Source: an uncultured Bryobacteraceae bacterium (GTDB lineage: Bacteria; Acidobacteriota; Terriglobia; Bryobacterales; Bryobacteraceae). From it: a stretch of DNA of 64,000 bases. The notes beneath the pieces were generated by a model that was not told the origin of the DNA, did no database searches, and saw nothing but the letters and a program-made list of their open reading frames with translations. This document shows positions 1 through 64,000 of the stretch, one piece after another; the stretch's first letter is position 1, and each line of letters begins with the position of its first letter. The stretch spans positions 1-64,000 of the forward strand of contig CALKXJ010000022.1 in NCBI GenBank assembly GCA_938003835.1. The letters run 5' to 3'. A program made the position numbers and the translations under genes.

Positions 1-1263
1 CGGATGCGCCCGGAGCGCCTGGAGGAGTTCGTCGGCCAGGAGCACATCCTCGGACCGGGCAAGCCCCTGCGGGTTCAAATCGAGCGGGACGAGCTCAGCT
101 CCCTGATTCTCTGGGGCCCGCCTGGCACGGGTAAGACCACGCTGGCGCGCCTCGTCGCGCGCATGACCAAGGCCGACTTCGTGCCCTTCAGCGCCGTGCT
201 CAGCGGCATCAAGGAGATCAAGGAGGTCATGGCGGCCGCCGAGCGGAACCGCCGCTACGGCCGCCGCACCGTGGTCTTCATCGACGAGATCCACCGCTTC
301 AACAAGGCGCAGCAGGACGCCTTTCTGCCCTACGTGGAGCGCGGCGACATCGTCCTCATTGGGGCGACGACGGAGAACCCCTCCTTCGAGGTGATCTCAG
401 CGCTCCTATCGCGAGCCAAGGTGTACGCCCTGCGGCCGCTCACGCCCGAGGAGATCCGCACCCTGCTCGAGCGGGCGCTTGGCGACCGGCAGCGCGGCCT
501 GGGCGACCGTGAGATTGAGGCCCCGCCGGAGCTGCTCGATCAGATCGCCATCTATGCCAACGGCGATGCCCGCGCCGCCTACAACATCCTCGAGCTCGCC
601 GCGGCGGCTACCGAAGGCAAGGTACTCTCCCGCGAGGCGGTGGAGGCGGCCATCGAGCGCAAGGTGCTGCTGTACGACAAAGCGGGCGAGGAGCACTATA
701 ACCTCATCTCGGCCCTGCACAAATCCGTGCGCTCATCCGACCCGGATGCGGCGCTGTACTGGCTGGCGCGGATGCTCGAGGCGGGCGAGGACCGCCTTTA
801 CATCGCCCGGCGGCTGGTGCGCATGGCGATCGAAGACATCGGCCTGGCCGACCCGCACGCCCTCGAGCAGGCGGTGGCGGCGATGCAGGCGGTGCACTTG
901 CTGGGAATTCCCGAAGGGGACCAGGCGCTGGCGCAGGCTGCCATCTACCTGGCCGTGGCGCCGAAATCGGACGCCGCCTACCGGGCGCTCAATGCGGCGC
1001 TCGAGGAGGCCCGGACGGGACTGGCCGAGCCGGTCCCGCCGCACCTGCGCAACCCGGTAACCCGCGCGATGCGCGAGTGGGGCTACGGCAAGGGCTACCG
1101 GCACGCCCACGACTTCCAGGACGCCATCACCGACATGGAGTGCCTGCCGGGCCGGCTGGCCGGCCGCACCTTCTATCAGCCGACGGACCGCGGCGTCGAA
1201 AAACGCATCGCCGAGCGGCTCGAGGAGATCCGGAAACGGCGAAGGCGGAGCCCGCCCGGCTGA
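1..1263 (+). CDS. rarA: Replication-associated recombination protein RarA (MgsA), 5' end cut off
   Basis: AAA+ ATPase of the clamp-loader clade that acts at stalled replication forks (family knowledge). The frame is open from base 1, and the first Met (base 4) lies inside the conserved stretch that usually follows about 15-20 more residues, so the true start is upstream of the window. Counting from that Met: Walker A GPPGTGKTT (38-46), Walker B VVFIDEIHR (90-98), sensor-1 ATTENPS (121-127), and an arginine near 137 in the sensor/finger region. The C-terminal MgsA-type oligomerisation domain is recognisable from HYNLISALHKS onward. The visible 420 codons plus the missing N-terminus match the usual length of about 440 residues. 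No gene follows in tandem for 300 bases, so it is probably the last gene of its unit. Confidence 0.95.
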   Translation, partial: RMRPERLEEFVGQEHILGPGKPLRVQIERDELSSLILWGPPGTGKTTLARLVARMTKADFVPFSAVLSGIKEIKEVMAAAERNRRYGRRTVVFIDEIHRFNKAQQDAFLPYVERGDIVLIGATTENPSFEVISALLSRAKVYALRPLTPEEIRTLLERALGDRQRGLGDREIEAPPELLDQIAIYANGDARAAYNILELAAAATEGKVLSREAVEAAIERKVLLYDKAGEEHYNLISALHKSVRSSDPDAALYWLARMLEAGEDRLYIARRLVRMAIEDIGLADPHALEQAVAAMQAVHLLGIPEGDQALAQAAIYLAVAPKSDAAYRALNAALEEARTGLAEPVPPHLRNPVTRAMREWGYGKGYRHAHDFQDAITDMECLPGRLAGRTFYQPTDRGVEKRIAERLEEIRKRRRRSPPG

Positions 1264-1574
1264 CCGGCGCCGGCCGGAGAAGTGCAAGCCTGAAGCGGAA
1301 AATTCCCGAGTAATTTCCGGAAAAAATCTGCCACCACGTAACGATTTAGCGCCGAAATTCGTCTTTAGCAGATGCGGTCACGGCCCGAATTCAAGCCAAG
1401 TCGGAGCGGTGATTCCGCGGGTGGCAGATCGTTCAACCTCCGATCGAGGATTCCTCAACCTCTCCCCCTGAGTGATTCCCGGCCCAGAGGGCGCGGTCTG
1501 TAAAAAGCAGGCCAAGCCGGACCACTGCCGGAGGAAGGCGGCGGTGTCCGGCCCTTTCCAGTGAGGCGAATTCC
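1264..1574. other. Intergenic region, 311 bases, no recognised gene
   Basis: No convincing coding frame was found on either strand. Two copies of CAACCTC stand 22 bases apart (1434-1440 and 1456-1462), two helical turns, and GTGATTCC also occurs twice (near 1409 and 1472). Both could be chance. The last 60 bases hold the strong hairpin listed separately just upstream of the next gene. No clear -35/-10 pair was recognised. Confidence 0.5.
1516..1552 (+). promoter_or_regulatory. Leader hairpin with Shine-Dalgarno-like loop
   Basis: GCCGGAC (1516-1522) pairs with GTCCGGC (1546-1552), and after a one-base bulge ACTGCCG (1524-1530) pairs with CGGCGGT (1539-1545, one G-U). That gives 14 base pairs closed by the loop GAGGAAGG (1531-1538). 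The purine-rich loop looks like a ribosome binding site and is followed by two very short overlapping frames that end on the next gene's start (see findings). A cis-regulatory role is inferred. Confidence 0.5.
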
Positions 1575-2522
1575 TTGAATCATCTGCAAGTAGAGAACCC
1601 GACTGTTTTCGAAAACTTAGCCGTCTTTCCCCTCATCAGCGAGGATATCCACTCTGAACGCGACTATCTGATGCTGGAGGAAGCGATCGAGTCCGGACAG
1701 CTTGCCATCGAGGAGATCTCCGAAGGGGGCTCCGTGTCCCAGCTCAAAGTGACCAACTCGGGCGACCTCCCGGTCCTGATCCTGGACGGGGAGGAGCTCG
1801 TGGGCGCCAAGCAGAACCGCGTTCTGAATCTCACCGTTCTGGTACCCGCCCGATCGACGACCGTCATTGGGGTCTCCTGCGTCGAGGCGGGGCGCTGGCG
1901 CTTCCGCTCACGCCATTTCCGGCCTTCCGCCCGGGTTCAGTATCCCTCCGCCCGGGCGGCCAAGTCCGCTCAAGTCAGCCGCTCCCTGCGGATGCGCCGT
2001 TCGGCGATGTCCGACCAGGCCGCCATCTGGGACGACATCGCCGAAAAAGCCAAGCGTCTGGCCAGCTTCTCTTTAACCGGCGCCATGGCGGCCATCTACG
2101 AGACGCACTCCCACCGGCTGGAAACATACATGAAGGTCTTCTCTGTCGTCGAAGGCCAGGTAGGCTTGATCTTTGCAATCGGGGGCAAGATCCGCGGCCT
2201 GGAGTTGTTCGACCATCCGGATACGTTCCAGAGGAGCTGGCCCAAGCTCTTGCGCGGCTATGCTCTCGACGCCATCGATCCGCTGGAGCAGATCCGCGGT
2301 GAAGCTCCCTCACTCGAAGCGGCTCGCCAGTTCCTCTCCACCGTGGAAACGGCTGAGCGTTTCGAGAGGAAAGCTGTTGGCGTCGGCGCGGATGTTCGAT
2401 TCGACTCGTCCGAGGTTGTAGGTGGCGCCCTCAAGGCCTTCGGCCGGACGGTCCACCTCTACGCGTTTGCGCGGCCGGAGGAAGCAAACCAAGCGGGCGA
2501 GCTTGGCTTCCGCACTTTCTAA
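1575..2522 (+). CDS. ARPP-1 family (DUF6569-type) protein
   Basis: A 315-residue protein that I recognise as the ARPP-1 domain family (ARG and Rhodanese-Phosphatase-superfamily-associated protein). Its biochemical activity is not established to my knowledge. The family-typical core is visible at residues 60-110: a segment ending in LDGEELVGAKQNR, then LTVLVPARSTT and VSCVEAGRWRF. There is no signal peptide or membrane helix, so it is probably cytoplasmic. I accept the TTG at 1575 because homology begins within the first residues; the next in-frame ATG (residue 33) would cut into the domain. The site GAGGCG upstream is a weak ribosome binding site. It stands alone: rarA lies 311 bases upstream and a convergent receptor gene follows. 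Confidence 0.75.
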   Translation: MNHLQVENPTVFENLAVFPLISEDIHSERDYLMLEEAIESGQLAIEEISEGGSVSQLKVTNSGDLPVLILDGEELVGAKQNRVLNLTVLVPARSTTVIGVSCVEAGRWRFRSRHFRPSARVQYPSARAAKSAQVSRSLRMRRSAMSDQAAIWDDIAEKAKRLASFSLTGAMAAIYETHSHRLETYMKVFSVVEGQVGLIFAIGGKIRGLELFDHPDTFQRSWPKLLRGYALDAIDPLEQIRGEAPSLEAARQFLSTVETAERFERKAVGVGADVRFDSSEVVGGALKAFGRTVHLYAFARPEEANQAGELGFRTF

Positions 2523-2524
2523 CG

Positions 2525-2599
2525 AGGCGGGGCAACGCTGCGGCTCCGGAGGCCCGGTAGAAAACCCCGCAGCCCGGGCCTCCGTTGACCGCCCCGCCT
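2525..2599. terminator. Nested perfect inverted repeats between convergent genes
   Basis: The outer stem AGGCGGGGC (2525-2533) pairs with GCCCCGCCT (2591-2599). The inner stem CGGAGGCCCGG (2547-2557) pairs perfectly with CCGGGCCTCCG (2574-2584). The structure fills the 82-base gap between the stops of two convergent genes, the expected place for a bidirectional terminator. There is no long T-run, so intrinsic termination is uncertain. Confidence 0.55.
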
Positions 2600-2604
2600 G
2601 AGAA

Positions 2605-5600
2605 TCAGAAGATGTAGCGCAAGCCGAAAGTGATGCGGCGGTTACCGCCGCTGGTGCCCCACTCGTTGGCGAAGTTGGCCGAGTTGATCCGCGACTCGGG
2701 GATCCCGAAGTTCCGCGTATTGGTCAGGTTCATGAACTCGGCCCGGAACTGGAGCGTGTGACGCTCGGCCAGCCGCGTATTCTTGATCGCGCCGAAATCG
2801 AAATTGCCGATCCCGTCGGCTCGCAGGATATTCCGGCCGGCGTTGCCGAACGGGCTGGCCGCCGTCACGTTGGTAAAGAGGCTGTTTCGGGAGTTGTTCA
2901 CCGCGGCGGGCAAAGTGAACCCACGAATTTCGGCCACGGTCATTCTCGAGATCGCCCGATCGGTGGCGACGTTGGCGCGGATGGCGTTGCCCACCAGCGC
3001 GTCGATGCCACTCAACCGGAAGCCCGGATCGATGCCGGCCAACGGTGTGAACGGGGCGCCGGATTGAAACGTGAGGAAGCCGCTCATCTGCCATCCGCCG
3101 GCGAGGCGGCCGAGCACCCCGCGCTGCTCGCGCAGCCAGGGCAGCTCATAGACGAACGTGCTGGTGAATCGGTGCGGCCGGTCGTAGCTGGAGCGCCCGC
3201 GGTCTGCCCGCCGGTCAAAGGAATTCTGCGCCACGGCGACATCGCCGTTCACCGCCGGGTTGAAAATCTCCGAGGCCAGGTCGATGAAGGCGCTCCAGGT
3301 GTAGTGCGCGCCCATCGAGAACCCGTTCGAGAAGCGCTTCTCGAGACTGGTCTGAAGAGAGTGGTAAATCGAGTTGGCGGCGTTGCCGCGGATGCGCCGC
3401 ACACCCTGCGTGGGATCGAGGCGCCGGATCGTGCTGGTACCGGAGATGTTGGGATTGCCGTCCAGAGTTTGGAACAGGGCCGTGCCCTTCGTTCCCACCC
3501 AGCCGATGGTGAACGCCCAGTCGGTGCCCAGGGCTCGCTGCAATTGGAAGGAGAACTGTTCGGCAAGCGGCGAGCGAAAGTCGGGCGTCACCTGGGTCTG
3601 CGTGATCAGCAGCGGATCCCCGGTGATGGGGGCCAGCGCCGCCGCCCGCAGTGCGGTGAAGGAGTTCGGCGTGCGCGGAGCCAGTGTCGAGGCATTTAGG
3701 AACGGAAAGGCTGTGGCGACGTTGAGCGCGATGTTGATAAACGCGACGTCGTAGGTGCGCGAGTAGCCGCCGCGCATCACCAGCCGGCCGTCACCCGTCA
3801 GCACCCCGAGCGGCCCCGGCCCCCTGCCGAAGCGGTAGTTGAAGCCGAAGCGCGGCGCCCAGTTGTTGGTGTCGCGCGGCGGCACCGGCGAGAGCCGGTA
3901 ACGCGGGTCGTTATTGTTGGCCGCCACAATGAGCGCGTTGGCGTCCGCCAGGTTCTTCATGGGGTTGCCCGGCGATTCGTACCGCAGGCCGTAAGTAAGG
4001 GTAAAGTTCGGCCGCACGCGCCACTCGTCCTGTAAAAAGAAGAAGTAGTCATAAAACTTGTAGTACTGATTTGTCCGGCCGCCGCGTAGCGGGCTGTTGA
4101 TGGTGGCGGTCTGCGCCACGTCATCGACCAGATCCTGGAGATTGTTGTACACCAGACGCCCGCGCAGCGTGGGCAGGAAGAAGCTGACGATGTCCTGCCG
4201 GCGGAAGTCGATGCCGAACTTCATGGTGTGTCCGCCGCGAATCACGCCCAGGGTCTGCTGGATCTGGTACGTGTTGTTGTAACGGAACTGGGGCAGGTTC
4301 ACTGCCAGCCCGATCGCCGTGCGGGAGGCGGCCGCATTAAAACCGGTGAGGCCGAGCTCGTTCACCTCGATCGACGGAATCGACTCCGAACGGGGATCGT
4401 CAGCCGTGGTATTCGTGGCCAGCCGCTGATAAGAGACGCGGAACTCGTTGAACAGCGTCGGCGAGAAGGTGGAGGTGAGCGCGCTGGTGGCCGCCTGCCG
4501 CCGGACGGGGTTCACGGTGCTGAGGCCCGGGGGAGTGGCTTGCCCAAAGCCCGATCCCATCGAGTCGTCATACATGTAGCGGCCGCTGAGCCGGTGCGCA
4601 TTGTTAAAGGCGTGGTCGATGCGGCCACTCCATTGCCAGTCGTCGAAGCGCTGCGACGTCGCCCCGGAGAGCCGGCCGAGCGGCACCTCGTAGGTCCGCC
4701 CATCCGCCGTAAACCGGGCAATCTGGCCGGTCGGGACCTGCGCCGCGGGCAGGAAGTCGAGAAGCGCCTTCACCGTCGGACGGTTGGAGAACGGCTGGAG
4801 GACCTGCCGGCCCGCCTCCGTGGGCGCACCGCTGATCACATTGCCGCTGCCCAGCGCCCGGTCCGTCCAACGCAGCAGGGAGCCGAAGAAGAAGGTCCGG
4901 TCCTTGCCGTTGTAAACGCCGGGAAGGTAGACCGGTCCGCCGAGCGTGCCCCCCACCTGGTTGTTGATCCGGAACGGCGCCCGGGGGAAGATCGCCTCGT
5001 CGAGGTTGCTGCGCGAATTCAGCCGGTTGCTGTTGTGGAACCAGTAGAGCGTGCCGTGCAGCTCATTGGTGCCGCTCTTAGTGATGATGTTGACCACTGA
5101 GCCGGCCGAGCGGCCGAACTCCGCCAGGAACTGATTCGTGATCAGGCGGAATTCGGCGATCAGGTCCGGGTTGTTCACCGACTGGATCATTCCGGTCACG
5201 CTCGGGTCGTTCGAATCCTGCCCGTCGATCATAAAGTTGTTCGAGCGGACGCGCATGCCGTTCACCGAAAGATTGACCCCGCCGTCCAGCCCGTTGTTGC
5301 CGCTGGCGGCGAAGCCCTGCTGGCCGCTCGAGAGCTGCGACACGCCGGCCACGTTGAGCGCCAAATTCAAGATGTTGCGCGACGGCGGAAGCGGAATCTC
5401 GGAGATCCGCCTGCTGTCGAAGTTCGCGCCGATCTCGGCGTTGGTCGTGTTGATCAACAAGGCGTCGGCCGAGACCGTGATGGTTTCGACCACGCCCGAG
5501 AGTTCGAGCTTGACGTCCAGATCGGCGGCCTGATTGAGCCGCAGCACGATCGGCCCCTGGACATACTGGGCGAAGCCGCTCTTGGTGACCGTAACCTCGT

Positions 5601-5826
5601 AGCTGCCGGTGGGCAACAGCGGCACGCGGAAGCGCCCGTCGGGCCCGGTCAGGGCTTCGCGGATCTGGTTGGTGTCGAGACTTTTGACCATGACCCGCGC
5701 CTCGGCGATGGCCGCGCCGCTCGGGTCGCGGACAGTCCCCAGAATCTCACCCGTTACCGCCTGAGCGGCAAGACTCGCCGTCAGGCTGAAGAAAGTAAGG
5801 CCGGAAAGAAGCAGCCGTGCGATCAC
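2605..5826 (-). CDS. Oar-like TonB-dependent outer-membrane receptor 1
   Basis: A 1073-residue outer-membrane protein: signal peptide (about 1-21, ending SLAAQ), carboxypeptidase-regulatory Ig-like domain (about 22-115, starting GEILGTVRDPSGA), plug-like region with NGMRVRSNNFMIDG (about 185-200), and a long beta-barrel ending in a C-terminal Phe (RYIF), typical of BAM substrates. The start is GTG at 5826, preceded by GGGGAGG seven bases away. The imported substrate cannot be told from sequence; in Acidobacteriota this family is usually linked to glycans or peptides. No SusD-like partner is adjacent. It is transcribed alone, away from the ABC transporter. Confidence 0.88.
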   Translation of the reverse strand: MIARLLLSGLTFFSLTASLAAQAVTGEILGTVRDPSGAAIAEARVMVKSLDTNQIREALTGPDGRFRVPLLPTGSYEVTVTKSGFAQYVQGPIVLRLNQAADLDVKLELSGVVETITVSADALLINTTNAEIGANFDSRRISEIPLPPSRNILNLALNVAGVSQLSSGQQGFAASGNNGLDGGVNLSVNGMRVRSNNFMIDGQDSNDPSVTGMIQSVNNPDLIAEFRLITNQFLAEFGRSAGSVVNIITKSGTNELHGTLYWFHNSNRLNSRSNLDEAIFPRAPFRINNQVGGTLGGPVYLPGVYNGKDRTFFFGSLLRWTDRALGSGNVISGAPTEAGRQVLQPFSNRPTVKALLDFLPAAQVPTGQIARFTADGRTYEVPLGRLSGATSQRFDDWQWSGRIDHAFNNAHRLSGRYMYDDSMGSGFGQATPPGLSTVNPVRRQAATSALTSTFSPTLFNEFRVSYQRLATNTTADDPRSESIPSIEVNELGLTGFNAAASRTAIGLAVNLPQFRYNNTYQIQQTLGVIRGGHTMKFGIDFRRQDIVSFFLPTLRGRLVYNNLQDLVDDVAQTATINSPLRGGRTNQYYKFYDYFFFLQDEWRVRPNFTLTYGLRYESPGNPMKNLADANALIVAANNNDPRYRLSPVPPRDTNNWAPRFGFNYRFGRGPGPLGVLTGDGRLVMRGGYSRTYDVAFINIALNVATAFPFLNASTLAPRTPNSFTALRAAALAPITGDPLLITQTQVTPDFRSPLAEQFSFQLQRALGTDWAFTIGWVGTKGTALFQTLDGNPNISGTSTIRRLDPTQGVRRIRGNAANSIYHSLQTSLEKRFSNGFSMGAHYTWSAFIDLASEIFNPAVNGDVAVAQNSFDRRADRGRSSYDRPHRFTSTFVYELPWLREQRGVLGRLAGGWQMSGFLTFQSGAPFTPLAGIDPGFRLSGIDALVGNAIRANVATDRAISRMTVAEIRGFTLPAAVNNSRNSLFTNVTAASPFGNAGRNILRADGIGNFDFGAIKNTRLAERHTLQFRAEFMNLTNTRNFGIPESRINSANFANEWGTSGGNRRITFGLRYIF

Positions 5827-6051
5827 GTCGAAACCTCCCCTGTTCGGTGTCTGGGATTTAAGTTACCTACCCCCCAGCCATTGCTCGGCACGAAACGGCC
5901 AAATCGCCGGCTAGCAGGCTATTGACCTTAGGGTAGCCGAAAGCGGGTTGCCGTGCAACGGTTTTTCAACATGGCTCAGGGACCGCCCGCGGGCGGAACG
6001 CGGTGGCGCCCCCGCGGGGAGGGGGCGACAGCTTATCCCCCATCAGGAAGG

Positions 6052-6057
6052 TATAAT
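6052..6057 (+). promoter_or_regulatory. -10 box TATAAT upstream of the ABC permease
   Basis: A perfect TATAAT lies 18 bases before the ATG at 6076. No good -35 is at the expected distance. It predicts a very short 5' untranslated region and argues against the longer upstream start at 5953. The rest of 5827-6075 holds only the two divergent promoter regions. Confidence 0.5.
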
Positions 6058-6075
6058 CATTCGGTTATCCCTTCG

Positions 6076-6840
6076 ATGCGGCCGCGCAATTACGGCTTCC
6101 TGCTGGCGTGCCTGGTGGCGCGGGATTTCAAGATCCGCTACCGCAACATGTCCCTGGGCGTCTTCTGGTCGCTGTTGAACCCCCTGGTTCTGATGGGCGT
6201 GTTGACCTTCGTCTTCACCAAGATCTTTCGGCCCGCTGGCGTCGAGAATTTCCATGTCGTGGTCCTATCCGGCCTCATCGTCTTCAGCTTCTTCTCGCTG
6301 GCCTGGCAGTCGGGGACGATGTCGATTTACGGCAACGCGGCGCTCATCAAGCGCGTTCCCATGCCGCGCGAACTGCTGCCCATATCCACCGTTCTCGCAA
6401 ACGGCTTGCACTTCCTCATCCAGATCGGGCTGCTGCTCGCCCTGGCGCTGCTGGCCGGCTATCGCGCAACGAGCCTCTGGTTGCTGCTTCCGCTGATCTT
6501 CGGGCTCGAAGTTATCTTCGTCTGCGGGCTGGCGCTGATCAGCTCCGCCCTCGATGTCTATTTTCGGGATGTGCGCTACGTCGTCGAATCCTCGACCACC
6601 GTGCTGTTCTGGCTGGTGCCGATCTTCTATTCCTTCGCCATGATTCCCCCCGAGTACCGCGATCTGTACCAGTACAATCCGGTGGCTGCCGTCGTTCTCG
6701 CTTGCCGGGCGATCATCCTGGAGAACCGGGTCCCGCCCACTTCCCTGCTTTGGAAACTCCCTGTCGTCTCCCTGTCGTTCCTCGTCTTCGGCTACCTGCT
6801 GTTCCGGCGCCTCCGGAGGAACTTCGCCGACTACCTCTGA
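6076..6840 (+). CDS. ABC-2 type transporter permease (polysaccharide/O-antigen export)
   Basis: A 254-residue inner-membrane protein with about six hydrophobic helices. It has the conserved N-terminal segment of Wzm/TagG/KpsM-type permeases: a charged entry ARDFKIRYRN, then SLGVFWSLLNPLV leading into the first helix. With the ATPase that starts 4 bases after its stop it forms an exporter for a lipid-linked polymer, such as O-antigen or a capsule or teichoic-acid-like polymer. The frame is open from 5953, but those 41 extra residues are low-complexity, lack homology, and lie upstream of a TATAAT box, so ATG 6076 is preferred. No glycosyltransferases are in the window, so the exported polymer is unknown. 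Confidence 0.88.
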   Translation: MRPRNYGFLLACLVARDFKIRYRNMSLGVFWSLLNPLVLMGVLTFVFTKIFRPAGVENFHVVVLSGLIVFSFFSLAWQSGTMSIYGNAALIKRVPMPRELLPISTVLANGLHFLIQIGLLLALALLAGYRATSLWLLLPLIFGLEVIFVCGLALISSALDVYFRDVRYVVESSTTVLFWLVPIFYSFAMIPPEYRDLYQYNPVAAVVLACRAIILENRVPPTSLLWKLPVVSLSFLVFGYLLFRRLRRNFADYL

Positions 6841-6844
6841 AGCC

Positions 6845-7585
6845 ATGCCGAGGGTCCGCTTCGAACGGGTCACAAAGATCTACCGGAGGCAGTCCCGGCA
6901 GTTCTTCTGGCGCTTTCTGGTGGAGACGCTCGGGGGAAGGCGCTCCGAGCCGATCTACGCGCTGCGGGAGGTCTCCTTCGAAATCGGCGCGGGGCGGGCG
7001 TTGGCGATCATCGGCCGTAACGGTGCGGGCAAGAGCACCCTGCTCAGCCTGGTCGCGGGGCTGACGGCGCCGGACAGCGGCGCCATCGAGGTGGACGGCC
7101 GGGTGCTGGCTTTGCTCGAGCTCGGCTCCGGCTTTCACCCGGATCTCACCGGCGCCGAGAACCTGCGCGTCAACGCCGCCTTGTGCGGCCTCACCCGCCG
7201 CCAGCTGCGGCAACGGTTCGATGAGATCGTCGAGTTCGCCGAACTGGCCGATTTCATCGACGAGCCGCTGCGCACTTACTCCCAGGGGATGATCCTGCGA
7301 CTGGCTTTCTCGGTGGCCATCCACGCCGGTGCCGACATCCTGCTGCTCGATGAAATGATCGCCGTCGGCGACATGGACTTTCAGCGCAAGAGCTTCCGCC
7401 GCATCCGCCAGATGAAGCAACAGGGCCGCATCCTGCTGTGCGTCTCCCACGTGCCGGAGATCCTCAAAGAACTGTGCGAGGAGGCGATCTGGCTGGAGAG
7501 TGGGCGCATCGTGCAGTACGGCCCGGCCGAGGAGGTCATCGACGCCTACGCCGGCGGCGCACCTCTCTACGGCGGCCGGCCCTGA
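6845..7585 (+). CDS. ABC transporter ATP-binding protein, polysaccharide-export type
   Basis: A 246-residue nucleotide-binding subunit of the Wzt/TagH/KpsT group. Walker A GRNGAGKST (57-65); a glycine-rich region LLELGSGFHPDLTG (about 90-103) that replaces the usual Q-loop context and is typical of this export subfamily; signature YSQGM (145-149); Walker B ILLLDE (165-170); switch His in SH (201-202). It lacks the C-terminal carbohydrate-binding extension of long Wzt proteins, so it resembles the short TagH/KpsT-like forms. It follows the permease by 4 bases and is certainly co-transcribed with it. The next gene is convergent. Confidence 0.9.
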   Translation: MPRVRFERVTKIYRRQSRQFFWRFLVETLGGRRSEPIYALREVSFEIGAGRALAIIGRNGAGKSTLLSLVAGLTAPDSGAIEVDGRVLALLELGSGFHPDLTGAENLRVNAALCGLTRRQLRQRFDEIVEFAELADFIDEPLRTYSQGMILRLAFSVAIHAGADILLLDEMIAVGDMDFQRKSFRRIRQMKQQGRILLCVSHVPEILKELCEEAIWLESGRIVQYGPAEEVIDAYAGGAPLYGGRP

Positions 7586-7600
7586 GGATACCGGTCGGCG

Positions 7601-10600
7601 CTACGGTACCGTCCAGCTGCCGCGCAACTGCCAGTCCGAAGTCAGATCCATGGCGTCGATGGCATACAGGTAGACGTTTTTCGAGCCCGCAAACGCCGTC
7701 TTGAACTGAATCGACACATCGACATTCAGCGTGGCGCCGGAACCGGCGGCCGCCGAGGTCGATCCCACCAGCCGGCACTGGTTGTTCTCGAGGCTTCCCG
7801 ACGTTCCCGGCGTCAGGGGGCCGAGCCAGGCCGTGCCGGCGTCGTTTCTCAACCAGAGTGTGTTCTCCGAACGGCTGTAGCGCCAGTAGCAGGCGTTGGC
7901 GCCGGTGAGCGAAGTCTGAAACAGCCCGTATACCCACCTGAGCTGCCCGAAGCCGTCCAGATCGCGGAAAGTGAAGCGGAACGTTTGCGAGCCGCCGGAA
8001 CCGCTCGAGGGCGTCACCGAGATCGCCTCGGGCGGCGTCCCGGGAATCGTCCACGTGCCCCGCTGCTGCCAGCCGGAAACCTGACCGGAGCCATCGATCG
8101 CATACAGATAGACGTTCTTGTTGCCGATAAAGGCACTCTTGAAGGCGAGAGCCACATTGAGCTCCAGCGTGGCTCCGGAGGCAAGGGCTGAGGAGCCCGA
8201 GGCGAGCAGCGTGCACTGCGTGTTCTCCACGGTGCCCGAAGAGCCTGCCGTCACCGGCCCCAGCCAGTTATTGTTGGCGTCGTTGCGCAGCCACAGCGTG
8301 TTCTCGCTTCGCCGATAGCGCAGATAGCAGGCGTTAGCGCCGGAAATCGCCGTGTCGAACAGGGCGTAAACCCATTGCAGGTTACTCGCGCCGTCATAAT
8401 CGCGAAACTGGAAACGAAACGTTTGGGAGTTGGCCGAGCCGGACGACGGCGTCACGGAGAGGGCTTCCGGCAAGAAGCCGCCCACCGTCCAGGCGCCGCG
8501 CAACTGCCAGTTCGAGGTGCGATTCGTGGCGTCGATGGCGTTGAGCCAGACGCTCTTGGCGCCCGCAAACTGGCCTTTAAATTCGAAGCGCGCGTTCACC
8601 GTGAGGTGGATGCCGCTGCCGGCTACCGACGAAGCCGAGGCCACCAGCCGGCACTGACTGTTTTCTAGCGTCGAGGAGCTGCCCGGCATCACCGGCCCCA
8701 GCCACCCCGCGCCGTCATCGGTGCGGAGCCAGAGCGTGTTCTCCGCGCGCGTGTAGCGGAGGTAACAGCCGTTGGACTGCACCAGCGAGCTGTGAATCAG
8801 CGCGTAAACCCAGCCGAGCTGTTCGAAGCCGTCCCCGTCGCGGAAGCTGAACTGAAAGCTCTGGGCCGTGCCGGAGCCGCTCGAAGGACTTACGGAAAGC
8901 GCCTCCGGCGCAAAGCCGGCCACCGTCCACGTGCCCCGGAGTGCCCAGCCCGAGTTCAGGCCCATGGCGTCTTCGGCGTTCATGTAGATATTTTTCGTTC
9001 CCCCAAAGGTGCTCTTGAACGTCATCGCCAGGTCGAGCGTCAGGGTCGTGCCCGAGCCCGAGGCGGTTGAAGAAGCTGCCGCCAGTGCGCACTGGCTATT
9101 TTCTAACGTCGAGGAAAGACCCGGCGTGGCCGGTCCCAGCCACCCTGTATCCGCATCGTTGCGCAGCCACAGGGTGTTGTCCGAGCTCCGGTAGCGGACC
9201 CAGCATGAGTTGGCACCGACCGGCAGCTCGTTCCACAATGCGTGAGCCAGTTGCAGGTCCTGATACTGATTGGCATCCGAGTAGGTGAGGCGGAACGTCT
9301 GCGTCACCCCGGTACCCGAGGACGGGCTCACCGAGATGGCCTGGGGCGCGGCGGCAACATAGCCGCGGAGCCGAACCACGAAAGAGTCGACCAAGCCGCC
9401 GTGACTGGTCTGGATGGCGCGCTGGCGCGGGAAGTTGGAAGACTGGGTGACACCGACCAGGTGAATCATCCCGGATGAATCGACGGCGACGGCGGTGGCC
9501 CCGTCGGCCGCGCTGCCGCCCAGGTAGCTGGCCCAGATCAGGCTCCGGCCCGAAGGATTGAGCTGCGCGATGAAAGCATCCTGCACACCCGCATTGGTGC
9601 TCTGGAGCGGATCGATCAGGGAGAGGTTGATCGACGAGGTCTGACCGGCCACGTGGATGATGCCGGCTTGATCGAGCGCGATGCCGTGGGCGTAGTCGGC
9701 TCCGCTGCCGCCGTAATAGGTGCTGAAGAGCAGGCCGTTGCCCGCCGCGTTCAGCCTGGCGATGAAAGCGTCGGCACCGCCGCGGTTCGCGCTCTGGAAA
9801 GCGTTGGCGGTGGGGAAATTCGTCGAGCTGGTGACGCCCGCCACATAGGCAGTTCCCGTCGAATCGACGGCGATCGCCAGCGCCTCCTCCGGCACGCTGC
9901 CGCTGCCGCCCAGGTAGGTGGAGTAAACGAGCTGATTGCCCGCGGCGGAGAGTTTCGCAACGAAAGCGTCCTGCCCCCCGCCGGAGACCGGCTGGAATGC
10001 GCCCGTGACCACCGGAAAGTTGGCCGAGGCGGTGGCCCCCGCCGCGTAGAGCTGTCCGGAGGCGTCCACGGCCACAGCGTTCACTCGATCGTCGCTCTGA
10101 CCGCCCAGAAGCGTACTGTAGAGGCGGCTGCCCCCGGCGCTGAACTTTGCCAGAAACCCGTCCTGACCCCCCGCATTCATCGTCTGGAACGCGCTTAGCG
10201 TGGGAAAGTTCGAAGAGTAGGTTGCACCGCCGACATAGACGTTGCCGGAGGCGTCGACCGCCACCGCCCGGCCCTCGTCCTGGCCGCTGCCGCCCAGGTA
10301 CGTGCTGAAGACGAAGCCAGTCCCGGAAGAGTTCAGCCTGGCGACGAAGGCGTCCCGTCCGCCCGCCAGGGTCCCCTGAGCGGCGGCTTGAACCGGGAAG
10401 TTCGTCGAGGAGGTGGAGCCGGTGAGCACAGGCTGGCCGAGGGCGTCGACCGCCACGGCGAAGGCGCGATCGTCGCCCGAGCCGCCCAGATACGTGGCGA
10501 ATTCGATGGCCGTGCCCGACGCGTTGTAGCGCACCAGGAAGGCTTCCACCCCGCCGGAGCGGCTCCGGAACGCGTTCACGAGGGGGAAGTTGGTCGAGTC

Positions 10601-11347
10601 GGTCCAGCCGGCCACCAGCACCCGGCCGGAGGAGTCCACCGCCAGGGCCGTCGCGTAATCGATCGAGGCGCCGCCGAGGAGAGTCGAGAAGTCGAGTTCC
10701 GGATCGATATGAAGCGCCAGCCTCCGGTCATACGCCTCGACAAAGAAGCCCACCGTGCCGTCTTCGAACAGCCGGAACCCGCCGGCCACCTCGCGTCGCG
10801 CGCCGTTCACCTGTTCCTGGTAGAGCACCGGAGCGCGTTCCCGAAACTCGCCGGCCTCGGTGGCGACCACCAGCGCCCCCTCCTCAATCCGCAGCGAGCG
10901 TGCACCGGCCCAGCGAAAGCGTATGGCCGAGGGGTCCGCCCCCGGGCTGACGATGAACTCCGATTTGAGAGAGCCGCCCTCCGACGCGTAGATCAGATCG
11001 ATTCCCGGATAAAGCTCCCGGTAACGAATGGCGGCGAACGTCGGCAGTCCCGTGCGCCAGGCGCGTGGATCCTCCCCCAGGAGAAAATTCACCCTGCCGG
11101 CCATCTCCTGCTCTCCGACCAGGGCGGCCGGCCTTGCGCCCAGAAAATCGAGCCGCACCAGCTCGCTTTGCCTGAGCAGTTCGACCCCGTCCCGATGAAA
11201 CCGGGCGCGAATCGCTGGCGAGACCGTGAAAAAAGCCCCCGAGCCGTCCGGAACGGGTGCGAAAATCGCCGGAGGCGCGCTCCGGGCTGCCGCCCCGCTC
11301 GAAAGTACCCAAACGATCAAGCTCCAGCCTAAGGCCCGTCGAGACAC
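7601..11347 (-). CDS. Secreted SBBP-repeat protein with four C-terminal tandem modules
   Basis: A 1248-residue exported protein. A signal peptide (about 1-25) precedes an N-terminal beta-rich domain (about 27-230, DUF7948-like) found ahead of SBBP repeats. Residues about 235-680 hold SBBP propeller-type repeats with recurring YSTYLGGSG and AVAVDASGNVYVAG motifs. The last 570 residues are four copies of a roughly 146-residue module starting SVSPSSGSG and ending RGTWTV, each with a conserved Trp-Leu-Arg pattern (TLWLRND) and a paired Cys. The function is unknown; an extracellular adhesive or binding role is inferred. Start GTG at 11347 with AGGAGG 12 bases upstream. Confidence 0.85.
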   Translation of the reverse strand: MSRRALGWSLIVWVLSSGAAARSAPPAIFAPVPDGSGAFFTVSPAIRARFHRDGVELLRQSELVRLDFLGARPAALVGEQEMAGRVNFLLGEDPRAWRTGLPTFAAIRYRELYPGIDLIYASEGGSLKSEFIVSPGADPSAIRFRWAGARSLRIEEGALVVATEAGEFRERAPVLYQEQVNGARREVAGGFRLFEDGTVGFFVEAYDRRLALHIDPELDFSTLLGGASIDYATALAVDSSGRVLVAGWTDSTNFPLVNAFRSRSGGVEAFLVRYNASGTAIEFATYLGGSGDDRAFAVAVDALGQPVLTGSTSSTNFPVQAAAQGTLAGGRDAFVARLNSSGTGFVFSTYLGGSGQDEGRAVAVDASGNVYVGGATYSSNFPTLSAFQTMNAGGQDGFLAKFSAGGSRLYSTLLGGQSDDRVNAVAVDASGQLYAAGATASANFPVVTGAFQPVSGGGQDAFVAKLSAAGNQLVYSTYLGGSGSVPEEALAIAVDSTGTAYVAGVTSSTNFPTANAFQSANRGGADAFIARLNAAGNGLLFSTYYGGSGADYAHGIALDQAGIIHVAGQTSSINLSLIDPLQSTNAGVQDAFIAQLNPSGRSLIWASYLGGSAADGATAVAVDSSGMIHLVGVTQSSNFPRQRAIQTSHGGLVDSFVVRLRGYVAAAPQAISVSPSSGTGVTQTFRLTYSDANQYQDLQLAHALWNELPVGANSCWVRYRSSDNTLWLRNDADTGWLGPATPGLSSTLENSQCALAAASSTASGSGTTLTLDLAMTFKSTFGGTKNIYMNAEDAMGLNSGWALRGTWTVAGFAPEALSVSPSSGSGTAQSFQFSFRDGDGFEQLGWVYALIHSSLVQSNGCYLRYTRAENTLWLRTDDGAGWLGPVMPGSSSTLENSQCRLVASASSVAGSGIHLTVNARFEFKGQFAGAKSVWLNAIDATNRTSNWQLRGAWTVGGFLPEALSVTPSSGSANSQTFRFQFRDYDGASNLQWVYALFDTAISGANACYLRYRRSENTLWLRNDANNNWLGPVTAGSSGTVENTQCTLLASGSSALASGATLELNVALAFKSAFIGNKNVYLYAIDGSGQVSGWQQRGTWTIPGTPPEAISVTPSSGSGGSQTFRFTFRDLDGFGQLRWVYGLFQTSLTGANACYWRYSRSENTLWLRNDAGTAWLGPLTPGTSGSLENNQCRLVGSTSAAAGSGATLNVDVSIQFKTAFAGSKNVYLYAIDAMDLTSDWQLRGSWTVP
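7609..9350 (-). repeat. Four tandem repeats of about 440 bp within the SBBP gene
   Basis: Equivalent points in successive modules occur near 7609, 8049, 8487 and 8928, a period of 438-441 bp (about 146 codons). Copies are clearly related but diverged at the DNA level, so they are protein modules rather than recent duplications. Confidence 0.8.
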
Positions 11348-11422
11348 GTTCCGCAGTCGCCTCCTGAGCCATTGTTCGGATCAGTGGCGGCGCGGCTTTA
11401 GGGGGAACCGCTGCGGCGTCGC

Positions 11423-12328
11423 TTAAACTGGCGGCGGATAAAGCAGGCGCCCCTGCCGCTCGGTCCGGGCCCGGAAGAGATGGCCCTCGATCGAGGTGAC
11501 GTAGAGCGTTCGGAGATCGGCGTCCCCGAAGGTGCAGTTGGTGGGCTTCGAACAGGGCACCGGGTGCTGCTCGAGGATGCGGCCGTCGGGCGCGAAGACA
11601 TAGATCATGGGTCCGGGCCCGCCCTCGTCGGTACCGGCGGTGGCGATGATGTTGCCCTCCGTGTCCAGGCACATGCCGTCGATACCGCGCCAGGCGCCGA
11701 AATCATGCAAGATCTCCGGCTCGCCGAGCGTTGAATCTTCGCGCACCGGGTAGGCGCGCAACTGGCGCTTCTCTTCCGGCAGGCGCCCGCTCTGCGCCAC
11801 GAAGAGCGTCTTGTAATCGAGCGAGAAAAGGATCCCGTTGGGACGCGTCGTGTCGAAGGTGACCCGGTGGATCGTCCAGGAGCCGTCAGGCTGCGGGTCC
11901 AGCCGGTAGACCGACTCGTGATCGAGCTCCATCAGCGACCGGTCGCGGCTCCACGGCCCGGCAGCCCCTTCGTACCAGGGATCCGTGAACCAGATGCGGC
12001 CCTCGAGATCGATCGCCAGGTCGTTGGGCAGGTTCAGGCGCTTGCCTTGATAGCGGTCCGCCAGCACCGTAACGCCCCCGTCCGCCTCGAAGCGCACCAC
12101 CGCCCGGCCGCCTCCCTGGCAACCGTAGAGGGTTCCGTCGCGGTCGAACATCAGGCCGTTGGTGTAGTTGGTGTTCTCGCGCCAGACCTCGGCCCGCCGG
12201 GCGGCCGGGTCCCATCGCAGGATCCGGCAGGCGTGGATCTGCGTGAACAGCAGGCCTGTACCGTCCCAGGCCGGCCCCTCGGAGACGCCCCCGTAGGGCT
12301 CGACCAGCAACTCGAAGTTCCAGCTCAA
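11423..12328 (-). CDS. SMP-30/gluconolactonase-like six-bladed propeller protein
   Basis: A 301-residue protein of the SMP-30/gluconolaconase/LRE family, which hydrolyses sugar lactones with one divalent metal. Expected metal and active-site positions are visible: Glu17 in SEGPAW, Asn102 in LPNDLAID, an Asn in RPNGILFS (near 164), and an Asp in GIDGMCLD (near 219). No signal peptide, so probably cytoplasmic. The start is TTG at 12328, with AAGGAG six bases upstream and a TATAAT at 12360-12355. The downstream SBBP gene begins 75 bases later on the same strand, but a shared function is not evident. The substrate is unknown; sugar acid lactones are likely given the surrounding carbohydrate genes. 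Confidence 0.83.
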
Positions 12329-12354
12329 CGTCGGCTCCTTTGAACGAAGTCTCC

Positions 12355-12360
12355 ATTATA
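12355..12360 (-). promoter_or_regulatory. -10 box TATAAT for the SMP-30-like gene
   Basis: A perfect TATAAT on the minus strand, 26 bases before the TTG start, with a ribosome binding site between them. It lies only about 20 bp from the divergent -10 box of the M28 peptidase gene. Confidence 0.5.
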
Positions 12361-12379
12361 GGAGGCCGGCGCTTTATAC

Positions 12380-12385
12380 GATACT
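12380..12385 (+). promoter_or_regulatory. -10 box GATACT for the M28 peptidase gene
   Basis: GATACT (overlapping TACGAT at 12377-12382) ends 7 bases before ATG 12393. No ribosome binding site fits between them. This spacing predicts a leaderless transcript. Confidence 0.4.
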
Positions 12386-12392
12386 CGTGGTG

Positions 12393-14048
12393 ATGAAACC
12401 GATTGTGACGGTACTGTTATCCGGCCTGTTGCTGCTGGGCTGTACGAGAAAGCCTTCGCGAGATGCCGAGGCGGCTGCGGCATCCATCAACGCCGAAGCG
12501 ATTCTCGATCACATCCGAGTGCTCGCCTCCGACGAGTTCGAAGGGCGCCTCCCGGGGACAAAGGGCGAGGAGTTGACCGTCGCCTACCTGACGAAACAGT
12601 TCGAGGAGATGGGCCTCGAGCCCGGCGGCCCCGAAGGCTCCTGGACGCAAGCGGTGCCGCTCGTGGGCTACCGGGGCGAGCCGCGCGCGGAGCTGGTGGC
12701 GGGCGGTCGCAAAATCGCTTTGAAGTATCTGGACGACTACGTCGCCGTCGCCCCGCGCCTGGAACCCCTCGCGGTCATCGAGAATTCTCCGGTGGTCTTT
12801 GTGGGCTATGGCGTGGTCGCTCCGGAATACGATTGGGACGATTTCAAGGACGTCGATGTCCGCGGCAAGACCATACTCATGCTGATCAACGACCCGGCCG
12901 TGCCGGATCCGGCCGACCCCGCCCGGCTCGACGAGCGCCTCTTCAAGGGCCGCGCGATGACCTACTACGGCCGCTGGACGTACAAGTATGAGATCGCGGC
13001 GGAAAAAGGGGCCGCGGCCGCGATCATCGTTCATGAGACCGGCCCGGCCGGCTACCCCTGGGAAGTGGTCCGCAACAGCTGGGGCGGGGAGAATTTCGCC
13101 ATCGCCGGCGCGGCTGGGCCGCAGGTGGCCCTCCAAGGCTGGATCACCCGGGAGAAGACCCGGGAGCTCATGGCCGCCTCCGGCCTCGATTTCGACGCCC
13201 TCAAACAAGCAGCCATCCGGCGCGACTTTCGCCCCGTGGCGCTTCCGGCGCGCGCGACGTTTCGCATCAAGAACAGGCTGCGTGAGGTCGCCTCGCGCAA
13301 CGTGATTGCGCGGCTCAAAGGCGCGCAGAGGCCCGAAGAGTGCGTCCTCTACACCTCTCACTGGGATCATCTCGGTCGTGATGCTTCGCTCGAGGGCGAC
13401 CAGATCTTCAACGGCGCCGTGGACAACGCCTCCGGCGTGGCGATTCTGCTCGAGATCGCCCGCGCCTTCACGCGTCTGGAGCCCAAGCCTGCGCGCACCG
13501 TGCTTTTCGCCGCTGTCACGGCAGAGGAGCAAGGCCTGCTGGGGGCCAAGTACCTGGCCCAACACCCGGTCTGCCCGCTCGAGAAGACGCTCGCCAATAT
13601 CAATATCGACGGCATGAACCCGTGGGGCCGCACGCGCGACTTCGTGGTGGTGGGCTTGGGCAACACGACGCTCGACGAGCTGGCCGAAGAGCTCGCCCGC
13701 CGCCAGGGGCGGGTGGTCAAACCGGATGCAGAACCCGAGAAAGGCTTCTTCTATCGGGCCGACCATTTCGAATTCGCCAAGAAGGGCGTGCCCGCTTTTT
13801 ACAGTCACGCCGGGACCGACTTTCTCGGCAAGCCGCCCGGCTATGGCGAGGCCAGGCGGAAGGAGTTCACCGAGCGCGACTATCACAAGCCGAGCGATGA
13901 GATCAAGCCCGATTGGGATCTGGCGGGGGCCGTCGAGGATGCCCGCCTGCTCCTGCTGCTCGGTTACCGCGTGGCGCAAGCCGAGAAATGGCCGGAGTGG
14001 AAGCCGGGCACGGAGTTCCGCGCCCGGCGGGAGGCGATGCTGCGCTGA
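12393..14048 (+). CDS. M28 family zinc aminopeptidase, lipoprotein
   Basis: A 551-residue exported metallopeptidase. The N-terminus has a lipoprotein signal with lipobox LLLG-Cys17, so it is probably membrane-anchored in the periplasm. A PA-like insert (about 130-290) precedes the catalytic domain. M28 metal ligands and catalytic residues are visible in order: His in SHWDHLG, bridging Asp in NGAVDNASG, Glu pair in TAEEQGLLG, Asp in NINIDG, and His in RDYHKPSDE. The family releases N-terminal amino acids or acts on small peptides; the substrate is unknown. ATG 12393 is chosen over GTG 12387 because of the lipobox geometry. The stop abuts the sulfatase ATG, so the two are translationally coupled. 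Confidence 0.9.
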
Positions 14049-15392
14049 ATGAACCGCCGGAGCTTTCTGGGCCGGGTAAGTGCCCTCGGCTGGGTGCGCC
14101 GCGCGGCCGGCCGGCGCCAGGCCCGTCCGCCCTCAATCCTCGTGGTGCTGGCCGATGGATGGCGGGCTCAGGCGCTCGAAGCAGCCGGCGATGCGAACCT
14201 GAAGGCGCCGAATCTCGAAGGGCTCCTCCGAACCGGCGTCTTCTTCAGTCGCAGCTACACCGCGAATCCGGCCTGCGCGCCGGCGCGCGCGGCGCTCCTC
14301 ACCGGGCGATATCCCCACGCCTGCCGTGTTCTCGCCGACGGCCAGCCCTTGCCTGCCGACGAGCGGACCCTGGGTGAGCTGTTCGCCGAGGCCGGTTACA
14401 TGACCGGTTACATCGGCAAATGGGCCCTGGACGGCGCCGAGGAGCCCGGCTTCGTTCCTCCGGGGCCGCGCCGGCGCGGCTTCGCCTTCTGGGCGGCTTT
14501 CAACCGCGGGCACCGGTACTTCGATTCGGTTTACTTTCGCGACAGCCCGGAGCCCAAACGCGCGCCAGGCTTTGAGCCCGACTATCAGACGCGTCTGGCC
14601 TGCGACTTCATCCGCGAGCATGCTTCCCGGCCCTTCTTCCTCGTCGTATCGTGGGGCCCCCCGCACCCTCCCCGCACGCCGCCGCCGCCCTTTGCCCAGC
14701 TCTATGATCCGGCGCGGCTGCGCCTGCGGGCGAACGTTCCAGGCGGCGCCGCCGCCGAGGCACGCCAGGCGCTGGCCGGCTATTACGGGCTCTGTTCGGC
14801 GCTGGACGCCTGCCTGGGCCAGATCCTCGAAGTGCTCGAGGCGACAGGCGCGGCGGAGGACACCGTCGTCGTTTTCACGTCGGACCACGGGGAGATGCTC
14901 GGCTCCCACGGCCTGGATCTGGCCGAGGCGCCGTTCGAAGAGGCGGTCCGCGTGCCGCTGGTGATCCGCTACCCGAGGGCCGCACGCGGAGGCCGCCGCG
15001 TCGACTCGTTCGCAACCGGCGTCGACCTGGCTCCCACCCTGCTGGCCCTGGCAGGCCTGGAACCGGGGGAGGGCATGCAGGGACGCGACCTATCGGCCTA
15101 TCTGCTCTCGGGCGAGGGCCCGCGTGCCGAAGCCGTCTACGCCCACGGGCGCCTGGGAACGCCCGCGGAGTGGCGCTTGCTGGTGCGCGGTCTGGATAAA
15201 GTTGTCGTGGATCGCGAGCTCCGTGTCACGCACCTCTTCAATCTCGGCCAGGATCCCTACGAGCGGCGGAACCTGGCTTTCGAGCCAGCGCAGGCGCGCC
15301 GGCGCGACGAGATGACCGCCATCCTGCGGGACCGCATGCGGCGCCTCGGGGATCGCGTGCTGCCGAGCGGCTTGCGGCTCCGCACGGGCTGA
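14049..15392 (+). CDS. Exported sulfatase (type I, formylglycine-dependent)
   Basis: A 447-residue arylsulfatase-family enzyme. The modification motif C-x-P-x-R is present as CAPAR (Cys76, Pro78, Arg80) followed by LLTGRYPH, and the second metal site TSDHGEM is intact. At the first metal site the usual Asp-Asp pair is Asp-Gly (VVLADGWRAQ), a variation also seen as Asp-Gln in many sulfatases. The N-terminus starts MNRRSFLGRV, a twin-arginine-like export signal, though it is short and weakly hydrophobic. The start codon directly follows the peptidase stop, so it shares that operon. The substrate is probably a sulfated glycan, but this is not shown. No formylglycine-generating enzyme lies in the window. 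Confidence 0.87.
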   Translation: MNRRSFLGRVSALGWVRRAAGRRQARPPSILVVLADGWRAQALEAAGDANLKAPNLEGLLRTGVFFSRSYTANPACAPARAALLTGRYPHACRVLADGQPLPADERTLGELFAEAGYMTGYIGKWALDGAEEPGFVPPGPRRRGFAFWAAFNRGHRYFDSVYFRDSPEPKRAPGFEPDYQTRLACDFIREHASRPFFLVVSWGPPHPPRTPPPPFAQLYDPARLRLRANVPGGAAAEARQALAGYYGLCSALDACLGQILEVLEATGAAEDTVVVFTSDHGEMLGSHGLDLAEAPFEEAVRVPLVIRYPRAARGGRRVDSFATGVDLAPTLLALAGLEPGEGMQGRDLSAYLLSGEGPRAEAVYAHGRLGTPAEWRLLVRGLDKVVVDRELRVTHLFNLGQDPYERRNLAFEPAQARRRDEMTAILRDRMRRLGDRVLPSGLRLRTG

Positions 15393-15430
15393 GGCGATGG
15401 CGGGACCCGAGGTCCTGCTTGCCGGGCCGC

Positions 15431-15436
15431 TATAAT
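15431..15436 (+). promoter_or_regulatory. -10 box TATAAT upstream of nadD
   Basis: A perfect TATAAT 61 bases before the proposed TTG start of nadD. No matching -35 was recognised. Confidence 0.4.
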
Positions 15437-15497
15437 AAACCCTTCCGTAACAGAAGTCCGACTCCGGAAGCGGATTCGGCATGAGGCCCGGCCAGCT

Positions 15498-16064
15498 TTG
15501 CGAGTGGCGATTTTCGGCGGCACCTTCGATCCCATCCACCAGGCCCATCTGACCGTCGCCCGTGAGGCGGCCCGCGCCCTCGACCTCGATCAGGTGCTGC
15601 TGGTACCGGCCGCCAACCCTCCGCACAAAACGGGCGCGACCGAGGCGCCTTACGAGGACCGCTACCGGATGGTCGAGCTGGCCTGCGAAGGCGAGCAGCG
15701 CCTGGTGCCCTCGCGGCTCGAGGCGGGCACGGGCAAGAGCTACTCGATCGAGACGGTGGAACGGCTCCGCGCGCAGCTGGCGCCGGAAGACGAGATCTTT
15801 TTCCTCATCGGGGCAGACGCCTTCGCCGAGATCACCACCTGGCACCGCTGGCAAGACCTCATTCGCGCGGTGGATTTCATCGTCGTCACGCGCCCCGGCC
15901 ATGACTACCAGATCCCGCCTGGGGCGAGGGTCCATCGCCTGGAGACCCTCGCCCTGCCGATCTCCTCTTCCGAGATCCGCGAGAAACTGGCGGCCGGTCT
16001 GGAGCCGGCGGAACTGCCGCCCAAAGTGCTCGACTACATCCGGACCCGCGGCCTTTACCGCTAG
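15498..16064 (+). CDS. nadD: Nicotinate-nucleotide adenylyltransferase
   Basis: A 188-residue cytoplasmic enzyme that makes nicotinate adenine dinucleotide from nicotinate mononucleotide and ATP in NAD synthesis. The nucleotidyltransferase motif GGTFDPIHQAH is at residues 8-18 and the C-terminal ISSSEIR motif near 155-161; the length matches the family. The start is ambiguous: TTG 15498 (used here) or GTG 15504, both directly before the conserved AIFGGTF; an ATG at 15481 is out of frame. It stands between the sulfatase and a convergent RidA-like gene, whose stop is 3 bases away, so it is probably monocistronic from the TATAAT upstream. Confidence 0.93.
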   Translation: MRVAIFGGTFDPIHQAHLTVAREAARALDLDQVLLVPAANPPHKTGATEAPYEDRYRMVELACEGEQRLVPSRLEAGTGKSYSIETVERLRAQLAPEDEIFFLIGADAFAEITTWHRWQDLIRAVDFIVVTRPGHDYQIPPGARVHRLETLALPISSSEIREKLAAGLEPAELPPKVLDYIRTRGLYR

Positions 16065-16067
16065 CTT

Positions 16068-16511
16068 TCAGATGTAGGCGATGACGTCAATCTCCACCAG
16101 CGAATTGCCGGGGATGCCCCCCGCGCATGCGACCGTGGTGCGCACCGGCGGCTCGGGCCCGAAGCGGCCGCGGAAGACCTCGTTCATGGCCTGGTAGTCG
16201 GCCAGGCTGTTCAGATAGACGTTACACTTGAGCACCTTCTCCATCGAGGAGCCGGCGTTGATCAACTCCTTTTCGATCTCGTCGAGCACGTGCTTGGTGT
16301 GGGCTTTGATATCGCCCTCGAAGTGCGCGCCTTTGCCTGCGATGAACAGCAGATTGCCGTAACTGACGGCGCTAGAGAACAGCGGCGTCTGCTTGGGCTT
16401 CTCGCCCCGGTAGTGCACCTTCTTGACGGGCTTGGCCTGGGCCTGGCTCGCTCCGGCGCCGGCCAGCGCACCGGCGGCCACCTTGAGCATCGTGCGGCGA
16501 TTCCTCTTCAT
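16068..16511 (-). CDS. Exported RidA-family protein
   Basis: A 147-residue protein of the RidA/YjgF/UK114 family. Members hydrolyse reactive enamine or imine intermediates or have related deaminase roles. The C-terminal signature is present: an Arg in PPVRTTVACAGG, and LVEIDVIAYI. The N-terminus MKRNRRTMLKVAAGALAGAG followed by SQAQA resembles a twin-arginine signal, which is unusual for a family normally found in the cytosol. GAGGAGG sits four bases before the ATG at 16511. It may belong to the exported RidA-like subgroups used in catabolism of secreted substrates rather than housekeeping imine removal. Confidence 0.82.
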   Translation of the reverse strand: MKRNRRTMLKVAAGALAGAGASQAQAKPVKKVHYRGEKPKQTPLFSSAVSYGNLLFIAGKGAHFEGDIKAHTKHVLDEIEKELINAGSSMEKVLKCNVYLNSLADYQAMNEVFRGRFGPEPPVRTTVACAGGIPGNSLVEIDVIAYI

Positions 16512-16648
16512 TCATCCTCCTCAGATTCGCTTCCGTGGTGCCGTTGGAACGGCTTTTTCATGGTACAGCGCAGCCCGGAAAGCGCCGCTCCGACGCGGTA
16601 TACTCTGAGGAAAAGTTTCAGGCACATCCGGGAGGGATTCTCTTCGAC

Positions 16649-17752
16649 ATGAGACTTCGACGCTCCATCGCCTTCGTTGCGCTCGTGCCCCTGCTCTCCG
16701 CCGAGCCGCACTATCTCGACCGCTGGCGGAGCGTGGCCGACCGCCTCATCGAGACGCCTCCGGAAAGCTACCCGTTCAACTGGGGCGAGGGCGTGCAGAT
16801 GATCGGGCTCATGAAGGTCGCCGAGCGGACGGATGACCAGCGCTATCTCGATTACATGGAGCGCTGGGCGCGCGGCTTCCTCGGCATGAATCTCGAGGAG
16901 CTGCTCGAGAAGGGTGACGCGAAGATCGGCACCAAGCCGGGCTACTGCGGCCACTGGAGCCCCGCCACGGCGATCCTCTACCTCTACCAGGCGCGCAAGA
17001 AGCCCGAGTATCTCGATATCGCCGCGCGCGTGAACCGCTTCGTGCTCGAGCGGGCGGAACGGAGTCCGGAAGGCGCGCTCGGCCACTGGACGGGCAGCCA
17101 CCAGCTCTGGGTCGACACGCTCTACATGGCCTGCCCGTTGCTGGCCGGCCTCGGCCGCCTCGAGGGCAAGCCCGCCTGGATCGACGACGCCGCCAACCAG
17201 ATCGTCCTCTACGCCCGCCGGCTCCAGGATGAGAAGACCGGCCTGTTCTACCACATGTGGGACTGGGAGACGGGCCAACGGACCACCGATCCCTGGGCGC
17301 GCGGCAACGGCTGGGTGATCATGTCGCTCGCCGACACGCTCGAAGTGATGGACCGCCGGCACCGCCACTGGCGGCCGCTCCGCGAGATCGCCGCCCGGAT
17401 GGCGAAGGGACTCGCGGCCACGCAGAATGCGGACGGGCTTTGGCACACGATTCTGGACGACGCCCAGAGTCACCCCGAAGCTTCGGCGACGGCGATGGTC
17501 GTCTATGGCACATTGAAGCTGATCCGGCTCGGCGCGCTGCCTGAGCGCTACGCGGCGATGGCGCACAAGGCCTGGGCCGCAGTCAACGAACGTCATGTGC
17601 GTGACGGCGTCGTCACCGGCGTCTCCGCCGGAACGGACCCCCTGGGCAGCGAGCATTACCGCACGCGCCCGCTCGGCACCTTCACCTGGGGCACGGGGGC
17701 CTATCTGATGGCCGGAAGCGAAATCGACCGGTTGGGCAAGCGCGCGCGATGA
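16649..17752 (+). CDS. Glycoside hydrolase family 105/88-type unsaturated glucuronyl hydrolase
   Basis: A 367-residue (alpha/alpha)6-barrel enzyme of the YteR/YesR group, which removes unsaturated uronic acid from oligosaccharides made by polysaccharide lyases such as rhamnogalacturonan lyase. Visible motifs: WGEGVQMIGLMKVAE near the N-terminus, HQLWVDTLYMACP with the likely catalytic Asp, and TDPWARGNGW. A short signal peptide (MRLRRSIAFVALVPLLSAEP) suggests periplasmic location. ATG 16649 is chosen because GGGAGGG lies just upstream and the export signal starts there; the frame is open further 5' without homology. TATACT at 16599-16604 may be its -10. It overlaps the next gene by ATGA, so it heads the 16.6-24.3 kb operon. 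Confidence 0.88.
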   Translation: MRLRRSIAFVALVPLLSAEPHYLDRWRSVADRLIETPPESYPFNWGEGVQMIGLMKVAERTDDQRYLDYMERWARGFLGMNLEELLEKGDAKIGTKPGYCGHWSPATAILYLYQARKKPEYLDIAARVNRFVLERAERSPEGALGHWTGSHQLWVDTLYMACPLLAGLGRLEGKPAWIDDAANQIVLYARRLQDEKTGLFYHMWDWETGQRTTDPWARGNGWVIMSLADTLEVMDRRHRHWRPLREIAARMAKGLAATQNADGLWHTILDDAQSHPEASATAMVVYGTLKLIRLGALPERYAAMAHKAWAAVNERHVRDGVVTGVSAGTDPLGSEHYRTRPLGTFTWGTGAYLMAGSEIDRLGKRAR

Positions 17753-18876
17753 CGGTCGACCTGGATCTGGGGCACATGCCCGCCCCGCCCCCGCGACGCG
17801 ACTTCCAAATCGGCGCGATCGGGGCAGGCTTCATCATGCGCGACGTGCACCTTGTGGCCTACCGCGACGCCGGCTACCCGGTGGCCGCCATCGCCTCGCG
17901 CAACCCAGAGAGGGCGCGGGCCGCTGCCGAGCGTTTCGGAATCCCGAAAGTCTACGAGCGTTACGAAGAGCTGCTGGCCGATCGCGAAGTCGAGGTGATC
18001 GACATCGCCGTGCCGCCGGACGTGCAGCCGGAGATCGTCCGCGCGGCCGTCGCGCACGCCGGGCACATCCGGGGCATCCTGGCGCAAAAGCCACTCGCGA
18101 CGACGTACGCAGAGGCGCGCGAGCTCGTTCAGTTGTGCGAGCAGGCCGGCATCACGCTGGCCGTCAACCAGAACATGCGCTACGACCAGTCCGTGCGGGC
18201 GGCCTGGAAGCTGCTGGCGCGCGGCGATCTGGGCGAGCCGGTGCTGGCCACCATCGAGATGCGCGCCATCCCGCACTGGATGAGCTGGGCGGAGCGCTAC
18301 GGGCGCCTCACGCTGCTCATCATGAGCATCCATCACCTGGACACGTTCCGCTACTGGTTCGGCGATCCCGAGAGTATCTATGTGAGCGCGCGGACCGACC
18401 CGCGCACGAAATTCCCGCATCGCGACGGCATCGTGCTGTACATTCTGGAGTACGCCGGCGAGCTGCGAGCCGCCGCCTGGGATGACGTCTGGGCGGGTCC
18501 GGCCCGCGAGGGCGGCGCTCCGCATCTCTACATCAGGTGGCGCATCGAAGGCACCCAGGGCCTGGCACAGGGCACGATCGGCTGGCCCGAGTATCCCAAC
18601 CGCGCCCCGAGCACGATCCGCTTCACCACGGCGCGACAGCCCGGCGTCTGGTTTCGGCCCACCTGGAGCGAGGTCTGGTTCCCAGATGCTTTCCGGGGCA
18701 CGATGGGGATGCTGTTCGAGGCGCTGGCCACAGGGGCCGAGCCCGCCATCAGCGGGCGCGACAACCTGCGCACGATGGCGCTGGTGGAAGCCTGCTATCG
18801 ATCGCTCGATGAGCACCGGCCGGTGCGGCTGGATGAGATTCTCTCGCAGGGGAGCAATGAAACTGGGACTGATTAA
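17749..18876 (+). CDS. Gfo/Idh/MocA family oxidoreductase
   Basis: A 375-residue NAD(P)-dependent sugar or polyol oxidoreductase. The Rossmann motif AIGAGFIM is near residues 24-31. The usual catalytic EKP is QKP (AQKPLATTY), keeping the Lys. HH in the later segment MSIHHLDTFRYWF matches the C-terminal domain. There is no export signal, so it is cytoplasmic. Its ATG overlaps the hydrolase stop (ATGA), and its own 3' end overlaps the isomerase start by 20 bases, so the three are translationally coupled. Together they probably oxidise and isomerise the sugar freed by the hydrolase. Substrate unknown. Confidence 0.88.
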   Translation: MTVDLDLGHMPAPPPRRDFQIGAIGAGFIMRDVHLVAYRDAGYPVAAIASRNPERARAAAERFGIPKVYERYEELLADREVEVIDIAVPPDVQPEIVRAAVAHAGHIRGILAQKPLATTYAEARELVQLCEQAGITLAVNQNMRYDQSVRAAWKLLARGDLGEPVLATIEMRAIPHWMSWAERYGRLTLLIMSIHHLDTFRYWFGDPESIYVSARTDPRTKFPHRDGIVLYILEYAGELRAAAWDDVWAGPAREGGAPHLYIRWRIEGTQGLAQGTIGWPEYPNRAPSTIRFTTARQPGVWFRPTWSEVWFPDAFRGTMGMLFEALATGAEPAISGRDNLRTMALVEACYRSLDEHRPVRLDEILSQGSNETGTD

Positions 18877-19681
18877 TTCCGCCTGGCTGGGCTCGCCCGT
18901 CGGCACGGCCGAGGGGATTCGCAAGACCAAAGAGATCGGATTCGACACGATCGATATCCTCGCCGATCCGCTCGAAATCGATGTTCGCGAGCGGCGCCTG
19001 ATCCGGCTTGGCGCGCGCGAGGCCGGCCTGCCGGTCGTCTCCGTCTGCTGTGTGGCGCTGGGTCTGATCGATTTCAACGCCTCGGTGCGCAACTTCCATC
19101 TGTTCCGCTGCCGCCGGCACCTCGACCTGGTCTACGAGCTCGAAGGCCGGAACCTGCTGCTCGTGCTCGGCGAGTATCTCTGGCAGCAGGAGGTGATCCG
19201 CCCCGGGGATCAGTGGCGCTGGGCGGTGGAAGGCGTGCGGCGGCTGGGGGATTACGCCGCGCGACTGAATCTCGAGATCGTCATGGAGCTCGAGCCGTTC
19301 CGGCTCTCGCTCATCAACAGCGTCGAGACCATGCGGCGCTTTCTCGACGAGGTCGATCACCCGGCGGTGCGCGCCAACATCGACATCTCTCATCTGGCGC
19401 TGGTGGGGGAACCGCCGGAAGCGATCCGGACGCTCGCCGGCCGCATCGGCCATGTGCACCTGTCCGACTGCGACGGCAAGGTCCACGGCGACCTGCCGCC
19501 CGGCCGGGGCGTGGTCGACTTTCCTCCCTATCTCGAGGCGTTGCGAGAGGCGGGCTTCGACGGCGCCGTCAGCATCGAGCTCGAATACTCGCCGGAGCCG
19601 GAGAAGATCGTCGCCTGGGTGGAGGAGGCCTACCAGGCTGCCAACAGCCTGCTGCGCCGACTCGGCCTCCGCACCTCCTGA
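18857..19681 (+). CDS. Sugar phosphate isomerase/epimerase (xylose isomerase-like TIM barrel)
   Basis: A 274-residue TIM-barrel enzyme of the AP-endonuclease 2/xylose-isomerase-like family. Candidate metal ligands in order: Glu in IVMELEP, Asp and His in NIDISH, His in HVHLSDC, and Glu in VSIELEY. ATG 18857, with GGGGAG just upstream, lies inside the 3' end of the oxidoreductase gene; the longer frame from 18482 has no homology upstream of this Met. The pairing of a Gfo/Idh oxidoreductase with such an isomerase is a recurrent theme in sugar or inositol-like catabolism. Cytoplasmic; substrate unknown. Confidence 0.87.
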   Translation: MKLGLINSAWLGSPVGTAEGIRKTKEIGFDTIDILADPLEIDVRERRLIRLGAREAGLPVVSVCCVALGLIDFNASVRNFHLFRCRRHLDLVYELEGRNLLLVLGEYLWQQEVIRPGDQWRWAVEGVRRLGDYAARLNLEIVMELEPFRLSLINSVETMRRFLDEVDHPAVRANIDISHLALVGEPPEAIRTLAGRIGHVHLSDCDGKVHGDLPPGRGVVDFPPYLEALREAGFDGAVSIELEYSPEPEKIVAWVEEAYQAANSLLRRLGLRTS

Positions 19682-19699
19682 CTCTCTTCTTACCCAGTT

Positions 19700-19728
19700 T
19701 TGACGGCCGCTTAACGCTTCGTTAACCG
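19700..19728 (+). promoter_or_regulatory. Promoter with overlapping inverted repeat, receptor 2
   Basis: TTGACG (19700-19705) and TAACCG (19723-19728) are separated by 17 bases. A perfect inverted repeat TTAACG-CTT-CGTTAA (19711-19725) covers the spacer and the start of the -10, the position expected for a repressor operator. TSS would be near 19735, 16 bases before the receptor ATG. Confidence 0.45.
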
Positions 19729-19750
19729 GCGCCGGGTACCCTCGATTCCT

Positions 19751-22700
19751 ATGAGGTTCGAACTCGTCGGTCTCTGTTTTCTGCTGCCTACTGCTCTGTT
19801 TGCTCAAGCCTACGGTGAGATATCGGGCGCGGTTCGCGACGCCTCCGGAGCGGTGATTCCTGCCGCACAAGTCACGGTGAGCCATCTCGCCACCGGGCGC
19901 GACTACCGCGCCGCCGCCTCGGAGTCGGGCGTCTATCGTGTGCCTTTTCTGCCGCCGGGCGCCTACTCGGTGGAGGCCTCCGCGGCGGGCTTCCGGACGG
20001 CGCGCGTCGGACGCGTCGAGGTGCAGGTGGACAGCCCCGTCCGCGTGGACTTTACGCTCGAGGTGGGCGCGCAGGCCGAAACCATCGAAGTGGTGGAAAC
20101 GGTGCCGCTGATCAACAGCGAGAACGCCAATGTCGGGACGGTGATCGAGAACCGACGGATTGTCGAGCTGCCGCTCAACGGGCGCAACTGGCTTCAGATG
20201 GTCGCCCTGGCGCCAAACGTCTCGGCCGAGATGCGCGCCGGCGGCCATGTCGATTCCCGTCAGGGCGGCGAGCGCGGCCGGCAGCCGATCTCGGTGGCCG
20301 GCCAGCGCCAGTTCTTCAACCGCTTCACGCTCGACGGGGTCGATAACACCGACGTCAACTACAACACCTACGTGATCCGGCCCTCGATCGACGCATTGCA
20401 GGAATTCAAGATCCAGACGGGGATCTACTCGGCCGAGTTCGGCCGCGCCACCGCGCAGATCAACGCCACCACCAAGAGCGGCGGCAACGACTTTCACGGG
20501 GCGCTGTTTCACTTCCTGCGCAACGACAAGCTCGACGCCAAGGAATGGCAGGTGCGCGGCGACAAGAATCCGTTCCGGCGCAACCAGTTTGGCTTCGTCT
20601 TCTCCGGCCCGCTGGTGCGCGACCGTCTGTTCTTTCTGGCCAACTACGAGGGCACGCGCGATGTGCGGACGCTCCAAGGAATTGCCAACGTAGCGCCTGC
20701 GGCCTGGCGCCGGGGCGATTTCTCCGGCCAAGCGGTCGCGATCTTCGACCCACAAACGCGAACCTACACCACCGGCGCCGGCGGCGCCGAGCGGGCCACG
20801 GGAGCACTGCCGTTTCCGGGCAACCGCATCCCCGCCTCGCGCCTGCACCCGATCGCGGTCAAGCTGCTGGAATTCTACCCTGAGCCGACCGTGCCCGGCG
20901 AGAATATCGTGGCCAACTACATCCGCCAGCGCAAGCGCGAGATGCCGGCCGACCAGTACACCCAGCGGGTGGACTGGAACGAGTCCAACCGCTCCAGCTG
21001 GTTCGGGCGCTTCAGCTGGAGCGATGAGTTCGAACGGCGCCTGGAGAGCTTCCCGCAGCAGGAAGGCGGCGTCGACGTCAAGGTCACCCAGGTGATGCTC
21101 GCCAACACGCGCACCCTGTCGCCCACCGCCTTCAACGAGACGCGCATCGGCTACAACCGCTTCAACAGCGACCTTCTGCTGCACTTTGCCAACCGGCGCG
21201 ATGTGACGCAGGAGCTGGGCATCACCGGGCTGGTCTCGCCGCCGAAAAACGCCTGGGGAACGCCTTCGATCCAGCTCGGCAGCGGCCTGACATCGTTCGG
21301 CGAAAGCGGCAACGGGCCGTGGATTTACCGCAACCGGACCTTGCAGGTGCTCAACAACACGAGCCTCGTGCGCGGCAGCCACTCGCTGCGATTCGGCGGC
21401 GAGATGCGGCGAGACCGCTACAACGGCGAGGGCAACACGGTGGCGCGCGGCCGCTTCTACTTCAACGGCCTGCTCACCATCAACCCGGCTCCGGGTTCGG
21501 CCCGGGCGGCGGCGCCGAATCTGTTCGCCGATCTCATGCTCGGTCTGCCACGACGCAGCGAGCGGGCGCTGGGCGTCGCCACCGGCGACCTGCGCGCCAC
21601 CTCGTGGTACGGCTATTTCGAGGATGCCTGGCGGCTGCGGCCGACCTTGACCGTCACGGCGGGCCTCCGCTACGAGTACACCCCGCCGTGGTACGAACCC
21701 AACCGCAAGATCATCAACATCCAGATGTTCGGCTGGGAACCCGGGGCGCGCACGCCGATCATGACGCGGCCCGGCTCGGGCGACTTCTATGACGGGTTCC
21801 TGTTCCGCTTCGCCGACGTGATCCCGATTCAGACGGGCGATGACAAGATGGGCCGCACCACGATCCGGCCGGACCGCAACGACTTCGCCCCGCGGCTCTC
21901 CATCGCCTGGGCGCCGAGCTCAAAATGGAGCGTCCGCACCGGCGCCGGCTTCTTCTACACCCAGGATCAGGGCAACCCGCGCTTCGATATGGTGCGCAAC
22001 ATCGCCGGTCGCGGCGACTTCACCGCAAGCGACCAGCGCCCGAACTCGACGCTCGACGACCCCTGGCGGAACGAGCGGCAGACCTTCACTTGCACCGGCT
22101 GGGCAGGCCAGTGCGTGGGCCAGCCCTTCGTGCTCGGCAATGTCCACATCCGGCGGACGCCCTACGTCGTCCAGTGGCTGTTCAACCTCCAGCGGCAGCT
22201 CACGTCGGATCTGGTGCTCGAGCTCGGTTACATGGGCAACATCGGCCGCAAGCTCGAACGGTTGCGCTCGACCAACGAGCCGCGCCTGAGGACCGGGCCG
22301 GAGGATACCTCGAGCGTGCAGAGCCGGCGGCCATTCCCCGTCTACGGCATCATCCAGCAGGTGGACGGGGTGGTCAAGAGCAACTACAACGCCTTCAACG
22401 CCAAGTTACAGCAGCGCTTCTCGCGGGGCTTGACGCTGCTCGCCGCCTACACCTGGTCGAAGGCCATCGATGACGCCAGCGGCATTCGCGTCTCGGCCGG
22501 AGACCAGTCCATCGCCAAGTACGATTGGAACCTGCGCGACGAACGCGGCCTGAGCCAGTTCCACACCGCCCATCGCTTCGTCGCGAGCTGGATCTACGAT
22601 CTGCCGGCGTTTGCGAAGGCGCCGGGCTTCGTGCGCGGCGCGCTCGGCGGCTGGCAACTCGGCGGCATCCTGACGCGCTCGACCGGCAACCCGGTCCGCG

Positions 22701-23098
22701 TCGGCACCATCGGCGACACCAACGCCATCGGCGGCGAGGGCAATTATCCGGACGCCACCGGCATCAGCCCGTTCAAAGATGCCGGATGGGCGGACAGGTT
22801 CTGGAACATCGCTGCTTTCGACGCCTCGAATCCCGAACTGAGGTGGCGCTTCGGCAACGTGGGGCGCAACGTGCTGCTCGGGCCGGGCTACTTCCAGTGG
22901 GACGCCTCGCTCGCCAAGAACTTCCCCCTGCCCTTGGAAGGCCACAGGCTACAGCTCCGCTGGGAGGTCTTCAACGCCACCAACACGGCGAACTGGAATG
23001 TGCCGTCGGCCGACGTGCGCAATCCCGCCAGCTTCGGGCGGGTGCTCTCGGCACGCAACATGCGCGAGATGCAGGTGGCGCTCAAGTACACTTTCTGA
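19751..23098 (+). CDS. Oar-like TonB-dependent outer-membrane receptor 2
   Basis: A 1115-residue receptor: signal peptide (about 1-19, ending LFAQA), carboxypeptidase-regulatory domain starting GEISGAVRDASGAVIP, a plug-like region with RFTLDGVDNTD, and a beta-barrel ending in KYTF. No clear ribosome binding site precedes ATG 19751, and an inverted repeat overlaps its candidate promoter. It follows the hydrolase-oxidoreductase-isomerase genes and is followed after 2 bases by a phosphodiesterase gene, making it the likely importer for this glycan-use block. The substrate is inferred, not shown. Confidence 0.88.
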   Translation: MRFELVGLCFLLPTALFAQAYGEISGAVRDASGAVIPAAQVTVSHLATGRDYRAAASESGVYRVPFLPPGAYSVEASAAGFRTARVGRVEVQVDSPVRVDFTLEVGAQAETIEVVETVPLINSENANVGTVIENRRIVELPLNGRNWLQMVALAPNVSAEMRAGGHVDSRQGGERGRQPISVAGQRQFFNRFTLDGVDNTDVNYNTYVIRPSIDALQEFKIQTGIYSAEFGRATAQINATTKSGGNDFHGALFHFLRNDKLDAKEWQVRGDKNPFRRNQFGFVFSGPLVRDRLFFLANYEGTRDVRTLQGIANVAPAAWRRGDFSGQAVAIFDPQTRTYTTGAGGAERATGALPFPGNRIPASRLHPIAVKLLEFYPEPTVPGENIVANYIRQRKREMPADQYTQRVDWNESNRSSWFGRFSWSDEFERRLESFPQQEGGVDVKVTQVMLANTRTLSPTAFNETRIGYNRFNSDLLLHFANRRDVTQELGITGLVSPPKNAWGTPSIQLGSGLTSFGESGNGPWIYRNRTLQVLNNTSLVRGSHSLRFGGEMRRDRYNGEGNTVARGRFYFNGLLTINPAPGSARAAAPNLFADLMLGLPRRSERALGVATGDLRATSWYGYFEDAWRLRPTLTVTAGLRYEYTPPWYEPNRKIINIQMFGWEPGARTPIMTRPGSGDFYDGFLFRFADVIPIQTGDDKMGRTTIRPDRNDFAPRLSIAWAPSSKWSVRTGAGFFYTQDQGNPRFDMVRNIAGRGDFTASDQRPNSTLDDPWRNERQTFTCTGWAGQCVGQPFVLGNVHIRRTPYVVQWLFNLQRQLTSDLVLELGYMGNIGRKLERLRSTNEPRLRTGPEDTSSVQSRRPFPVYGIIQQVDGVVKSNYNAFNAKLQQRFSRGLTLLAAYTWSKAIDDASGIRVSAGDQSIAKYDWNLRDERGLSQFHTAHRFVASWIYDLPAFAKAPGFVRGALGGWQLGGILTRSTGNPVRVGTIGDTNAIGGEGNYPDATGISPFKDAGWADRFWNIAAFDASNPELRWRFGNVGRNVLLGPGYFQWDASLAKNFPLPLEGHRLQLRWEVFNATNTANWNVPSADVRNPASFGRVLSARNMREMQVALKYTF

Positions 23099-23100
23099 AA

Positions 23101-24327
23101 ATGCGAAATCGAATTCTGGTGCTTCTGGCGGCGCTGGCCGCCGCCGCAGCTGCGGAGCCGCGCAAGCTCGTCGTTCTCTCGGTGGATGGTCTTGACCACC
23201 GATACCTGGCTCAGCGCGCCGAGCTCGGCCTGCGGATCGACAACATGCGCCGCCTGGTCGAAGAAGGCTGGTGGGCCGAGGGCGGCATGGTCGGTGTGGT
23301 CCCTACGGTGACCTGGCCTTCGCACACCACCCTGATCACGGGCGTGCGGCCCGTCGAGCACGGCATCCTCTCGAACCGCCGGCCGCCGGCAGAAGGCGGC
23401 GATTATTACTGGAGCGCCACGCTGCTCAAGGCGAAGACGCTCTGGCATCTTCTAGCCGAGCGGGGCCGGACCTCGGCCGCCATCACCTGGCCGGTCACCG
23501 TGGACGCCGCCATCACCTGGAATCTGCCGGAGTACTTCCGGGAACGCAACGGCGGCGCGATGGACCTGAAGAGCATTCTGGAGAAAGCCACGCCGGGGCT
23601 CGGTGAAGCCATCTCCGCCGCATATCCAAGTTTTCCCACTTACTGGATGGACGACCGCACGCGGGCGCTGGCGGCTGCGTGGTTGCTGCGCCACCGCCGG
23701 CCGGATCTCCTGCTGGTTCACTTTGTCGATCACGACTCGGACGCCCATGCCTATGGCCCGTTCACCCGCGAGGCAAAGGCGCGGCTCGAATACACGGACG
23801 AGCTCATCGGCCTGGTGCTCGAAGCGCTGCCGCCAGACACCGTGGTCGCGCTCCTTGGTGATCACGGCTTCGAACGCGTGGAGCGCGAGATTAACGTGGC
23901 GGCCTGGTTGAAGGCGCGCGGGATCACGGTGGAAGTGGACGTGCGCGGCGGCTGGCTGGAGACGCGCGATCCCCAGCTGATCGCCGCCCTCGAGGCTGCA
24001 TCGAAAGAACCGGGGAGCTGTGTCGGCCGGCGCGTTCCGGCCGAGGAGGTGCGGCGGTTCCTGCCCGAGCTCGATCCGGCCGTGGCGGTCTGGGAGCCGG
24101 CGCCGGGTTGCTTCTTCGTCTCAAAAGCTGCCAGCACTGAGCTGTTCCTCAAGCCGGCGCCGGCGGGCCGCCACGGCCATTGGCCGACTCGATACCGGGC
24201 CGCCTTCGCTGTGTGGGGCGCGGGTGTCGAGCGGGGCCGCGGCGGTGAAATCGACATGCTCGAGGTCGCGGGCCGCTTTGCCGCCATCCTCGGGCTCGAG
24301 GACGCGCGGCCCGGCCCGCGACCCTGA
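23101..24327 (+). CDS. Exported type I phosphodiesterase/nucleotide pyrophosphatase-family protein
   Basis: A 408-residue member of the alkaline-phosphatase superfamily with signal peptide (MRNRILVLLAALAAAAAAEP). Metal and nucleophile motifs are in order: Asp in LSVDGLD, nucleophilic Thr in PTVTWPSHTTLITG, DHDSDAHAYGP, and GDHGF, together supplying the two-zinc site of the NPP/PglZ-like clade. The ATG is 2 bases after the receptor stop, so it is co-translated. It may remove phosphoryl or phosphodiester groups from imported substrates in the periplasm. A more distant role such as sulfate or phosphonate ester hydrolysis cannot be excluded. Confidence 0.86.
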   Translation: MRNRILVLLAALAAAAAAEPRKLVVLSVDGLDHRYLAQRAELGLRIDNMRRLVEEGWWAEGGMVGVVPTVTWPSHTTLITGVRPVEHGILSNRRPPAEGGDYYWSATLLKAKTLWHLLAERGRTSAAITWPVTVDAAITWNLPEYFRERNGGAMDLKSILEKATPGLGEAISAAYPSFPTYWMDDRTRALAAAWLLRHRRPDLLLVHFVDHDSDAHAYGPFTREAKARLEYTDELIGLVLEALPPDTVVALLGDHGFERVEREINVAAWLKARGITVEVDVRGGWLETRDPQLIAALEAASKEPGSCVGRRVPAEEVRRFLPELDPAVAVWEPAPGCFFVSKAASTELFLKPAPAGRHGHWPTRYRAAFAVWGAGVERGRGGEIDMLEVAGRFAAILGLEDARPGPRP

Positions 24328-24342
24328 AGACAACCCCCTTGG

Positions 24343-27300
24343 CTAGAAGTACAGCTTCAGGCCAAGCTGGAAGATCCGCATCGGCAGCCGCAGCGTGCGA
24401 ATCTCACCCACGCGCGGCGCATCGGGAATGATGGAATCGAGCGAAGCCCAGCCCAGATTGTTCGGCCGGCCGAACTGTGGCGTGTTGAAGGCGTTGAAGG
24501 CTTCGGCGCGGAATTGAAGCCGGCCCTGCTCGCCGAGCTGGGGAATCCGCCAGTTCTTACCGAGCGACAGGTCAAAGACCTTGGCTCCGGGCGAGACCAA
24601 GGCATCCGGCGCCGCGTTGCCGTAATGGCACAGGTCGGGCCGGCCCGGAATGTTACAGTCGGTGCGGCGGAAAGCCGAAGGGTCGTACCAGAGCTGGCGC
24701 GTCGCCTTGTCGAACAGCCGGCCGTCGGCCACGCGGTCCGGGTAGCTCGCAAAGCCCGTGTTCAGCGTGCCGCCGTTGACGGTGAATGGGAAGCCGGTGC
24801 GGAGCGTAATGATGCCCGAAGCCTGCCAGCCGCCCAGCACCCCGTAGGTGAGCCCGCGCGCGTTGCGGAACATCGGCAGCTCGTAGACAAAGTTCAGCAC
24901 GGCGTTGTGCGTGACGTCGAAGCCGTAGCGCATGCGGTCGCAGCGGCGGCAGCGCGGGTTCTGGTAAAGCGCGTTGACGTCGCCTGCCGGATCGTTCCGT
25001 CCGTAGCCCTCGCCGAGCGCCTTGCTGTAGGTGTAGGCCAGGCCCAACGTCAGGCCGTAGCTGTAGCGCTTCTCCACGCTCAGTTGCAGCCCGTGGTACT
25101 TGCCGTTGGCAAAGCTGTCGAGATACCGGATGTTGCCGAGCAGCCGCGCCTGGTTGCCCTCACCCTGACTGACGAACGCCTGCCAGGGCCGGCGGCGGTT
25201 GATGTCGGTATCGGGCGCCGGGTCCGGCGCGTTGAAATTGGAAACGGTATTGTCGATGTGGCTGGTCTTGCTGCCGACGTAGGCGATGGTCACGAAGGTG
25301 TTCCAGGGCAGCTCGCGCTGGATGTCGAAACTCCACTGCCAGACGTTGCTGGCGCGATTGTCCGGCGTGAACGCGAGAACGTTGACCCGCGCCGCCGCCG
25401 TCCCCTGCCCGGGGAACGGATTGTCGAGCGTCAGCACCTGGCTGCCCGGCCGGAAGCGCCGCGTCTGAATGTTGTAGGTCTGCCCGGCGTATTCGTAGCG
25501 GATCACTTGGGCGGTGTCGGTCACCTGGTTGTATCCGAAAGTCCCCGAAAACGGCGGCTGGAGATTGAGAATCGACATGTTGTTCATCTGCTGCACGTTG
25601 ACGTACCAGCCCGCCCCGGTTCGGATCACCCATTTCTCGGAGACGCGATAGGCGATGCCCACCCGCGGCATGAAGTAACGGTTGTCCGTCCGGTAAAAGT
25701 CGAAGTTCTCCCTCGGCGCGGGAACCAAGGTGGGCAGCATGCGGCCGTCGGCAGCCTGCGTCAGAATGTCCAGGCGCAGCGAGCGCCAGGTCCGCAGGGC
25801 GTCGTGCGGGACCTGGAAAAAGTCCCAGCGGATGCCCATGTTGACGGTCATTCTCCGGGTCATCTTCCACTCGTCCTGGAAGTAGGCGCCCCAGCGGTTC
25901 TGCCGCGGCGATTGCAGGGTGAGGCCCTCGGCGGTGGTGGCGGCGCTGGGATACCCCATCAGCCAGCCGGCTAAATTGTAGCCGCCTTCGCAGCAGCCTA
26001 AGCTTCCCAGCGGCACATTCGCCGCCGCACGGTCCAGCCCATAGCGGAGGTACTCCATGCCCATCTTCAGGCCGTGCGAAGCCTTCATGATCGACAGATT
26101 GTTCGAGAACTGGTAGATGCCGTTCCAGTCCACGCGCGCGCCGCTGTCGCCCCGGATGATGCCCATCGGCGGGATGCCGGTCTCAAGCGGGGTGAACTTG
26201 CGGTTGTTGTCCACGGCCACGCGGAACTGGCCCAGGCCGAGCGTGTCGGGATCGAAGTTCGTGAAGCTGCGCGGATTCACCTGGTCGTGATTGACCGCGT
26301 TCCATCCGAAGCGGAACTCGTTGATGATGCGCGGATCAAAGACGCGCAGATACTGGAAGGCCAGGTTGTGAGCTCGCACGTGGTAGATCGTGGGGAAGTT
26401 CGGGTTCAGGTCATTGGAGGTATACTCGCTCACCTGATCAGCGTAGCGGGCGAACACCCGGTCGTTGGCGCCCAAGTTGTGATCGACGCGCCCGAAATAC
26501 TGCTCTTGGCGCAGCGTCCGGGGCACGGTGCCGATGACGTTGACGTCGAGGATGTCCTGCGGGGTAAACTGCGGCAGCGGCAGATACTTGTTGATGAAGT
26601 TTTGCGCGTTTTTGTTGATCCGGCTGGGCGGAATGATGTTGGTGATGCGGCCGGAGGAGTCGCGGAACGGCTCGCCGGTGACCGGGTCATAGATGATAAT
26701 GGGCGCCCGGATCGGCTTTCCGTCTCGAATCAGCGGGGTCAGTAACGCCGAAAAGTTCCCCTCGCGGAACTCCTTCGGAAACCAGAAGGCCTGCTCGACC
26801 GACTCGACCGTCTCGCGCGTGCCCTCGAAGTTGAAGCTCCAGAAGGTGCGGTCCCGGCCGCGGTAGCCCGGCAGCAGTACCGGCCCGGCCAGCCAGGTGC
26901 CGAACTGGTTGCGCCGCAGCCGATTTTTCTGCCGGAGCGGCGTCCCCGGCGGCACCTGAAAGTTGAGGAAGTAATCCTTGGCGTCCATCTTGTCGTTGCG
27001 CAGAAACTCGAAGAAGCTGCCGTGAAAGTCGTTGGTGCCGCTCTTGAGCGCGATCTGCACGTTGGCCCCGTTATTCATGCCGTACTCGGCCGAATAGGAC
27101 CCGGTGGCCACTTTCACCTCCTCGATCGCGTCGATCGAGGGATTGAACATCAACTGATTGACGAGCGGCTCGGTGGCCACGACGCCGTCCATGGTGATGC
27201 GCTGGTTGGCGTCCCGCTGGCCGTTGGCGCTGACCGTCGTGGCCGCGCCCGGAAAGGGGAAGGCGCCCGTGGCTTGCACGTTGCCGCCCATGCGGTTGCC

Positions 27301-27780
27301 GTACTGCACGCCGGGCGTGAGCACCAGCAGCGAGGCAAAGCTCCGGTTTAGCGTAGGCAGCTCGAGCACCCGGCGGCGCTCCACGGTCGAACCGATGACG
27401 GCATCGTCGGTCTTGAGCTCGACGCCCGTGGCGACGACTTCGATGCGCTCGGTGATCTGGCCGACCTCGAGCTGGAAGTTCACGCGCGCCTTTTGCTGAT
27501 AGGCGACATTGATACCGGTCTTGGTTTGCGCTTTAAAACCCGGGGCCTCCGCGGTGACCGCGTATTCTCCGATCTCGATGAACGGAAACGAATAGTTGCC
27601 GGCTGCGTCGGTGGTGGTCTCGCGTTTTTCGCCCGTGGCGACGCGCAGCAGCGTGACCTTGACTCCCGGGATCACAGCGCCGGAAGCGTCCGTCACCGTG
27701 CCCAGCACCTCGGTGGAAACCGTCTGGGCCAGTGCGAACGAGACGAGAAAAGACACAAGGAGAAGCAGACGGAGGGGCAT
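24343..27780 (-). CDS. Oar-like TonB-dependent outer-membrane receptor 3
   Basis: A 1145-residue receptor: signal peptide MPLRLLLLVSFLVSFALAQ, carboxypeptidase-regulatory domain (VLGTVTDASGAVIPG), plug-like segment RITMDGVVATEPL, and a barrel ending in LKLYF. Extra Cys pairs (CRRC, and two in the segment DCNIPGRPDLC) suggest extracellular-loop disulfides. ATG 27780 is chosen because the signal peptide starts there, GGAGAGG precedes it, and a strong promoter lies directly upstream; the frame is open to 27903, but this extension would be untranscribed. It is a clear paralog of receptor 4, including exactly the same length. Confidence 0.9.
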   Translation of the reverse strand: MPLRLLLLVSFLVSFALAQTVSTEVLGTVTDASGAVIPGVKVTLLRVATGEKRETTTDAAGNYSFPFIEIGEYAVTAEAPGFKAQTKTGINVAYQQKARVNFQLEVGQITERIEVVATGVELKTDDAVIGSTVERRRVLELPTLNRSFASLLVLTPGVQYGNRMGGNVQATGAFPFPGAATTVSANGQRDANQRITMDGVVATEPLVNQLMFNPSIDAIEEVKVATGSYSAEYGMNNGANVQIALKSGTNDFHGSFFEFLRNDKMDAKDYFLNFQVPPGTPLRQKNRLRRNQFGTWLAGPVLLPGYRGRDRTFWSFNFEGTRETVESVEQAFWFPKEFREGNFSALLTPLIRDGKPIRAPIIIYDPVTGEPFRDSSGRITNIIPPSRINKNAQNFINKYLPLPQFTPQDILDVNVIGTVPRTLRQEQYFGRVDHNLGANDRVFARYADQVSEYTSNDLNPNFPTIYHVRAHNLAFQYLRVFDPRIINEFRFGWNAVNHDQVNPRSFTNFDPDTLGLGQFRVAVDNNRKFTPLETGIPPMGIIRGDSGARVDWNGIYQFSNNLSIMKASHGLKMGMEYLRYGLDRAAANVPLGSLGCCEGGYNLAGWLMGYPSAATTAEGLTLQSPRQNRWGAYFQDEWKMTRRMTVNMGIRWDFFQVPHDALRTWRSLRLDILTQAADGRMLPTLVPAPRENFDFYRTDNRYFMPRVGIAYRVSEKWVIRTGAGWYVNVQQMNNMSILNLQPPFSGTFGYNQVTDTAQVIRYEYAGQTYNIQTRRFRPGSQVLTLDNPFPGQGTAAARVNVLAFTPDNRASNVWQWSFDIQRELPWNTFVTIAYVGSKTSHIDNTVSNFNAPDPAPDTDINRRRPWQAFVSQGEGNQARLLGNIRYLDSFANGKYHGLQLSVEKRYSYGLTLGLAYTYSKALGEGYGRNDPAGDVNALYQNPRCRRCDRMRYGFDVTHNAVLNFVYELPMFRNARGLTYGVLGGWQASGIITLRTGFPFTVNGGTLNTGFASYPDRVADGRLFDKATRQLWYDPSAFRRTDCNIPGRPDLCHYGNAAPDALVSPGAKVFDLSLGKNWRIPQLGEQGRLQFRAEAFNAFNTPQFGRPNNLGWASLDSIIPDAPRVGEIRTLRLPMRIFQLGLKLYF

Positions 27781-27798
27781 GCCTAACCTCTCCGTGCG

Positions 27799-27827
27799 AT
27801 TATCTGGCATCAAGCCGGGTCTGTCAA
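27799..27827 (-). promoter_or_regulatory. Near-consensus sigma-70 promoter of receptor 3
   Basis: On the minus strand TTGACA (27827-27822) is followed after exactly 17 bases by GATAAT (27804-27799). The predicted TSS is about 12 bases before ATG 27780, leaving room for GGAGAGG. This is the best promoter match in the window. Confidence 0.7.
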
Positions 27828-27863
27828 GGAAATTTTTGTTTCCGCTCGGCGGAGCCGGGAGGC

Positions 27864-28340
27864 TCAGGGGCTCGTACGCGAGATGGGTACCCGGGGCCGG
27901 CACACGGGCCAGGGAGCATAGCCGATGGTGCGAGTGGAGCGGTCCACCCAGAGCCAGACCTCATCCTTCGGGCCGAAACGCAGCGTCTGGATGAGGCCGT
28001 CGTCGCAGGAGCGCGTGTCGGTGACGCGGGCCGCGGCGATATCGCGGTGCGGCGATTGCGGGCCCCAGTCCTCGAGAAACTTCTCGTAGCTGTATTGCGG
28101 GCAGGGCCTCTCGACCGAACAGCCCCACAACTGGTAGGCGGCGGCGTAATCCTGCTTGCGCAGCAGTTCGTAGAAGGTCTCGAGCTGGCGCTTCTCGCGG
28201 TAGTCACGGAGATAGAACCAGTACAGCAGACCGAAGACGATCATCAGAACGAGCACGGCGCCCGTGATGCGCATGATCGAGCGGGTGAGCCGCTCCCGCC
28301 GCGCCTCTCTCTCGCCGTACTCCTCGAGATAGGACGCCAT
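27864..28340 (-). CDS. Single-pass membrane protein of unknown function
   Basis: A 158-residue protein: charged N-terminus (about 1-24), one strong transmembrane helix (about 25-47, ITGAVLVLMIVFGLLYWFYL), and a soluble C-terminal part with three or four Cys and a conserved-looking WGPQSPHRDIAAARV segment. I do not recognise the family. It begins 13 bases after the stop of the OmpH-like gene, so it is probably co-transcribed with it and may act at the envelope. The soluble part likely faces the periplasm, by the positive-inside rule. Confidence 0.65.
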   Translation of the reverse strand: MASYLEEYGEREARRERLTRSIMRITGAVLVLMIVFGLLYWFYLRDYREKRQLETFYELLRKQDYAAAYQLWGCSVERPCPQYSYEKFLEDWGPQSPHRDIAAARVTDTRSCDDGLIQTLRFGPKDEVWLWVDRSTRTIGYAPWPVCRPRVPISRTSP

Positions 28341-28353
28341 GGCTTGATCTGGA

Positions 28354-28875
28354 CTACTTGACCGGATGCGCCTTGTCGTAAGCGGCCGTCGCCTCCGCCG
28401 TCAGATCCAGCGCGGGCTTGAAGTAGATCATGTCGCCCGCGTCCAGCACGACGTCGAGTCCTTTTTCCTCGGCCAGCTTCCGCACAATCTCCACCATCTG
28501 GCGCTGGACGCGATTGAGGATATCGTTGCGGCGCGCGTCCACCTCGCTTTGCAGGTCCTCGGTGGCGCGCTGCAAATCGCGCTGCTTGCGCTGGCCCTGA
28601 ATCTGAAGGTCGCGTTCGGCCTCGGGCGTCAGCTGCCCCTGCCCCTTCTGGAGCTTGTCGTTGATCTCCTGCAACTCCCTCTGAAGCTTCTCGATCTGCT
28701 CCTGCCGGGGCTTGAACTGAGCTTCCAGTTCGGCCTGCGCCTTCTTGATCTCAGCGGTCTCGAGAATGGCCCTCTGCGAGTCGATCACGCCGACCTTGAG
28801 TTGGGCGAAAACCGGAAAGGCGAGCGTCAGGATGAGCGCAGCCGGAAGGCCGGCGCGGCAATCGAATCTCCGCAT
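28354..28875 (-). CDS. OmpH/Skp-family periplasmic chaperone
   Basis: A 173-residue protein with signal peptide (MRRFDCRAGLPAALILTLAF then PVFAQ) and a long, strongly charged coiled-coil region (about 45-145), the architecture of Skp/OmpH chaperones that escort unfolded outer-membrane proteins. It starts with the family-typical KVGVIDSQRAI. ATG 28875 is preferred because AAGGAGA lies 9 bases upstream; ATG 28884 would have the site touching the codon. Its nearness to a large outer-membrane receptor gene fits a chaperone role, although BamA and Lpx genes are not in the window. Confidence 0.85.
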   Translation of the reverse strand: MRRFDCRAGLPAALILTLAFPVFAQLKVGVIDSQRAILETAEIKKAQAELEAQFKPRQEQIEKLQRELQEINDKLQKGQGQLTPEAERDLQIQGQRKQRDLQRATEDLQSEVDARRNDILNRVQRQMVEIVRKLAEEKGLDVVLDAGDMIYFKPALDLTAEATAAYDKAHPVK

Positions 28876-28909
28876 GAAAGGCATTCTCCTTCGACTTTCT
28901 TCAATCGAC

Positions 28910-28918
28910 AATGTAACA
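28910..28918 (-). promoter_or_regulatory. Extended -10 box for the OmpH-like gene
   Basis: TG-T-TACATT on the minus strand, about 35 bases before the start codon. No -35 was seen, as often with extended -10 promoters. Confidence 0.35.
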
Positions 28919-28938
28919 CAGCCGCCCGGCCGCGACCC

Positions 28939-30462
28939 TCAGCGAACTACCTCCCGGAGCGGCTCGCCCGCGCTCGCTTCCGGCGCGCGAAGGCCGAGCA
29001 GGGCGGCGAGCGTCGGCGCGACGTCGTTCACCGCGACGCGGCGGTCGTAGCGGCCTGCGCGGATGCCTGGCCCGAGGAAGATCACCGGCACGTGAGCGTC
29101 ATAGACGTACGGGCTGCCATGCGAGGCCCGCTCCGAGCCGAAAACCCAGAAGCGTTCGGCGACCGGGAAAAGGTCGGGACTGCGCTCGGCGTGATAACCG
29201 TTGCGGACGCGGCGGTCAATCTCATCGCCGCCTCGCCCGGATGCCAGATCCTCGACCGTGTACACGCGTGCGACGCCGCGCACCTGCCGCAAAGCTTCGG
29301 CCGCCTCGCGCCTCAGCTCGACCAGGGGAATCTTGCGTTGCGCCGCGCGCTCGTGATCCAAGTACGGCGCCGGCCCGGCGTGGCCAACCACCCAGGGTCC
29401 CGCGCCGAAGCGCTCCGCCAGCCGCTTCTCGATCGCCTCAAGAAGCGCTTTGCCGAGAATTCGCCCCCCTTGTCCTGCGGGAAGCTCCTCCGGAATTGGA
29501 GAGACGCCGTGGTCGGAAGTGAAGACAACCAGCAGATTTTCGCGGCCGATCTCGGACTCCAGGAACTGGAGAAACTCTCCAAGCAGCAGATCCGTCCGCA
29601 GCATCATATCGCGGACATGAGGCGAATCCGGTCCCCAGCGGTGCCCGACGTAATCGTTCGAGGAGAAGCTCACCGAGAGCAGGTCGGTGGCCGGGCCCCG
29701 GCCGAGCTTCTCGGCGCGAACGGCGGCCTGAGCCAGCTCGGCGAGCAGCTCGTTGCCGAACGGGCTGGCCGTCAGCCGGTCAAAGTATTCCGGGCCGCCT
29801 GGTGGCAGGCGCACAAGCGGGGCGCCGTCGCTGAGCGGCGTCCAGTCGCGACCGGCAAACCGATCCACCAGCCGGCGGGCGTTGAACTCCTCGACCCAGG
29901 CCGGCAGGCTCCTCATGTAATAGCTGCTCGAGACCACATTCCCCGTCTTGGCGTCGTACCAGTAGGCGGCGTCGGCCGAGCGACCGCCCGGCAGGATCGC
30001 CGCGCGGTCCTTGAGCGAGATGGAGATCACGCGCGACTTTCCCGCCCGCTTGAGCACGTCGCCCACTGTGGGCGCCAGCAGCCGGTGCGGAGAAGCGGCA
30101 CTTGTGCCAGGCGCCCCGAGCAGAGTCACGCTGTCGTCGGAGACGCTGGTCACCTGTCGCTTCGAGGCCCGGTCGTACCACTCGTTGCCCACGATGCCGC
30201 TCGAAGCAGGAAACGCGCCGGTGAAAATCACCGCGTGGCCGACGGCCGTGGCTGTCGGCGCATGCTCGAAGTGCGCGTTCGTGAAGACGGCGCCCTCCTT
30301 GAGCAGGCGGGCGATGCCGCCGCGGTACTCTTTCGCGAATCGCTCCAGATAGTCGTAGCGGACCTGGTCAACGGTGAGGACAACCACCAGTTTGGGCCGG
30401 CCGGCGGCGGCCAGGGGCGCCGCCGCCAGCACCATCAGAAGGAAGCTTCTACGGGCAAGCAT
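28939..30462 (-). CDS. PafA-like alkaline phosphatase, exported
   Basis: A 507-residue alkaline-phosphatase-superfamily enzyme. PafA-type features: nucleophilic Thr in APTATAVGHAVIFTG, the K-x-R pair in SLKDRAAILPGG (the Lys and Arg that in PafA contact the phosphate), and metal-site FTSDHGVSPIPEE. Signal peptide MLARRSFLLMVLAAAPLAAA has an RR pair. PafA enzymes remove phosphate from many monoesters in the periplasm without phosphate-starvation control. ATG 30462 is used; GTG 30465 is equally possible. It starts 12 bases after the Gfo/Idh stop, so the two form an operon. Confidence 0.88.
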   Translation of the reverse strand: MLARRSFLLMVLAAAPLAAAGRPKLVVVLTVDQVRYDYLERFAKEYRGGIARLLKEGAVFTNAHFEHAPTATAVGHAVIFTGAFPASSGIVGNEWYDRASKRQVTSVSDDSVTLLGAPGTSAASPHRLLAPTVGDVLKRAGKSRVISISLKDRAAILPGGRSADAAYWYDAKTGNVVSSSYYMRSLPAWVEEFNARRLVDRFAGRDWTPLSDGAPLVRLPPGGPEYFDRLTASPFGNELLAELAQAAVRAEKLGRGPATDLLSVSFSSNDYVGHRWGPDSPHVRDMMLRTDLLLGEFLQFLESEIGRENLLVVFTSDHGVSPIPEELPAGQGGRILGKALLEAIEKRLAERFGAGPWVVGHAGPAPYLDHERAAQRKIPLVELRREAAEALRQVRGVARVYTVEDLASGRGGDEIDRRVRNGYHAERSPDLFPVAERFWVFGSERASHGSPYVYDAHVPVIFLGPGIRAGRYDRRVAVNDVAPTLAALLGLRAPEASAGEPLREVVR

Positions 30463-30474
30463 CACCGGTCGCTC

Positions 30475-31620
30475 CTATGCCGTAGTCACCCAGGCGCGGC
30501 TCCTGTGGCTCTCCATGATCTTCTCAAGCAGTTGCATGCCCCAGACACCGTCCTCGAAGGTCGGAAAATCGATCGGCGCCGAGGGATCGGCGATGCGCCG
30601 GTAGAAGCGCTTGTAAACCTGCTTGTGCGTGTCGTCGTAGCCTTCACTGTGGCCGCCCGGCAGGTCGGCGAAGCCGGCGGCGGGCCCGGCCAACAGCGAC
30701 GGATCCTTGACGATGAGCTGGTTGGGGTCATTGCGGTGGCCGATCCAGAGCTGATCGGGCATCTCCTGGTTCCACATCACGCCGGCCTTGGTGCCGTAGA
30801 TCTCGATGTGGAAGCGGTTCTTGTTGCCGACGGCCATCTGGCTGACGGTGTAGGCGCCGCGGGCCCGCTCGCCCAGGTGCAGCAGCACAGCGCCGTAATC
30901 CTCGGTCGGGATCTCGACCTCGTCGTACTCCTCCGGGCGGAGCGTCTTGCCGGCGAAGGTCTCGATGGCGACCTTGGGGCGCTTCCGTTTCTTGTGGAAG
31001 GTTTCCATGTCCGCGCACAGCGCGGTGATGCGCAACCCCGTCAGGTGCTGGATCAGGTCCATCCAGTGCGAACCGATGTCGGCGACGACGCGCATCGGCC
31101 CGCTGTCCTTGACGTCCAGGCGCCAGTTGTAATCGGTGTCGTAGAGCAGCCAGTCCTGCACGTAGGTGCCCTGGACGATGAGGATCTCACCCAGATCGCC
31201 CCGGGCGATCATCTGCCGGACGTGCTGCAACACAGGGTAGTAGCGCAGGTTATGATTGACGCAGTGGACCACGCCGGTGCGGCGCGCCACATCGAGCATC
31301 TGCTCGGCCTCGGCGGCGGACATCGCCAGCGGCTTCTCGCAAAGCACGTGCTTGCCCGCCTCCATAGCGGCGATCGAAACCGGCGCATGAAGCGCATTCG
31401 GCGTGCACACGTGCACGGCCTCGATCTCGGGGTCGGCGATGAGTTCGCGATAGTCGTCGGTGACGCGTTCGATGCTCATCAGTTCGCCGAAGCGCTGCGC
31501 CTCTTCCTTGGAGACGGCGGCGGCGGCGACCACTTCCACGTTGCCCAAGCGCCGGATGCCCTCGGTGTGAACTTTGCCCATGAATCCGGCGCCGATCACT
31601 GCTGCTTTGATCTTGCGCAT
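30475..31620 (-). CDS. Gfo/Idh/MocA family oxidoreductase
   Basis: A 381-residue NAD(P)-dependent oxidoreductase. Rossmann motif VIGAGFMGKVH near the N-terminus, EKP motif CEKPLAM, and a downstream GSHWMDLIQHLTG segment with the usual HxxxxxxxL context. This organisation resembles myo-inositol or glucose-type oxidoreductases of this family. ATG 31620 has AAGGA upstream at a good distance; the frame stays open to 32136, but that part is antisense to other genes. Cytoplasmic. It is followed by the PafA-like gene. The upstream divergent region carries a tandem 11-bp repeat that may be an operator. Confidence 0.9.
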   Translation of the reverse strand: MRKIKAAVIGAGFMGKVHTEGIRRLGNVEVVAAAAVSKEEAQRFGELMSIERVTDDYRELIADPEIEAVHVCTPNALHAPVSIAAMEAGKHVLCEKPLAMSAAEAEQMLDVARRTGVVHCVNHNLRYYPVLQHVRQMIARGDLGEILIVQGTYVQDWLLYDTDYNWRLDVKDSGPMRVVADIGSHWMDLIQHLTGLRITALCADMETFHKKRKRPKVAIETFAGKTLRPEEYDEVEIPTEDYGAVLLHLGERARGAYTVSQMAVGNKNRFHIEIYGTKAGVMWNQEMPDQLWIGHRNDPNQLIVKDPSLLAGPAAGFADLPGGHSEGYDDTHKQVYKRFYRRIADPSAPIDFPTFEDGVWGMQLLEKIMESHRSRAWVTTA

Positions 31621-31706
31621 AGGTGTCCTTGGTCTCCTGGAGGCTAGATACCTCTTACAAACTCTATCGCAATCGGCGACCGGCCCGCCGTCGCGCGCCG
31701 GATCGC

Positions 31707-31728
31707 CTGTTAAACTGCTGTTAAACTG
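31707..31728. repeat. Perfect tandem 11-bp repeat in a divergent intergenic region
   Basis: CTGTTAAACTG occurs twice back to back. An 11-bp period is one helical turn, so a protein could bind both copies on one face of the DNA. It lies between the divergent Gfo/Idh gene (start 31620) and a small membrane-protein gene (start 31774). Confidence 0.6.
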
Positions 31729-31773
31729 GAGGTTGTCCACACTCTGGGGGCGGCGAGTGGCCAGAGGAGAGCG

Positions 31774-32172
31774 ATGCGCGTCAGGATCCGGCTCGAGACG
31801 GGCCCGCTGGTTCCGCGCGGGCGGGATCTGAGCCGGCGCGCGGCGCTGGCGGCCGCCAGCTTGCTGAGCCCGGCGGCGGTCATGACGGCGGTGCTGGCGG
31901 GCTGGGCGCTGGCGGCCGAACAGGGCTGGAGCGGCGGTTTCGCCTTTTCCTCGGGCCCGTGGGCGGACTGGCGACTCTGGCTCGCCGGCGCGTTGCTGCT
32001 CCGGCTGGCCGCCTACGCCCTGGTTCGCTACAGCCGCTCCTGGCGCCCGCTCGCGCCACCCATCATCGATCTGGCCGCCGAGGATCCGATTCGCCGGGAT
32101 CCGGCGCCGGGTGAGGAGCGGGAGGGCGACACTCACCGCCCGGCGCGGCGCGGCTCGGCAATCATGCCGTAG
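31774..32172 (+). CDS. Small two-helix membrane protein, unknown
   Basis: A 132-residue protein I cannot assign to a family. Two hydrophobic segments are likely membrane helices (about 26-48 and 66-84), followed by a charged, proline-rich tail. AGAGGAGAG sits a few bases before the ATG, supporting real translation. Its last 40 bases overlap the end of the convergent HEXXH gene. Composition is like its neighbours. The 11-bp tandem repeat upstream may control it. Confidence 0.5.
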   Translation: MRVRIRLETGPLVPRGRDLSRRAALAAASLLSPAAVMTAVLAGWALAAEQGWSGGFAFSSGPWADWRLWLAGALLLRLAAYALVRYSRSWRPLAPPIIDLAAEDPIRRDPAPGEEREGDTHRPARRGSAIMP

Positions 32173-32798
32173 TCACGACCGGTGGCGCCGAGCACGAGCT
32201 CCCGCATGATGGCCGCGTAGAACTCGTTGCTGGCCGAGCGGATCTCCCGCTCCCGGGCCTGCGGCCGCGCCAGATGATCGAGTTCGTGCACCAGCACGGC
32301 CAGCAGCGCGGCTTCGTAGTGAATGTCCGCGATGGCGCCAGCCTCCTCGCCGGCAGCCAGCGAAGCCAGCGGCTGCGGTTCCCACCGGCGGATCGCCTCG
32401 TAGGCCAGGTCAATTTCGGCCACCGGGCTCGCCAGATCGGCCGCCAGGCGCCGCGCCACCCGCGACTCGGTGCCGGGCGGGTGCCAGTGCCCCAGACACC
32501 CGCAGGGGTTCTCCGGCCGAAGCAGCACGACGACGATGGGCGGCAGCATCGCCAGCGCGGGTGCATAGGGCTCGAGGATCCGTGGGGCGAGGCTGGGTAG
32601 GGTGTGCGTGTAAGCGATCTCGAGCAGGCGCGCCACGTCCTGCCGGCCCCGGGGATAGGTCACCAGCAGCAGCGGCAGGCCCGCGGGCGGTCGGATCAGA
32701 AGCTGCTCGCGGCCGCGAAGCCGCTCGAGCAGCCGGCGAATGAGGCCCGGCGGATGCGCAAGAGCCTTGGCCCCTCGCTTTCTCCATCGCCCGCGCAT
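32133..32798 (-). CDS. Putative zincin-like protein with HEXXH motif
   Basis: A 221-residue protein of unrecognised family. It contains HELDH (171-175), a match to the HEXXH zinc motif, within a hydrophobic helix (ALLAVLVHELDHL), with possible third ligands Glu184, Glu192 or Glu200. A Cys/His-rich patch (NPCGCLGHWHPPG, 97-109) could bind another metal. No signal peptide; the N-terminus is very basic. ATG 32798 is used because upstream codons would run into the divergent rhomboid start region. A short motif can occur by chance, so peptidase activity is only a hypothesis. Confidence 0.55.
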   Translation of the reverse strand: MRGRWRKRGAKALAHPPGLIRRLLERLRGREQLLIRPPAGLPLLLVTYPRGRQDVARLLEIAYTHTLPSLAPRILEPYAPALAMLPPIVVVLLRPENPCGCLGHWHPPGTESRVARRLAADLASPVAEIDLAYEAIRRWEPQPLASLAAGEEAGAIADIHYEAALLAVLVHELDHLARPQAREREIRSASNEFYAAIMRELVLGATGRDYGMIAEPRRAGR

Positions 32799-32821
32799 CG
32801 CCGACGACCGCCTTACTCTGA

Positions 32822-32830
32822 TGATATTCT
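32822..32830 (+). promoter_or_regulatory. Extended -10 box for the rhomboid gene
   Basis: TG-A-TATTCT ends 25 bases before ATG 32856, with AAGAGGGG between them as a possible ribosome binding site. Confidence 0.4.
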
Positions 32831-32855
32831 GAACGAAGAGGGGTTTTCCCTCCCT

Positions 32856-33626
32856 ATGCGCTACGGTGGCAACTACCGGACTTTGCCGGTTTCCCTCTCC
32901 GGCCATTTTCCGCCCGGCGTCAAGTGGCTGCTGATCAGCAATATCGCCTTATTCGTGATCTATTTCCTGGCGGTGCGGGCGGGCTGGGGCGGGCCGTTTG
33001 CGGCTCTCGGGCTGGTTCCGCGCGAGGTTCTCCAGCTTTGGGGCGCCTATCAGCTTGTCACCTACATGTTTCTGCACAGCCCCTGGGGCTTCGGGCACAT
33101 TCTCTTCAACATGTTCGCGCTGTGGATGTTCGGCGCCGACCTGGAGCGCACCTGGGGGACGCGCCGCTTCCTCCGGTACTATTTCCTGTGCGGCATCGGG
33201 GCGGGGCTCTGCGTCGTCGCCGGCAACCTCCTCTACGGCACGCCCGACACGCGCACCATCGGCTCCTCGGGAGCGATCTACGGGGTCTTGCTCGCCTTTG
33301 GGCTGCTATTTCCCGACACCGTAGTCCTGTTCAGCTTCTTGTTTCCGATCAAGGCGAAATATTTCGTCATGATCATCGGGGCCATCGCCTTCCTGAGTTC
33401 GCTCGGCGCCGGCGGAGGCGGCGTCAGCCACGTGGCGCACCTAGGCGGCATGGTCTTCGGCTATTTCTACCTGAAGAGCCGCTTCTTGCGGGGGCGCGCC
33501 GGCGGCTTCGACCCGATCGCCGCGTTGCGGCGCCAGTGGGAGGAGTACAAGCTTCAACGCGCGCGGCGGCGATTCGAGGTCTACCTGCGCAAGAGAGGGG
33601 ATGACGGTGATCGCTGGGTGCACTGA
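32856..33626 (+). CDS. Rhomboid-family intramembrane serine protease
   Basis: A 256-residue membrane protein with about six helices. The catalytic dyad motifs are present: Ser in IGSSGAIYG and His in SHVAHLGGMVFGY. The conserved HILFNMFALWMFG of the second helix region is also there. Rhomboids cut single-pass membrane proteins within the bilayer; the substrate is unknown. ATG 32856 is chosen for its ribosome binding site and extended -10. The frame is open from 32604, but that part is antisense to the divergent gene. The tail after the last helix is basic. Confidence 0.88.
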   Translation: MRYGGNYRTLPVSLSGHFPPGVKWLLISNIALFVIYFLAVRAGWGGPFAALGLVPREVLQLWGAYQLVTYMFLHSPWGFGHILFNMFALWMFGADLERTWGTRRFLRYYFLCGIGAGLCVVAGNLLYGTPDTRTIGSSGAIYGVLLAFGLLFPDTVVLFSFLFPIKAKYFVMIIGAIAFLSSLGAGGGGVSHVAHLGGMVFGYFYLKSRFLRGRAGGFDPIAALRRQWEEYKLQRARRRFEVYLRKRGDDGDRWVH

Positions 33627-33635
33627 GCTTTCCCC

Positions 33636-33658
33636 GAGGCGGGAAACGCCCCCGCCTC
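33636..33658 (+). terminator. Hairpin after the rhomboid gene
   Basis: GAGGCGGG (33636-33643) pairs perfectly with CCCGCCTC (33651-33658) over a 7-base loop, 9 bases after the stop. There is no T-run, so its efficiency is unsure. Confidence 0.5.
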
Positions 33659-33695
33659 TGCGGGCGTCTCAAAGGATAGTGGCAGAGGGAGTGCT

Positions 33696-34829
33696 ATGGG
33701 TGTCAACAAACGAATCGCTCTGCTCGCGGTGATCGGCGCTCTGGTGGCGCTCGAGTTCGCCGCAGCGCAACAGGGGCCCGGCGGCCGGACCTCCGAACCG
33801 GTGGCCCGCCCGCGAACCAAAGGCCAGCCGGCCGAGGCCGAGGCGCCGCCGATCCCTTCCAAGTACGGCCGCAAGGAGCAGCCCCCGTTGCCCGAGGGGC
33901 TGCCCACGTTTCGCGCCGACGTCACCACGGTGACCGTCGACGTGGCGGTGCTGGACAACCGGGGCAATTTCATCCCCGGCATCCCGGGCGGCAATTTTCT
34001 GATCCTCGAGGACAAGGTCCCGCAGAAGATCACCGGCTTCAGCATGGGCGAGGCGCCCATGACGGTCTGCATGGTGATCGAGTGGAGCGGGCTGTGGCAG
34101 TCCTACTGGTCCGAGACCTGGTATCAGACGCTCACCGCCGCTTACGGCTTCCTGGAGACGCTGAAACCGGAGGACTATGTGGCCGTGGTCGCCTACGACC
34201 TGAGGCCGGAGATCCTTTCGGATTTCGCCACCGACAAACGCAAAGCCTACGAAGCCATGCAGCGGCTGCGCATCGCCGCCTACTCGGAGTCGAACCTTTA
34301 CGACGCGCTGGTTGACACCGCCGAGCGCATGGCCGATATCGAAGGGCGCAAGGCGATCGTGCTCATCTCCTCCGGCGTGGACACCTTCAGCAAGCTCAAC
34401 TTCGGCGAGGCGCGGCGCCGGTTGCAGATGGCCGGCGTGCCGATCTACGCCATCGGGCTGATGCAGGCGCTGAGGGAGTGGGCCGATGCGCGCGGATATC
34501 TGGACTCGATCTCGCGCCTGGATTTCCTTCAGGCCGACAACCAGATGCGCACCTTTGCCACCGAGACGGGCGGCATGGCCTTCTTTCCGCGCTTCTACGG
34601 CGAGTTCCCCGCCATCTTCGCCAGCATTTCCCAGGCGCTGCGCAACCAGTACTCGCTGACCTATCAGCCGACCAACCAGGCCAAGGACGGCAAGTTCCGC
34701 AAGATCGAAGTCGCGCTGGTGGATCCGAAGACCGGCGAGAAGTTGCGCATCGTCGATCAGAAGGGCAAGCCGATCAAGTACCGGATTCTGGCCAAGGCGG
34801 GCTACACGGCGCCGCGCGAAGTCGAGTGA
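33696..34829 (+). CDS. Acidobacterial VWFA-related secreted protein
   Basis: A 377-residue exported protein of the acidobacterial VWFA-related type (TIGR03436-like), recognised from TVTVDVAVLDNRGNFIPG, the LEDKVPQKITGF segment, and a VWA-like fold up to SLTYQPTNQAKDGKFRKIEV. The classic MIDAS DxSxS is not present: the corresponding strand reads VIEWSGLWQS, so metal binding is doubtful. Signal peptide MGVNKRIALLAVIGALVALE then FAAAQ, followed by a Pro-rich linker. The role is unknown; protein-protein interaction at the envelope is likely. GAGGGAG precedes the ATG. Confidence 0.87.
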   Translation: MGVNKRIALLAVIGALVALEFAAAQQGPGGRTSEPVARPRTKGQPAEAEAPPIPSKYGRKEQPPLPEGLPTFRADVTTVTVDVAVLDNRGNFIPGIPGGNFLILEDKVPQKITGFSMGEAPMTVCMVIEWSGLWQSYWSETWYQTLTAAYGFLETLKPEDYVAVVAYDLRPEILSDFATDKRKAYEAMQRLRIAAYSESNLYDALVDTAERMADIEGRKAIVLISSGVDTFSKLNFGEARRRLQMAGVPIYAIGLMQALREWADARGYLDSISRLDFLQADNQMRTFATETGGMAFFPRFYGEFPAIFASISQALRNQYSLTYQPTNQAKDGKFRKIEVALVDPKTGEKLRIVDQKGKPIKYRILAKAGYTAPREVE

Positions 34830-34924
34830 ACGCCGCCGAAGGAGGCGCGCCCGCCAGCTGAAGCACTGACGCGGCGAAAAGTCAAGCAAAAAATCTTCCC
34901 TGTCTTGAAATTGTTAGGAATTTC

Positions 34925-34954
34925 TTGACAGCTCCGGCTGCGCTTTGTTAGCTT
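34925..34954 (+). promoter_or_regulatory. Promoter of the response regulator gene
   Basis: TTGACA (34925-34930) and TAGCTT (34949-34954) are 18 bases apart, with TG one base before the -10. TSS would be only a few bases from ATG 34966 and no ribosome binding site is visible. The upstream 34880-34925 is notably AT-rich. Confidence 0.5.
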
Positions 34955-34965
34955 CCAAAAGTCCC

Positions 34966-35424
34966 ATGAAGTCGGCTGCTTCCTCGAACTCTCCCTCACC
35001 GGTACGGATTCTCCTGATCGACGACAACAAGCTCGGACTGGCGGCCCGCAAGGCCGTGCTCGAAGAGCTTGGCTACGATGTCGTCACCGCGACCAACGGG
35101 CAGGAAGCCCTCGAGCGCTGCGCCGAGAAAAGCTTCGAGTTGGTGGTCACCGACTACAAGATGCCCCGCATGAACGGCGCCGAATTCATTCAAGAATTTC
35201 GGCTCCGAAGCCAGCATACTCCCGTCATTCTCCTCACCGGATACGCCGAGACGCTGGGGCTCGATGAGCGAAACACCGGCGCCGATGTGGTGATCCAGAA
35301 ATCGGCCAACGAGGTGTCGCTGATGGTGCGGGCCGTCAAGCGCCTCCTCCGTCAGGCGCCGCGGAAGAAGCCTCCCGTGCCTCAGGCCCCGGCGGCGAAG
35401 CTGCGGCGCAAGGCCGGCTCCTGA
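34966..35424 (+). CDS. Single-domain response regulator (CheY-like receiver)
   Basis: A 152-residue protein with one receiver domain (about 12-130). Acidic pair in ILLIDDNK, phosphoacceptor Asp in VVTDYKMPRMNG, Thr in ILLTGY, and Lys in VVIQKSAN are all present, so it should be phosphorylated. A basic, Pro/Ala-rich tail (about 130-152) could contact nucleic acid or a partner. There is no output domain and no histidine kinase nearby. ATG 34966 is used rather than TTG 34945, which would lie upstream of the predicted TSS. It may work as a phosphorelay carrier or sink. Confidence 0.88.
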   Translation: MKSAASSNSPSPVRILLIDDNKLGLAARKAVLEELGYDVVTATNGQEALERCAEKSFELVVTDYKMPRMNGAEFIQEFRLRSQHTPVILLTGYAETLGLDERNTGADVVIQKSANEVSLMVRAVKRLLRQAPRKKPPVPQAPAAKLRRKAGS

Positions 35425-35487
35425 GCGTGAGGCTTCGGCCAGCGCGCCGGCGCCTCAGCTTATCATCGTTTGCAGGAGGTCTCATCG

Positions 35488-36180
35488 ATGGTCGAAATCC
35501 TCTGGCTCGGACACGGCTCGTTTCAGTGGAAGCTCGCCGGCGGCGAAGTGATCGTTCTCGATCCGTGGCTCAGCGGTCCTAGCTATCCCGCCGGGCACGT
35601 CTTTGAGCGCATCGACGCCATCCTGATCACGCACGGCCACTTCGACCACTGTCCCGACGCGGTCGAGCTGGCCAAGAAGTTCCGTGCGCCGGTGGTGGCC
35701 AACTTCGAGATCAGCCTCTGGTTGAGCTCGAAAGGCGTCGAAACCGCCAGCGGGATGAACAAAGGCGGCTCGCAGAAGGTGGGGCCCATCACGGTGACGA
35801 TGACGCACGCCTTTCACAGCTCGGGCATCCTGGATGACGGGAAGGTGATTTACGGCGGAGAGGCCGCCGGCTACGTCGTCGAGCTGCCTGACGGCCGCAA
35901 GATCTACTTTGCCGGCGATACCGACGTCTTCTCCGAGATGGAGCTGATCGGGGAGATTCACCGGCCTGAGCTGGCCTTTCTGCCGATCGGAGACCTGTAC
36001 ACCATGAGCCCGCGCGAGGCGGCGCTGGCCTGCCGCCTACTCCAGCCGAAGAAGGTCATCCCGATGCACTACGGCACGTTCCCGCCGCTCACCGGCCGCC
36101 CCGAGCAACTGGCCGAGCTCGTCCGGGATCTGGGCGTGGAGGTCTGGCCGCTCGAGATCGGCAAACCTGTCACCTGGTAA
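35488..36180 (+). CDS. UPF0173-type metal-dependent hydrolase (MBL fold)
   Basis: A 230-residue metallo-beta-lactamase-fold protein of the UPF0173 family. The metal motif HxHxDH is THGHFDH near residues 49-55, with later His in THAFHSS, Asp in FAGDTDVF, and His in IPMHYGTFP. The physiological substrate of the family is not known. AGGAGG sits 8 bases before ATG 35488, and a TATCAT box is at 35461-35466. Cytoplasmic. It is followed by a separate Gfo/Idh unit. Confidence 0.87.
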   Translation: MVEILWLGHGSFQWKLAGGEVIVLDPWLSGPSYPAGHVFERIDAILITHGHFDHCPDAVELAKKFRAPVVANFEISLWLSSKGVETASGMNKGGSQKVGPITVTMTHAFHSSGILDDGKVIYGGEAAGYVVELPDGRKIYFAGDTDVFSEMELIGEIHRPELAFLPIGDLYTMSPREAALACRLLQPKKVIPMHYGTFPPLTGRPEQLAELVRDLGVEVWPLEIGKPVTW

Positions 36181-36202
36181 ACCGCGCGGCGCGTCCTGAT
36201 AC

Positions 36203-36208
36203 GATACT
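36203..36208 (+). promoter_or_regulatory. -10 box GATACT, leaderless-type spacing
   Basis: GATACT ends 6 bases before ATG 36215. TACGAT overlaps at 36200-36205. TSS would be at or next to the A of the ATG. The GAGG between them touches the codon and is too close to act as a normal ribosome binding site. Confidence 0.4.
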
Positions 36209-36214
36209 TCGAGG

Positions 36215-37228
36215 ATGAAACTCGGAGTCATCGGATTGGGATTCATGGGCCGCACCCATTTGCAGGCCCTGCGCAACATTCCGCAAGCGGAGGTCGTCGT
36301 GGTCGCCAGCGACGACCCCGTCGCCTTGAGCGGCGACCTCACCGGCGCCGCCGGCAACCTCGGCACCTCGGGAGAGCGATTCGACTTTTCCGGCATGCGC
36401 CGCTACAGTGACTGGGCGGAGGCCGTCCGCGATCCCGAGATCGAGGCGGTGGATCTCTGCCTGCCCACGCATCTGCACGCGCCGGCCGCGCTGGCGGCGC
36501 TCGAAGCAGGCAAGCACGTGCTGGTCGAGAAACCGATGGCGCTCGACGGCGAGCAGGCCGACCGCATGATCGAGGCGGCCCGCCGCGCCGGGCGCGTGCT
36601 AATGACCGCCCACGTGCTGCGTTTCTTCCCGCCCTATTTGCCGCTCGCCGATCTGGCGCGCTCCGGCCGGCTCGGCGCGCTCCGCATGGCGGTCTTCCGC
36701 CGGCGCTGTGCCGCGCCGACCTGGGGCGCCTGGCTCAGCGATCCGGCCAAGAGCGGCGGAGGCGTCTTCGATCTGCTGATCCACGATGTGGACTTCTGCC
36801 TTCACCTATTCGGCGCGCCGCAGGCGGTGAGCGCCGCCGGCTACGAGGACCTCGGGCGCGGCATCGACCTGATTGCCGCCGAGTGCCATTACAACGACGG
36901 CACCGTCGTCCTCACCGGCGGCTGGCACCATCCGGCCGCCTATCCCTTCTCCATGGAGTACACAGTGAGCTTCGACGGCGGCACCGTCGACTACAGCTCC
37001 GAAGGCCGGCCGCCGAAGCTGTACACCGCCTCGGGAGAGGCCCAGGAGTTGCCGCTCGCGACTCAGGACGGCTACCAGGCCGAGATCGAGTATTTCCTGG
37101 AGTGCGCCGCCCAGGGCCGGCAACCCGAGCGCTGTCCGCCCGAGGAGTCGGCCGCGGGCGTCAAATTGATGCGGCTGCTTGCCGAGGCTCGCAAGCGGCC
37201 GGGAGAGCGAATCGAGTTCCGGCTGTAA
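36215..37228 (+). CDS. Gfo/Idh/MocA family oxidoreductase
   Basis: A 337-residue NAD(P)-dependent oxidoreductase with Rossmann motif VIGLGFMGRTH (residues 4-14), EKP motif VEKPMAL, and DLLIHDVDFCLHLFG with a likely catalytic His. Cytoplasmic. It begins right after a -10 box with leaderless spacing. The next gene, an exported PLP enzyme, starts 24 bases downstream with its own ribosome binding site and is probably in the same operon. Substrate unknown; sugar or sugar-derived ketone is likely. Confidence 0.88.
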   Translation: MKLGVIGLGFMGRTHLQALRNIPQAEVVVVASDDPVALSGDLTGAAGNLGTSGERFDFSGMRRYSDWAEAVRDPEIEAVDLCLPTHLHAPAALAALEAGKHVLVEKPMALDGEQADRMIEAARRAGRVLMTAHVLRFFPPYLPLADLARSGRLGALRMAVFRRRCAAPTWGAWLSDPAKSGGGVFDLLIHDVDFCLHLFGAPQAVSAAGYEDLGRGIDLIAAECHYNDGTVVLTGGWHHPAAYPFSMEYTVSFDGGTVDYSSEGRPPKLYTASGEAQELPLATQDGYQAEIEYFLECAAQGRQPERCPPEESAAGVKLMRLLAEARKRPGERIEFRL

Positions 37229-37252
37229 GGCTGAAAGAAGGAGTCAAGCGCA

Positions 37253-38434
37253 ATGATTCATCGCAGGCGTTTTTTTGAATGGCTCGGCGGCGCACCGCTC
37301 GCCGGCTGGCTCGGCTGCGGCGTCCGCCGGAGGGCGACGCGCGATTTCTGGAAGGAGCTCGGCGTACGGCCGATCATCAACGCCGCCGGCTCCTACACCA
37401 TGTTCACGGGGTCGCTGATGCGGCCTGAGGTCCTCGAAGCCATCATGGCGACCGCGGGCGACTACGTCCGCCTGGTGGACGTGCAGCAGGCGGTGGGCCG
37501 GCGCATCGCCTCGATGCTAGGCGCCGAAGCGGCGATGGTCACTTCGGGGGCGGCCGCGGCCCTGACGCTCGGCACCGCTGCCTGCATCACCGGCAAGAAC
37601 CCGGATTTCATCCAGCGCATCCCCGACCTCACCGGGATGAAGAACGAGGTGATCATCCAGAAGAGCCACCGCTTTCCGTACGACCACATGGTTCGTAACT
37701 GCGGGGTGCGCCTCATCGAGGTGGAAACCCGGGAGGAGCTCGAGCGGGCCATCCGGCCGTCCACGGCCATGATGCTCTTCCTCAACAAGGCCGAGCCCGA
37801 CGGCCAGGTGAAGATGGAGGAGTTCGTCGCCATCGGCAAGAAGTACGGCATCCCGACCTTCAACGACGCCGCTGCCGACGTGCCGCCGATCGAGCATCTG
37901 CTCAAACCGATCCGCCTCGGTTTCGATCTGGTGACCATCTCCGGCGGCAAAGGCATCCGCGGCCCGCAGAGCGCCGGGCTGCTGGTCGGTCGCAAAGATC
38001 TGATCGAAGCGGCCATGCTGAACACGGCGCCTCACAGCGACACCATCGGCCGCAGTTGCAAGGTGAACAAGGAGGAGATCGTGGCCATGATGGTGGCGCT
38101 CGAGAGCTTCCTCAAGGAGGATCAGGAAGCCAACTGGCGCGAATGGGAGCAAAGGATCGCCACCATCGAAAAGATCGTCTCGGCGGTGCCGGGGGTCAAG
38201 GCCGAACGCTTCGTCCCGCAGATTGCCAACCAGGTGCCCCATCTCCGCGTGGACTGGGACCGGGAGAAGATCCGCCTAAGCCCCGAGGAGGTCATGCAGC
38301 GGCTGCGGGAGGGCGAGCCGTCGATCGAGCTGGTGCCCGGGCCGAAGGTGGGCGTCGAAATCGCCTCCTGGACCATGAAGCCGGGCGAGGCCGAGATCGT
38401 CGGCGAGCGCCTGCGCGCCATCCTGGCGGGGTAA
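37253..38434 (+). CDS. SelA-like PLP-dependent enzyme with export signal
   Basis: A 393-residue fold-type I PLP enzyme of the SelA/DgaE-like group, whose characterised members act on D-glucosaminate-6-phosphate or transfer selenium to Ser-tRNA. PLP-Lys in TISGGKGIRGPQ; INAAGSYTMFTGS near the N-terminus and TSGAAAALTLGTAACITG are typical. The N-terminus MIHRRRFFEWLGGAPLAGWL has an RR motif and a possible lipobox ending at Cys23 (GWLGC), suggesting Tat-dependent export, unusual for this family. GAAGGAG precedes ATG 37253. It shares an operon with the Gfo/Idh gene upstream. The reaction is unknown. Confidence 0.85.
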   Translation: MIHRRRFFEWLGGAPLAGWLGCGVRRRATRDFWKELGVRPIINAAGSYTMFTGSLMRPEVLEAIMATAGDYVRLVDVQQAVGRRIASMLGAEAAMVTSGAAAALTLGTAACITGKNPDFIQRIPDLTGMKNEVIIQKSHRFPYDHMVRNCGVRLIEVETREELERAIRPSTAMMLFLNKAEPDGQVKMEEFVAIGKKYGIPTFNDAAADVPPIEHLLKPIRLGFDLVTISGGKGIRGPQSAGLLVGRKDLIEAAMLNTAPHSDTIGRSCKVNKEEIVAMMVALESFLKEDQEANWREWEQRIATIEKIVSAVPGVKAERFVPQIANQVPHLRVDWDREKIRLSPEEVMQRLREGEPSIELVPGPKVGVEIASWTMKPGEAEIVGERLRAILAG

Positions 38435-38467
38435 ACGACACGTCCGCGCCAGAAGCGCAGCGCACTA

Positions 38468-38481
38468 GCCCAAAACTGGGC
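38468..38481. terminator. Short hairpin between PLP gene and tRNA
   Basis: GCCCA-AAAC-TGGGC, a 5-bp stem with a 4-base loop, lies between the ends of two convergent genes. No T-run; weak evidence. Confidence 0.25.
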
Positions 38482-38540
38482 CGCTTTCAGGAGGGGTGGG
38501 CGGTCGGGCGGACGAGCTGAGAAGGAAGAGCTTCAGAATC

Positions 38541-38616
<76 letters not shown>

Positions 38617-38633
38617 TCGGGAGCTACATTTTC

Positions 38634-38663
38634 ATTTTGCTACGGAGGCGGCGCGCCTGTCAA
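38634..38663 (-). promoter_or_regulatory. Promoter of tRNA-Gly
   Basis: TTGACA (38663-38658) and CAAAAT (38639-38634) on the minus strand, 18 bases apart. TSS would be about 11 bases before the mature tRNA 5' end. Confidence 0.5.
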
Positions 38664-38727
38664 TCCCGCGTTCACAGCGGATCGGCGGGCTGCCGCACAT
38701 GCTGCGAACACCACCGCAACTCGCTGA

Positions 38728-38759
38728 AGGCAGGCAGCTTAGCCGCTCCGCCTGCCTTG
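38728..38759 (+). promoter_or_regulatory. Hairpin upstream of the HU-like/TIR pair
   Basis: AAGGCAGGC (38728-38736) pairs perfectly with GCCTGCCTT (38751-38759) over a 14-base loop. It could be an operator or an insulating terminator 58 bases before the HU-like start. It precedes the -10 candidate TACGAT at 38802-38807, 9 bases before ATG 38817. Confidence 0.4.
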
Positions 38760-38816
38760 CCGCACCGGTTGCCGTGCCGCCGGTCCGCTTCTCGTGCCCG
38801 CTACGATGGTGTTGCC

Positions 38817-39059
38817 ATGAGGAAGACCGATCTGGCTCGGCGTCTGGCCCGGGCCGGCCGCATCACCAAGGCCGAGGCGGCCGACCAGCTCGACAGCGTC
38901 GTCCACAACATCGTGCGCAACCTCCGCCGGGGCCGGCCCGCCCACTTACCCGGCCTGGGCACCTTCCAGCCCGGTAATGCGCCGGGCTTCCAGCCCGAAG
39001 TCGACACCGGCCCCGCCAAGTCAGGACGCGGCGACTCCGCGCGGCAAGAGAGGTCCTAG
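38817..39059 (+). CDS. HU-like small protein without the DNA-binding arm
   Basis: An 80-residue protein. Residues 1-52 match the N-terminal part of the HU/IHF fold: KTDLARRLARAG, KAEAADQLDSVVHNIV, and the diagnostic PGLGTFQPG turn. The following part should be the DNA-binding beta-arm and C-terminal helix of HU. Here it is a short Gly/Pro-rich tail with no R-x-G-R-N-P motif, so ordinary DNA wrapping is doubtful and a dimerisation role is more likely. It ends one base before the ATG of the TIR gene, so the two are co-transcribed and probably co-translated. I cannot name a family beyond HU-like. Confidence 0.7.
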   Translation: MRKTDLARRLARAGRITKAEAADQLDSVVHNIVRNLRRGRPAHLPGLGTFQPGNAPGFQPEVDTGPAKSGRGDSARQERS

Positions 39060-39060
39060 T

Positions 39061-39630
39061 ATGACCGAGGCCGGGCAGCTCCAGCTCGTGGCCCAGGTCG
39101 TCCGGAAGTGCCTCGAGGAAGGTTTCACCATCGAGATCGAAGGCCTGGGAACGTTTCGGCCCGACGGCCGCGGCGGCATCGAGTTTCTCGCTGAACTGCG
39201 CCCGAAGGCCTTCATCGCCTACGTCGAAGAGGACCTGGCGGCGGCCGAAAAGCTGTACGCGGCGCTCGAAGCCTGCGGCTTTGACCCCTGGCTCGACCGC
39301 AGGAAGCTGCTGCCCGGCCAGAACTGGCCCCGGTCGATCGAGCGCGTCATCGAGATATCGGACTTTTTTCTGGCCTGCTTCTCGCGCCGGGCGGTCTGCA
39401 AGCGCGGCCATTTTCAGGCGGAGCTGCGCTACGCGCTCGATTGCGCCGCGCGCATGCCCCTGGGCGAGATCTACTTCATCCCCGTGCGCCTGGACGATTG
39501 TCGCTTGCCGGCGCCGATCGCCCGCCAGTACCACTACGTGGATCTGTTTCCGGATTGGGACCGCGGCCTGGAGCGCGTGGTCGCGGTCATGAGGAAGGCT
39601 GCCCGGCAGGCGCGACGCCCCGCCGCTTAA
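39061..39630 (+). CDS. TIR-domain protein with N-terminal HU-like segment
   Basis: A 189-residue protein. Residues about 7-35 (LQLVAQVVRKCLEEG then IEIEGLGTFRPDG) repeat the helix-hairpin of the HU-like protein encoded just upstream. Residues about 48-175 form a TIR domain of the bacterial TIR_2 type: KAFIAYVEED, GFDPWLDRRKLLPGQNW, ISDFFLACFSRRAVCKRG. Glu121 in GHFQAELRYAL is placed where NAD-cleaving TIR domains have their catalytic Glu. Such domains often degrade NAD or make cyclic ADP-ribose signals in anti-phage defence. AGAGAGG precedes ATG 39061. The 3' end overlaps the convergent TPR gene by four bases. Confidence 0.8.
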   Translation: MTEAGQLQLVAQVVRKCLEEGFTIEIEGLGTFRPDGRGGIEFLAELRPKAFIAYVEEDLAAAEKLYAALEACGFDPWLDRRKLLPGQNWPRSIERVIEISDFFLACFSRRAVCKRGHFQAELRYALDCAARMPLGEIYFIPVRLDDCRLPAPIARQYHYVDLFPDWDRGLERVVAVMRKAARQARRPAA

Positions 39631-40085
39631 GTGGGCCTTCGCCCCAAGCGTTCCAGCTTCCGCCGCGCGGTCTTGGCCCGCTCGCCCTCGGGCTCGAGTT
39701 CCAGATACTTTTGAAAGGCCTCGACCGCAGCATCAAGCAAGGCATCCCGCTCGGTGGCGCGCGTCTCCGCATGAGCCAGCCGCTCGCGCGCCTCCCCCAG
39801 GCGAAACCACGCCTCGGCAAACCCGGGGTTCCACTTGAGAGCCTCTTCGAAGCGGCCTGCGGCGGCCCTGTAGCTCCCCTTTTTCCAGTAGAACAGCCCG
39901 ACGCGAAATTCCTTGTCTGCCTGGAGGGGATTGAAGGCGTACTCGGTTTCGCGGGCTGAGCCCTTGTCTTCTTCGGGAGGCTCCTGATAGGCGGGCTTCT
40001 CCTGCGCGGCCGCCAGAACCGCCAGCGCCGCGAGCCATCCGCCCATGACCAGCCGCCGCAGGATCGGCAACTCGTTCGGCGCCAC
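39627..40085 (-). CDS. Secreted TPR-repeat protein
   Basis: A 152-residue protein (from GTG 40085): signal-like N-terminus with RR before GGWLAALAVLAAAQ, a Glu-rich linker, and at least one to two TPR units (KEFRVGLFYWKKGSYRAAAGRFEEAL and NPGFAEAWFRLGEARERL, each cited in part). It probably mediates protein binding in the periplasm, partner unknown. GTG 40085 is 6 bases after TATACT, a leaderless arrangement; ATG 40046 is the alternative with the signal starting MGGWL. Not obviously linked to the TIR pair, which is convergent. Confidence 0.6.
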   Translation of the reverse strand: MAPNELPILRRLVMGGWLAALAVLAAAQEKPAYQEPPEEDKGSARETEYAFNPLQADKEFRVGLFYWKKGSYRAAAGRFEEALKWNPGFAEAWFRLGEARERLAHAETRATERDALLDAAVEAFQKYLELEPEGERAKTARRKLERLGRRPT

Positions 40086-40091
40086 GATTTT

Positions 40092-40097
40092 AGTATA
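40092..40097 (-). promoter_or_regulatory. -10 box TATACT for the TPR gene
   Basis: TATACT on the minus strand ends 6 bases before GTG 40085; TSS would coincide with the start codon. Confidence 0.4.
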
Positions 40098-40124
40098 TCG
40101 CCGCGGCCTGGGGCCCCCGTGCAC

Positions 40125-40937
40125 TCAGGTCGCGTCGCGGTAGTCGGCGTCGTTCGTGTACAGGCCCCAGGTTCCGCAATCGGGACAGCGGAACTCGGCA
40201 ATCCAGGCCTCGAGGTTGATGGCGCCCTCGGCCGCCAGGCGCGAGAACGGGTGGGCCGCCCCGCAGCGGACGCAGACGTTGGTCCAGGGTGTCGCGTCCA
40301 CCCTTTCGGGCACAGCGCCGAAGTAAAAGACCCAGCCGTAAATGCTCAGGCGCGTCCCGAGGCGGCGATCCAGCTTCCGGGCAAGCCAGGTGGTCCACTT
40401 GAGCGTCCGCTCGCCCACGCCCGCTACCAGCAGCAGGCGGCCCGCCCGGCGCCCCTGCCGGTTCTCCGGATGCAGGAAAGCGAGCGAGGTGAACAACACG
40501 CGCCGGCCCCGGCAGGGTAATCCCGTGCTCTCGCTGACGAGCCGCTCCACCTCGGCCGCGCTCCGGAAGCGATTCACATGACCGCCGCGGCGCGCTAGGA
40601 AACGATAGAGCCGGTCGCTCCAGGTGGTCGCATCCGGCACCGAGACGAAAAGCGAGCCGCCGGGTTTGAGCACCCGGCGGATCTCGGCGAGCACGGCGGC
40701 AAGGTCGACGAAGTGCTCGAGACTGTGGTTGGCTACGATGGCCTCGAAGCAGGCGTCGCGGAAGGGCAGTCGGGCCGCGTCAGCCTGGACGGCGAACGCG
40801 GCAGGGTCGGCTGGTGGCCGCACGACGTCCATGCGGACGATCCTTAGCGGATAGGCCGCCGCCGGGAAACTGCCGCGTCCGCAGCCGAGATCGAGCACGC
40901 GGGCGCCGGGCGCCAGATGACCCAGAAACTCGCGCAT
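40125..40937 (-). CDS. Class I SAM-dependent methyltransferase with C-terminal zinc ribbon
   Basis: A 270-residue protein. SAM-binding motif I VLDLGCGRGSF near the N-terminus, and motif FEAIVANHSLEHF with the later VLKPGGSLFVSVPD, as in methyltransferase type 11. The C-terminal part holds two Cys pairs (CVRC and CPDC, each two residues apart) that may bind zinc. The acceptor is unknown. ATG 40937 is used because GAGGGGG precedes it. The gene follows the membrane spermidine-synthase-like gene by 10 bases and is probably co-transcribed with it. Confidence 0.8.
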   Translation of the reverse strand: MREFLGHLAPGARVLDLGCGRGSFPAAAYPLRIVRMDVVRPPADPAAFAVQADAARLPFRDACFEAIVANHSLEHFVDLAAVLAEIRRVLKPGGSLFVSVPDATTWSDRLYRFLARRGGHVNRFRSAAEVERLVSESTGLPCRGRRVLFTSLAFLHPENRQGRRAGRLLLVAGVGERTLKWTTWLARKLDRRLGTRLSIYGWVFYFGAVPERVDATPWTNVCVRCGAAHPFSRLAAEGAINLEAWIAEFRCPDCGTWGLYTNDADYRDAT

Positions 40938-40947
40938 AGGCGCCCCC

Positions 40948-43233
40948 TCAGACGGGCGCAGCCCAGCCGGCCGCCGACCGGCGAGGAGCAAACCGCACCG
41001 CCGGCAACGCGCCCAGATACATCAGCCCGCCGAACAGCATCGCTTCGCGCAGTCCGGCATGCACGGCCAGCAGCACCGCCGTCACCGAGCCCAGCACGCC
41101 GGCGGCGGCGTGCAGCGACCAGGCCCACCGCGCCGCCGGTGCAGCCTGACTGGCCAGCCGCGCCAGGCCCGCGGCAATGGGAATTCCCATCAGGAAGCCC
41201 GCCGGCATTACCAGCAGCAAGGTGAGAGCAATGCCCGCCGCCCGGGGCAAGCTTCCCTCAAACCGCGCCACGGGCGCGATGACGACGGCAAGCGTGGCAA
41301 ACGCCAACGCCGAAAGCGCCAGCACCCCCACGAGACTGCGGTCTGAGCCGCCCGCCACCCGGACGCTACAGTAGCTGCCCGCGCCGGCGGCCCCGAACAC
41401 CGCCGGCATTCCCACTGCCAGGGCCAGGCTGGGGCTTCCAAGCCAGGGCAACAGCCCTTGAATCAATCCTGCCTGAACGAGAACCGAACCTGCTCCCGTC
41501 AAGACAAAATACGGCGCGAAGCCGAACAGGCTTTGCCCGCGGAGCATCCGGCGGCGCATCCACAGCGGAGGAAGCGCCAGGATTCCCGCGACCACCGCCG
41601 TACTGAAACCCGCCAAACCGAACAGGCGGGCGGATGAGTTCATCCGGCCGGCGGGCGGATCCGGCCCCTGCGACCAGGCCGGGTCACCATCGAGGAACGG
41701 CCGGTTATCGGAAGGCGACCCGAGTCCGCCTCTCTGACCAGAGAGGTTTCCGTCGAGGCGATCGGGAGGAAGCAATTCGACGTTACCCGCGGCCGCCAGG
41801 CTGCGGGCCCTTTGAAGGTCGGCCTCCGCCCAGGGGCGGCGTGATGCCACCAACGTCTCCACGAAGCCGCGCGCGCCGGCGATGGGCTCGCGGAACAGCA
41901 TCAGATGATGCTCCGGCTCGCGCTCTCCCGCGCGGCGCAGGGCCGCCAGCAGAGCCCCAACCAGAAGGCTGGTCCGCTGCGAAGGATCCGAGCCGCTCGC
42001 GCTCACCACCAGCAGGCCGGCGCCGCGCAGCCGCTCGAGATACTCGCTGAAAGCTTCCACCGTGAACAGGCGGCCGTCGCCCAGCACGGACGCAACCCCA
42101 CCGGGGAAAGCTGCGCGGACGGAAGCGGGCAGGATCCGCACGATGTCGTATCGCTCTTGCTCCCGGCGCAGGAAACTGCGGCCGTCGGCCACCAGCCAGC
42201 GCACTTCGGGACGCGCGAAAAGCACTCGAGCCGCTCCCTGGCGGTCGATGGCGTGGGCGATGAGCGGGTTGGTCTCGACCGCGGTGATGCTCCCGGCGCC
42301 GCCCAGGACCGCTCGCAGCACCTCTTCGCCGCCGCCCGGATTTACGATCAGCGCCCGCGCATTCGGCCGGAGCAGGTAGGGGATTCCCGCCCCAGCATGA
42401 AGCAGCGCCTGGCGCTCGGCGGGTGGGACCCGCTCGGGATCCTCCTCGGCAATCCGCCCCTCCTGTTCGGCGTCGACCTCGAGCGTCCGGGCTCCGGCCG
42501 GCCCAGCGACCACGGCGACCCGCGAGTAGCTGTTCCACCGGACCACGAGCGGCGCCTCGAGCCGCCCGCCCTTAGCCCACTTCACCTCGATGGTATGGTG
42601 GCGGACATTCCAGGCGATGAGGGTCACCCAGGCGAGCGCCACCGCGACGGCGACGACGCGCCCGCGCAGGGATCCCGCGGCGGTGAACCAGACGGCCGAG
42701 CAGGCCGCAAAAAGCACGGCGGCACCGATCAAGGTATTTGGTCCACCCAGAGAGGCCACCAGCGGGACCCAGAGCAGGCATCCAACGGCGGCGCCGGCAA
42801 ATGCGGCAGACAAGATGCAGTTCACACGCGAGAGACCTTCGGCTGCCGCCGTCGCGAAAACGATCCCTCCCAGAAAGAAGGGCGCCATCGCCGCTAACAC
42901 TGCGTTCGGGCCGGCGCCGGCGAAGCCCTCGCCAAGCAGCAGGACGGCCGCCGCAACCACCACCGCGCTACCGGCGAGCGCCGTCAGGCCCAGCCGGTGA
43001 GACAGGCGCGAGGAGCCGCCGGGAAACAGGTAGGAGAACAACCCTCCGGCGGCCAGGCCGAGCAGCGCCATCGAGACAGCCGCAAAGGCGAAGTAGGGCG
43101 GAAAGAGTACGGAGAAGAGGCGTGCGAGCGCCAGCTCGAGCACCGAGGTGGCGAGCGCCGTCAGCGCGACGCCCAGGTAGACAAGCGGCCAGTTCCACGG
43201 CGGGCGGGCAGGCGGCACAGGAGCACCCGGCAA
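40948..43233 (-). CDS. Membrane protein with central spermidine-synthase-like domain
   Basis: A 761-residue protein: about six N-terminal membrane helices (1-210), a soluble central part (about 220-560) with spermidine-synthase-like nucleotide-binding features (ALIVNPGGGEEVLRAVLG, ITAVETNPLIAHAI, LVADGRSFL), and several C-terminal helices. This fused architecture is common in Acidobacteriota and others, but its reaction is not known. The start is TTG 43233, exactly 6 bases after a TAGGAT box, so probably leaderless; no other Met fits the first helix. A hairpin before it may end the upstream UlaG-like gene. Confidence 0.8.
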   Translation of the reverse strand: MPGAPVPPARPPWNWPLVYLGVALTALATSVLELALARLFSVLFPPYFAFAAVSMALLGLAAGGLFSYLFPGGSSRLSHRLGLTALAGSAVVVAAAVLLLGEGFAGAGPNAVLAAMAPFFLGGIVFATAAAEGLSRVNCILSAAFAGAAVGCLLWVPLVASLGGPNTLIGAAVLFAACSAVWFTAAGSLRGRVVAVAVALAWVTLIAWNVRHHTIEVKWAKGGRLEAPLVVRWNSYSRVAVVAGPAGARTLEVDAEQEGRIAEEDPERVPPAERQALLHAGAGIPYLLRPNARALIVNPGGGEEVLRAVLGGAGSITAVETNPLIAHAIDRQGAARVLFARPEVRWLVADGRSFLRREQERYDIVRILPASVRAAFPGGVASVLGDGRLFTVEAFSEYLERLRGAGLLVVSASGSDPSQRTSLLVGALLAALRRAGEREPEHHLMLFREPIAGARGFVETLVASRRPWAEADLQRARSLAAAGNVELLPPDRLDGNLSGQRGGLGSPSDNRPFLDGDPAWSQGPDPPAGRMNSSARLFGLAGFSTAVVAGILALPPLWMRRRMLRGQSLFGFAPYFVLTGAGSVLVQAGLIQGLLPWLGSPSLALAVGMPAVFGAAGAGSYCSVRVAGGSDRSLVGVLALSALAFATLAVVIAPVARFEGSLPRAAGIALTLLLVMPAGFLMGIPIAAGLARLASQAAPAARWAWSLHAAAGVLGSVTAVLLAVHAGLREAMLFGGLMYLGALPAVRFAPRRSAAGWAAPV

Positions 43234-43239
43234 GTTAAC

Positions 43240-43245
43240 ATCCTA
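43240..43245 (-). promoter_or_regulatory. -10 box TAGGAT for the spermidine-synthase-like gene
   Basis: TAGGAT on the minus strand, followed by the six-base palindrome GTTAAC and then TTG 43233. TSS would fall at the start codon. Confidence 0.4.
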
Positions 43246-43248
43246 CGC

Positions 43249-43277
43249 CACCGGCGCAGAGACCTGCTCCGCCGGTG
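43249..43277 (-). terminator. Hairpin after the UlaG-like gene
   Basis: CACCGGCG (43249-43256) pairs with CGCCGGTG (43270-43277) over 13 bases, downstream of the UlaG-like stop and upstream of the next -10 box. No T-run. Confidence 0.4.
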
Positions 43278-43298
43278 CGGGCGGCGGCAACGATCGAC

Positions 43299-44075
43299 CT
43301 ATTCGAACACCAGCGGCACGCCGTGCTCGAGCTCGATATAGCGCACCTCGGGCGCGGTGGCTTTCAGCGCGGCGGCAAACAACCTGGGGTCAAGCGCGTT
43401 ATCGGCGAACAGATCGTAGTGCGAAGGGATGGCCGCCCGCGGCCGGATGAGGCGCGCCAGTACGGCCGCTTCCCACGGCGAGAGATTGTTGAAGCCGCCG
43501 TTGATCACCGTGATCATCAGGTCGGGCTGGTGCCGGGCCGCCGCTTCAAGCAGCTCCGTGTAGTCGGTGTCGCCGGTAAGGTACACCTTCGGGCCGGCGC
43601 CGAAGCGAAAGACGTAACCCATGTGGTTGAGGTCCGAGGTGTCCGTGGGCAGGGCGAACGTCCCGTGAATCTCGATGTCGGCGAACTCGAGCCGGCAGTC
43701 CGGCCAGGCGGGCGTGATGCGGCTTTCGTCGACTCCCTCGGCGCGGAAGACCTCGCAGCTCGGCGGCGGCCCGATGAAGCGCATCGTGTCCTTGCGCCGC
43801 AGGCGCCGGATCGTCTCCGGGTCGGTGTGATCGAGGTGGTTGTGCGTGCAGAGAAACAGATCCAGGTCGAGCTCTTCCGGCTCGATCAAGACCGGAAACC
43901 GCCGCTTGAGGTCGAACTCCGGGTAGGCCGCCTCGCAACTGTTGCTCAGATAGAGATCGACGCCGGCGAGCGTGCCCGCCGGGGACTTGAAGATGTAGCC
44001 GCTCTGGCCCAGCCACCAGATGGCGACTGCGCCATCGGGCACGCGGAACTGGCGAATCTGTTCCATCAACGACAT
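43299..44075 (-). CDS. UlaG-like MBL-fold lactonase/hydrolase
   Basis: A 258-residue metallo-beta-lactamase-fold protein resembling L-ascorbate-6-phosphate lactonase (UlaG). Metal motif THNHLDHTDPETI, later His in SDLNHMGYVF, Asp in LTGDTDYTE and His in IPSHYDLFADN. The UlaG substrate is not assured; no ula phosphotransferase genes are present. AAGGAG lies 9 bases before ATG 44075; the frame to 44237 overlaps the upstream transporter gene. It follows the OPT transporter by 17 bases and is probably in the same operon. Cytoplasmic. Confidence 0.83.
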   Translation of the reverse strand: MSLMEQIRQFRVPDGAVAIWWLGQSGYIFKSPAGTLAGVDLYLSNSCEAAYPEFDLKRRFPVLIEPEELDLDLFLCTHNHLDHTDPETIRRLRRKDTMRFIGPPPSCEVFRAEGVDESRITPAWPDCRLEFADIEIHGTFALPTDTSDLNHMGYVFRFGAGPKVYLTGDTDYTELLEAAARHQPDLMITVINGGFNNLSPWEAAVLARLIRPRAAIPSHYDLFADNALDPRLFAAALKATAPEVRYIELEHGVPLVFE

Positions 44076-44092
44076 CAGGATGCGCTCCTTCC

Positions 44093-46117
44093 CTACATCA
44101 TCGCTGCCGGCGGGGCCGGCTCCTCCGGGCGCCCGGCATTGGCCAGCGGCGTCCGGATCAACTGAAAGGCCAGCAGCGCCAGCACCGCGAGGCCGACCAG
44201 GAATGAAGGTTGCGCCACGAGCTCCGGCAGCGGCCACTCGAAGAACCGGAAGGTGGCCACCACCAGGCCCATCAGGGCCTCGCCGGCGATCAGGCCGGAG
44301 GCGACAAGAATTCCGACATTCTCCGCCCGGATGCGCTGCGCCTCATTGAATTTCCGCCGCGCCCCGGCCGAGTCGGCCAGCCAGCGGATGATGCCCCCGA
44401 CAAAGATGGCAAACGTGGTCGAAAGCGGCAGGTACATGCCCACCGCCACCAGCATCGGGCTGCGCACGCGGAGCATGATCATGGCGATGCCCATCATGAT
44501 GCCGACGATCACCAGCGGCCAGGCCATCTCGCCCCCGACGATGCCCTCGGCGAGCGAGGCCATCAGGCCCGCCTGCGGCGCGGGCAACTGCCGGTCGCCG
44601 AATCCGATGCCGCCGGCGCGGATGTTGCCCTCGTGGAGCACCAGCAGCGGGATGTAGAGCACGAAGCTGGCGGCGACGACGGCAATGAGATCGCAAAGCT
44701 GCATCGCGCGCGGCGAGCCGCCGAGAATGTAACCCACCTTGAAGTCCTGGAGCAGCTCGCCAGCCACCGCCGAGGAGACGCATACTACCGCGGCGACGCC
44801 CAGCACAGTGGCCACGCCGGCCGTGCCGCTCACGCCGAGCGCCACCATCAGCACGGCGGCGATGATCAGCGTGGAAAGCGTCAGCCCCGAGATCGGGTTG
44901 TTCGAGGAGCCGATCAGGCCCACCAGGCTCCCCGAGACAGCCGCGAAGAAGAAGCCGACCACCAGCATCACCACCGAAGCCACCAGCGCGGCTGTGACGT
45001 TGCCCGAGAGATAGAGGTAGAGGACGATCATGGCCACAAAGGCCACCGCCATCATCGATAGAACCGTTCGCGAGGAAAGCTGCTGCTCGGTGCGGGCCAC
45101 GGCTCCGACGACTGTCTGCGACTGCTTGAGATCGGAGAAGGCGCGCGCCAGGCCGCTCGCCAGGCTCTTGCGCATGCGGAACAGCGTATAGGCGGCGCCC
45201 ACGAGCATGCCGCCGACGGCGATCGGGCGGACGACCCTCAGCCAGACGGCGCTCGCCATGGCCTCCCAGGAAGCCTCGCCCGCGCCCGCCGGCAGCAGCC
45301 TGGCCAGCTCCGGCCCGAGGAAAAAGATCAGCAGCGGGACCAGGAGCCCCCAGGCCAGCACGCCGCCTGAGAAGTTCAGCGCCGCCAGCGTCGGTCCGAT
45401 GATGTAGCCGACGCCCAGGTAGGCCGGGCTGATCGCCGGCGCCGAAACCATGGTCACGCCGCCCGTGGTGAGCACCTGATTGCTCTGGGGCCCGCCGAGC
45501 CGCAGCGTCGTGCGCCCGAGCTCGCCGATGCGCACCAGAAAATCGCGCTCGGCGGCGAAGAGTTTGAACACGCCGGCCAGGTAGACGGCGCCGCCCACGA
45601 ACATGTTCCGGAACAGATGCCGCGCCGCCTCGGCGCCCCGCTGGCCGGCCTTGTGGATCTCCGCCGCGGCGACGCTCTCCGGAAAAGGCAGCTCGCGATC
45701 CTCGACCATGCCCCGGCGGATGAGCGAGATGAAGAGCACGCCCAGAATCGAGCCGACCAGCATGAGCGCGGTCGACTTCCAGTAGGCGTATTCGGGTGCA
45801 AACGACGGCCAGGCGCGGGCGATGACGAAGGCCGGCAGGGTGAAGATGGCGCCCGCGGCCACCGACTCGCCGATGGTCCCCGCCGTGCGGGCGACATTCT
45901 CCTCGAGAATGGTGCCGCCGCGAAGCCGCAGCGCCGCCATGCCGATGACAGCGGCCGGATAAGTGGCCGCGATGGTCATGCCCGCGCGCAGGCCCAGGTA
46001 GGCGTTCGCCGCGCCGAGCACCACCGTCATCACCAGGCCGATGAGAACGGCCCGGAGCGTGAACTCCTTCATCTGGACATCGACGGGAACGTAGGGCTGA
46101 TACTTGGGTTCGCTCAT
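44093..46117 (-). CDS. OPT-family oligopeptide transporter
   Basis: A 674-residue inner-membrane protein with about 14-16 helices of the OPT superfamily, which imports peptides or metal-chelates by proton symport. The N-terminal part shows FTLRAVLIGLVMTVVLGAAN with YLGLRAGMTIAATYPAAV, typical of bacterial OPT members; two-fold repeats are visible. AGGAGG precedes ATG 46117, and an extended -10 TGATATTAT is at 46148-46140. The TrmO-like gene lies 56 bases upstream and is probably a separate unit. Substrate unknown. Confidence 0.88.
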   Translation of the reverse strand: MSEPKYQPYVPVDVQMKEFTLRAVLIGLVMTVVLGAANAYLGLRAGMTIAATYPAAVIGMAALRLRGGTILEENVARTAGTIGESVAAGAIFTLPAFVIARAWPSFAPEYAYWKSTALMLVGSILGVLFISLIRRGMVEDRELPFPESVAAAEIHKAGQRGAEAARHLFRNMFVGGAVYLAGVFKLFAAERDFLVRIGELGRTTLRLGGPQSNQVLTTGGVTMVSAPAISPAYLGVGYIIGPTLAALNFSGGVLAWGLLVPLLIFFLGPELARLLPAGAGEASWEAMASAVWLRVVRPIAVGGMLVGAAYTLFRMRKSLASGLARAFSDLKQSQTVVGAVARTEQQLSSRTVLSMMAVAFVAMIVLYLYLSGNVTAALVASVVMLVVGFFFAAVSGSLVGLIGSSNNPISGLTLSTLIIAAVLMVALGVSGTAGVATVLGVAAVVCVSSAVAGELLQDFKVGYILGGSPRAMQLCDLIAVVAASFVLYIPLLVLHEGNIRAGGIGFGDRQLPAPQAGLMASLAEGIVGGEMAWPLVIVGIMMGIAMIMLRVRSPMLVAVGMYLPLSTTFAIFVGGIIRWLADSAGARRKFNEAQRIRAENVGILVASGLIAGEALMGLVVATFRFFEWPLPELVAQPSFLVGLAVLALLAFQLIRTPLANAGRPEEPAPPAAMM

Positions 46118-46139
46118 GCCGCCTCCTGGCGAAAGAAAC

Positions 46140-46148
46140 ATAATATCA
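46140..46148 (-). promoter_or_regulatory. Extended -10 promoter of the OPT gene
   Basis: TG-A-TATTAT on the minus strand; TSS about 16 bases before ATG 46117, leaving room for AGGAGG. Confidence 0.5.
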
Positions 46149-46173
46149 GCGCCTGTGGCGGGCGACCCCCGCT

Positions 46174-46923
46174 TCAGACGCGGCGGTAGGCGTTTTCCGA
46201 GAGCGCGTAGCAGGTCAGGCGCCCGTCGTGTTCGAAGCGGACCGTGCCTGGCTCACCCAGCGCCAGCGTGCCGCGCCCGAAGCTGGCGCGCGTCATTCCC
46301 ATCAGGGCATCGAGCAGATGCGGCCGGTCGGCCGGCGCCGTGACACGCAGCGAGGCGGGCTCCTCGAAATCGAGCACCTCCGCGCGAAAGTCGGTGTAAA
46401 GATCGACACCCAGCTCCAGCTCGGCGCAGAACTCACCGTGGAAATTCACCGCCTGCGCCGCCAGCGCCTCGCGTGCGGCCTCGCGATTCGCGGGCCGGCC
46501 GATCTGGATGTTGCTCGCCGAGTAGATCATGTCGCGCGCCACGAAGTAGGGCTTGAGATCCACCACGGGTGTCCCGTCGACGAAGTCCAGCCGGTCGAGT
46601 TCGATGCGCGCGCCGTTGACGCCGACGATCCGCGCCAGGGTCAGCCCGATGGGATTGGGGCGAGCCGGAGAGCGCACCGCAAAGACGCCGTGGAGATTCT
46701 CCGGGCTTTCATCTTCGATGCCGCGCGGGATCACCTGGAGCAGGTCGCGCTCGGCCTCATTCATCCAGGCGAGCACCCAAAGATGCGAGTGTTTCTCCAG
46801 GCGCAGCAGTCCGGGCCGGAACTCATCGAACAGCTCGACGGCCGCCGGTGCGCCGAGGCGCGGCATCTGTCTGCGGTCTCGCACCGGCGAGCGAACGCGG
46901 CCGATCGGCTTGAGCGTGATCAT
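46174..46923 (-). CDS. TrmO/TsaA-like tRNA methyltransferase with C-terminal extension
   Basis: A 249-residue protein. The first about 135 residues match TrmO (tRNA m6t6A37 methyltransferase, also called YaeB/TsaA): ITLKPIGRVRSP, RRQMPRLGAPA, HSHLWVLAWMNE, GVFAVRSPARPNPIGLT, and VVDLKPYF. The remaining about 110 residues are not part of the canonical domain and I do not recognise them; ALMGMTRASFGRGTL is a notable segment. ATG 46923 overlaps the APC stop as ATGA, so translation is coupled. The frame open to 47400 is antisense overlap of the transporter. Confidence 0.78.
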   Translation of the reverse strand: MITLKPIGRVRSPVRDRRQMPRLGAPAAVELFDEFRPGLLRLEKHSHLWVLAWMNEAERDLLQVIPRGIEDESPENLHGVFAVRSPARPNPIGLTLARIVGVNGARIELDRLDFVDGTPVVDLKPYFVARDMIYSASNIQIGRPANREAAREALAAQAVNFHGEFCAELELGVDLYTDFRAEVLDFEEPASLRVTAPADRPHLLDALMGMTRASFGRGTLALGEPGTVRFEHDGRLTCYALSENAYRRV

Positions 46924-48416
46924 GAAGATGCCAGGCGGCTCCGCTTGCGGCTGAAGCCGAAGTAAACGGCCATGCCGATCGTCATCCAGATCAGAAACGA
47001 GATCCAGGTGCGCAGCGGCAGGCTGAGCATCAACACCAGGCAGCAGCCGATCGAAAACAGCGGCAGCCAGGGCACCCAGGGAACGCGAAAACCGCGGCGC
47101 AGCTCGGGCCGGCGCTTTCGCAGGACGATCACCCCCGCCGAGACGACGATGAAGGCGAACAGCGTGCCGATGTTCGACAGCTCGGCGAAGGTGCCGATGT
47201 CCCAGACGCCGGCGGGGATCCCCACAGCCAGGCCCGCCACCCAGGTGCTGATGTGGGGGGTGCGGTGCACCGGGTGGACGCGCGAGAAAGCCTTGGGCAG
47301 CAGGCCGTCGCGCGACATGGCAAACCAGATGCGCGCCTGGCCGTACTGGTAGACCAGCAGCGAGGACAACATGCCGACAATCGCCCCGATGCTCACCCAC
47401 TGCCGCACCGTATCAAGCCCGAGCGCTTTCAGCGCGCCGGCCACGGGCGCGGGATTGTTCAGCGTGCGCCAGTCGGCGATCCCGGTCAAAACGAGTGCCA
47501 CCGAGGTATAAAGCAGCGCGCAGATCACCAGCGTCGCGAGGATGCCGATCGGCAGGTCGCGCTGCGGCCGCCGGCACTCTTCAGCGGCCGTCGAGACCGA
47601 GTCGAAACCGATGTACGTGAAGAAGACGATGGCGCCGCCGGTGAGGATCCCCTGGAATCCATTTGGAGCGAACGGCCGCCAGTGTGCGGGGTCGACGGCC
47701 CGGCCGGCCGCGATCACGAACAACAGGATGGCGCCCACCTTGACGAGCACCATGGCGTTGTTGGCCCCGGCGCTCTCCTTGACGCCGCGCACCAGGATCC
47801 ACGTGAGCACGAGCAGCACGGCAAGCGTCGGCAGGTTGAACCAGGCGCCGGTGAACTCGCCGCCCGAGATCATCGGCTCGGAGAGCACGGCTGGGATGCG
47901 GACGCCGAAGGCGTTCTCCAGGATGTCGTTCAAGTAGGCCGAAAAGCCCACCGAGACGGCCATGTTGGAGACCGCATACTCGAGGATTAGGACCCAGCCA
48001 ATGATCCAGGCCACCAGCTCGCCAAGCGTCGCGTAGGCGTAGGTGTAGCTTGAGCCGGCGACCGGGATCGTCGAGGCCAGCTCGGCAAAGCACAGCGCGG
48101 CAAAGCTACAGGCGATCGCCACCAAGAGGAACGAGACGGCGACCGCGGGCCCGGCGCCCGGCCGGCCAATGGTCGAGGCCGCGTCCGCGCCGTGACGGAT
48201 CAGGTCAAGCACCGGCGCGTGGAGCACCGAGTGGAAGCTCAGCGTTTCGCCGGCGGCCGCGGTGCCGGTAAGCACGAAGATGCCCGAGCCGATCACTGCG
48301 CCGAGGCCGAGCGCGGTGAGGCTCCACGGCCCCAGCGTGCGTTTGAGGCGCCGGTCGCCGCGCTCGGCCGCTTCGATCAGCGCCTCGATGCTCTTGGTGC
48401 GAAACAGCGCAGACAT
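46920..48416 (-). CDS. APC-family amino-acid permease
   Basis: A 498-residue inner-membrane protein with about 12-14 helices. Conserved LGAVIGSGIFVLTG in helix 1, then SFAALCFAELASTIPVAGS and a GFDSVSTAAEE segment characteristic of cationic-amino-acid-transporter-like APC members. The N-terminus has a basic stretch. The start is ATG 48416; ribosome binding site weak. It follows the 52-residue basic gene by 16 bases and overlaps the TrmO-like gene. Substrate most likely a cationic or neutral amino acid. Confidence 0.88.
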   Translation of the reverse strand: MSALFRTKSIEALIEAAERGDRRLKRTLGPWSLTALGLGAVIGSGIFVLTGTAAAGETLSFHSVLHAPVLDLIRHGADAASTIGRPGAGPAVAVSFLLVAIACSFAALCFAELASTIPVAGSSYTYAYATLGELVAWIIGWVLILEYAVSNMAVSVGFSAYLNDILENAFGVRIPAVLSEPMISGGEFTGAWFNLPTLAVLLVLTWILVRGVKESAGANNAMVLVKVGAILLFVIAAGRAVDPAHWRPFAPNGFQGILTGGAIVFFTYIGFDSVSTAAEECRRPQRDLPIGILATLVICALLYTSVALVLTGIADWRTLNNPAPVAGALKALGLDTVRQWVSIGAIVGMLSSLLVYQYGQARIWFAMSRDGLLPKAFSRVHPVHRTPHISTWVAGLAVGIPAGVWDIGTFAELSNIGTLFAFIVVSAGVIVLRKRRPELRRGFRVPWVPWLPLFSIGCCLVLMLSLPLRTWISFLIWMTIGMAVYFGFSRKRSRLASS

Positions 48417-48432
48417 TGCCCGGGGCCGGGCT

Positions 48433-48591
48433 TTAGCGCTTGCGCTGGCCCTTGGCCATCTTGGGCACCTTTTTCTTGTGCGAGCCGCGGGCGACGCCGG
48501 CGGGCCGCTTGGCCTTCGGCGGCCGCCGCTTGCGCGCTTCGCGCTTCAGGCGTTTCCGTTCCCGTCGATCGGTGATGTGTTTGGTGTTCAT
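48433..48591 (-). CDS. Small highly basic protein, 52 residues
   Basis: A 52-residue open frame with 24 Lys/Arg (about 46 percent), starting MNTKHITDRRERKRL and ending MAKGQRKR. GGGA sits six bases before the ATG. It is too short and low-complexity for a family assignment; size and charge suggest RNA or ribosome binding. It lies 16 bases before the APC permease start, in the same direction. The basic, in-frame, uninterrupted composition supports it being real, but it is unverified. Confidence 0.5.
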   Translation of the reverse strand: MNTKHITDRRERKRLKREARKRRPPKAKRPAGVARGSHKKKVPKMAKGQRKR

Positions 48592-48695
48592 TCAGAGTCC
48601 CGCGCCCACAGGGAGGGCGTCTCCACAACCCGGGCGCATTTTCCCTTATACCGCAGCCGCTTGCATCCTCGCCTCGCCTGCGGTTTCATGAGAGC

Positions 48696-49835
48696 ATGCA
48701 GAGATTGCGGATCTTCGCATTTGTGAGCGCCGCCGTCCTGAGCGCTCCCGCGACACTTGCGGCGGACTATTTCGTCTACTTCGGCACCTACACGCGGGGA
48801 GAGAGCAAAGGCATCTACGTCTCCCGCTTTGACGCGGCAAGCGGGCGGTTCGGTCCCGTCGAACTCGCCGCGGAGACGCCGAATCCCTCCTTCCTCGCCA
48901 TCCATCCCAACAAGCGCTTTCTGTTTGCCGTAAGCGAACTTTATGAATCCGGCGGTCCGAAGGGCGGCGCCGTCAGCGCCTTCTCGATCGACCCGACCAG
49001 CGGCAAACTGACTTTCCTCAACAAGGTCTCTTCCCGAGGGGGCGGGCCTTGCCATCTGGCGATCGACAAGACAGGGAAATTCATCGCCGTGGCGAATTAC
49101 GGCACGGGCAGCACGGCGGTGCTGCCGATCGGCGACGACGGCACACTCGGCGAAGCCACGGGCTTCTCCCAGCACTCGGGTTCAAGCGTCGATCCCAAGC
49201 GCCAACAGGGGCCGCACGCCCACTCGGTGAACTTTTCGCCGGACAACCGCTTTCTCATGGTGGCCGACCTCGGACTGGACCAGGTTTTGGTGTTTCGCTT
49301 CGATGCAGTGAAGGGGACGATTGAACCCAACGAGCCGCCTTTCACGCGCCTGAAGCCCGGAAGCGGCCCGCGCCACTTCAGCTTTCATCCGAACGGCCGC
49401 TACGCCTACGCCATCAATGAGCTGGCCAGCACCGTGACGGCCTTCGCCTACGATGCCAGGCGGGGCGTGCTCAAGGAGATTCAGACCATCACCACGCTGC
49501 CCGAGGGCTTCACGGAAACCAACCACACGGCGGAGGTGCTGGTGCACCCTTCGGGAAAGTTCCTCTACGGCTCTAATCGAGGTCATGACAGCATCGCGGT
49601 CTTCCAGGTGGCCGGCAACGGGACGCTGAGGGCGGCCGGTCAGGTCCCGACGCAGGGCAAGGTGCCCCGAAACTTCAATCTCGATCCCAAGGGCAACTGG
49701 CTGCTCGCCGCCAACCAGAACAGCGATAACGTTGTCGTGTTCCGGATCGATCCGAAGACAGGGCGGCTGGAGCCGAACGGCGCCTCGGCACGCGTCGTCG
49801 CTCCGGTCTGCATCAAGTTTCTGGCGCTGGACTGA
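48696..49835 (+). CDS. Exported lactonase-like seven-bladed propeller (Pgl/YkgB type)
   Basis: A 379-residue protein of the 6-phosphogluconolactonase-like propeller family (PF10282 type). Signal peptide MQRLRIFAFVSAAVLSAPAT then LAADY suggests a periplasmic location. Family motifs: YFVYFGTYTRGESKGIYV at the start, NPSFLAIHPNKRFLFAVSE, GPHAHSVNFSPDN, GSGPRHFSFHPNGRYAY and the near-terminal PRNFNLDPKGNWLLAANQNS. Whether an exported version acts on 6-phosphogluconolactone is doubtful; another lactone is likely. It heads a run of secreted propeller-like genes. Confidence 0.85.
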   Translation: MQRLRIFAFVSAAVLSAPATLAADYFVYFGTYTRGESKGIYVSRFDAASGRFGPVELAAETPNPSFLAIHPNKRFLFAVSELYESGGPKGGAVSAFSIDPTSGKLTFLNKVSSRGGGPCHLAIDKTGKFIAVANYGTGSTAVLPIGDDGTLGEATGFSQHSGSSVDPKRQQGPHAHSVNFSPDNRFLMVADLGLDQVLVFRFDAVKGTIEPNEPPFTRLKPGSGPRHFSFHPNGRYAYAINELASTVTAFAYDARRGVLKEIQTITTLPEGFTETNHTAEVLVHPSGKFLYGSNRGHDSIAVFQVAGNGTLRAAGQVPTQGKVPRNFNLDPKGNWLLAANQNSDNVVVFRIDPKTGRLEPNGASARVVAPVCIKFLALD

Positions 49836-49855
49836 CCGCGGGGGAGCCAAGCCCA

Positions 49856-51130
49856 ATGAGAATCCTCGCTTGCTTTGCGCTGCTTGCGGGCTGCGCTTTC
49901 GCCGCGAGCCCGCCGGCCCGCTCCTTGCGCATCGACCATCGCGTCTTTCCCGGCCTGCATGAAATGGACGGCGCCTGGGCGGCGCTGTTTGCCGCCAGCG
50001 ACGGCAAGGTCTATGCCGGGCTGGCGCATCACGGCAGCGTAGGCCATGTCGTTTACTACGACTCGAAGACCGACACCATGCACGATCTGGGCGATCTTGG
50101 GCGGCTCACCGGCGAGGCGATGCTGCGCCGCGGCCCGCAGTCGAAGGTCCACGCGAAATTCGGCGAGGGCCGCGACGGCCGCATCTATTTCGGCACGCAC
50201 GCGGGCTGGTGGTGGAACTACGCGCGCTTTGCCACCAAGGAGGGCTACCCGGGCGCTCACTGGATGGCCTACGACCCGAAAGCAAATCGCACGATCGATT
50301 TCGGCCTCGGTGTGCCGAACGAGGGCATCAACACCGGCGCCTACGACCCGGTCTTCAACCGTATCTACGGCCTCACGCACCCTCGCGCCCACTTCGTCTA
50401 CTACGACGTCGCCACAGGCCGCAGCGTCGACAAAGGCCGAATGAACAATTTCGAATCGATCTGCCGCACGCTCGCGATCGACGACGAGGGCAACGTCTAC
50501 GGCAGCTTCGGGCTGGGGCGCGTCTTCAAGTACGACCCGCGCACGGACAGGATCACCGAGCTCGACGTGCGGATCCCGATCCGGGAGAAAGGCATCTCGC
50601 TCGGCCGCGACTACCACAAGTCGGAGACCGCCTGGCGGACCGTGGTGTGGGACCAGAAGGCCCGAAAATTTTACGGGGTGGAGGAGAGCGCGACCATCCT
50701 GTTTTCTTTCGACCCCAAGGCTCCCGGCGGTGGCGAGATCCGGCGGCTGGGCCAACTCGCCATTCCAGCGCTGGCCGACAGCCGTGAGGTGCCGTACGCG
50801 ACGCTCAGCCTGGCGCTCGGCCACGATCGCAAGCTCTACTATGGGGCCTCCGGCCGCGAGTTCGACTATTCGGGCTCGGCCGGCGTGGCCTCGTCGCATC
50901 TGATCCGCTACGACCTTGAAACCGGCCGGACCGAAGATCTGGGCGAGATGCTGCTTGAGGACGGCCGCCGCGTGCTCGGCACCAACGCCGCCGATACCGG
51001 CCCTGACGGCGCGATCTACATGTTGGGCGCCATCGAAGTGAGGCCGATGCAAGGCGCTCCGCTCGAGGCCGCCGGCACCATCAGCGGCGTCCCGTACCGG
51101 CTGGCGCTGCTGATTTATCGGCCGCGCTGA
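49856..51130 (+). CDS. Secreted propeller-like protein of unknown function (sister A)
   Basis: A 424-residue exported protein: signal peptide MRILACFALLAGCAFAAS, possibly with a lipobox at Cys13 (LLAGC). The body has repeated propeller-like blades with Tyr-Tyr-Asp motifs, e.g. HFVYYDVATGR and AIDDEGNVYGS. I do not recognise the family. It shares these motifs with the following gene (sister B), so the pair is probably a duplication. GGGGGA precedes its ATG, 21 bases after the lactonase stop. Candidate ligands or enzyme activity cannot be named. Confidence 0.7.
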   Translation: MRILACFALLAGCAFAASPPARSLRIDHRVFPGLHEMDGAWAALFAASDGKVYAGLAHHGSVGHVVYYDSKTDTMHDLGDLGRLTGEAMLRRGPQSKVHAKFGEGRDGRIYFGTHAGWWWNYARFATKEGYPGAHWMAYDPKANRTIDFGLGVPNEGINTGAYDPVFNRIYGLTHPRAHFVYYDVATGRSVDKGRMNNFESICRTLAIDDEGNVYGSFGLGRVFKYDPRTDRITELDVRIPIREKGISLGRDYHKSETAWRTVVWDQKARKFYGVEESATILFSFDPKAPGGGEIRRLGQLAIPALADSREVPYATLSLALGHDRKLYYGASGREFDYSGSAGVASSHLIRYDLETGRTEDLGEMLLEDGRRVLGTNAADTGPDGAIYMLGAIEVRPMQGAPLEAAGTISGVPYRLALLIYRPR

Positions 51131-51141
51131 GGAGCCTGTCG

Positions 51142-52338
51142 ATGCGCATGCGTCCTGCACTGTATTTGGTTGTGCTCCTGGTCGCCACGCACGGGAGAGC
51201 CCCGGCGCAACGCCCCATTGAATACGACTACTCGGTGGTGCGGCAGGTTCGTGTTGATCTGCGCGATCTCGGCTACCCTCCGGTGGACGTCATTCCGGCA
51301 GAGGAGTCCGAGATCCGCGCGCTGGCAGTGGCGCCCAACGGCGCCCTCTACGGAGCCACCAGCGGCCGCCGCAGCCACCTGTTCGTGCTCTTTCCGGTGC
51401 ACGGCTACGTGCAGCCGCTCGGCTACCTCGAGGGCGTCACCACGGTCCATCGTGCGCTCGTGATTTCGAAATCGGGCGACGTCTACATCGGCGCCAGCGC
51501 GGGCGTGGACAACAACGGCGAGGGTTATGAAAACTACCCCGGCGGGCAACTGCTGCGCTACAGGCCGGATCGGGATGAGCACAAGCCGCTCCGCGTCGAT
51601 GTCGCCTGCCCGGTGACTCCGCTCGGCATCCCGGTGCCCAAAGAGGGCATCTACACGCTCGCCATCGACCGGGAGCGCGACGTCATTTACGGACTCACCT
51701 ACCCGAATGCTCACTTCTTCAGTTACGACATCGCGGCGGCGCGTTTCACCGACCACGGCGCGGTCGCCGAGCGGCCGATTCCCGGCGAGAAGTTCGAAAA
51801 GGACAAGAATGTTTCGCGCGCTCTCGCCGTCGATGAGGCAGGTGACGTTTACGGCTCGGGCGAGGGAGGACGCCTGTTCCGTTTCCACCGCCAGACGCAG
51901 CGACTGGAGGGCCTGCCGCTGACGGCGCCCACCGTCCCCGGGCGCGAACCGTACAACCGCGTCGATGCCTGGACGGGCGACGGCCGCGGCCTCTTCTACG
52001 GCGGCACCTCCGACGGTTATCTGTTCCGGTTCGACCCGAAACGGCTGGAGCTTCGCAATCTCGGCAAGCCGCTCAATCAGTACCGCATCCGCGGCCTGGT
52101 TTACGGCTTCAACGGGAAGTTATACGGCGCCGGAGGCGACGACGACGAGATGGTGCGCCTCTTCAGTTACGACCCGGTGACTGGCGCCTACGAGCTGCTG
52201 GGGTTCCTAGACGTCAATCGCCGCCCCTACTATTCCTGGCACGCCTACCGCGTGGACGCCATGGCGATCGGCGACGACGGCACGGTCTACATCGGCCAGG
52301 CGGAGCGCATCTCCAAGCTGTATCTGTTCTACCCGTGA
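51142..52338 (+). CDS. Secreted propeller-like protein of unknown function (sister B)
   Basis: A 398-residue exported protein with signal peptide (MRMRPALYLVVLLVATHGRA). It resembles the preceding gene: VIYGLTYPNAHFFSYDIA matches RIYGLTHPRAHFVYYDVA, and ALAVDEAGDVYGS matches AIDDEGNVYGS. GAGGAG lies eight bases upstream, and it follows sister A by 11 bases. A second Met at residue 3 could be the start. A palindrome after the stop may end the unit. Confidence 0.7.
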   Translation: MRMRPALYLVVLLVATHGRAPAQRPIEYDYSVVRQVRVDLRDLGYPPVDVIPAEESEIRALAVAPNGALYGATSGRRSHLFVLFPVHGYVQPLGYLEGVTTVHRALVISKSGDVYIGASAGVDNNGEGYENYPGGQLLRYRPDRDEHKPLRVDVACPVTPLGIPVPKEGIYTLAIDRERDVIYGLTYPNAHFFSYDIAAARFTDHGAVAERPIPGEKFEKDKNVSRALAVDEAGDVYGSGEGGRLFRFHRQTQRLEGLPLTAPTVPGREPYNRVDAWTGDGRGLFYGGTSDGYLFRFDPKRLELRNLGKPLNQYRIRGLVYGFNGKLYGAGGDDDEMVRLFSYDPVTGAYELLGFLDVNRRPYYSWHAYRVDAMAIGDDGTVYIGQAERISKLYLFYP

Positions 52339-52347
52339 GGCTCGGAC

Positions 52348-52365
52348 CCGGCGCGGCCGCGCCGG
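52348..52365 (+). terminator. 18-bp perfect palindrome after sister B
   Basis: CCGGCGCGG followed directly by CCGCGCCGG, 10 bases after the stop. As RNA it would give about a 7-bp stem with a 4-base loop. No T-run. The rest of 52339-52543 holds only this element, a TAAAAT -10-like box (52472-52477) and the next ribosome binding site. Confidence 0.4.
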
Positions 52366-52543
52366 CGTGCTCCAAGGCGCCCGCTGGCATCTGCGCGGTG
52401 CGCCGCTGAAGCCCAGAGCGGTTCTTGTTGAAAACCCGTGTTTCGCGATCGATCCCGATCTCGCGCGGGTGTAAAATGCGGCCCGGGGGGCGGGAGGCTG
52501 TCTCCCGATCATCCCTTCGACCCGCAGCGTAGGAGGTGTCCTG

Positions 52544-53548
52544 ATGTCCGCATTTCGGATGTTGGCTTTCGGGACCGCTTTTCAATTGCTGGCGCCTGTC
52601 TCGGCGCAGCTTGACGGCTTCGGACCCGAGCAGCTCATCAAGTATACGCCGAACTGGACGGGGGAGCGTTTCCCCGACGGCCGGCCCAAGGTGCCAGACG
52701 AGCTCATCGAACGGCTGAAAAAGGCTCGCATCACCTCGGAGGAGGCGGCCTGGGGGCCTCTCCGAATCCATTTCGGTTACCAACACCAGTGGGAGGGCAA
52801 CTGGCTGATCCTGAATCGGAACCAGCGCCTGATCGGCCGGGCCTTCACCTGCCAGTACATGCCCGGGCGTCCGGAGGTGACCAAGGTCATCGAAGACGAG
52901 GCGCGCGCCAAGGGCCTCTCGCAGCACAACGTCCGCGTCATGGACCTGCTTCAGCCGGGTGACGTCATCGTGGCCGATATGGCAGGCGGGCGCATCCGCG
53001 ACGGCGTCTTCGTCGGAGACAACCTGGCGGTGGCGATCTGGACGCGCACGGGCAACGGTTTTATCGTCAACGGGGCGATTCGCGATCAGGAGGGGATCGA
53101 ACCGTATGGATTCCCCGTCTACGCCCGCGGCGTCTGGCCGGGAGTCTTCGGCGATCTGATGCTGACCGGCATCAACGTGCCGATTCGCGTCGGCGAAGTC
53201 ACGGTGATGCCCGGAGACGTCGTCGTGGGCGACAGCGAGGGCGTGACGTTTCTTCCGCCGCACACCGTCGAGGAGATCGTCGATACGGCCGAGCTGTACA
53301 GCGTCATTGACGAGTGGCGTCACAAGAAGTACATCGAAAGCAAAGGACAGTTGAAGCCGAGCGATCTGTACGGCCGCATCGGCATGCGCGATCCCGTCTT
53401 ACAGGCCGAGTGCGTCGGCTATGTCAGGGCGGAGTTGAAGCGCCGCGGACTGAAGCCGCCCGAGGAGCGCCGGGCCTGGACCACGCGAAGTTATTCCGGC
53501 TCCGGCTGCTTTCCGCTTCCGCCCGCGCCGGCCGGGCCGGGCCGATAG
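52544..53548 (+). CDS. Exported RraA-like protein
   Basis: A 334-residue protein of the RraA family. Members include HMG/CHA aldolases and RNase E inhibitor; many are sugar-acid aldolase-like. Core motif GDVIVADMAGGRIRDGVF and the GNGFIVNGAIRDQEGIE signature, followed by VGDSEGVTFLPP. A signal peptide (MSAFRMLAFGTAFQLLAPVS then AQ) suggests a periplasmic protein, unusual for this family. AGGAGG precedes ATG 52544. Its tail after about residue 300 is Pro/Ser-rich and may be disordered. Substrate unknown. Confidence 0.82.
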   Translation: MSAFRMLAFGTAFQLLAPVSAQLDGFGPEQLIKYTPNWTGERFPDGRPKVPDELIERLKKARITSEEAAWGPLRIHFGYQHQWEGNWLILNRNQRLIGRAFTCQYMPGRPEVTKVIEDEARAKGLSQHNVRVMDLLQPGDVIVADMAGGRIRDGVFVGDNLAVAIWTRTGNGFIVNGAIRDQEGIEPYGFPVYARGVWPGVFGDLMLTGINVPIRVGEVTVMPGDVVVGDSEGVTFLPPHTVEEIVDTAELYSVIDEWRHKKYIESKGQLKPSDLYGRIGMRDPVLQAECVGYVRAELKRRGLKPPEERRAWTTRSYSGSGCFPLPPAPAGPGR

Positions 53549-53563
53549 GGCAACAACGGGCAC

Positions 53564-53569
53564 TATAAT
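53564..53569 (+). promoter_or_regulatory. -10 box TATAAT upstream of the GGT gene
   Basis: Perfect TATAAT 25 bases before ATG 53595; no clear -35. Confidence 0.45.
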
Positions 53570-53594
53570 TCCTCTGAAGGATCCAAACTGTCCC

Positions 53595-55433
53595 ATGAAA
53601 CCGCTCCTCCGTGTCGCGGCGATGGCCTCCGCGCTGGCCTGCGGAGGCGCCGCCCAGACCATGCGTCCGGTGATCCGCGGCGCCGACTATGCCGTCTCGG
53701 CCCGCACGCCGCAGGCGGCCCAGGCGGCCGAGCGGATCTTCCGCGCCGGAGGCAACGCCTTCGACGCTGCCGTCGCCGCTCAGGCGGCGTTGTCAGTCAC
53801 CGATCCGGCCTCGAACGGCGTCGGCGGAGACGCGATGATCCTGGTCTATGACGCCAGGACGCGGCGCGTCCATTCGGTCAACGCGACCGGCACGGCGCCG
53901 AAACTCGCCACCATCGACTGGTACATGCGCAACCACGGCGGCACGATTCCGGACTCCGACGGGCTGCTTTCGGCCACCGTACCCGGCACGGTCGACGCCT
54001 GGTGCGTCGTGCTCGAGCGCTGGGGCACCAAGTCACTTGGCGAGGTGCTCGCCCCGGCGATCGAGCTCGCTGAGCGCGGCTTTCCGATCGGCGAGCGGCT
54101 GGCGGCGGCGATCGCCGGCTCCCGCGGCGAGAGATACTTCGAAGTCCGCGGAACGTCGGTCGAGACGGGCACCGCGCCTCCGGGGGGCAATCGCAAGCTG
54201 GCCAAGTATCCAACCTCGGCTCGGCTGTACTTCCCCAACGGTGTGCCGCCGCGCGCCGGCGAGATCTTCCGCAATCCGGACCTGGCGCGGACACTGAAGA
54301 AGCTGGTCGAGGCCGAGGCGCAAGCGGCCTCGAAGGGACGCGCAGCGGGGCTCCGGGCTGCTCGCGACCGGTTCTACAAGGGCGACATCGCGCGCACCAT
54401 GGCCGCCTTCTCGGAGGCCAACGGCGGGCTGTTCCGCTACGAGGACTTCGCCGAGTACTCCGTCAAGATCGAGGAGCCGGTCTCGCTCGACTACCGCGGC
54501 TACGAGGTCTATAAGAATCCCTCGGCCACCCAGGGGCCGGCTGAGCTGTTCACGCTGAACATCCTGCGCAACTTCGATCTGAAGGCGATGGGGCATAACT
54601 CGGCCGACTACATCCACACTGGAGTAGAGGCCGTCAAACTGGCCTTCGCCGATCGCGAGCTCTACCTGGCCGACATGGACTTCGTGAAGATTCCGTTCGC
54701 CGGCCTGCTCGCCGCCGAGTACGGCGCCGCGCGTGCCGCTCTGATCGACAAAGTGCGCGCCTCACGCGAATTTCGACCCGGCCGGCCCGCGGGCGGCGAG
54801 GTGGACGGCTGGAGTTTCCGCATACCCATCCCCGGCGAGGATCACGAGGGCGACACGAGCTACGTGGCCACGGTCGACCGGGAGCGGAACGCGGTCTCCT
54901 GGACGCCCAGCCTGCACTCGGGCTGGGGCACGGGCGTGGTGATGGCCGACCTCGGGTTCATCTTCAACTGCCGGGGGGATTACTTCTGGCTCGATCCCGA
55001 GCATCCGAACGCGCTGGCGCCCGGCAAGCGGCCGCGCAGCACGCTCACGCCCACTTTAGTGATGAAGGAGGGCAGGCCCTTCCTGGTGGTGGGCAGCCCT
55101 GGCGGCGACGACCAGTGCCTGAGGATCCTCCAGACCTTCCTCAACGTGGTCGAGTTCGGCATGAACATCCAGGAGGCGATCGAGGCGCCCCGGTGGTCGA
55201 CGACCAGCTTTCCCTCCTCCGTCTTCCCGCACCGGATGAACCCCGGCCAGATGGCAGTGGAGAGCCGCATCCCGGCGTCGGTCGTCGAAGAACTCCGCAA
55301 GCGCGGGCACCGCGTCCGGGTGGCGGGCCCCTGGACCATGAGCGCCACCTCAGCGATCCTGATCGATCCGGCGGGCGGCGTCCTGAGCGCCGGAGCCGAC
55401 CCGCGCGGCGACAACTACGCCCTGGCCTGGTAG
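53595..55433 (+). CDS. Gamma-glutamyltransferase-family protein, exported
   Basis: A 612-residue Ntn-hydrolase precursor. Signal peptide (MKPLLRVAAMASALACGGAA). The autocleavage site and nucleophile are expected at Thr421 in EGDTSYVATVD: the usual TTH context is TSY here, a mild variant. SNGVGGDAMILVYD near the N-terminus and GSPGGDDQCL (substrate loop) fit the family. It would cleave gamma-glutamyl bonds of glutathione or related amides in the periplasm. The last part is VLSAGADPRGDNYALAW, typical of the C-terminus. Located after the RraA-like gene, with its own -10. Confidence 0.87.
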   Translation: MKPLLRVAAMASALACGGAAQTMRPVIRGADYAVSARTPQAAQAAERIFRAGGNAFDAAVAAQAALSVTDPASNGVGGDAMILVYDARTRRVHSVNATGTAPKLATIDWYMRNHGGTIPDSDGLLSATVPGTVDAWCVVLERWGTKSLGEVLAPAIELAERGFPIGERLAAAIAGSRGERYFEVRGTSVETGTAPPGGNRKLAKYPTSARLYFPNGVPPRAGEIFRNPDLARTLKKLVEAEAQAASKGRAAGLRAARDRFYKGDIARTMAAFSEANGGLFRYEDFAEYSVKIEEPVSLDYRGYEVYKNPSATQGPAELFTLNILRNFDLKAMGHNSADYIHTGVEAVKLAFADRELYLADMDFVKIPFAGLLAAEYGAARAALIDKVRASREFRPGRPAGGEVDGWSFRIPIPGEDHEGDTSYVATVDRERNAVSWTPSLHSGWGTGVVMADLGFIFNCRGDYFWLDPEHPNALAPGKRPRSTLTPTLVMKEGRPFLVVGSPGGDDQCLRILQTFLNVVEFGMNIQEAIEAPRWSTTSFPSSVFPHRMNPGQMAVESRIPASVVEELRKRGHRVRVAGPWTMSATSAILIDPAGGVLSAGADPRGDNYALAW

Positions 55434-55448
55434 CGCAAGCGGCCGGAC

Positions 55449-55477
55449 TTGACGCCGCGGCCATCATTTTGTAACCT
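55449..55477 (+). promoter_or_regulatory. Sigma-70-like promoter of receptor 4
   Basis: TTGACG (55449-55454) and TAACCT (55472-55477) separated by 17 bases, the same elements as for receptor 2. TSS near 55484, giving a leader of about 117 bases. Confidence 0.5.
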
Positions 55478-55487
55478 AATTGGAGTG

Positions 55488-55580
55488 AGCTCCTTCGGGA
55501 GCTGTTAGTCCAGGGTTCACCAGACACGAGGGGAGTGAGGGGCCTTGCTTGAAAATTCGGGGATCCGCCACTCCTGTCTG
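55488..55580 (+). promoter_or_regulatory. Structured 5' leader of receptor 4
   Basis: AGCTCC-TTCG-GGAGCT (55488-55503) is a 6-bp stem with a UUCG tetraloop. Further down CAGACA (55521-55526) pairs with TGTCTG (55575-55580) and GGAGTG (55532-55537) with CACTCC (55569-55574), giving a longer stem with a 5-base bulge. The ATG follows 20 bases later. Possible regulatory RNA; no known riboswitch was recognised. Confidence 0.45.
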
Positions 55581-55600
55581 CAAACTAATCAGGGTGAGGT

Positions 55601-58600
55601 ATGAAGATGCGTAGTCTTTTCGGCCTGTTGCTGTTTGCGGTTACGCTGGCGGCGCAAACCACCTCCACGTCCATCGTCGGAACCGTCACGGATCCGTCGG
55701 GCGCCGCGGTGGCGGGCGCCAAGGTCACGGCCCAGAATGTTCGCACCGGCGTGGTCACGGAGACGGTGACCACCGCCACCGGGGACTTCGCCATCCCGCT
55801 GCTCGATGTGGGCGAATACACGGTGACGGTGGAGGCCGACGGCTTCAAGCCGGAGACGCGCGCCGGGATTCGCCTCCAGGTGAACGAAAAGGTTCGCGTC
55901 GACTTTGAGCTTCAGGTGGGCGCGGTCACCGAACGCATCACCGTGACCTCGGAGGCCCCGGCGCTGCGCACGGATGAGGTCACCGTGGGAGGCACGGTGG
56001 AGCAGCGCCGCCTGGTGGAGCTTCCGATGAACGGCCGCAACGTGGGCAACTTCGCGATTCTCAACCCGGGCGTCATGTTCGGCTCCCGGCACGGCTACGA
56101 CGGCCTGTCCGGCGCCGGCGGCGGCGTGCCCATCCCGGGCCAGACGATCGCCATCGTGGCCAACGGCCAGCGGGAGACCAACCAGCACGCCACGCTCGAC
56201 GGCGTCGTCGCCACCGAGTCGCGCGTCAACACCGTTCCCTTCTCCCCCTCGCCCGAGGCGATGGAGGAGGTCAAGGTCCTCACCGGAAGTTACTCGGCCG
56301 AGTACGGCTATAACTCCGGGGCGCAGCTTGTCATGGTAATGCGCGCCGGAACTAACGAGTTTCACGGCTCGGCTTACGAGTTCCTGCGAAACGAGAAGTT
56401 AGACGCCGAAGGATTTTTCCAGAACTTCTTTACTCCGCCGGGCTCGCCCCGGGTACCCAAGACCGCCCTGCGGCAGAACCAGTTCGGCTTCGTAGCAGGC
56501 GGCCCCATCTACATCCCGCGAATCTATGACGGGCGCAACCGCTCCTTCTTCATGTTCAACTACGAGGGCCGGCGCCGCCGCGAGCCCGGCACCATTTATA
56601 CGGCCCTGGTTCCCGACGACAACCTGCGGGCCGGGAACTTCAGCGGCTTGCTGAACCGCCGCAACGCCGCGGGCCAGCCGCTCCCGGCCATCACGATCGT
56701 CGACCCGCTGTCGGATCCGACGAACCCGACGCCGTTCCCGGGCAACCTCATTCCCGCGGCGCGAATCGCTCCGGCAGCCCGCGCGCTGCTTGAGTTCTGG
56801 CCACGGGCGCAGAACCCGCTGCCGGACCCGATCTCGGGCATCAACCTGCGCAACCCGGGCCGCAACTCGATCGACGACGATCAGTACTTCCTGCGGCTCG
56901 ACCACGTCTTTTCGACACGCGACCGGGTCTTTGCCCGTTACGCGACGAACCGCCCGAGCTGGTTCAGCGTCACCAACAATCCGAACTTCAGCTACCTGGT
57001 GGTGGGCCGCAACGACAATCTGGCCACCCAGTGGCTGCACGTCTTCACCCCCACCGTCATTAACGAAGCCCGTTTCGGCTACACGCGCTCTGACGACGAC
57101 AGCTTCAACCCGCGCGCCAATACCGACTTCAGCCTGGAGCGGATCGGCATTCGGGGCTTTAACGTTCTCACCGACAACAACCGCCCGCTCACGCCGCGCG
57201 AGGCCGGCATCCCGTCGATGAACGTGGCCGGCTTCCTTGGCCTGGCCGAGCGCGACGGCGGCAACGGCTTTGACCAAAACGATCTTTACCAGATCAACGA
57301 CAACCTTTCGATTGTCACCGGGGCGCACACGCTCAAGACCGGAGTCGATTTTCGGCGCGTGGCCCTGTTCCGGGGCGCGGCGAACGTCCCCCGCGGCGCC
57401 TTCAACTTCACCGGGAACTTGGCCGGTAACTCCTTTGCCGCATTCCTGCTCGGCATCCCGTCGTCTACGGAATCGCCCGAGGGACTGCCGCTCACCGACG
57501 TCCGGCAGAATCGGGTCGCGCTTTACTTGCAGGACGACTGGAAACCGCTGCGCCGCCTCACGGTGAATCTGGGCATTCGCTGGGAGTATAATTCGCCGGC
57601 GACCGACATCCGCGGGCTCTGGCGGAGCGCCGAGTGGCGGCAGGGTCTCAATAACCCGCCCGAGTTCGTACCCGCACAGATCCGCACCGTTTATCGCTTC
57701 TACGATCCGAGCAAGAGGCAGTTCATGCCGCGGGTCGGCCTCGCCTGGCGCCTCACCGACGACTGGGTGGTGCGCAGCGGCTTCGGCATCTTTTACAACG
57801 TGCACCAGCTCAACAATTACACGATTCTGAACCTGAACCCGCCGCTGTCGGGAAGCTCGTCGTTCGCCAATACGGCGCGCAACGGCGTCCTGGTGCCCGG
57901 CACGGCGGTCTACAGCTTCACCAACCCGTTCGGCGCGGTGAACCCGGCCTCGCCGACCGTCGCCGTGGTTCTCAACCGGGACAACTTCCAGCCCTACGTC
58001 ACGCAGTGGAGCTTCGACATCCAAAGGCGCCTGCCCCTCCGCTCGACCCTGACCGTCGCCTACGTCGGCAACAAGACCACACACCTGGATAACACGGTGG
58101 AAAAGAACAACCCTGATCCGTTCATCCCCACCGGTCCGGGCGACACCGTCCAGGCGCGCCGGCCCATCCAGTTCATCAACGACAACGGCATCCTGCGGCC
58201 GCTCACGCGGATGCGCTTCCTCGACAGCGGCGCCAACGCCTGGTACAACGGCCTGCAAGTGAGCCTGCGCAAGGAGTACTCGCACGGGCTGGTCTTCACG
58301 CTGGCCTACACATTCTCGAAGTCGCTGATGGAGGGCTACGGCCGCAACGAGGGCGACGGCATCAACCCGAACACCTACCAGAACCCGCGCAACCGCGCTG
58401 CCGAGAAGGGGCGCGTGGGTTGGGATGCGCAGCACGTGGCGGTGATGAGCTTCATCTACGACCTGCCGGCGCCGCAGCCCCTCACACGCGGCCTTCCCGG
58501 CGTCTTCTTCGGCGGCTGGCAGGCCAACGGCATCGTCACGCTCCGCTCGGGCTTCCCCTTCACGGTGACCCAGGGCAACATCATTAACACCGCGAACAGC

Positions 58601-59038
58601 CCGGTTCGGCCGGATCGGGTCGCCGACGGCCGCCTCGAAGACCGAACGCTTCAGAAGTGGTTCGACCCGGACGCCTTCCGCATCGTGAGCTGCGTCAACG
58701 CCGCCATTCCTGAAACCTGCAAGTACGGCAACTCGGGCATGGGGATTCTCGAGGGGCCCGGCTTCAAGAACATCGACTTCTCGCTGTTCAAAAACTTCAA
58801 CCTGCGCGAGCGGGCCAAGCTCCAGTTCCGGGCCGAGTTCTTCAACCTGTTCAACACGCCGCAGTTCGGCGTCCCGGTCCGCGGCCTGAACACCGTGGCC
58901 GGTTTCCAGCCGGTCCGCGGCGCCGATGGCACGCTGCGCTGGCCCTCGCAGGCCGGCATCACCGGCGGTCCGGGCGCCATTACCAGCCTGATCTCGCCGA
59001 TGCGCAACATCCAGTTCGGACTCAAGTTGCTCTGGTAA
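55601..59038 (+). CDS. Oar-like TonB-dependent outer-membrane receptor 4
   Basis: A 1145-residue receptor: signal peptide (MKMRSLFGLLLFAVTLAAQ), carboxypeptidase-regulatory domain (SIVGTVTDPSGAAVAGAK), plug-like segment HATLDGVVATESR, and a barrel ending GLKLLW rather than Phe. Two Cys late in the barrel (SCVNAAIPETC) may form a disulfide. It is the paralog of receptor 3, with which it shares length, the GSYSAEYG segment and the layout of loops. It has a strong promoter and a folded leader. The next gene, an exported Gfo/Idh, has its own promoter 50 bases downstream. Confidence 0.9.
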   Translation: MKMRSLFGLLLFAVTLAAQTTSTSIVGTVTDPSGAAVAGAKVTAQNVRTGVVTETVTTATGDFAIPLLDVGEYTVTVEADGFKPETRAGIRLQVNEKVRVDFELQVGAVTERITVTSEAPALRTDEVTVGGTVEQRRLVELPMNGRNVGNFAILNPGVMFGSRHGYDGLSGAGGGVPIPGQTIAIVANGQRETNQHATLDGVVATESRVNTVPFSPSPEAMEEVKVLTGSYSAEYGYNSGAQLVMVMRAGTNEFHGSAYEFLRNEKLDAEGFFQNFFTPPGSPRVPKTALRQNQFGFVAGGPIYIPRIYDGRNRSFFMFNYEGRRRREPGTIYTALVPDDNLRAGNFSGLLNRRNAAGQPLPAITIVDPLSDPTNPTPFPGNLIPAARIAPAARALLEFWPRAQNPLPDPISGINLRNPGRNSIDDDQYFLRLDHVFSTRDRVFARYATNRPSWFSVTNNPNFSYLVVGRNDNLATQWLHVFTPTVINEARFGYTRSDDDSFNPRANTDFSLERIGIRGFNVLTDNNRPLTPREAGIPSMNVAGFLGLAERDGGNGFDQNDLYQINDNLSIVTGAHTLKTGVDFRRVALFRGAANVPRGAFNFTGNLAGNSFAAFLLGIPSSTESPEGLPLTDVRQNRVALYLQDDWKPLRRLTVNLGIRWEYNSPATDIRGLWRSAEWRQGLNNPPEFVPAQIRTVYRFYDPSKRQFMPRVGLAWRLTDDWVVRSGFGIFYNVHQLNNYTILNLNPPLSGSSSFANTARNGVLVPGTAVYSFTNPFGAVNPASPTVAVVLNRDNFQPYVTQWSFDIQRRLPLRSTLTVAYVGNKTTHLDNTVEKNNPDPFIPTGPGDTVQARRPIQFINDNGILRPLTRMRFLDSGANAWYNGLQVSLRKEYSHGLVFTLAYTFSKSLMEGYGRNEGDGINPNTYQNPRNRAAEKGRVGWDAQHVAVMSFIYDLPAPQPLTRGLPGVFFGGWQANGIVTLRSGFPFTVTQGNIINTANSPVRPDRVADGRLEDRTLQKWFDPDAFRIVSCVNAAIPETCKYGNSGMGILEGPGFKNIDFSLFKNFNLRERAKLQFRAEFFNLFNTPQFGVPVRGLNTVAGFQPVRGADGTLRWPSQAGITGGPGAITSLISPMRNIQFGLKLLW

Positions 59039-59068
59039 GGCGGAACGCGCTTCATCGCCGCCGGCTTG

Positions 59069-59077
59069 TGGCATTCT
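59069..59077 (+). promoter_or_regulatory. Extended -10 box for the exported Gfo/Idh gene
   Basis: TG-G-CATTCT ends 13 bases before ATG 59091, with AGGGG between as a ribosome binding site. Confidence 0.35.
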
Positions 59078-59090
59078 CGTAGGGGCGGCG

Positions 59091-60128
59091 ATGAAGCGCA
59101 GAACTTTCCTGACCGCGGGCGCGGCGGCCTTCGCCGCGCCCAAGCGCATTCGGACGGCGATCCTCGGCATCCAGCACTCCCACCTCGTCGGAAAGGCTGA
59201 AGCGATCCGCTCGAATCCGAATTACGAGCTGGTCGCGGTGTGCGAGCCCGATGCCGCCGTGCGGAGCCGGCGCGGGAGCCTCGGCGTTCTGCAAGGCCTT
59301 CGTTGGGTCGAGCTGGACGAGCTGCTCGGCGACCCGGCAATCGACCTTGTCGTCTTTGAAGGGGAAGTCCACGACGCCGTCCCCTTGGGCCGGCGCGTCG
59401 TCGAAGCGGGCAAACACCTGCACCTTGAAAAACCGCCCGGCAACCGCCTGGAGCCATTCCGCGACCTGCTTGAGGCGGCGCGCCGCGGCGGGCGGCTGGT
59501 GCAGCTCGGCTACATCTGGCGCTTCCATGAAGGCCTCGAGCGCGCCCTCGAGGCCGCGCGAGCCGGCTGGCTGGGCGACGTCTTTCTGATTCGCGCCACG
59601 ATCAACTCCGATCGCGACGAGGCCCAGCGCGCCGTGGAGGCGCGCTATCCGGGAGGCACGATGTTCGAGCTGGCCGGTCATGCCATCGACCGCGTCATCG
59701 CTCTGCTCGGCCGCCCGGCGCGCGTGACGAGCTGGCTCCGGCATGACTCGCGCTTCTCCGACACGCTCCGGGACAACACCCTTGCCGTCTTCGAGTACGA
59801 TCGCGCCCTGGCCGTGGTCTCGAGCGCGGCGATGATGGGCGGAGCGCTCGAGCACCGGTCCTTCGAGGTGATCGGCGCCGACGGCACCTTCCTGATCCAG
59901 CCGATGGAGCCGGCTCCCACGCTTCGCATTTTCCTGCGGTCGGCCCGGGGGCCGTACCGTGCGGGCTGGCAGGAGCTGCGGCTGGCGCCTCAGCCGCGTT
60001 ACATTGCCGACTTCCGGGAATTGGCCGACGCGATCCTGAGCAGCCGGCCGTTGCGCTACTCCTACGATCACGAACTGCTGCTCCAGGAGGCGCTGCTTCG
60101 CGCCTCGGGCGAGCTCCCGGCGGCTTGA
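59091..60128 (+). CDS. Exported Gfo/Idh/MocA-like oxidoreductase
   Basis: A 345-residue protein. The N-terminus MKRRTFLTAGAAAFAAPKR looks like a twin-arginine signal, suggesting folding with its nucleotide before export. The Rossmann glycine motif is degenerate (AILGIQHSHLVG instead of GxGxxG), a form seen in some family members. EKP is present as LEKPPGN, so the catalytic Lys is kept. LAGHAIDRVIALLG supplies the later conserved His/Asp. Its product may work in the periplasm on sugars brought in by receptors 4 and 5. It precedes the LysR gene by 9 bases. Substrate unknown. Confidence 0.83.
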   Translation: MKRRTFLTAGAAAFAAPKRIRTAILGIQHSHLVGKAEAIRSNPNYELVAVCEPDAAVRSRRGSLGVLQGLRWVELDELLGDPAIDLVVFEGEVHDAVPLGRRVVEAGKHLHLEKPPGNRLEPFRDLLEAARRGGRLVQLGYIWRFHEGLERALEAARAGWLGDVFLIRATINSDRDEAQRAVEARYPGGTMFELAGHAIDRVIALLGRPARVTSWLRHDSRFSDTLRDNTLAVFEYDRALAVVSSAAMMGGALEHRSFEVIGADGTFLIQPMEPAPTLRIFLRSARGPYRAGWQELRLAPQPRYIADFRELADAILSSRPLRYSYDHELLLQEALLRASGELPAA

Positions 60129-60137
60129 GAGGCTCCC

Positions 60138-61031
60138 GTGGATCTCAGGCAACTGGAGATGTTCATCTCGGTGGCCGAGAATCTCAGTTTCACCGAGGCC
60201 AGCCGCAGACTCCATGTGGCGCAGTCGGCGATCAGCCGCCAGGTGGCGCTGCTCGAGCGGGAGCTCGGCGAAAAGCTCTTCCGGCGGGTCAGCCGCAGGG
60301 TCTATCTGACACCCGCCGGGGAAACGCTGCTGAGGCACGCGCGGCGCGTCTTCGTCGAGCTGCGCAACGCCGAGCTCGAGATCTCCGAGACCACCCAGTT
60401 GAGCCGCGGCGTCGTCCGCATCGGCAGCGGCTTGACAGCCTGTATGTACCTGCTGCCTCCGGTGCTCGAACGCTTCCGCGAGTTCTACCCCAACGTCGAG
60501 CTACAGGTCGTCACCGGGCCTACGGAGACGTTGCTGCCGCAGATCCGCGACAACCTGCTCGACCTCGGCGTGTTCACGCTGCCGGTCGAATACCCGGGCA
60601 TCGAAGTGACGCCGCTGTGCCGGGAAGAGTTCGTCGTGGTCTCCAGCCCGCGCCACCCGCAGCTCAGCCGCCGCAAAAGCCTGCCTGCCGCCGAGATCGC
60701 TCACTATCCGCTGATCCTTTTCGGTCGGACGGCAACGACGCGGCGGCTGACGGATGCCTTCTTCCGGCAAGCCGGGATTACGCCCCGCATCGCCATGGAG
60801 GCGGAGAACGTGGCGGTGATCAAGCCGCTGGTAGCGATCAACCTTGGCGTGACGCTGCTGCCGGCACGTGCCGTTGAAGCCGAAGTGAAGCGCGGAGAGC
60901 TTCACGCGCTGACGATCGAGGACCGTAAGCTCACGCGCGATATCGGCCTGGTCTATCTCAGAGCGGATCACCTCCCGAAGGTGCTCGCCGTGCTGATCCG
61001 GCTGTTCCGGCGCCACCATAGCGGGAGCTGA
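60138..61031 (+). CDS. LysR-family transcriptional regulator
   Basis: A 297-residue regulator: winged helix-turn-helix (about 1-60) with DLRQLEMFISVAENLSFTEA, AQSAISRQVALLERELG, and LysR substrate-binding fold (about 90-290). GTG 60138 is chosen because homology starts at its DLRQLEMF and GAGAGG precedes it. It is transcribed with the exported Gfo/Idh gene. A TTCGAT-N7-ATCGAA inverted repeat, with the LysR-type T-N11-A core, lies 24 bases after its stop and directly upstream of the -35 of receptor 5; it may be its target. The ligand is unknown. Confidence 0.9.
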   Translation: MDLRQLEMFISVAENLSFTEASRRLHVAQSAISRQVALLERELGEKLFRRVSRRVYLTPAGETLLRHARRVFVELRNAELEISETTQLSRGVVRIGSGLTACMYLLPPVLERFREFYPNVELQVVTGPTETLLPQIRDNLLDLGVFTLPVEYPGIEVTPLCREEFVVVSSPRHPQLSRRKSLPAAEIAHYPLILFGRTATTRRLTDAFFRQAGITPRIAMEAENVAVIKPLVAINLGVTLLPARAVEAEVKRGELHALTIEDRKLTRDIGLVYLRADHLPKVLAVLIRLFRRHHSGS

Positions 61032-61054
61032 GATTCGAGCGGACCATCTCGGGG

Positions 61055-61073
61055 TTCGATCGGCGATATCGAA
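61055..61073 (+). promoter_or_regulatory. Candidate LysR operator upstream of receptor 5
   Basis: TTCGAT (61055-61060), seven bases, ATCGAA (61068-61073): a 19-bp perfect inverted repeat containing T-N11-A. It ends 9 bases before the -35 box, the usual activator position. Confidence 0.5.
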
Positions 61074-61082
61074 TCCTTGTAT

Positions 61083-61111
61083 TTGACTAGGCGACGCCGC
61101 CCGACCATGAT
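61083..61111 (+). promoter_or_regulatory. Promoter of receptor 5
   Basis: TTGACT (61083-61088) and CATGAT (61106-61111) with a 17-base spacer. The weak -10 fits activator dependence. TSS about 50 bases before ATG 61169. Confidence 0.45.
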
Positions 61112-61168
61112 TGGGGTGTAACTGGGGTTTAAAACACTGAGGACAGCCCCGTGTGAGGTGAACGGCCA

Positions 61169-64000
61169 ATGCTTCGACAGCTTTCTCGCATCGCAATCTG
61201 CCTGCTCGCCCTGGCGGGCATCGCTCTGGCGCAGGTGGAGACCTCGACCAGCATCAGCGGGCTGGTGCGCGACTCCTCCGGCGCGCTGGTGCCCGGCGCC
61301 ACCGTCACGATCAAGAATCAGGCGACCGGCGCCGAGCGGACCACCAAAACCAACTCTGCCGGCTTCTATGTCTTCCCCTCCGTGGCGCCCGGCACCTACG
61401 ACATCACCGTCACCATGGAGGGGTTCAAGCGGGCTGAAGTCAAGAACCGCGTGGCGCAGGTGACGGCGCCTGCGCAGGTCGACGTCGTGCTCGAAGTGGG
61501 TCAGGTGACCGAAGCGGTGACGGTTTCCGCTGCGGGCGCCGAGCTGATCTCGACCACGACCGCCGAGGTCGCCGGCACCATCCGCGAAGAGCTGGTGGCC
61601 AACCTGCCGCTCATGGGGCGCAACTTCTTCGACCTGGCCGCGCTGGCGCCCGGCGTCTCGCCGCAGCACCTGGGCAATCAGGTCACCTTCGCCTCCTTCT
61701 CCATGAACGCGGTGCTGGGAACGACCGCAGCCAGCCAGTTGTTCCGCTCCTCCGGCGTCATCGCCTCCGGCAACCGCGATTCGGCCACCAACGTGAGCAT
61801 CGACGGCGTCAACGTGCAGATCTCCGTTTACGGGCAGGCCCCGCCGCAGCAGCCGCCTTCCTGGATCCGCGAGGTCAAGGTCCACGTGTCGAACACCAAC
61901 GCCGAGTTCGGCAACGGCGTGGCCGCGGTGAACGTGATCACCAAGGGCGGCTCGAACGAGTTTCACGGCGAGCTCTACCACTTCTTCCGGAACTCGGCGC
62001 TCGATGCCAACTACTTCTTCAACAACCTCAACGGGCGCGAGCTGCCGCCTTACCGCCAGAACCAGTTCGGCGGCGCCGTCGGCGGGCCGATCGTCTCGAA
62101 CAAACTGTTCTTCTTCGGCGGCTACGAGGGGCTGCGCGTGCGGCGATCCGCCTTCGATTTTCAGACCGTGCCGCCGCCGGAGCTGCGCAACGGAGATTTC
62201 TCCACCTACCGGCCGCCGGCCGCCGGCGGCACTTTTGGGCCGACGCCGGTGATCTACGATCCCTCTGCCTACAATCCAGCCAACGGTTTGCGCGTCCCTT
62301 TTCCCGGCAACCGGATACCGCAGAGCCGCTTTGACCCGGTGACCGGGAAGTTTCTCCAGGACTGGGTCGCCTTGCCGAATACCGTCATTGACGGCATTCC
62401 GCGGCTCGCCGGGACCTTCCCCGCTCGGGTGGATCACGACCAGTACACCGGCCGCATCGACTGGGAGCGGAACGCCAACTCGCGTCTCTACGGCCGCTAT
62501 TCGCTTGCCGACACGCCCTCGGTGAACACCAACTTGCAGTCGCTTCAGGGCATCTCCAACGATGGCCGCTCGCAGAATGCCGTCCTGCACTGGACCCAGA
62601 TCTTGTCGCCGGCAGCGGTGAACGATCTGTTCCTAGGTTACTCGCGGCCCCGCTGGCTCTACGGCAAGCGCATCGATGTGCCGAACGTTTCCGCCCTGAT
62701 CGGCCTCAAAAACACCTCGCCTGCCCCCGGCGGGCCGAACTTCGCCGGCACCGGCTTCAATCTCAACAACTCCAATGCCTTCATCCTCAACGGCATCGAG
62801 AACGTTTTTCAGATCGGCAACGACCTCTCCTACATCCGCGGCCGTCACACCATGAAGTTTGGCGGGCAGTGGCTCGGCCGGCGCTTTTACTACGACCGGT
62901 ACTCAAACGACAAAGGCTTCTTCAGCTTCGGTCCGAACTTCACGCGCGCTTGCCCGCGGGGCAACGCGGCCTGCGAGACGGCGCTGGGCGCCGGACAGAT
63001 GGGCGGAAACGCTTTTGCCGACTTCCTGCTTGGCGCGCCCGACCGCACGCTGCTCGAGCTGGCGACGGTGTACGTCGCCCACCGCAATTACTTCGGCGGC
63101 TACGCGCAGGACTCCTGGCGGCTCCACCCGCGCCTGACATTCAACTACGGGCTGCGCTACGAGTACTGGTCGCCGTGGCTGGTTCCCCGCAATATCACGG
63201 TGAGCTGGGACGAGACCACGGGCGAGATCCTCTACGCGCTTCAGAATCCGCTCGACTATCTCGATCCGGCCAAAGGCTACGGCCGTAAGGCCCCGCTGAG
63301 CGGGCGCATTCCGCGCGCCGGTTACTCGCTCAGCAAGCGGAACTTCGCGCCGCGCGTCGGCATGGCGGTGACGTTGGCCTCGCGCACGGTCTTCCGCAGC
63401 TCCTACGGCATCTTCTACGACGGCAACGTGAACGCCAACCAGTTCTCGAACATCCAGACGGGCATCGCGCCCTTCTTCCTGCGGCACGAAGAGCTGATCG
63501 CGGGCAACGAGCAACTGCCGCCGATCCGGGTGAGCGGCCAGTATCCGTTCGCCGGGCCGACGACGATCCCCTTCCCCAACGCCAACCCACCGTTTGCGTT
63601 TCGCTACGTGCGCTCGAAGCAGCGCGTCAGCATGGTGCAGCAGTGGTCTGCCAGCATCCAGCATCAGCTCTCCCCGGAGTGGGCGGCCGAGATCGCCTAC
63701 ACCGGCAGCCACCTCACCCACCAGATGCAGTTCATGGACTTCAACGCACCGGAGCTGCCGGTGGGGCCGTTCGCCAACCTGACGCTCCAGCAGCGGCGCC
63801 GCCATCCGCAGTGGGGCACGGTGCAGAGCTGGGCGCCGCTCGGCAGCGGCAAGTATAACGCCGGCTCCGTATCGCTCAAGAACACGCGCTGGCGCGGGCT
63901 CACCACGCTCACCAGCTTCACCTGGGCCAAGAACCTGGTCACCAGCCTCGCCGGCGTCAGCGACATCGGCAACACGCATTACAAGTACTTCGACATCTGG
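61169..64000 (+). CDS. Oar-like TonB-dependent outer-membrane receptor 5, 3' end cut off
   Basis: An open frame of 944 codons that reaches the end of the window without a stop. Signal peptide MLRQLSRIAICLLALAGIAL then AQ, carboxypeptidase-regulatory domain (GLVRDSSGALVPGATVTI), plug-like region with TNVSIDGVNVQI and VAAVNVITKGGSNEFHG, then beta-barrel strands. About 150-250 residues of barrel are probably missing. TGAGGTG lies upstream of ATG 61169. It is preceded by a promoter with an adjacent inverted repeat and by a LysR gene, so regulated expression is likely. Substrate unknown. Confidence 0.87.
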   Translation, partial: MLRQLSRIAICLLALAGIALAQVETSTSISGLVRDSSGALVPGATVTIKNQATGAERTTKTNSAGFYVFPSVAPGTYDITVTMEGFKRAEVKNRVAQVTAPAQVDVVLEVGQVTEAVTVSAAGAELISTTTAEVAGTIREELVANLPLMGRNFFDLAALAPGVSPQHLGNQVTFASFSMNAVLGTTAASQLFRSSGVIASGNRDSATNVSIDGVNVQISVYGQAPPQQPPSWIREVKVHVSNTNAEFGNGVAAVNVITKGGSNEFHGELYHFFRNSALDANYFFNNLNGRELPPYRQNQFGGAVGGPIVSNKLFFFGGYEGLRVRRSAFDFQTVPPPELRNGDFSTYRPPAAGGTFGPTPVIYDPSAYNPANGLRVPFPGNRIPQSRFDPVTGKFLQDWVALPNTVIDGIPRLAGTFPARVDHDQYTGRIDWERNANSRLYGRYSLADTPSVNTNLQSLQGISNDGRSQNAVLHWTQILSPAAVNDLFLGYSRPRWLYGKRIDVPNVSALIGLKNTSPAPGGPNFAGTGFNLNNSNAFILNGIENVFQIGNDLSYIRGRHTMKFGGQWLGRRFYYDRYSNDKGFFSFGPNFTRACPRGNAACETALGAGQMGGNAFADFLLGAPDRTLLELATVYVAHRNYFGGYAQDSWRLHPRLTFNYGLRYEYWSPWLVPRNITVSWDETTGEILYALQNPLDYLDPAKGYGRKAPLSGRIPRAGYSLSKRNFAPRVGMAVTLASRTVFRSSYGIFYDGNVNANQFSNIQTGIAPFFLRHEELIAGNEQLPPIRVSGQYPFAGPTTIPFPNANPPFAFRYVRSKQRVSMVQQWSASIQHQLSPEWAAEIAYTGSHLTHQMQFMDFNAPELPVGPFANLTLQQRRRHPQWGTVQSWAPLGSGKYNAGSVSLKNTRWRGLTTLTSFTWAKNLVTSLAGVSDIGNTHYKYFDIW

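Follow-up and report, generated by a model that had tools for sequence, protein, structure and literature searches.

The window, by which we mean the whole stretch of 64,000 nucleotides analysed here, holds two genes on its forward strand whose products appear to share a part of the HU fold (Table 1). The initial annotation, made from the letters alone, described a protein of 80 residues that resembles HU but lacks the DNA-binding arm and, one base apart from its gene, a gene for a TIR-domain protein. The open reading frames are exactly so: a single base lies between the stop codon of the HU-like gene and the start codon of the TIR gene.

Table 1. Coordinates of the HU-like/TIR gene pair and of neighbouring features in the window
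Feature	Position	Strand	Remarks
HU-like protein, 80 aa	38817..39059	+	ATG 38817, stop 39057-39059; PF00216 match
TIR protein, 189 aa	39061..39630	+	ATG 39061, stop 39628-39630; PF13676 match; AF2
Predicted half-HU segment, TIR protein residues 1-48	39061..39204	+	Profile-profile alignment, PF18175 in relatives, AF2
TIR domain, residues 49-173	39205..39579	+	Pfam, Foldseek, PDB profile alignment
Codon of Glu121	39421..39423	+	Aligned with catalytic Glu77 of TIR-APAZ
-10-like hexamer TACGAT	38802..38807	+	9 bases 5' of the HU-like start codon
Convergent TPR protein gene	39627..40124	-	Hydrophobic signal-like start; conserved position in part of the family

The HU-like protein matches the family model PF00216 with an E-value of 2.2e-7 over residues 1-52 only, and its score of 31.4 bits exceeds the curated cut-off of 22.4 for an HU core. 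Like HU/IHF proteins it comprises helices 1-2 and the core of three strands, and it has their MKK/MRK start; a basic tail follows. Unlike them it has neither the DNA-binding arm with its RNP motif nor the last helix, as judged from the end of the Pfam match at residue 52, the sequence and the AF2 model of a relative (locus L015), and it is encoded together with a TIR protein. Across loci these proteins are 55-88 residues long and basic, with a median net charge of +7; PF00216 is matched by 92 of 93 relatives and PF18175 (HU-CCDC81_bac_2) by 88 of 93. The genome itself also encodes a canonical HU (L176) with ARIGRNPKTGDRVEVP.

The TIR domain of the second protein is readily recognised by PF13676 (TIR_2; E 4.1e-26, residues 51-173, 92.3 bits against a curated cut-off of 28). 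The segment in front of it gives weak matches when a single sequence is searched, the best being to TIGR01201 (E 0.0046) and PF18175 (E 0.044), and relatives were gathered for this reason. Among 96 TIR relatives, 60 match PF18175 (best 1.3e-5), 39 match HU-HIG models and 25 match PF00216. When the profiles of the two families are compared, they align over 41 columns with a probability of 95.7 and an E-value of 1e-8, in a register that runs from helix 2 through the GLG hairpin to the third strand. PF18175 describes a short HU domain (70 positions) and finds matches in both families, but the two window proteins stay below its curated cut-off of 35 (19.9 bits for the HU-like and 14.1 bits for the TIR protein) and the partner domains differ. 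The AF2 model of the window TIR protein, built on 96 alignment rows (pLDDT 90.5, pTM 0.80), places a helix at residues 3-19 and strands at 24-26, 30-34 and 40-44 with high confidence ahead of the TIR sheet. By profile and model, then, the first ~45 residues of the TIR protein are predicted to form the second helix and the strands of an HU fold that lacks helix 1. An HU derivation of this segment is supported, in keeping with the initial annotation, which had recognised an HU-like segment there. In a few loci (L079, L085, L094, L104) the HU-like partner has lost its PGLG hairpin and the TIR partner keeps its half-HU, which weakens the idea of an interface that depends on the hairpin.

A Foldseek search with the TIR model returned TIR-APAZ chains of SPARTA as the nearest structures (best E 3.8e-7, 22-25% identity), followed by SARM1, TIR-STING and MyD88. 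In a profile search of the PDB, Glu121, already singled out by the initial annotation as a candidate catalytic residue, aligns with Glu77 of CrtTIR-APAZ; in a TIR-APAZ, E77A serves as the catalytic mutant (PMC10474274). The glutamate is retained in 95 of the 96 TIR relatives and F118 and R123 in all 96. On this alignment and fold similarity, the TIR protein is likely an NAD-cutting enzyme; that it has FxxE instead of WxxE counts against this. Other positions of the domain are conserved as well: Cys147, R143, P141, P150 and P164 are strictly invariant among the 96 relatives, and Cys106 and Cys128 are found in 91 and 90 of them, respectively. A redox, metal or structural role of these residues is possible.

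Are the two genes associated beyond this one genome? A total of 141 distinct loci was extracted, 140 of which extend for 250 bases or more on the 5' side of the TIR gene, and in all 140 an HU-like gene (E below 1e-3) stands directly 5' of the TIR gene; no TIR gene without an HU-like gene was found among them. Such pairing is far beyond chance. Most pairs overlap by 4-17 bases, the commonest overlaps being 4, 8, 11 and 14 and the commonest gap over the 141 loci -4. With the genes together throughout and an HU-like fold predicted for the N-terminal segment, the idea of a module advanced in the initial annotation stands. The HU-like profile was also searched against 19 genomes, and those that lack the TIR gene gave only matches of canonical-HU strength: the best E-values were 5e-7 within the window's family and 1.9e-9 in a different one, compared with 1e-28 to 2e-17 for true pairs. 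Two of these matches (L179, L180), inspected over their entire length, are canonical HUs with arms. It thus appears that genomes retain or lose the two genes jointly.

The remaining neighbours vary between loci. Of 136 loci with sufficient DNA, 58 have a TPR gene downstream of the pair, in 54 of the 58 on the opposite strand and within 500 bases. The TPR gene is followed by uvrC in 28 of the 93 loci long enough to show it (L032 and 27 others); in the window, uvrC is missing at this place. A fixed multi-gene operon that includes the TPR gene or uvrC can be rejected, as both are positional neighbours in part of the family and the TPR gene is on the opposite strand; the TPR protein is probably not a component of the module. 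Just upstream of the pair, a tRNA-Gly (GCC) gene occupies positions 38541-38616 of the minus strand. Among the compared loci it is found only in the window's genome; since the corresponding place elsewhere lacks a tRNA, an integration site was discarded as an explanation.

The start of the HU-like gene offers a hint on expression. In 101 of 140 loci a TAnnnT motif is located 5-12 bases 5' of the start codon, compared with 9 expected from shuffles, and 59 of 140 have an extended -10 element (TGnTAnnnT), compared with 0.5 expected. From these motifs, the two genes are likely expressed from one mRNA that is nearly leaderless. Other bacteria, too, have leaderless genes with motifs of this kind (PMC3160421), so that this mode of expression is not special in itself.

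Full-length relatives of the TIR protein (E <= 1e-40) were found in 96 of 121 sampled genomes of the Bryobacteraceae, a family of soil bacteria, as a rule once each and in nearly all cases including the N-terminal segment. About one in five of these genomes lacks the pair, which is hence not essential. Matching public contigs are titled Bryobacterales, Bryobacteraceae or Terriglobia. One record (L039, CALQCC020000017.1) is titled Bordetella parapertussis; this MAG carries the module, its name looks wrong, and a contig of equal length (86,837) exists in a genome of the window's family (G024). Beyond this family, the samples of the class and phylum yielded no full-length relative, with one exception; the contig scan used single-sequence patterns that may miss distant relatives in other phyla. 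Viral contigs and phages gave no relative, and plasmid matches cover the TIR domain only. The exception is a genome of family f8 (G239, locus L133), whose TIR protein shares 84% identity with the one in a genome of the window's family (L150 in G159, genus g25). This identity, together with a contig of 16 kb and a genome contamination of 4%, makes a contaminant likelier than a transfer, and we do not take the case as proof of the latter.

The trees point in the same direction. More than one member is available for 29 genera. These require 28 changes on the TIR tree, which is the minimum, and all 29 are intact; the HU-like tree needs 31 changes for the same genera. The place of the pair is conserved within subclades, and median dN/dS values of close pairs of about 0.12 for the TIR and 0.14 for the HU-like gene show purifying selection on both. 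Single copy, a tree that follows genera and the absence of full-length relatives from mobile collections argue for a vertically inherited clade module and not for a mobile defence island. The pair behaves like a resident module, vertically inherited and sometimes lost; no patchy, mobile or island-borne distribution was found, and a mobile defence cassette was rejected on distribution and tree.

Do the two proteins touch each other? In seven loci the HU-like stop and the TIR start lie in one frame, and the pair of L015 was modelled as one chain with the stop read as Gln, which is a modelling device and no claim of read-through. The alignment of the joined chain has 47 rows, only 7 of which, the naturally in-frame pairs, cover the HU part. 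AF2 gave this model a pLDDT of 90 (91-95 in the HU core) and a pTM of 0.85; its HU part has three strands but lacks the third helix. The pTM exceeds the 0.80 of the window TIR protein alone, in a comparison between different species and with covalently joined chains; since an unplaced HU part of 71 residues should lower the value, the model suggests a defined position of the HU part with respect to the TIR protein. This is as expected from the association through an HU-like interface that the initial annotation had envisaged. Among the Foldseek matches of the joined model only TIR domains appear. The strongest covarying column pairs between the two proteins favour the half-HU segment (0.40-0.44 against a background of 0.27), a weak tendency over 140 sequences. 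Taken from the model, a heteromeric contact between the two proteins is predicted.

We propose that the pair is a two-protein TIR module in which an HU-type heteromer would control a TIR NADase and which would act as a resident stress or suicide switch, a reading on which we are evenly divided. For its NADase activity, regulation, trigger and role we infer the following. The small HU-like protein and the half-HU of the TIR protein would pair as an HU-type heteromer, and this heteromer would fix the spacing of the TIR domains. Made first from the common, probably leaderless mRNA, the HU-like subunit would be an obligate regulator that may either hold the TIR domain apart or inactive until a trigger occurs or cluster TIR on nucleic acid. 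Once activated, the TIR domain would cleave NAD via Glu121. Restraint fits the small protein coming first, the effector second and the lack of solo TIR genes, while activation on nucleic acid fits the resemblance to SPARTA and the HU ancestry; the missing arm makes classical sensing of bent DNA unlikely. The whole might serve as a vertically inherited stress or cell-suicide switch, phage infection perhaps included, and would not be a mobile cassette for defence. A more far-reaching version, which we put forward tentatively and would not rely on, holds that one HU fold is split between the two proteins: the armless HU-like subunit would complete or cap the half-HU on the TIR NADase, HU-type pairing, perhaps on nucleic acid, would set TIR activity, and the resident immune or stress switch, kept across the family by vertical descent, would represent a new class of TIR module.

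A rival reading is a toxin-antitoxin pair, in which the HU-like antitoxin would neutralise a toxic TIR NADase by lending the missing part of the HU fold and might also regulate the operon. As in type II systems, a small, here basic, partner is encoded upstream of the effector by overlapping or abutting genes, no effector was seen without its partner, and a half-HU suggests structural complementarity. The strictly vertical inheritance in single copy and the lack of full-length plasmid or phage copies speak against this idea, which we consider unlikely.

The initial annotation had framed the pair in terms of anti-phage defence and named the sensing of unusual DNA by the HU-like part as one option. 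In a defence system of this kind, the HU-like protein would sense unusual DNA and switch on the TIR NADase. The TIR protein does point that way, since its fold is closest to SPARTA, its best PADLOC models are Argonaute-associated TIRs (E 1.9e-15) and the glutamate is conserved. However, PADLOC gave no match for the HU-like protein, which lacks the arm, and as a pair the two match no defence model; the module occurs once per genome in most of one family, under purifying selection, at places conserved in subclades and with a tree that follows genera, and mobile elements carry no full-length relative, be they phage, viral or plasmid. The anti-phage framing was not supported: given the inheritance pattern, a resident switch for stress or suicide in general ranks higher, and we regard anti-phage defence as rather improbable.

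Vertical, core-like inheritance would also suit a TIR domain without catalysis, i.e. a scaffold that binds proteins within a regulatory complex linked to the nucleoid, Glu121 being kept for structure, and so would the strictly invariant residues beyond the Glu region (C147, R143, P141, P150, P164). As the glutamate and its surroundings match active NADases, such a scaffold seems quite improbable. Very doubtful, finally, is a half-HU that is an inherited relic of a duplication, with the genes together only through co-transcription: the two HU-like parts are indeed only 27% identical and direct contact is a prediction, but adjacency holds in 140 of 140 loci while neighbours change, and the joined pair has a high pTM.

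How does the proposed TIR NADase under the control of an HU-type heteromer compare with what has been described? With SPARTA the pair shares the nearest TIR fold and the aligned catalytic Glu, and in both the TIR effector is encoded together with a partner that descends from nucleic-acid-binding proteins. In contrast, its protein ends after the TIR domain without APAZ, the operon contains no Argonaute, the partner is HU-like and inheritance is vertical; a Piwi domain was not found in the whole genome either, and membership in SPARTA is ruled out by the lack of both APAZ and Piwi. SARM1, TIR-STING and Cat1 are TIR NADases with an oligomerising domain of their own, and they resemble the TIR protein in fold, Glu and an attached segment that could set the oligomeric state, but here this segment is a predicted half-HU, seemingly paired with a separate protein. 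Thoeris differs in that no ThsA lies beside the TIR protein, no third gene is conserved on the same strand and ThsB models match weakly. Branches of HU in conflict systems were reportedly described by Burroughs et al. in 2017. As the initial annotation had presumed, no described system with this layout was found in a literature coverage that was mostly open access, and a prior description is possible.

What is known of TIR proteins in bacteria comes mainly from mobile defence systems to which they belong. The TIR protein described here, with a Glu at the catalytic position, is inherited vertically: about four fifths of the sampled family genomes have it, under purifying selection and always accompanied by the same small HU-like partner. 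This raises two questions: have HU folds been turned from DNA packing to the control of NADases, and what are resident, non-mobile TIR proteins used for?

Two further TIR_2 proteins came up alongside the module. The only other TIR_2 match in the window's genome (59.6 bits) is on contig C21 (L178:2394-3146 and 1733-2452, minus strand), where it adjoins a gene whose product starts with VFLNCPYDREFQERFDALVFAA and looks like a TIR-like or nucleotide-binding fold; the genes of L178 are possibly a separate pair. In another genome (L181 in G063), a TIR_2 domain of related sequence is fused to a Ser/Thr protein kinase.
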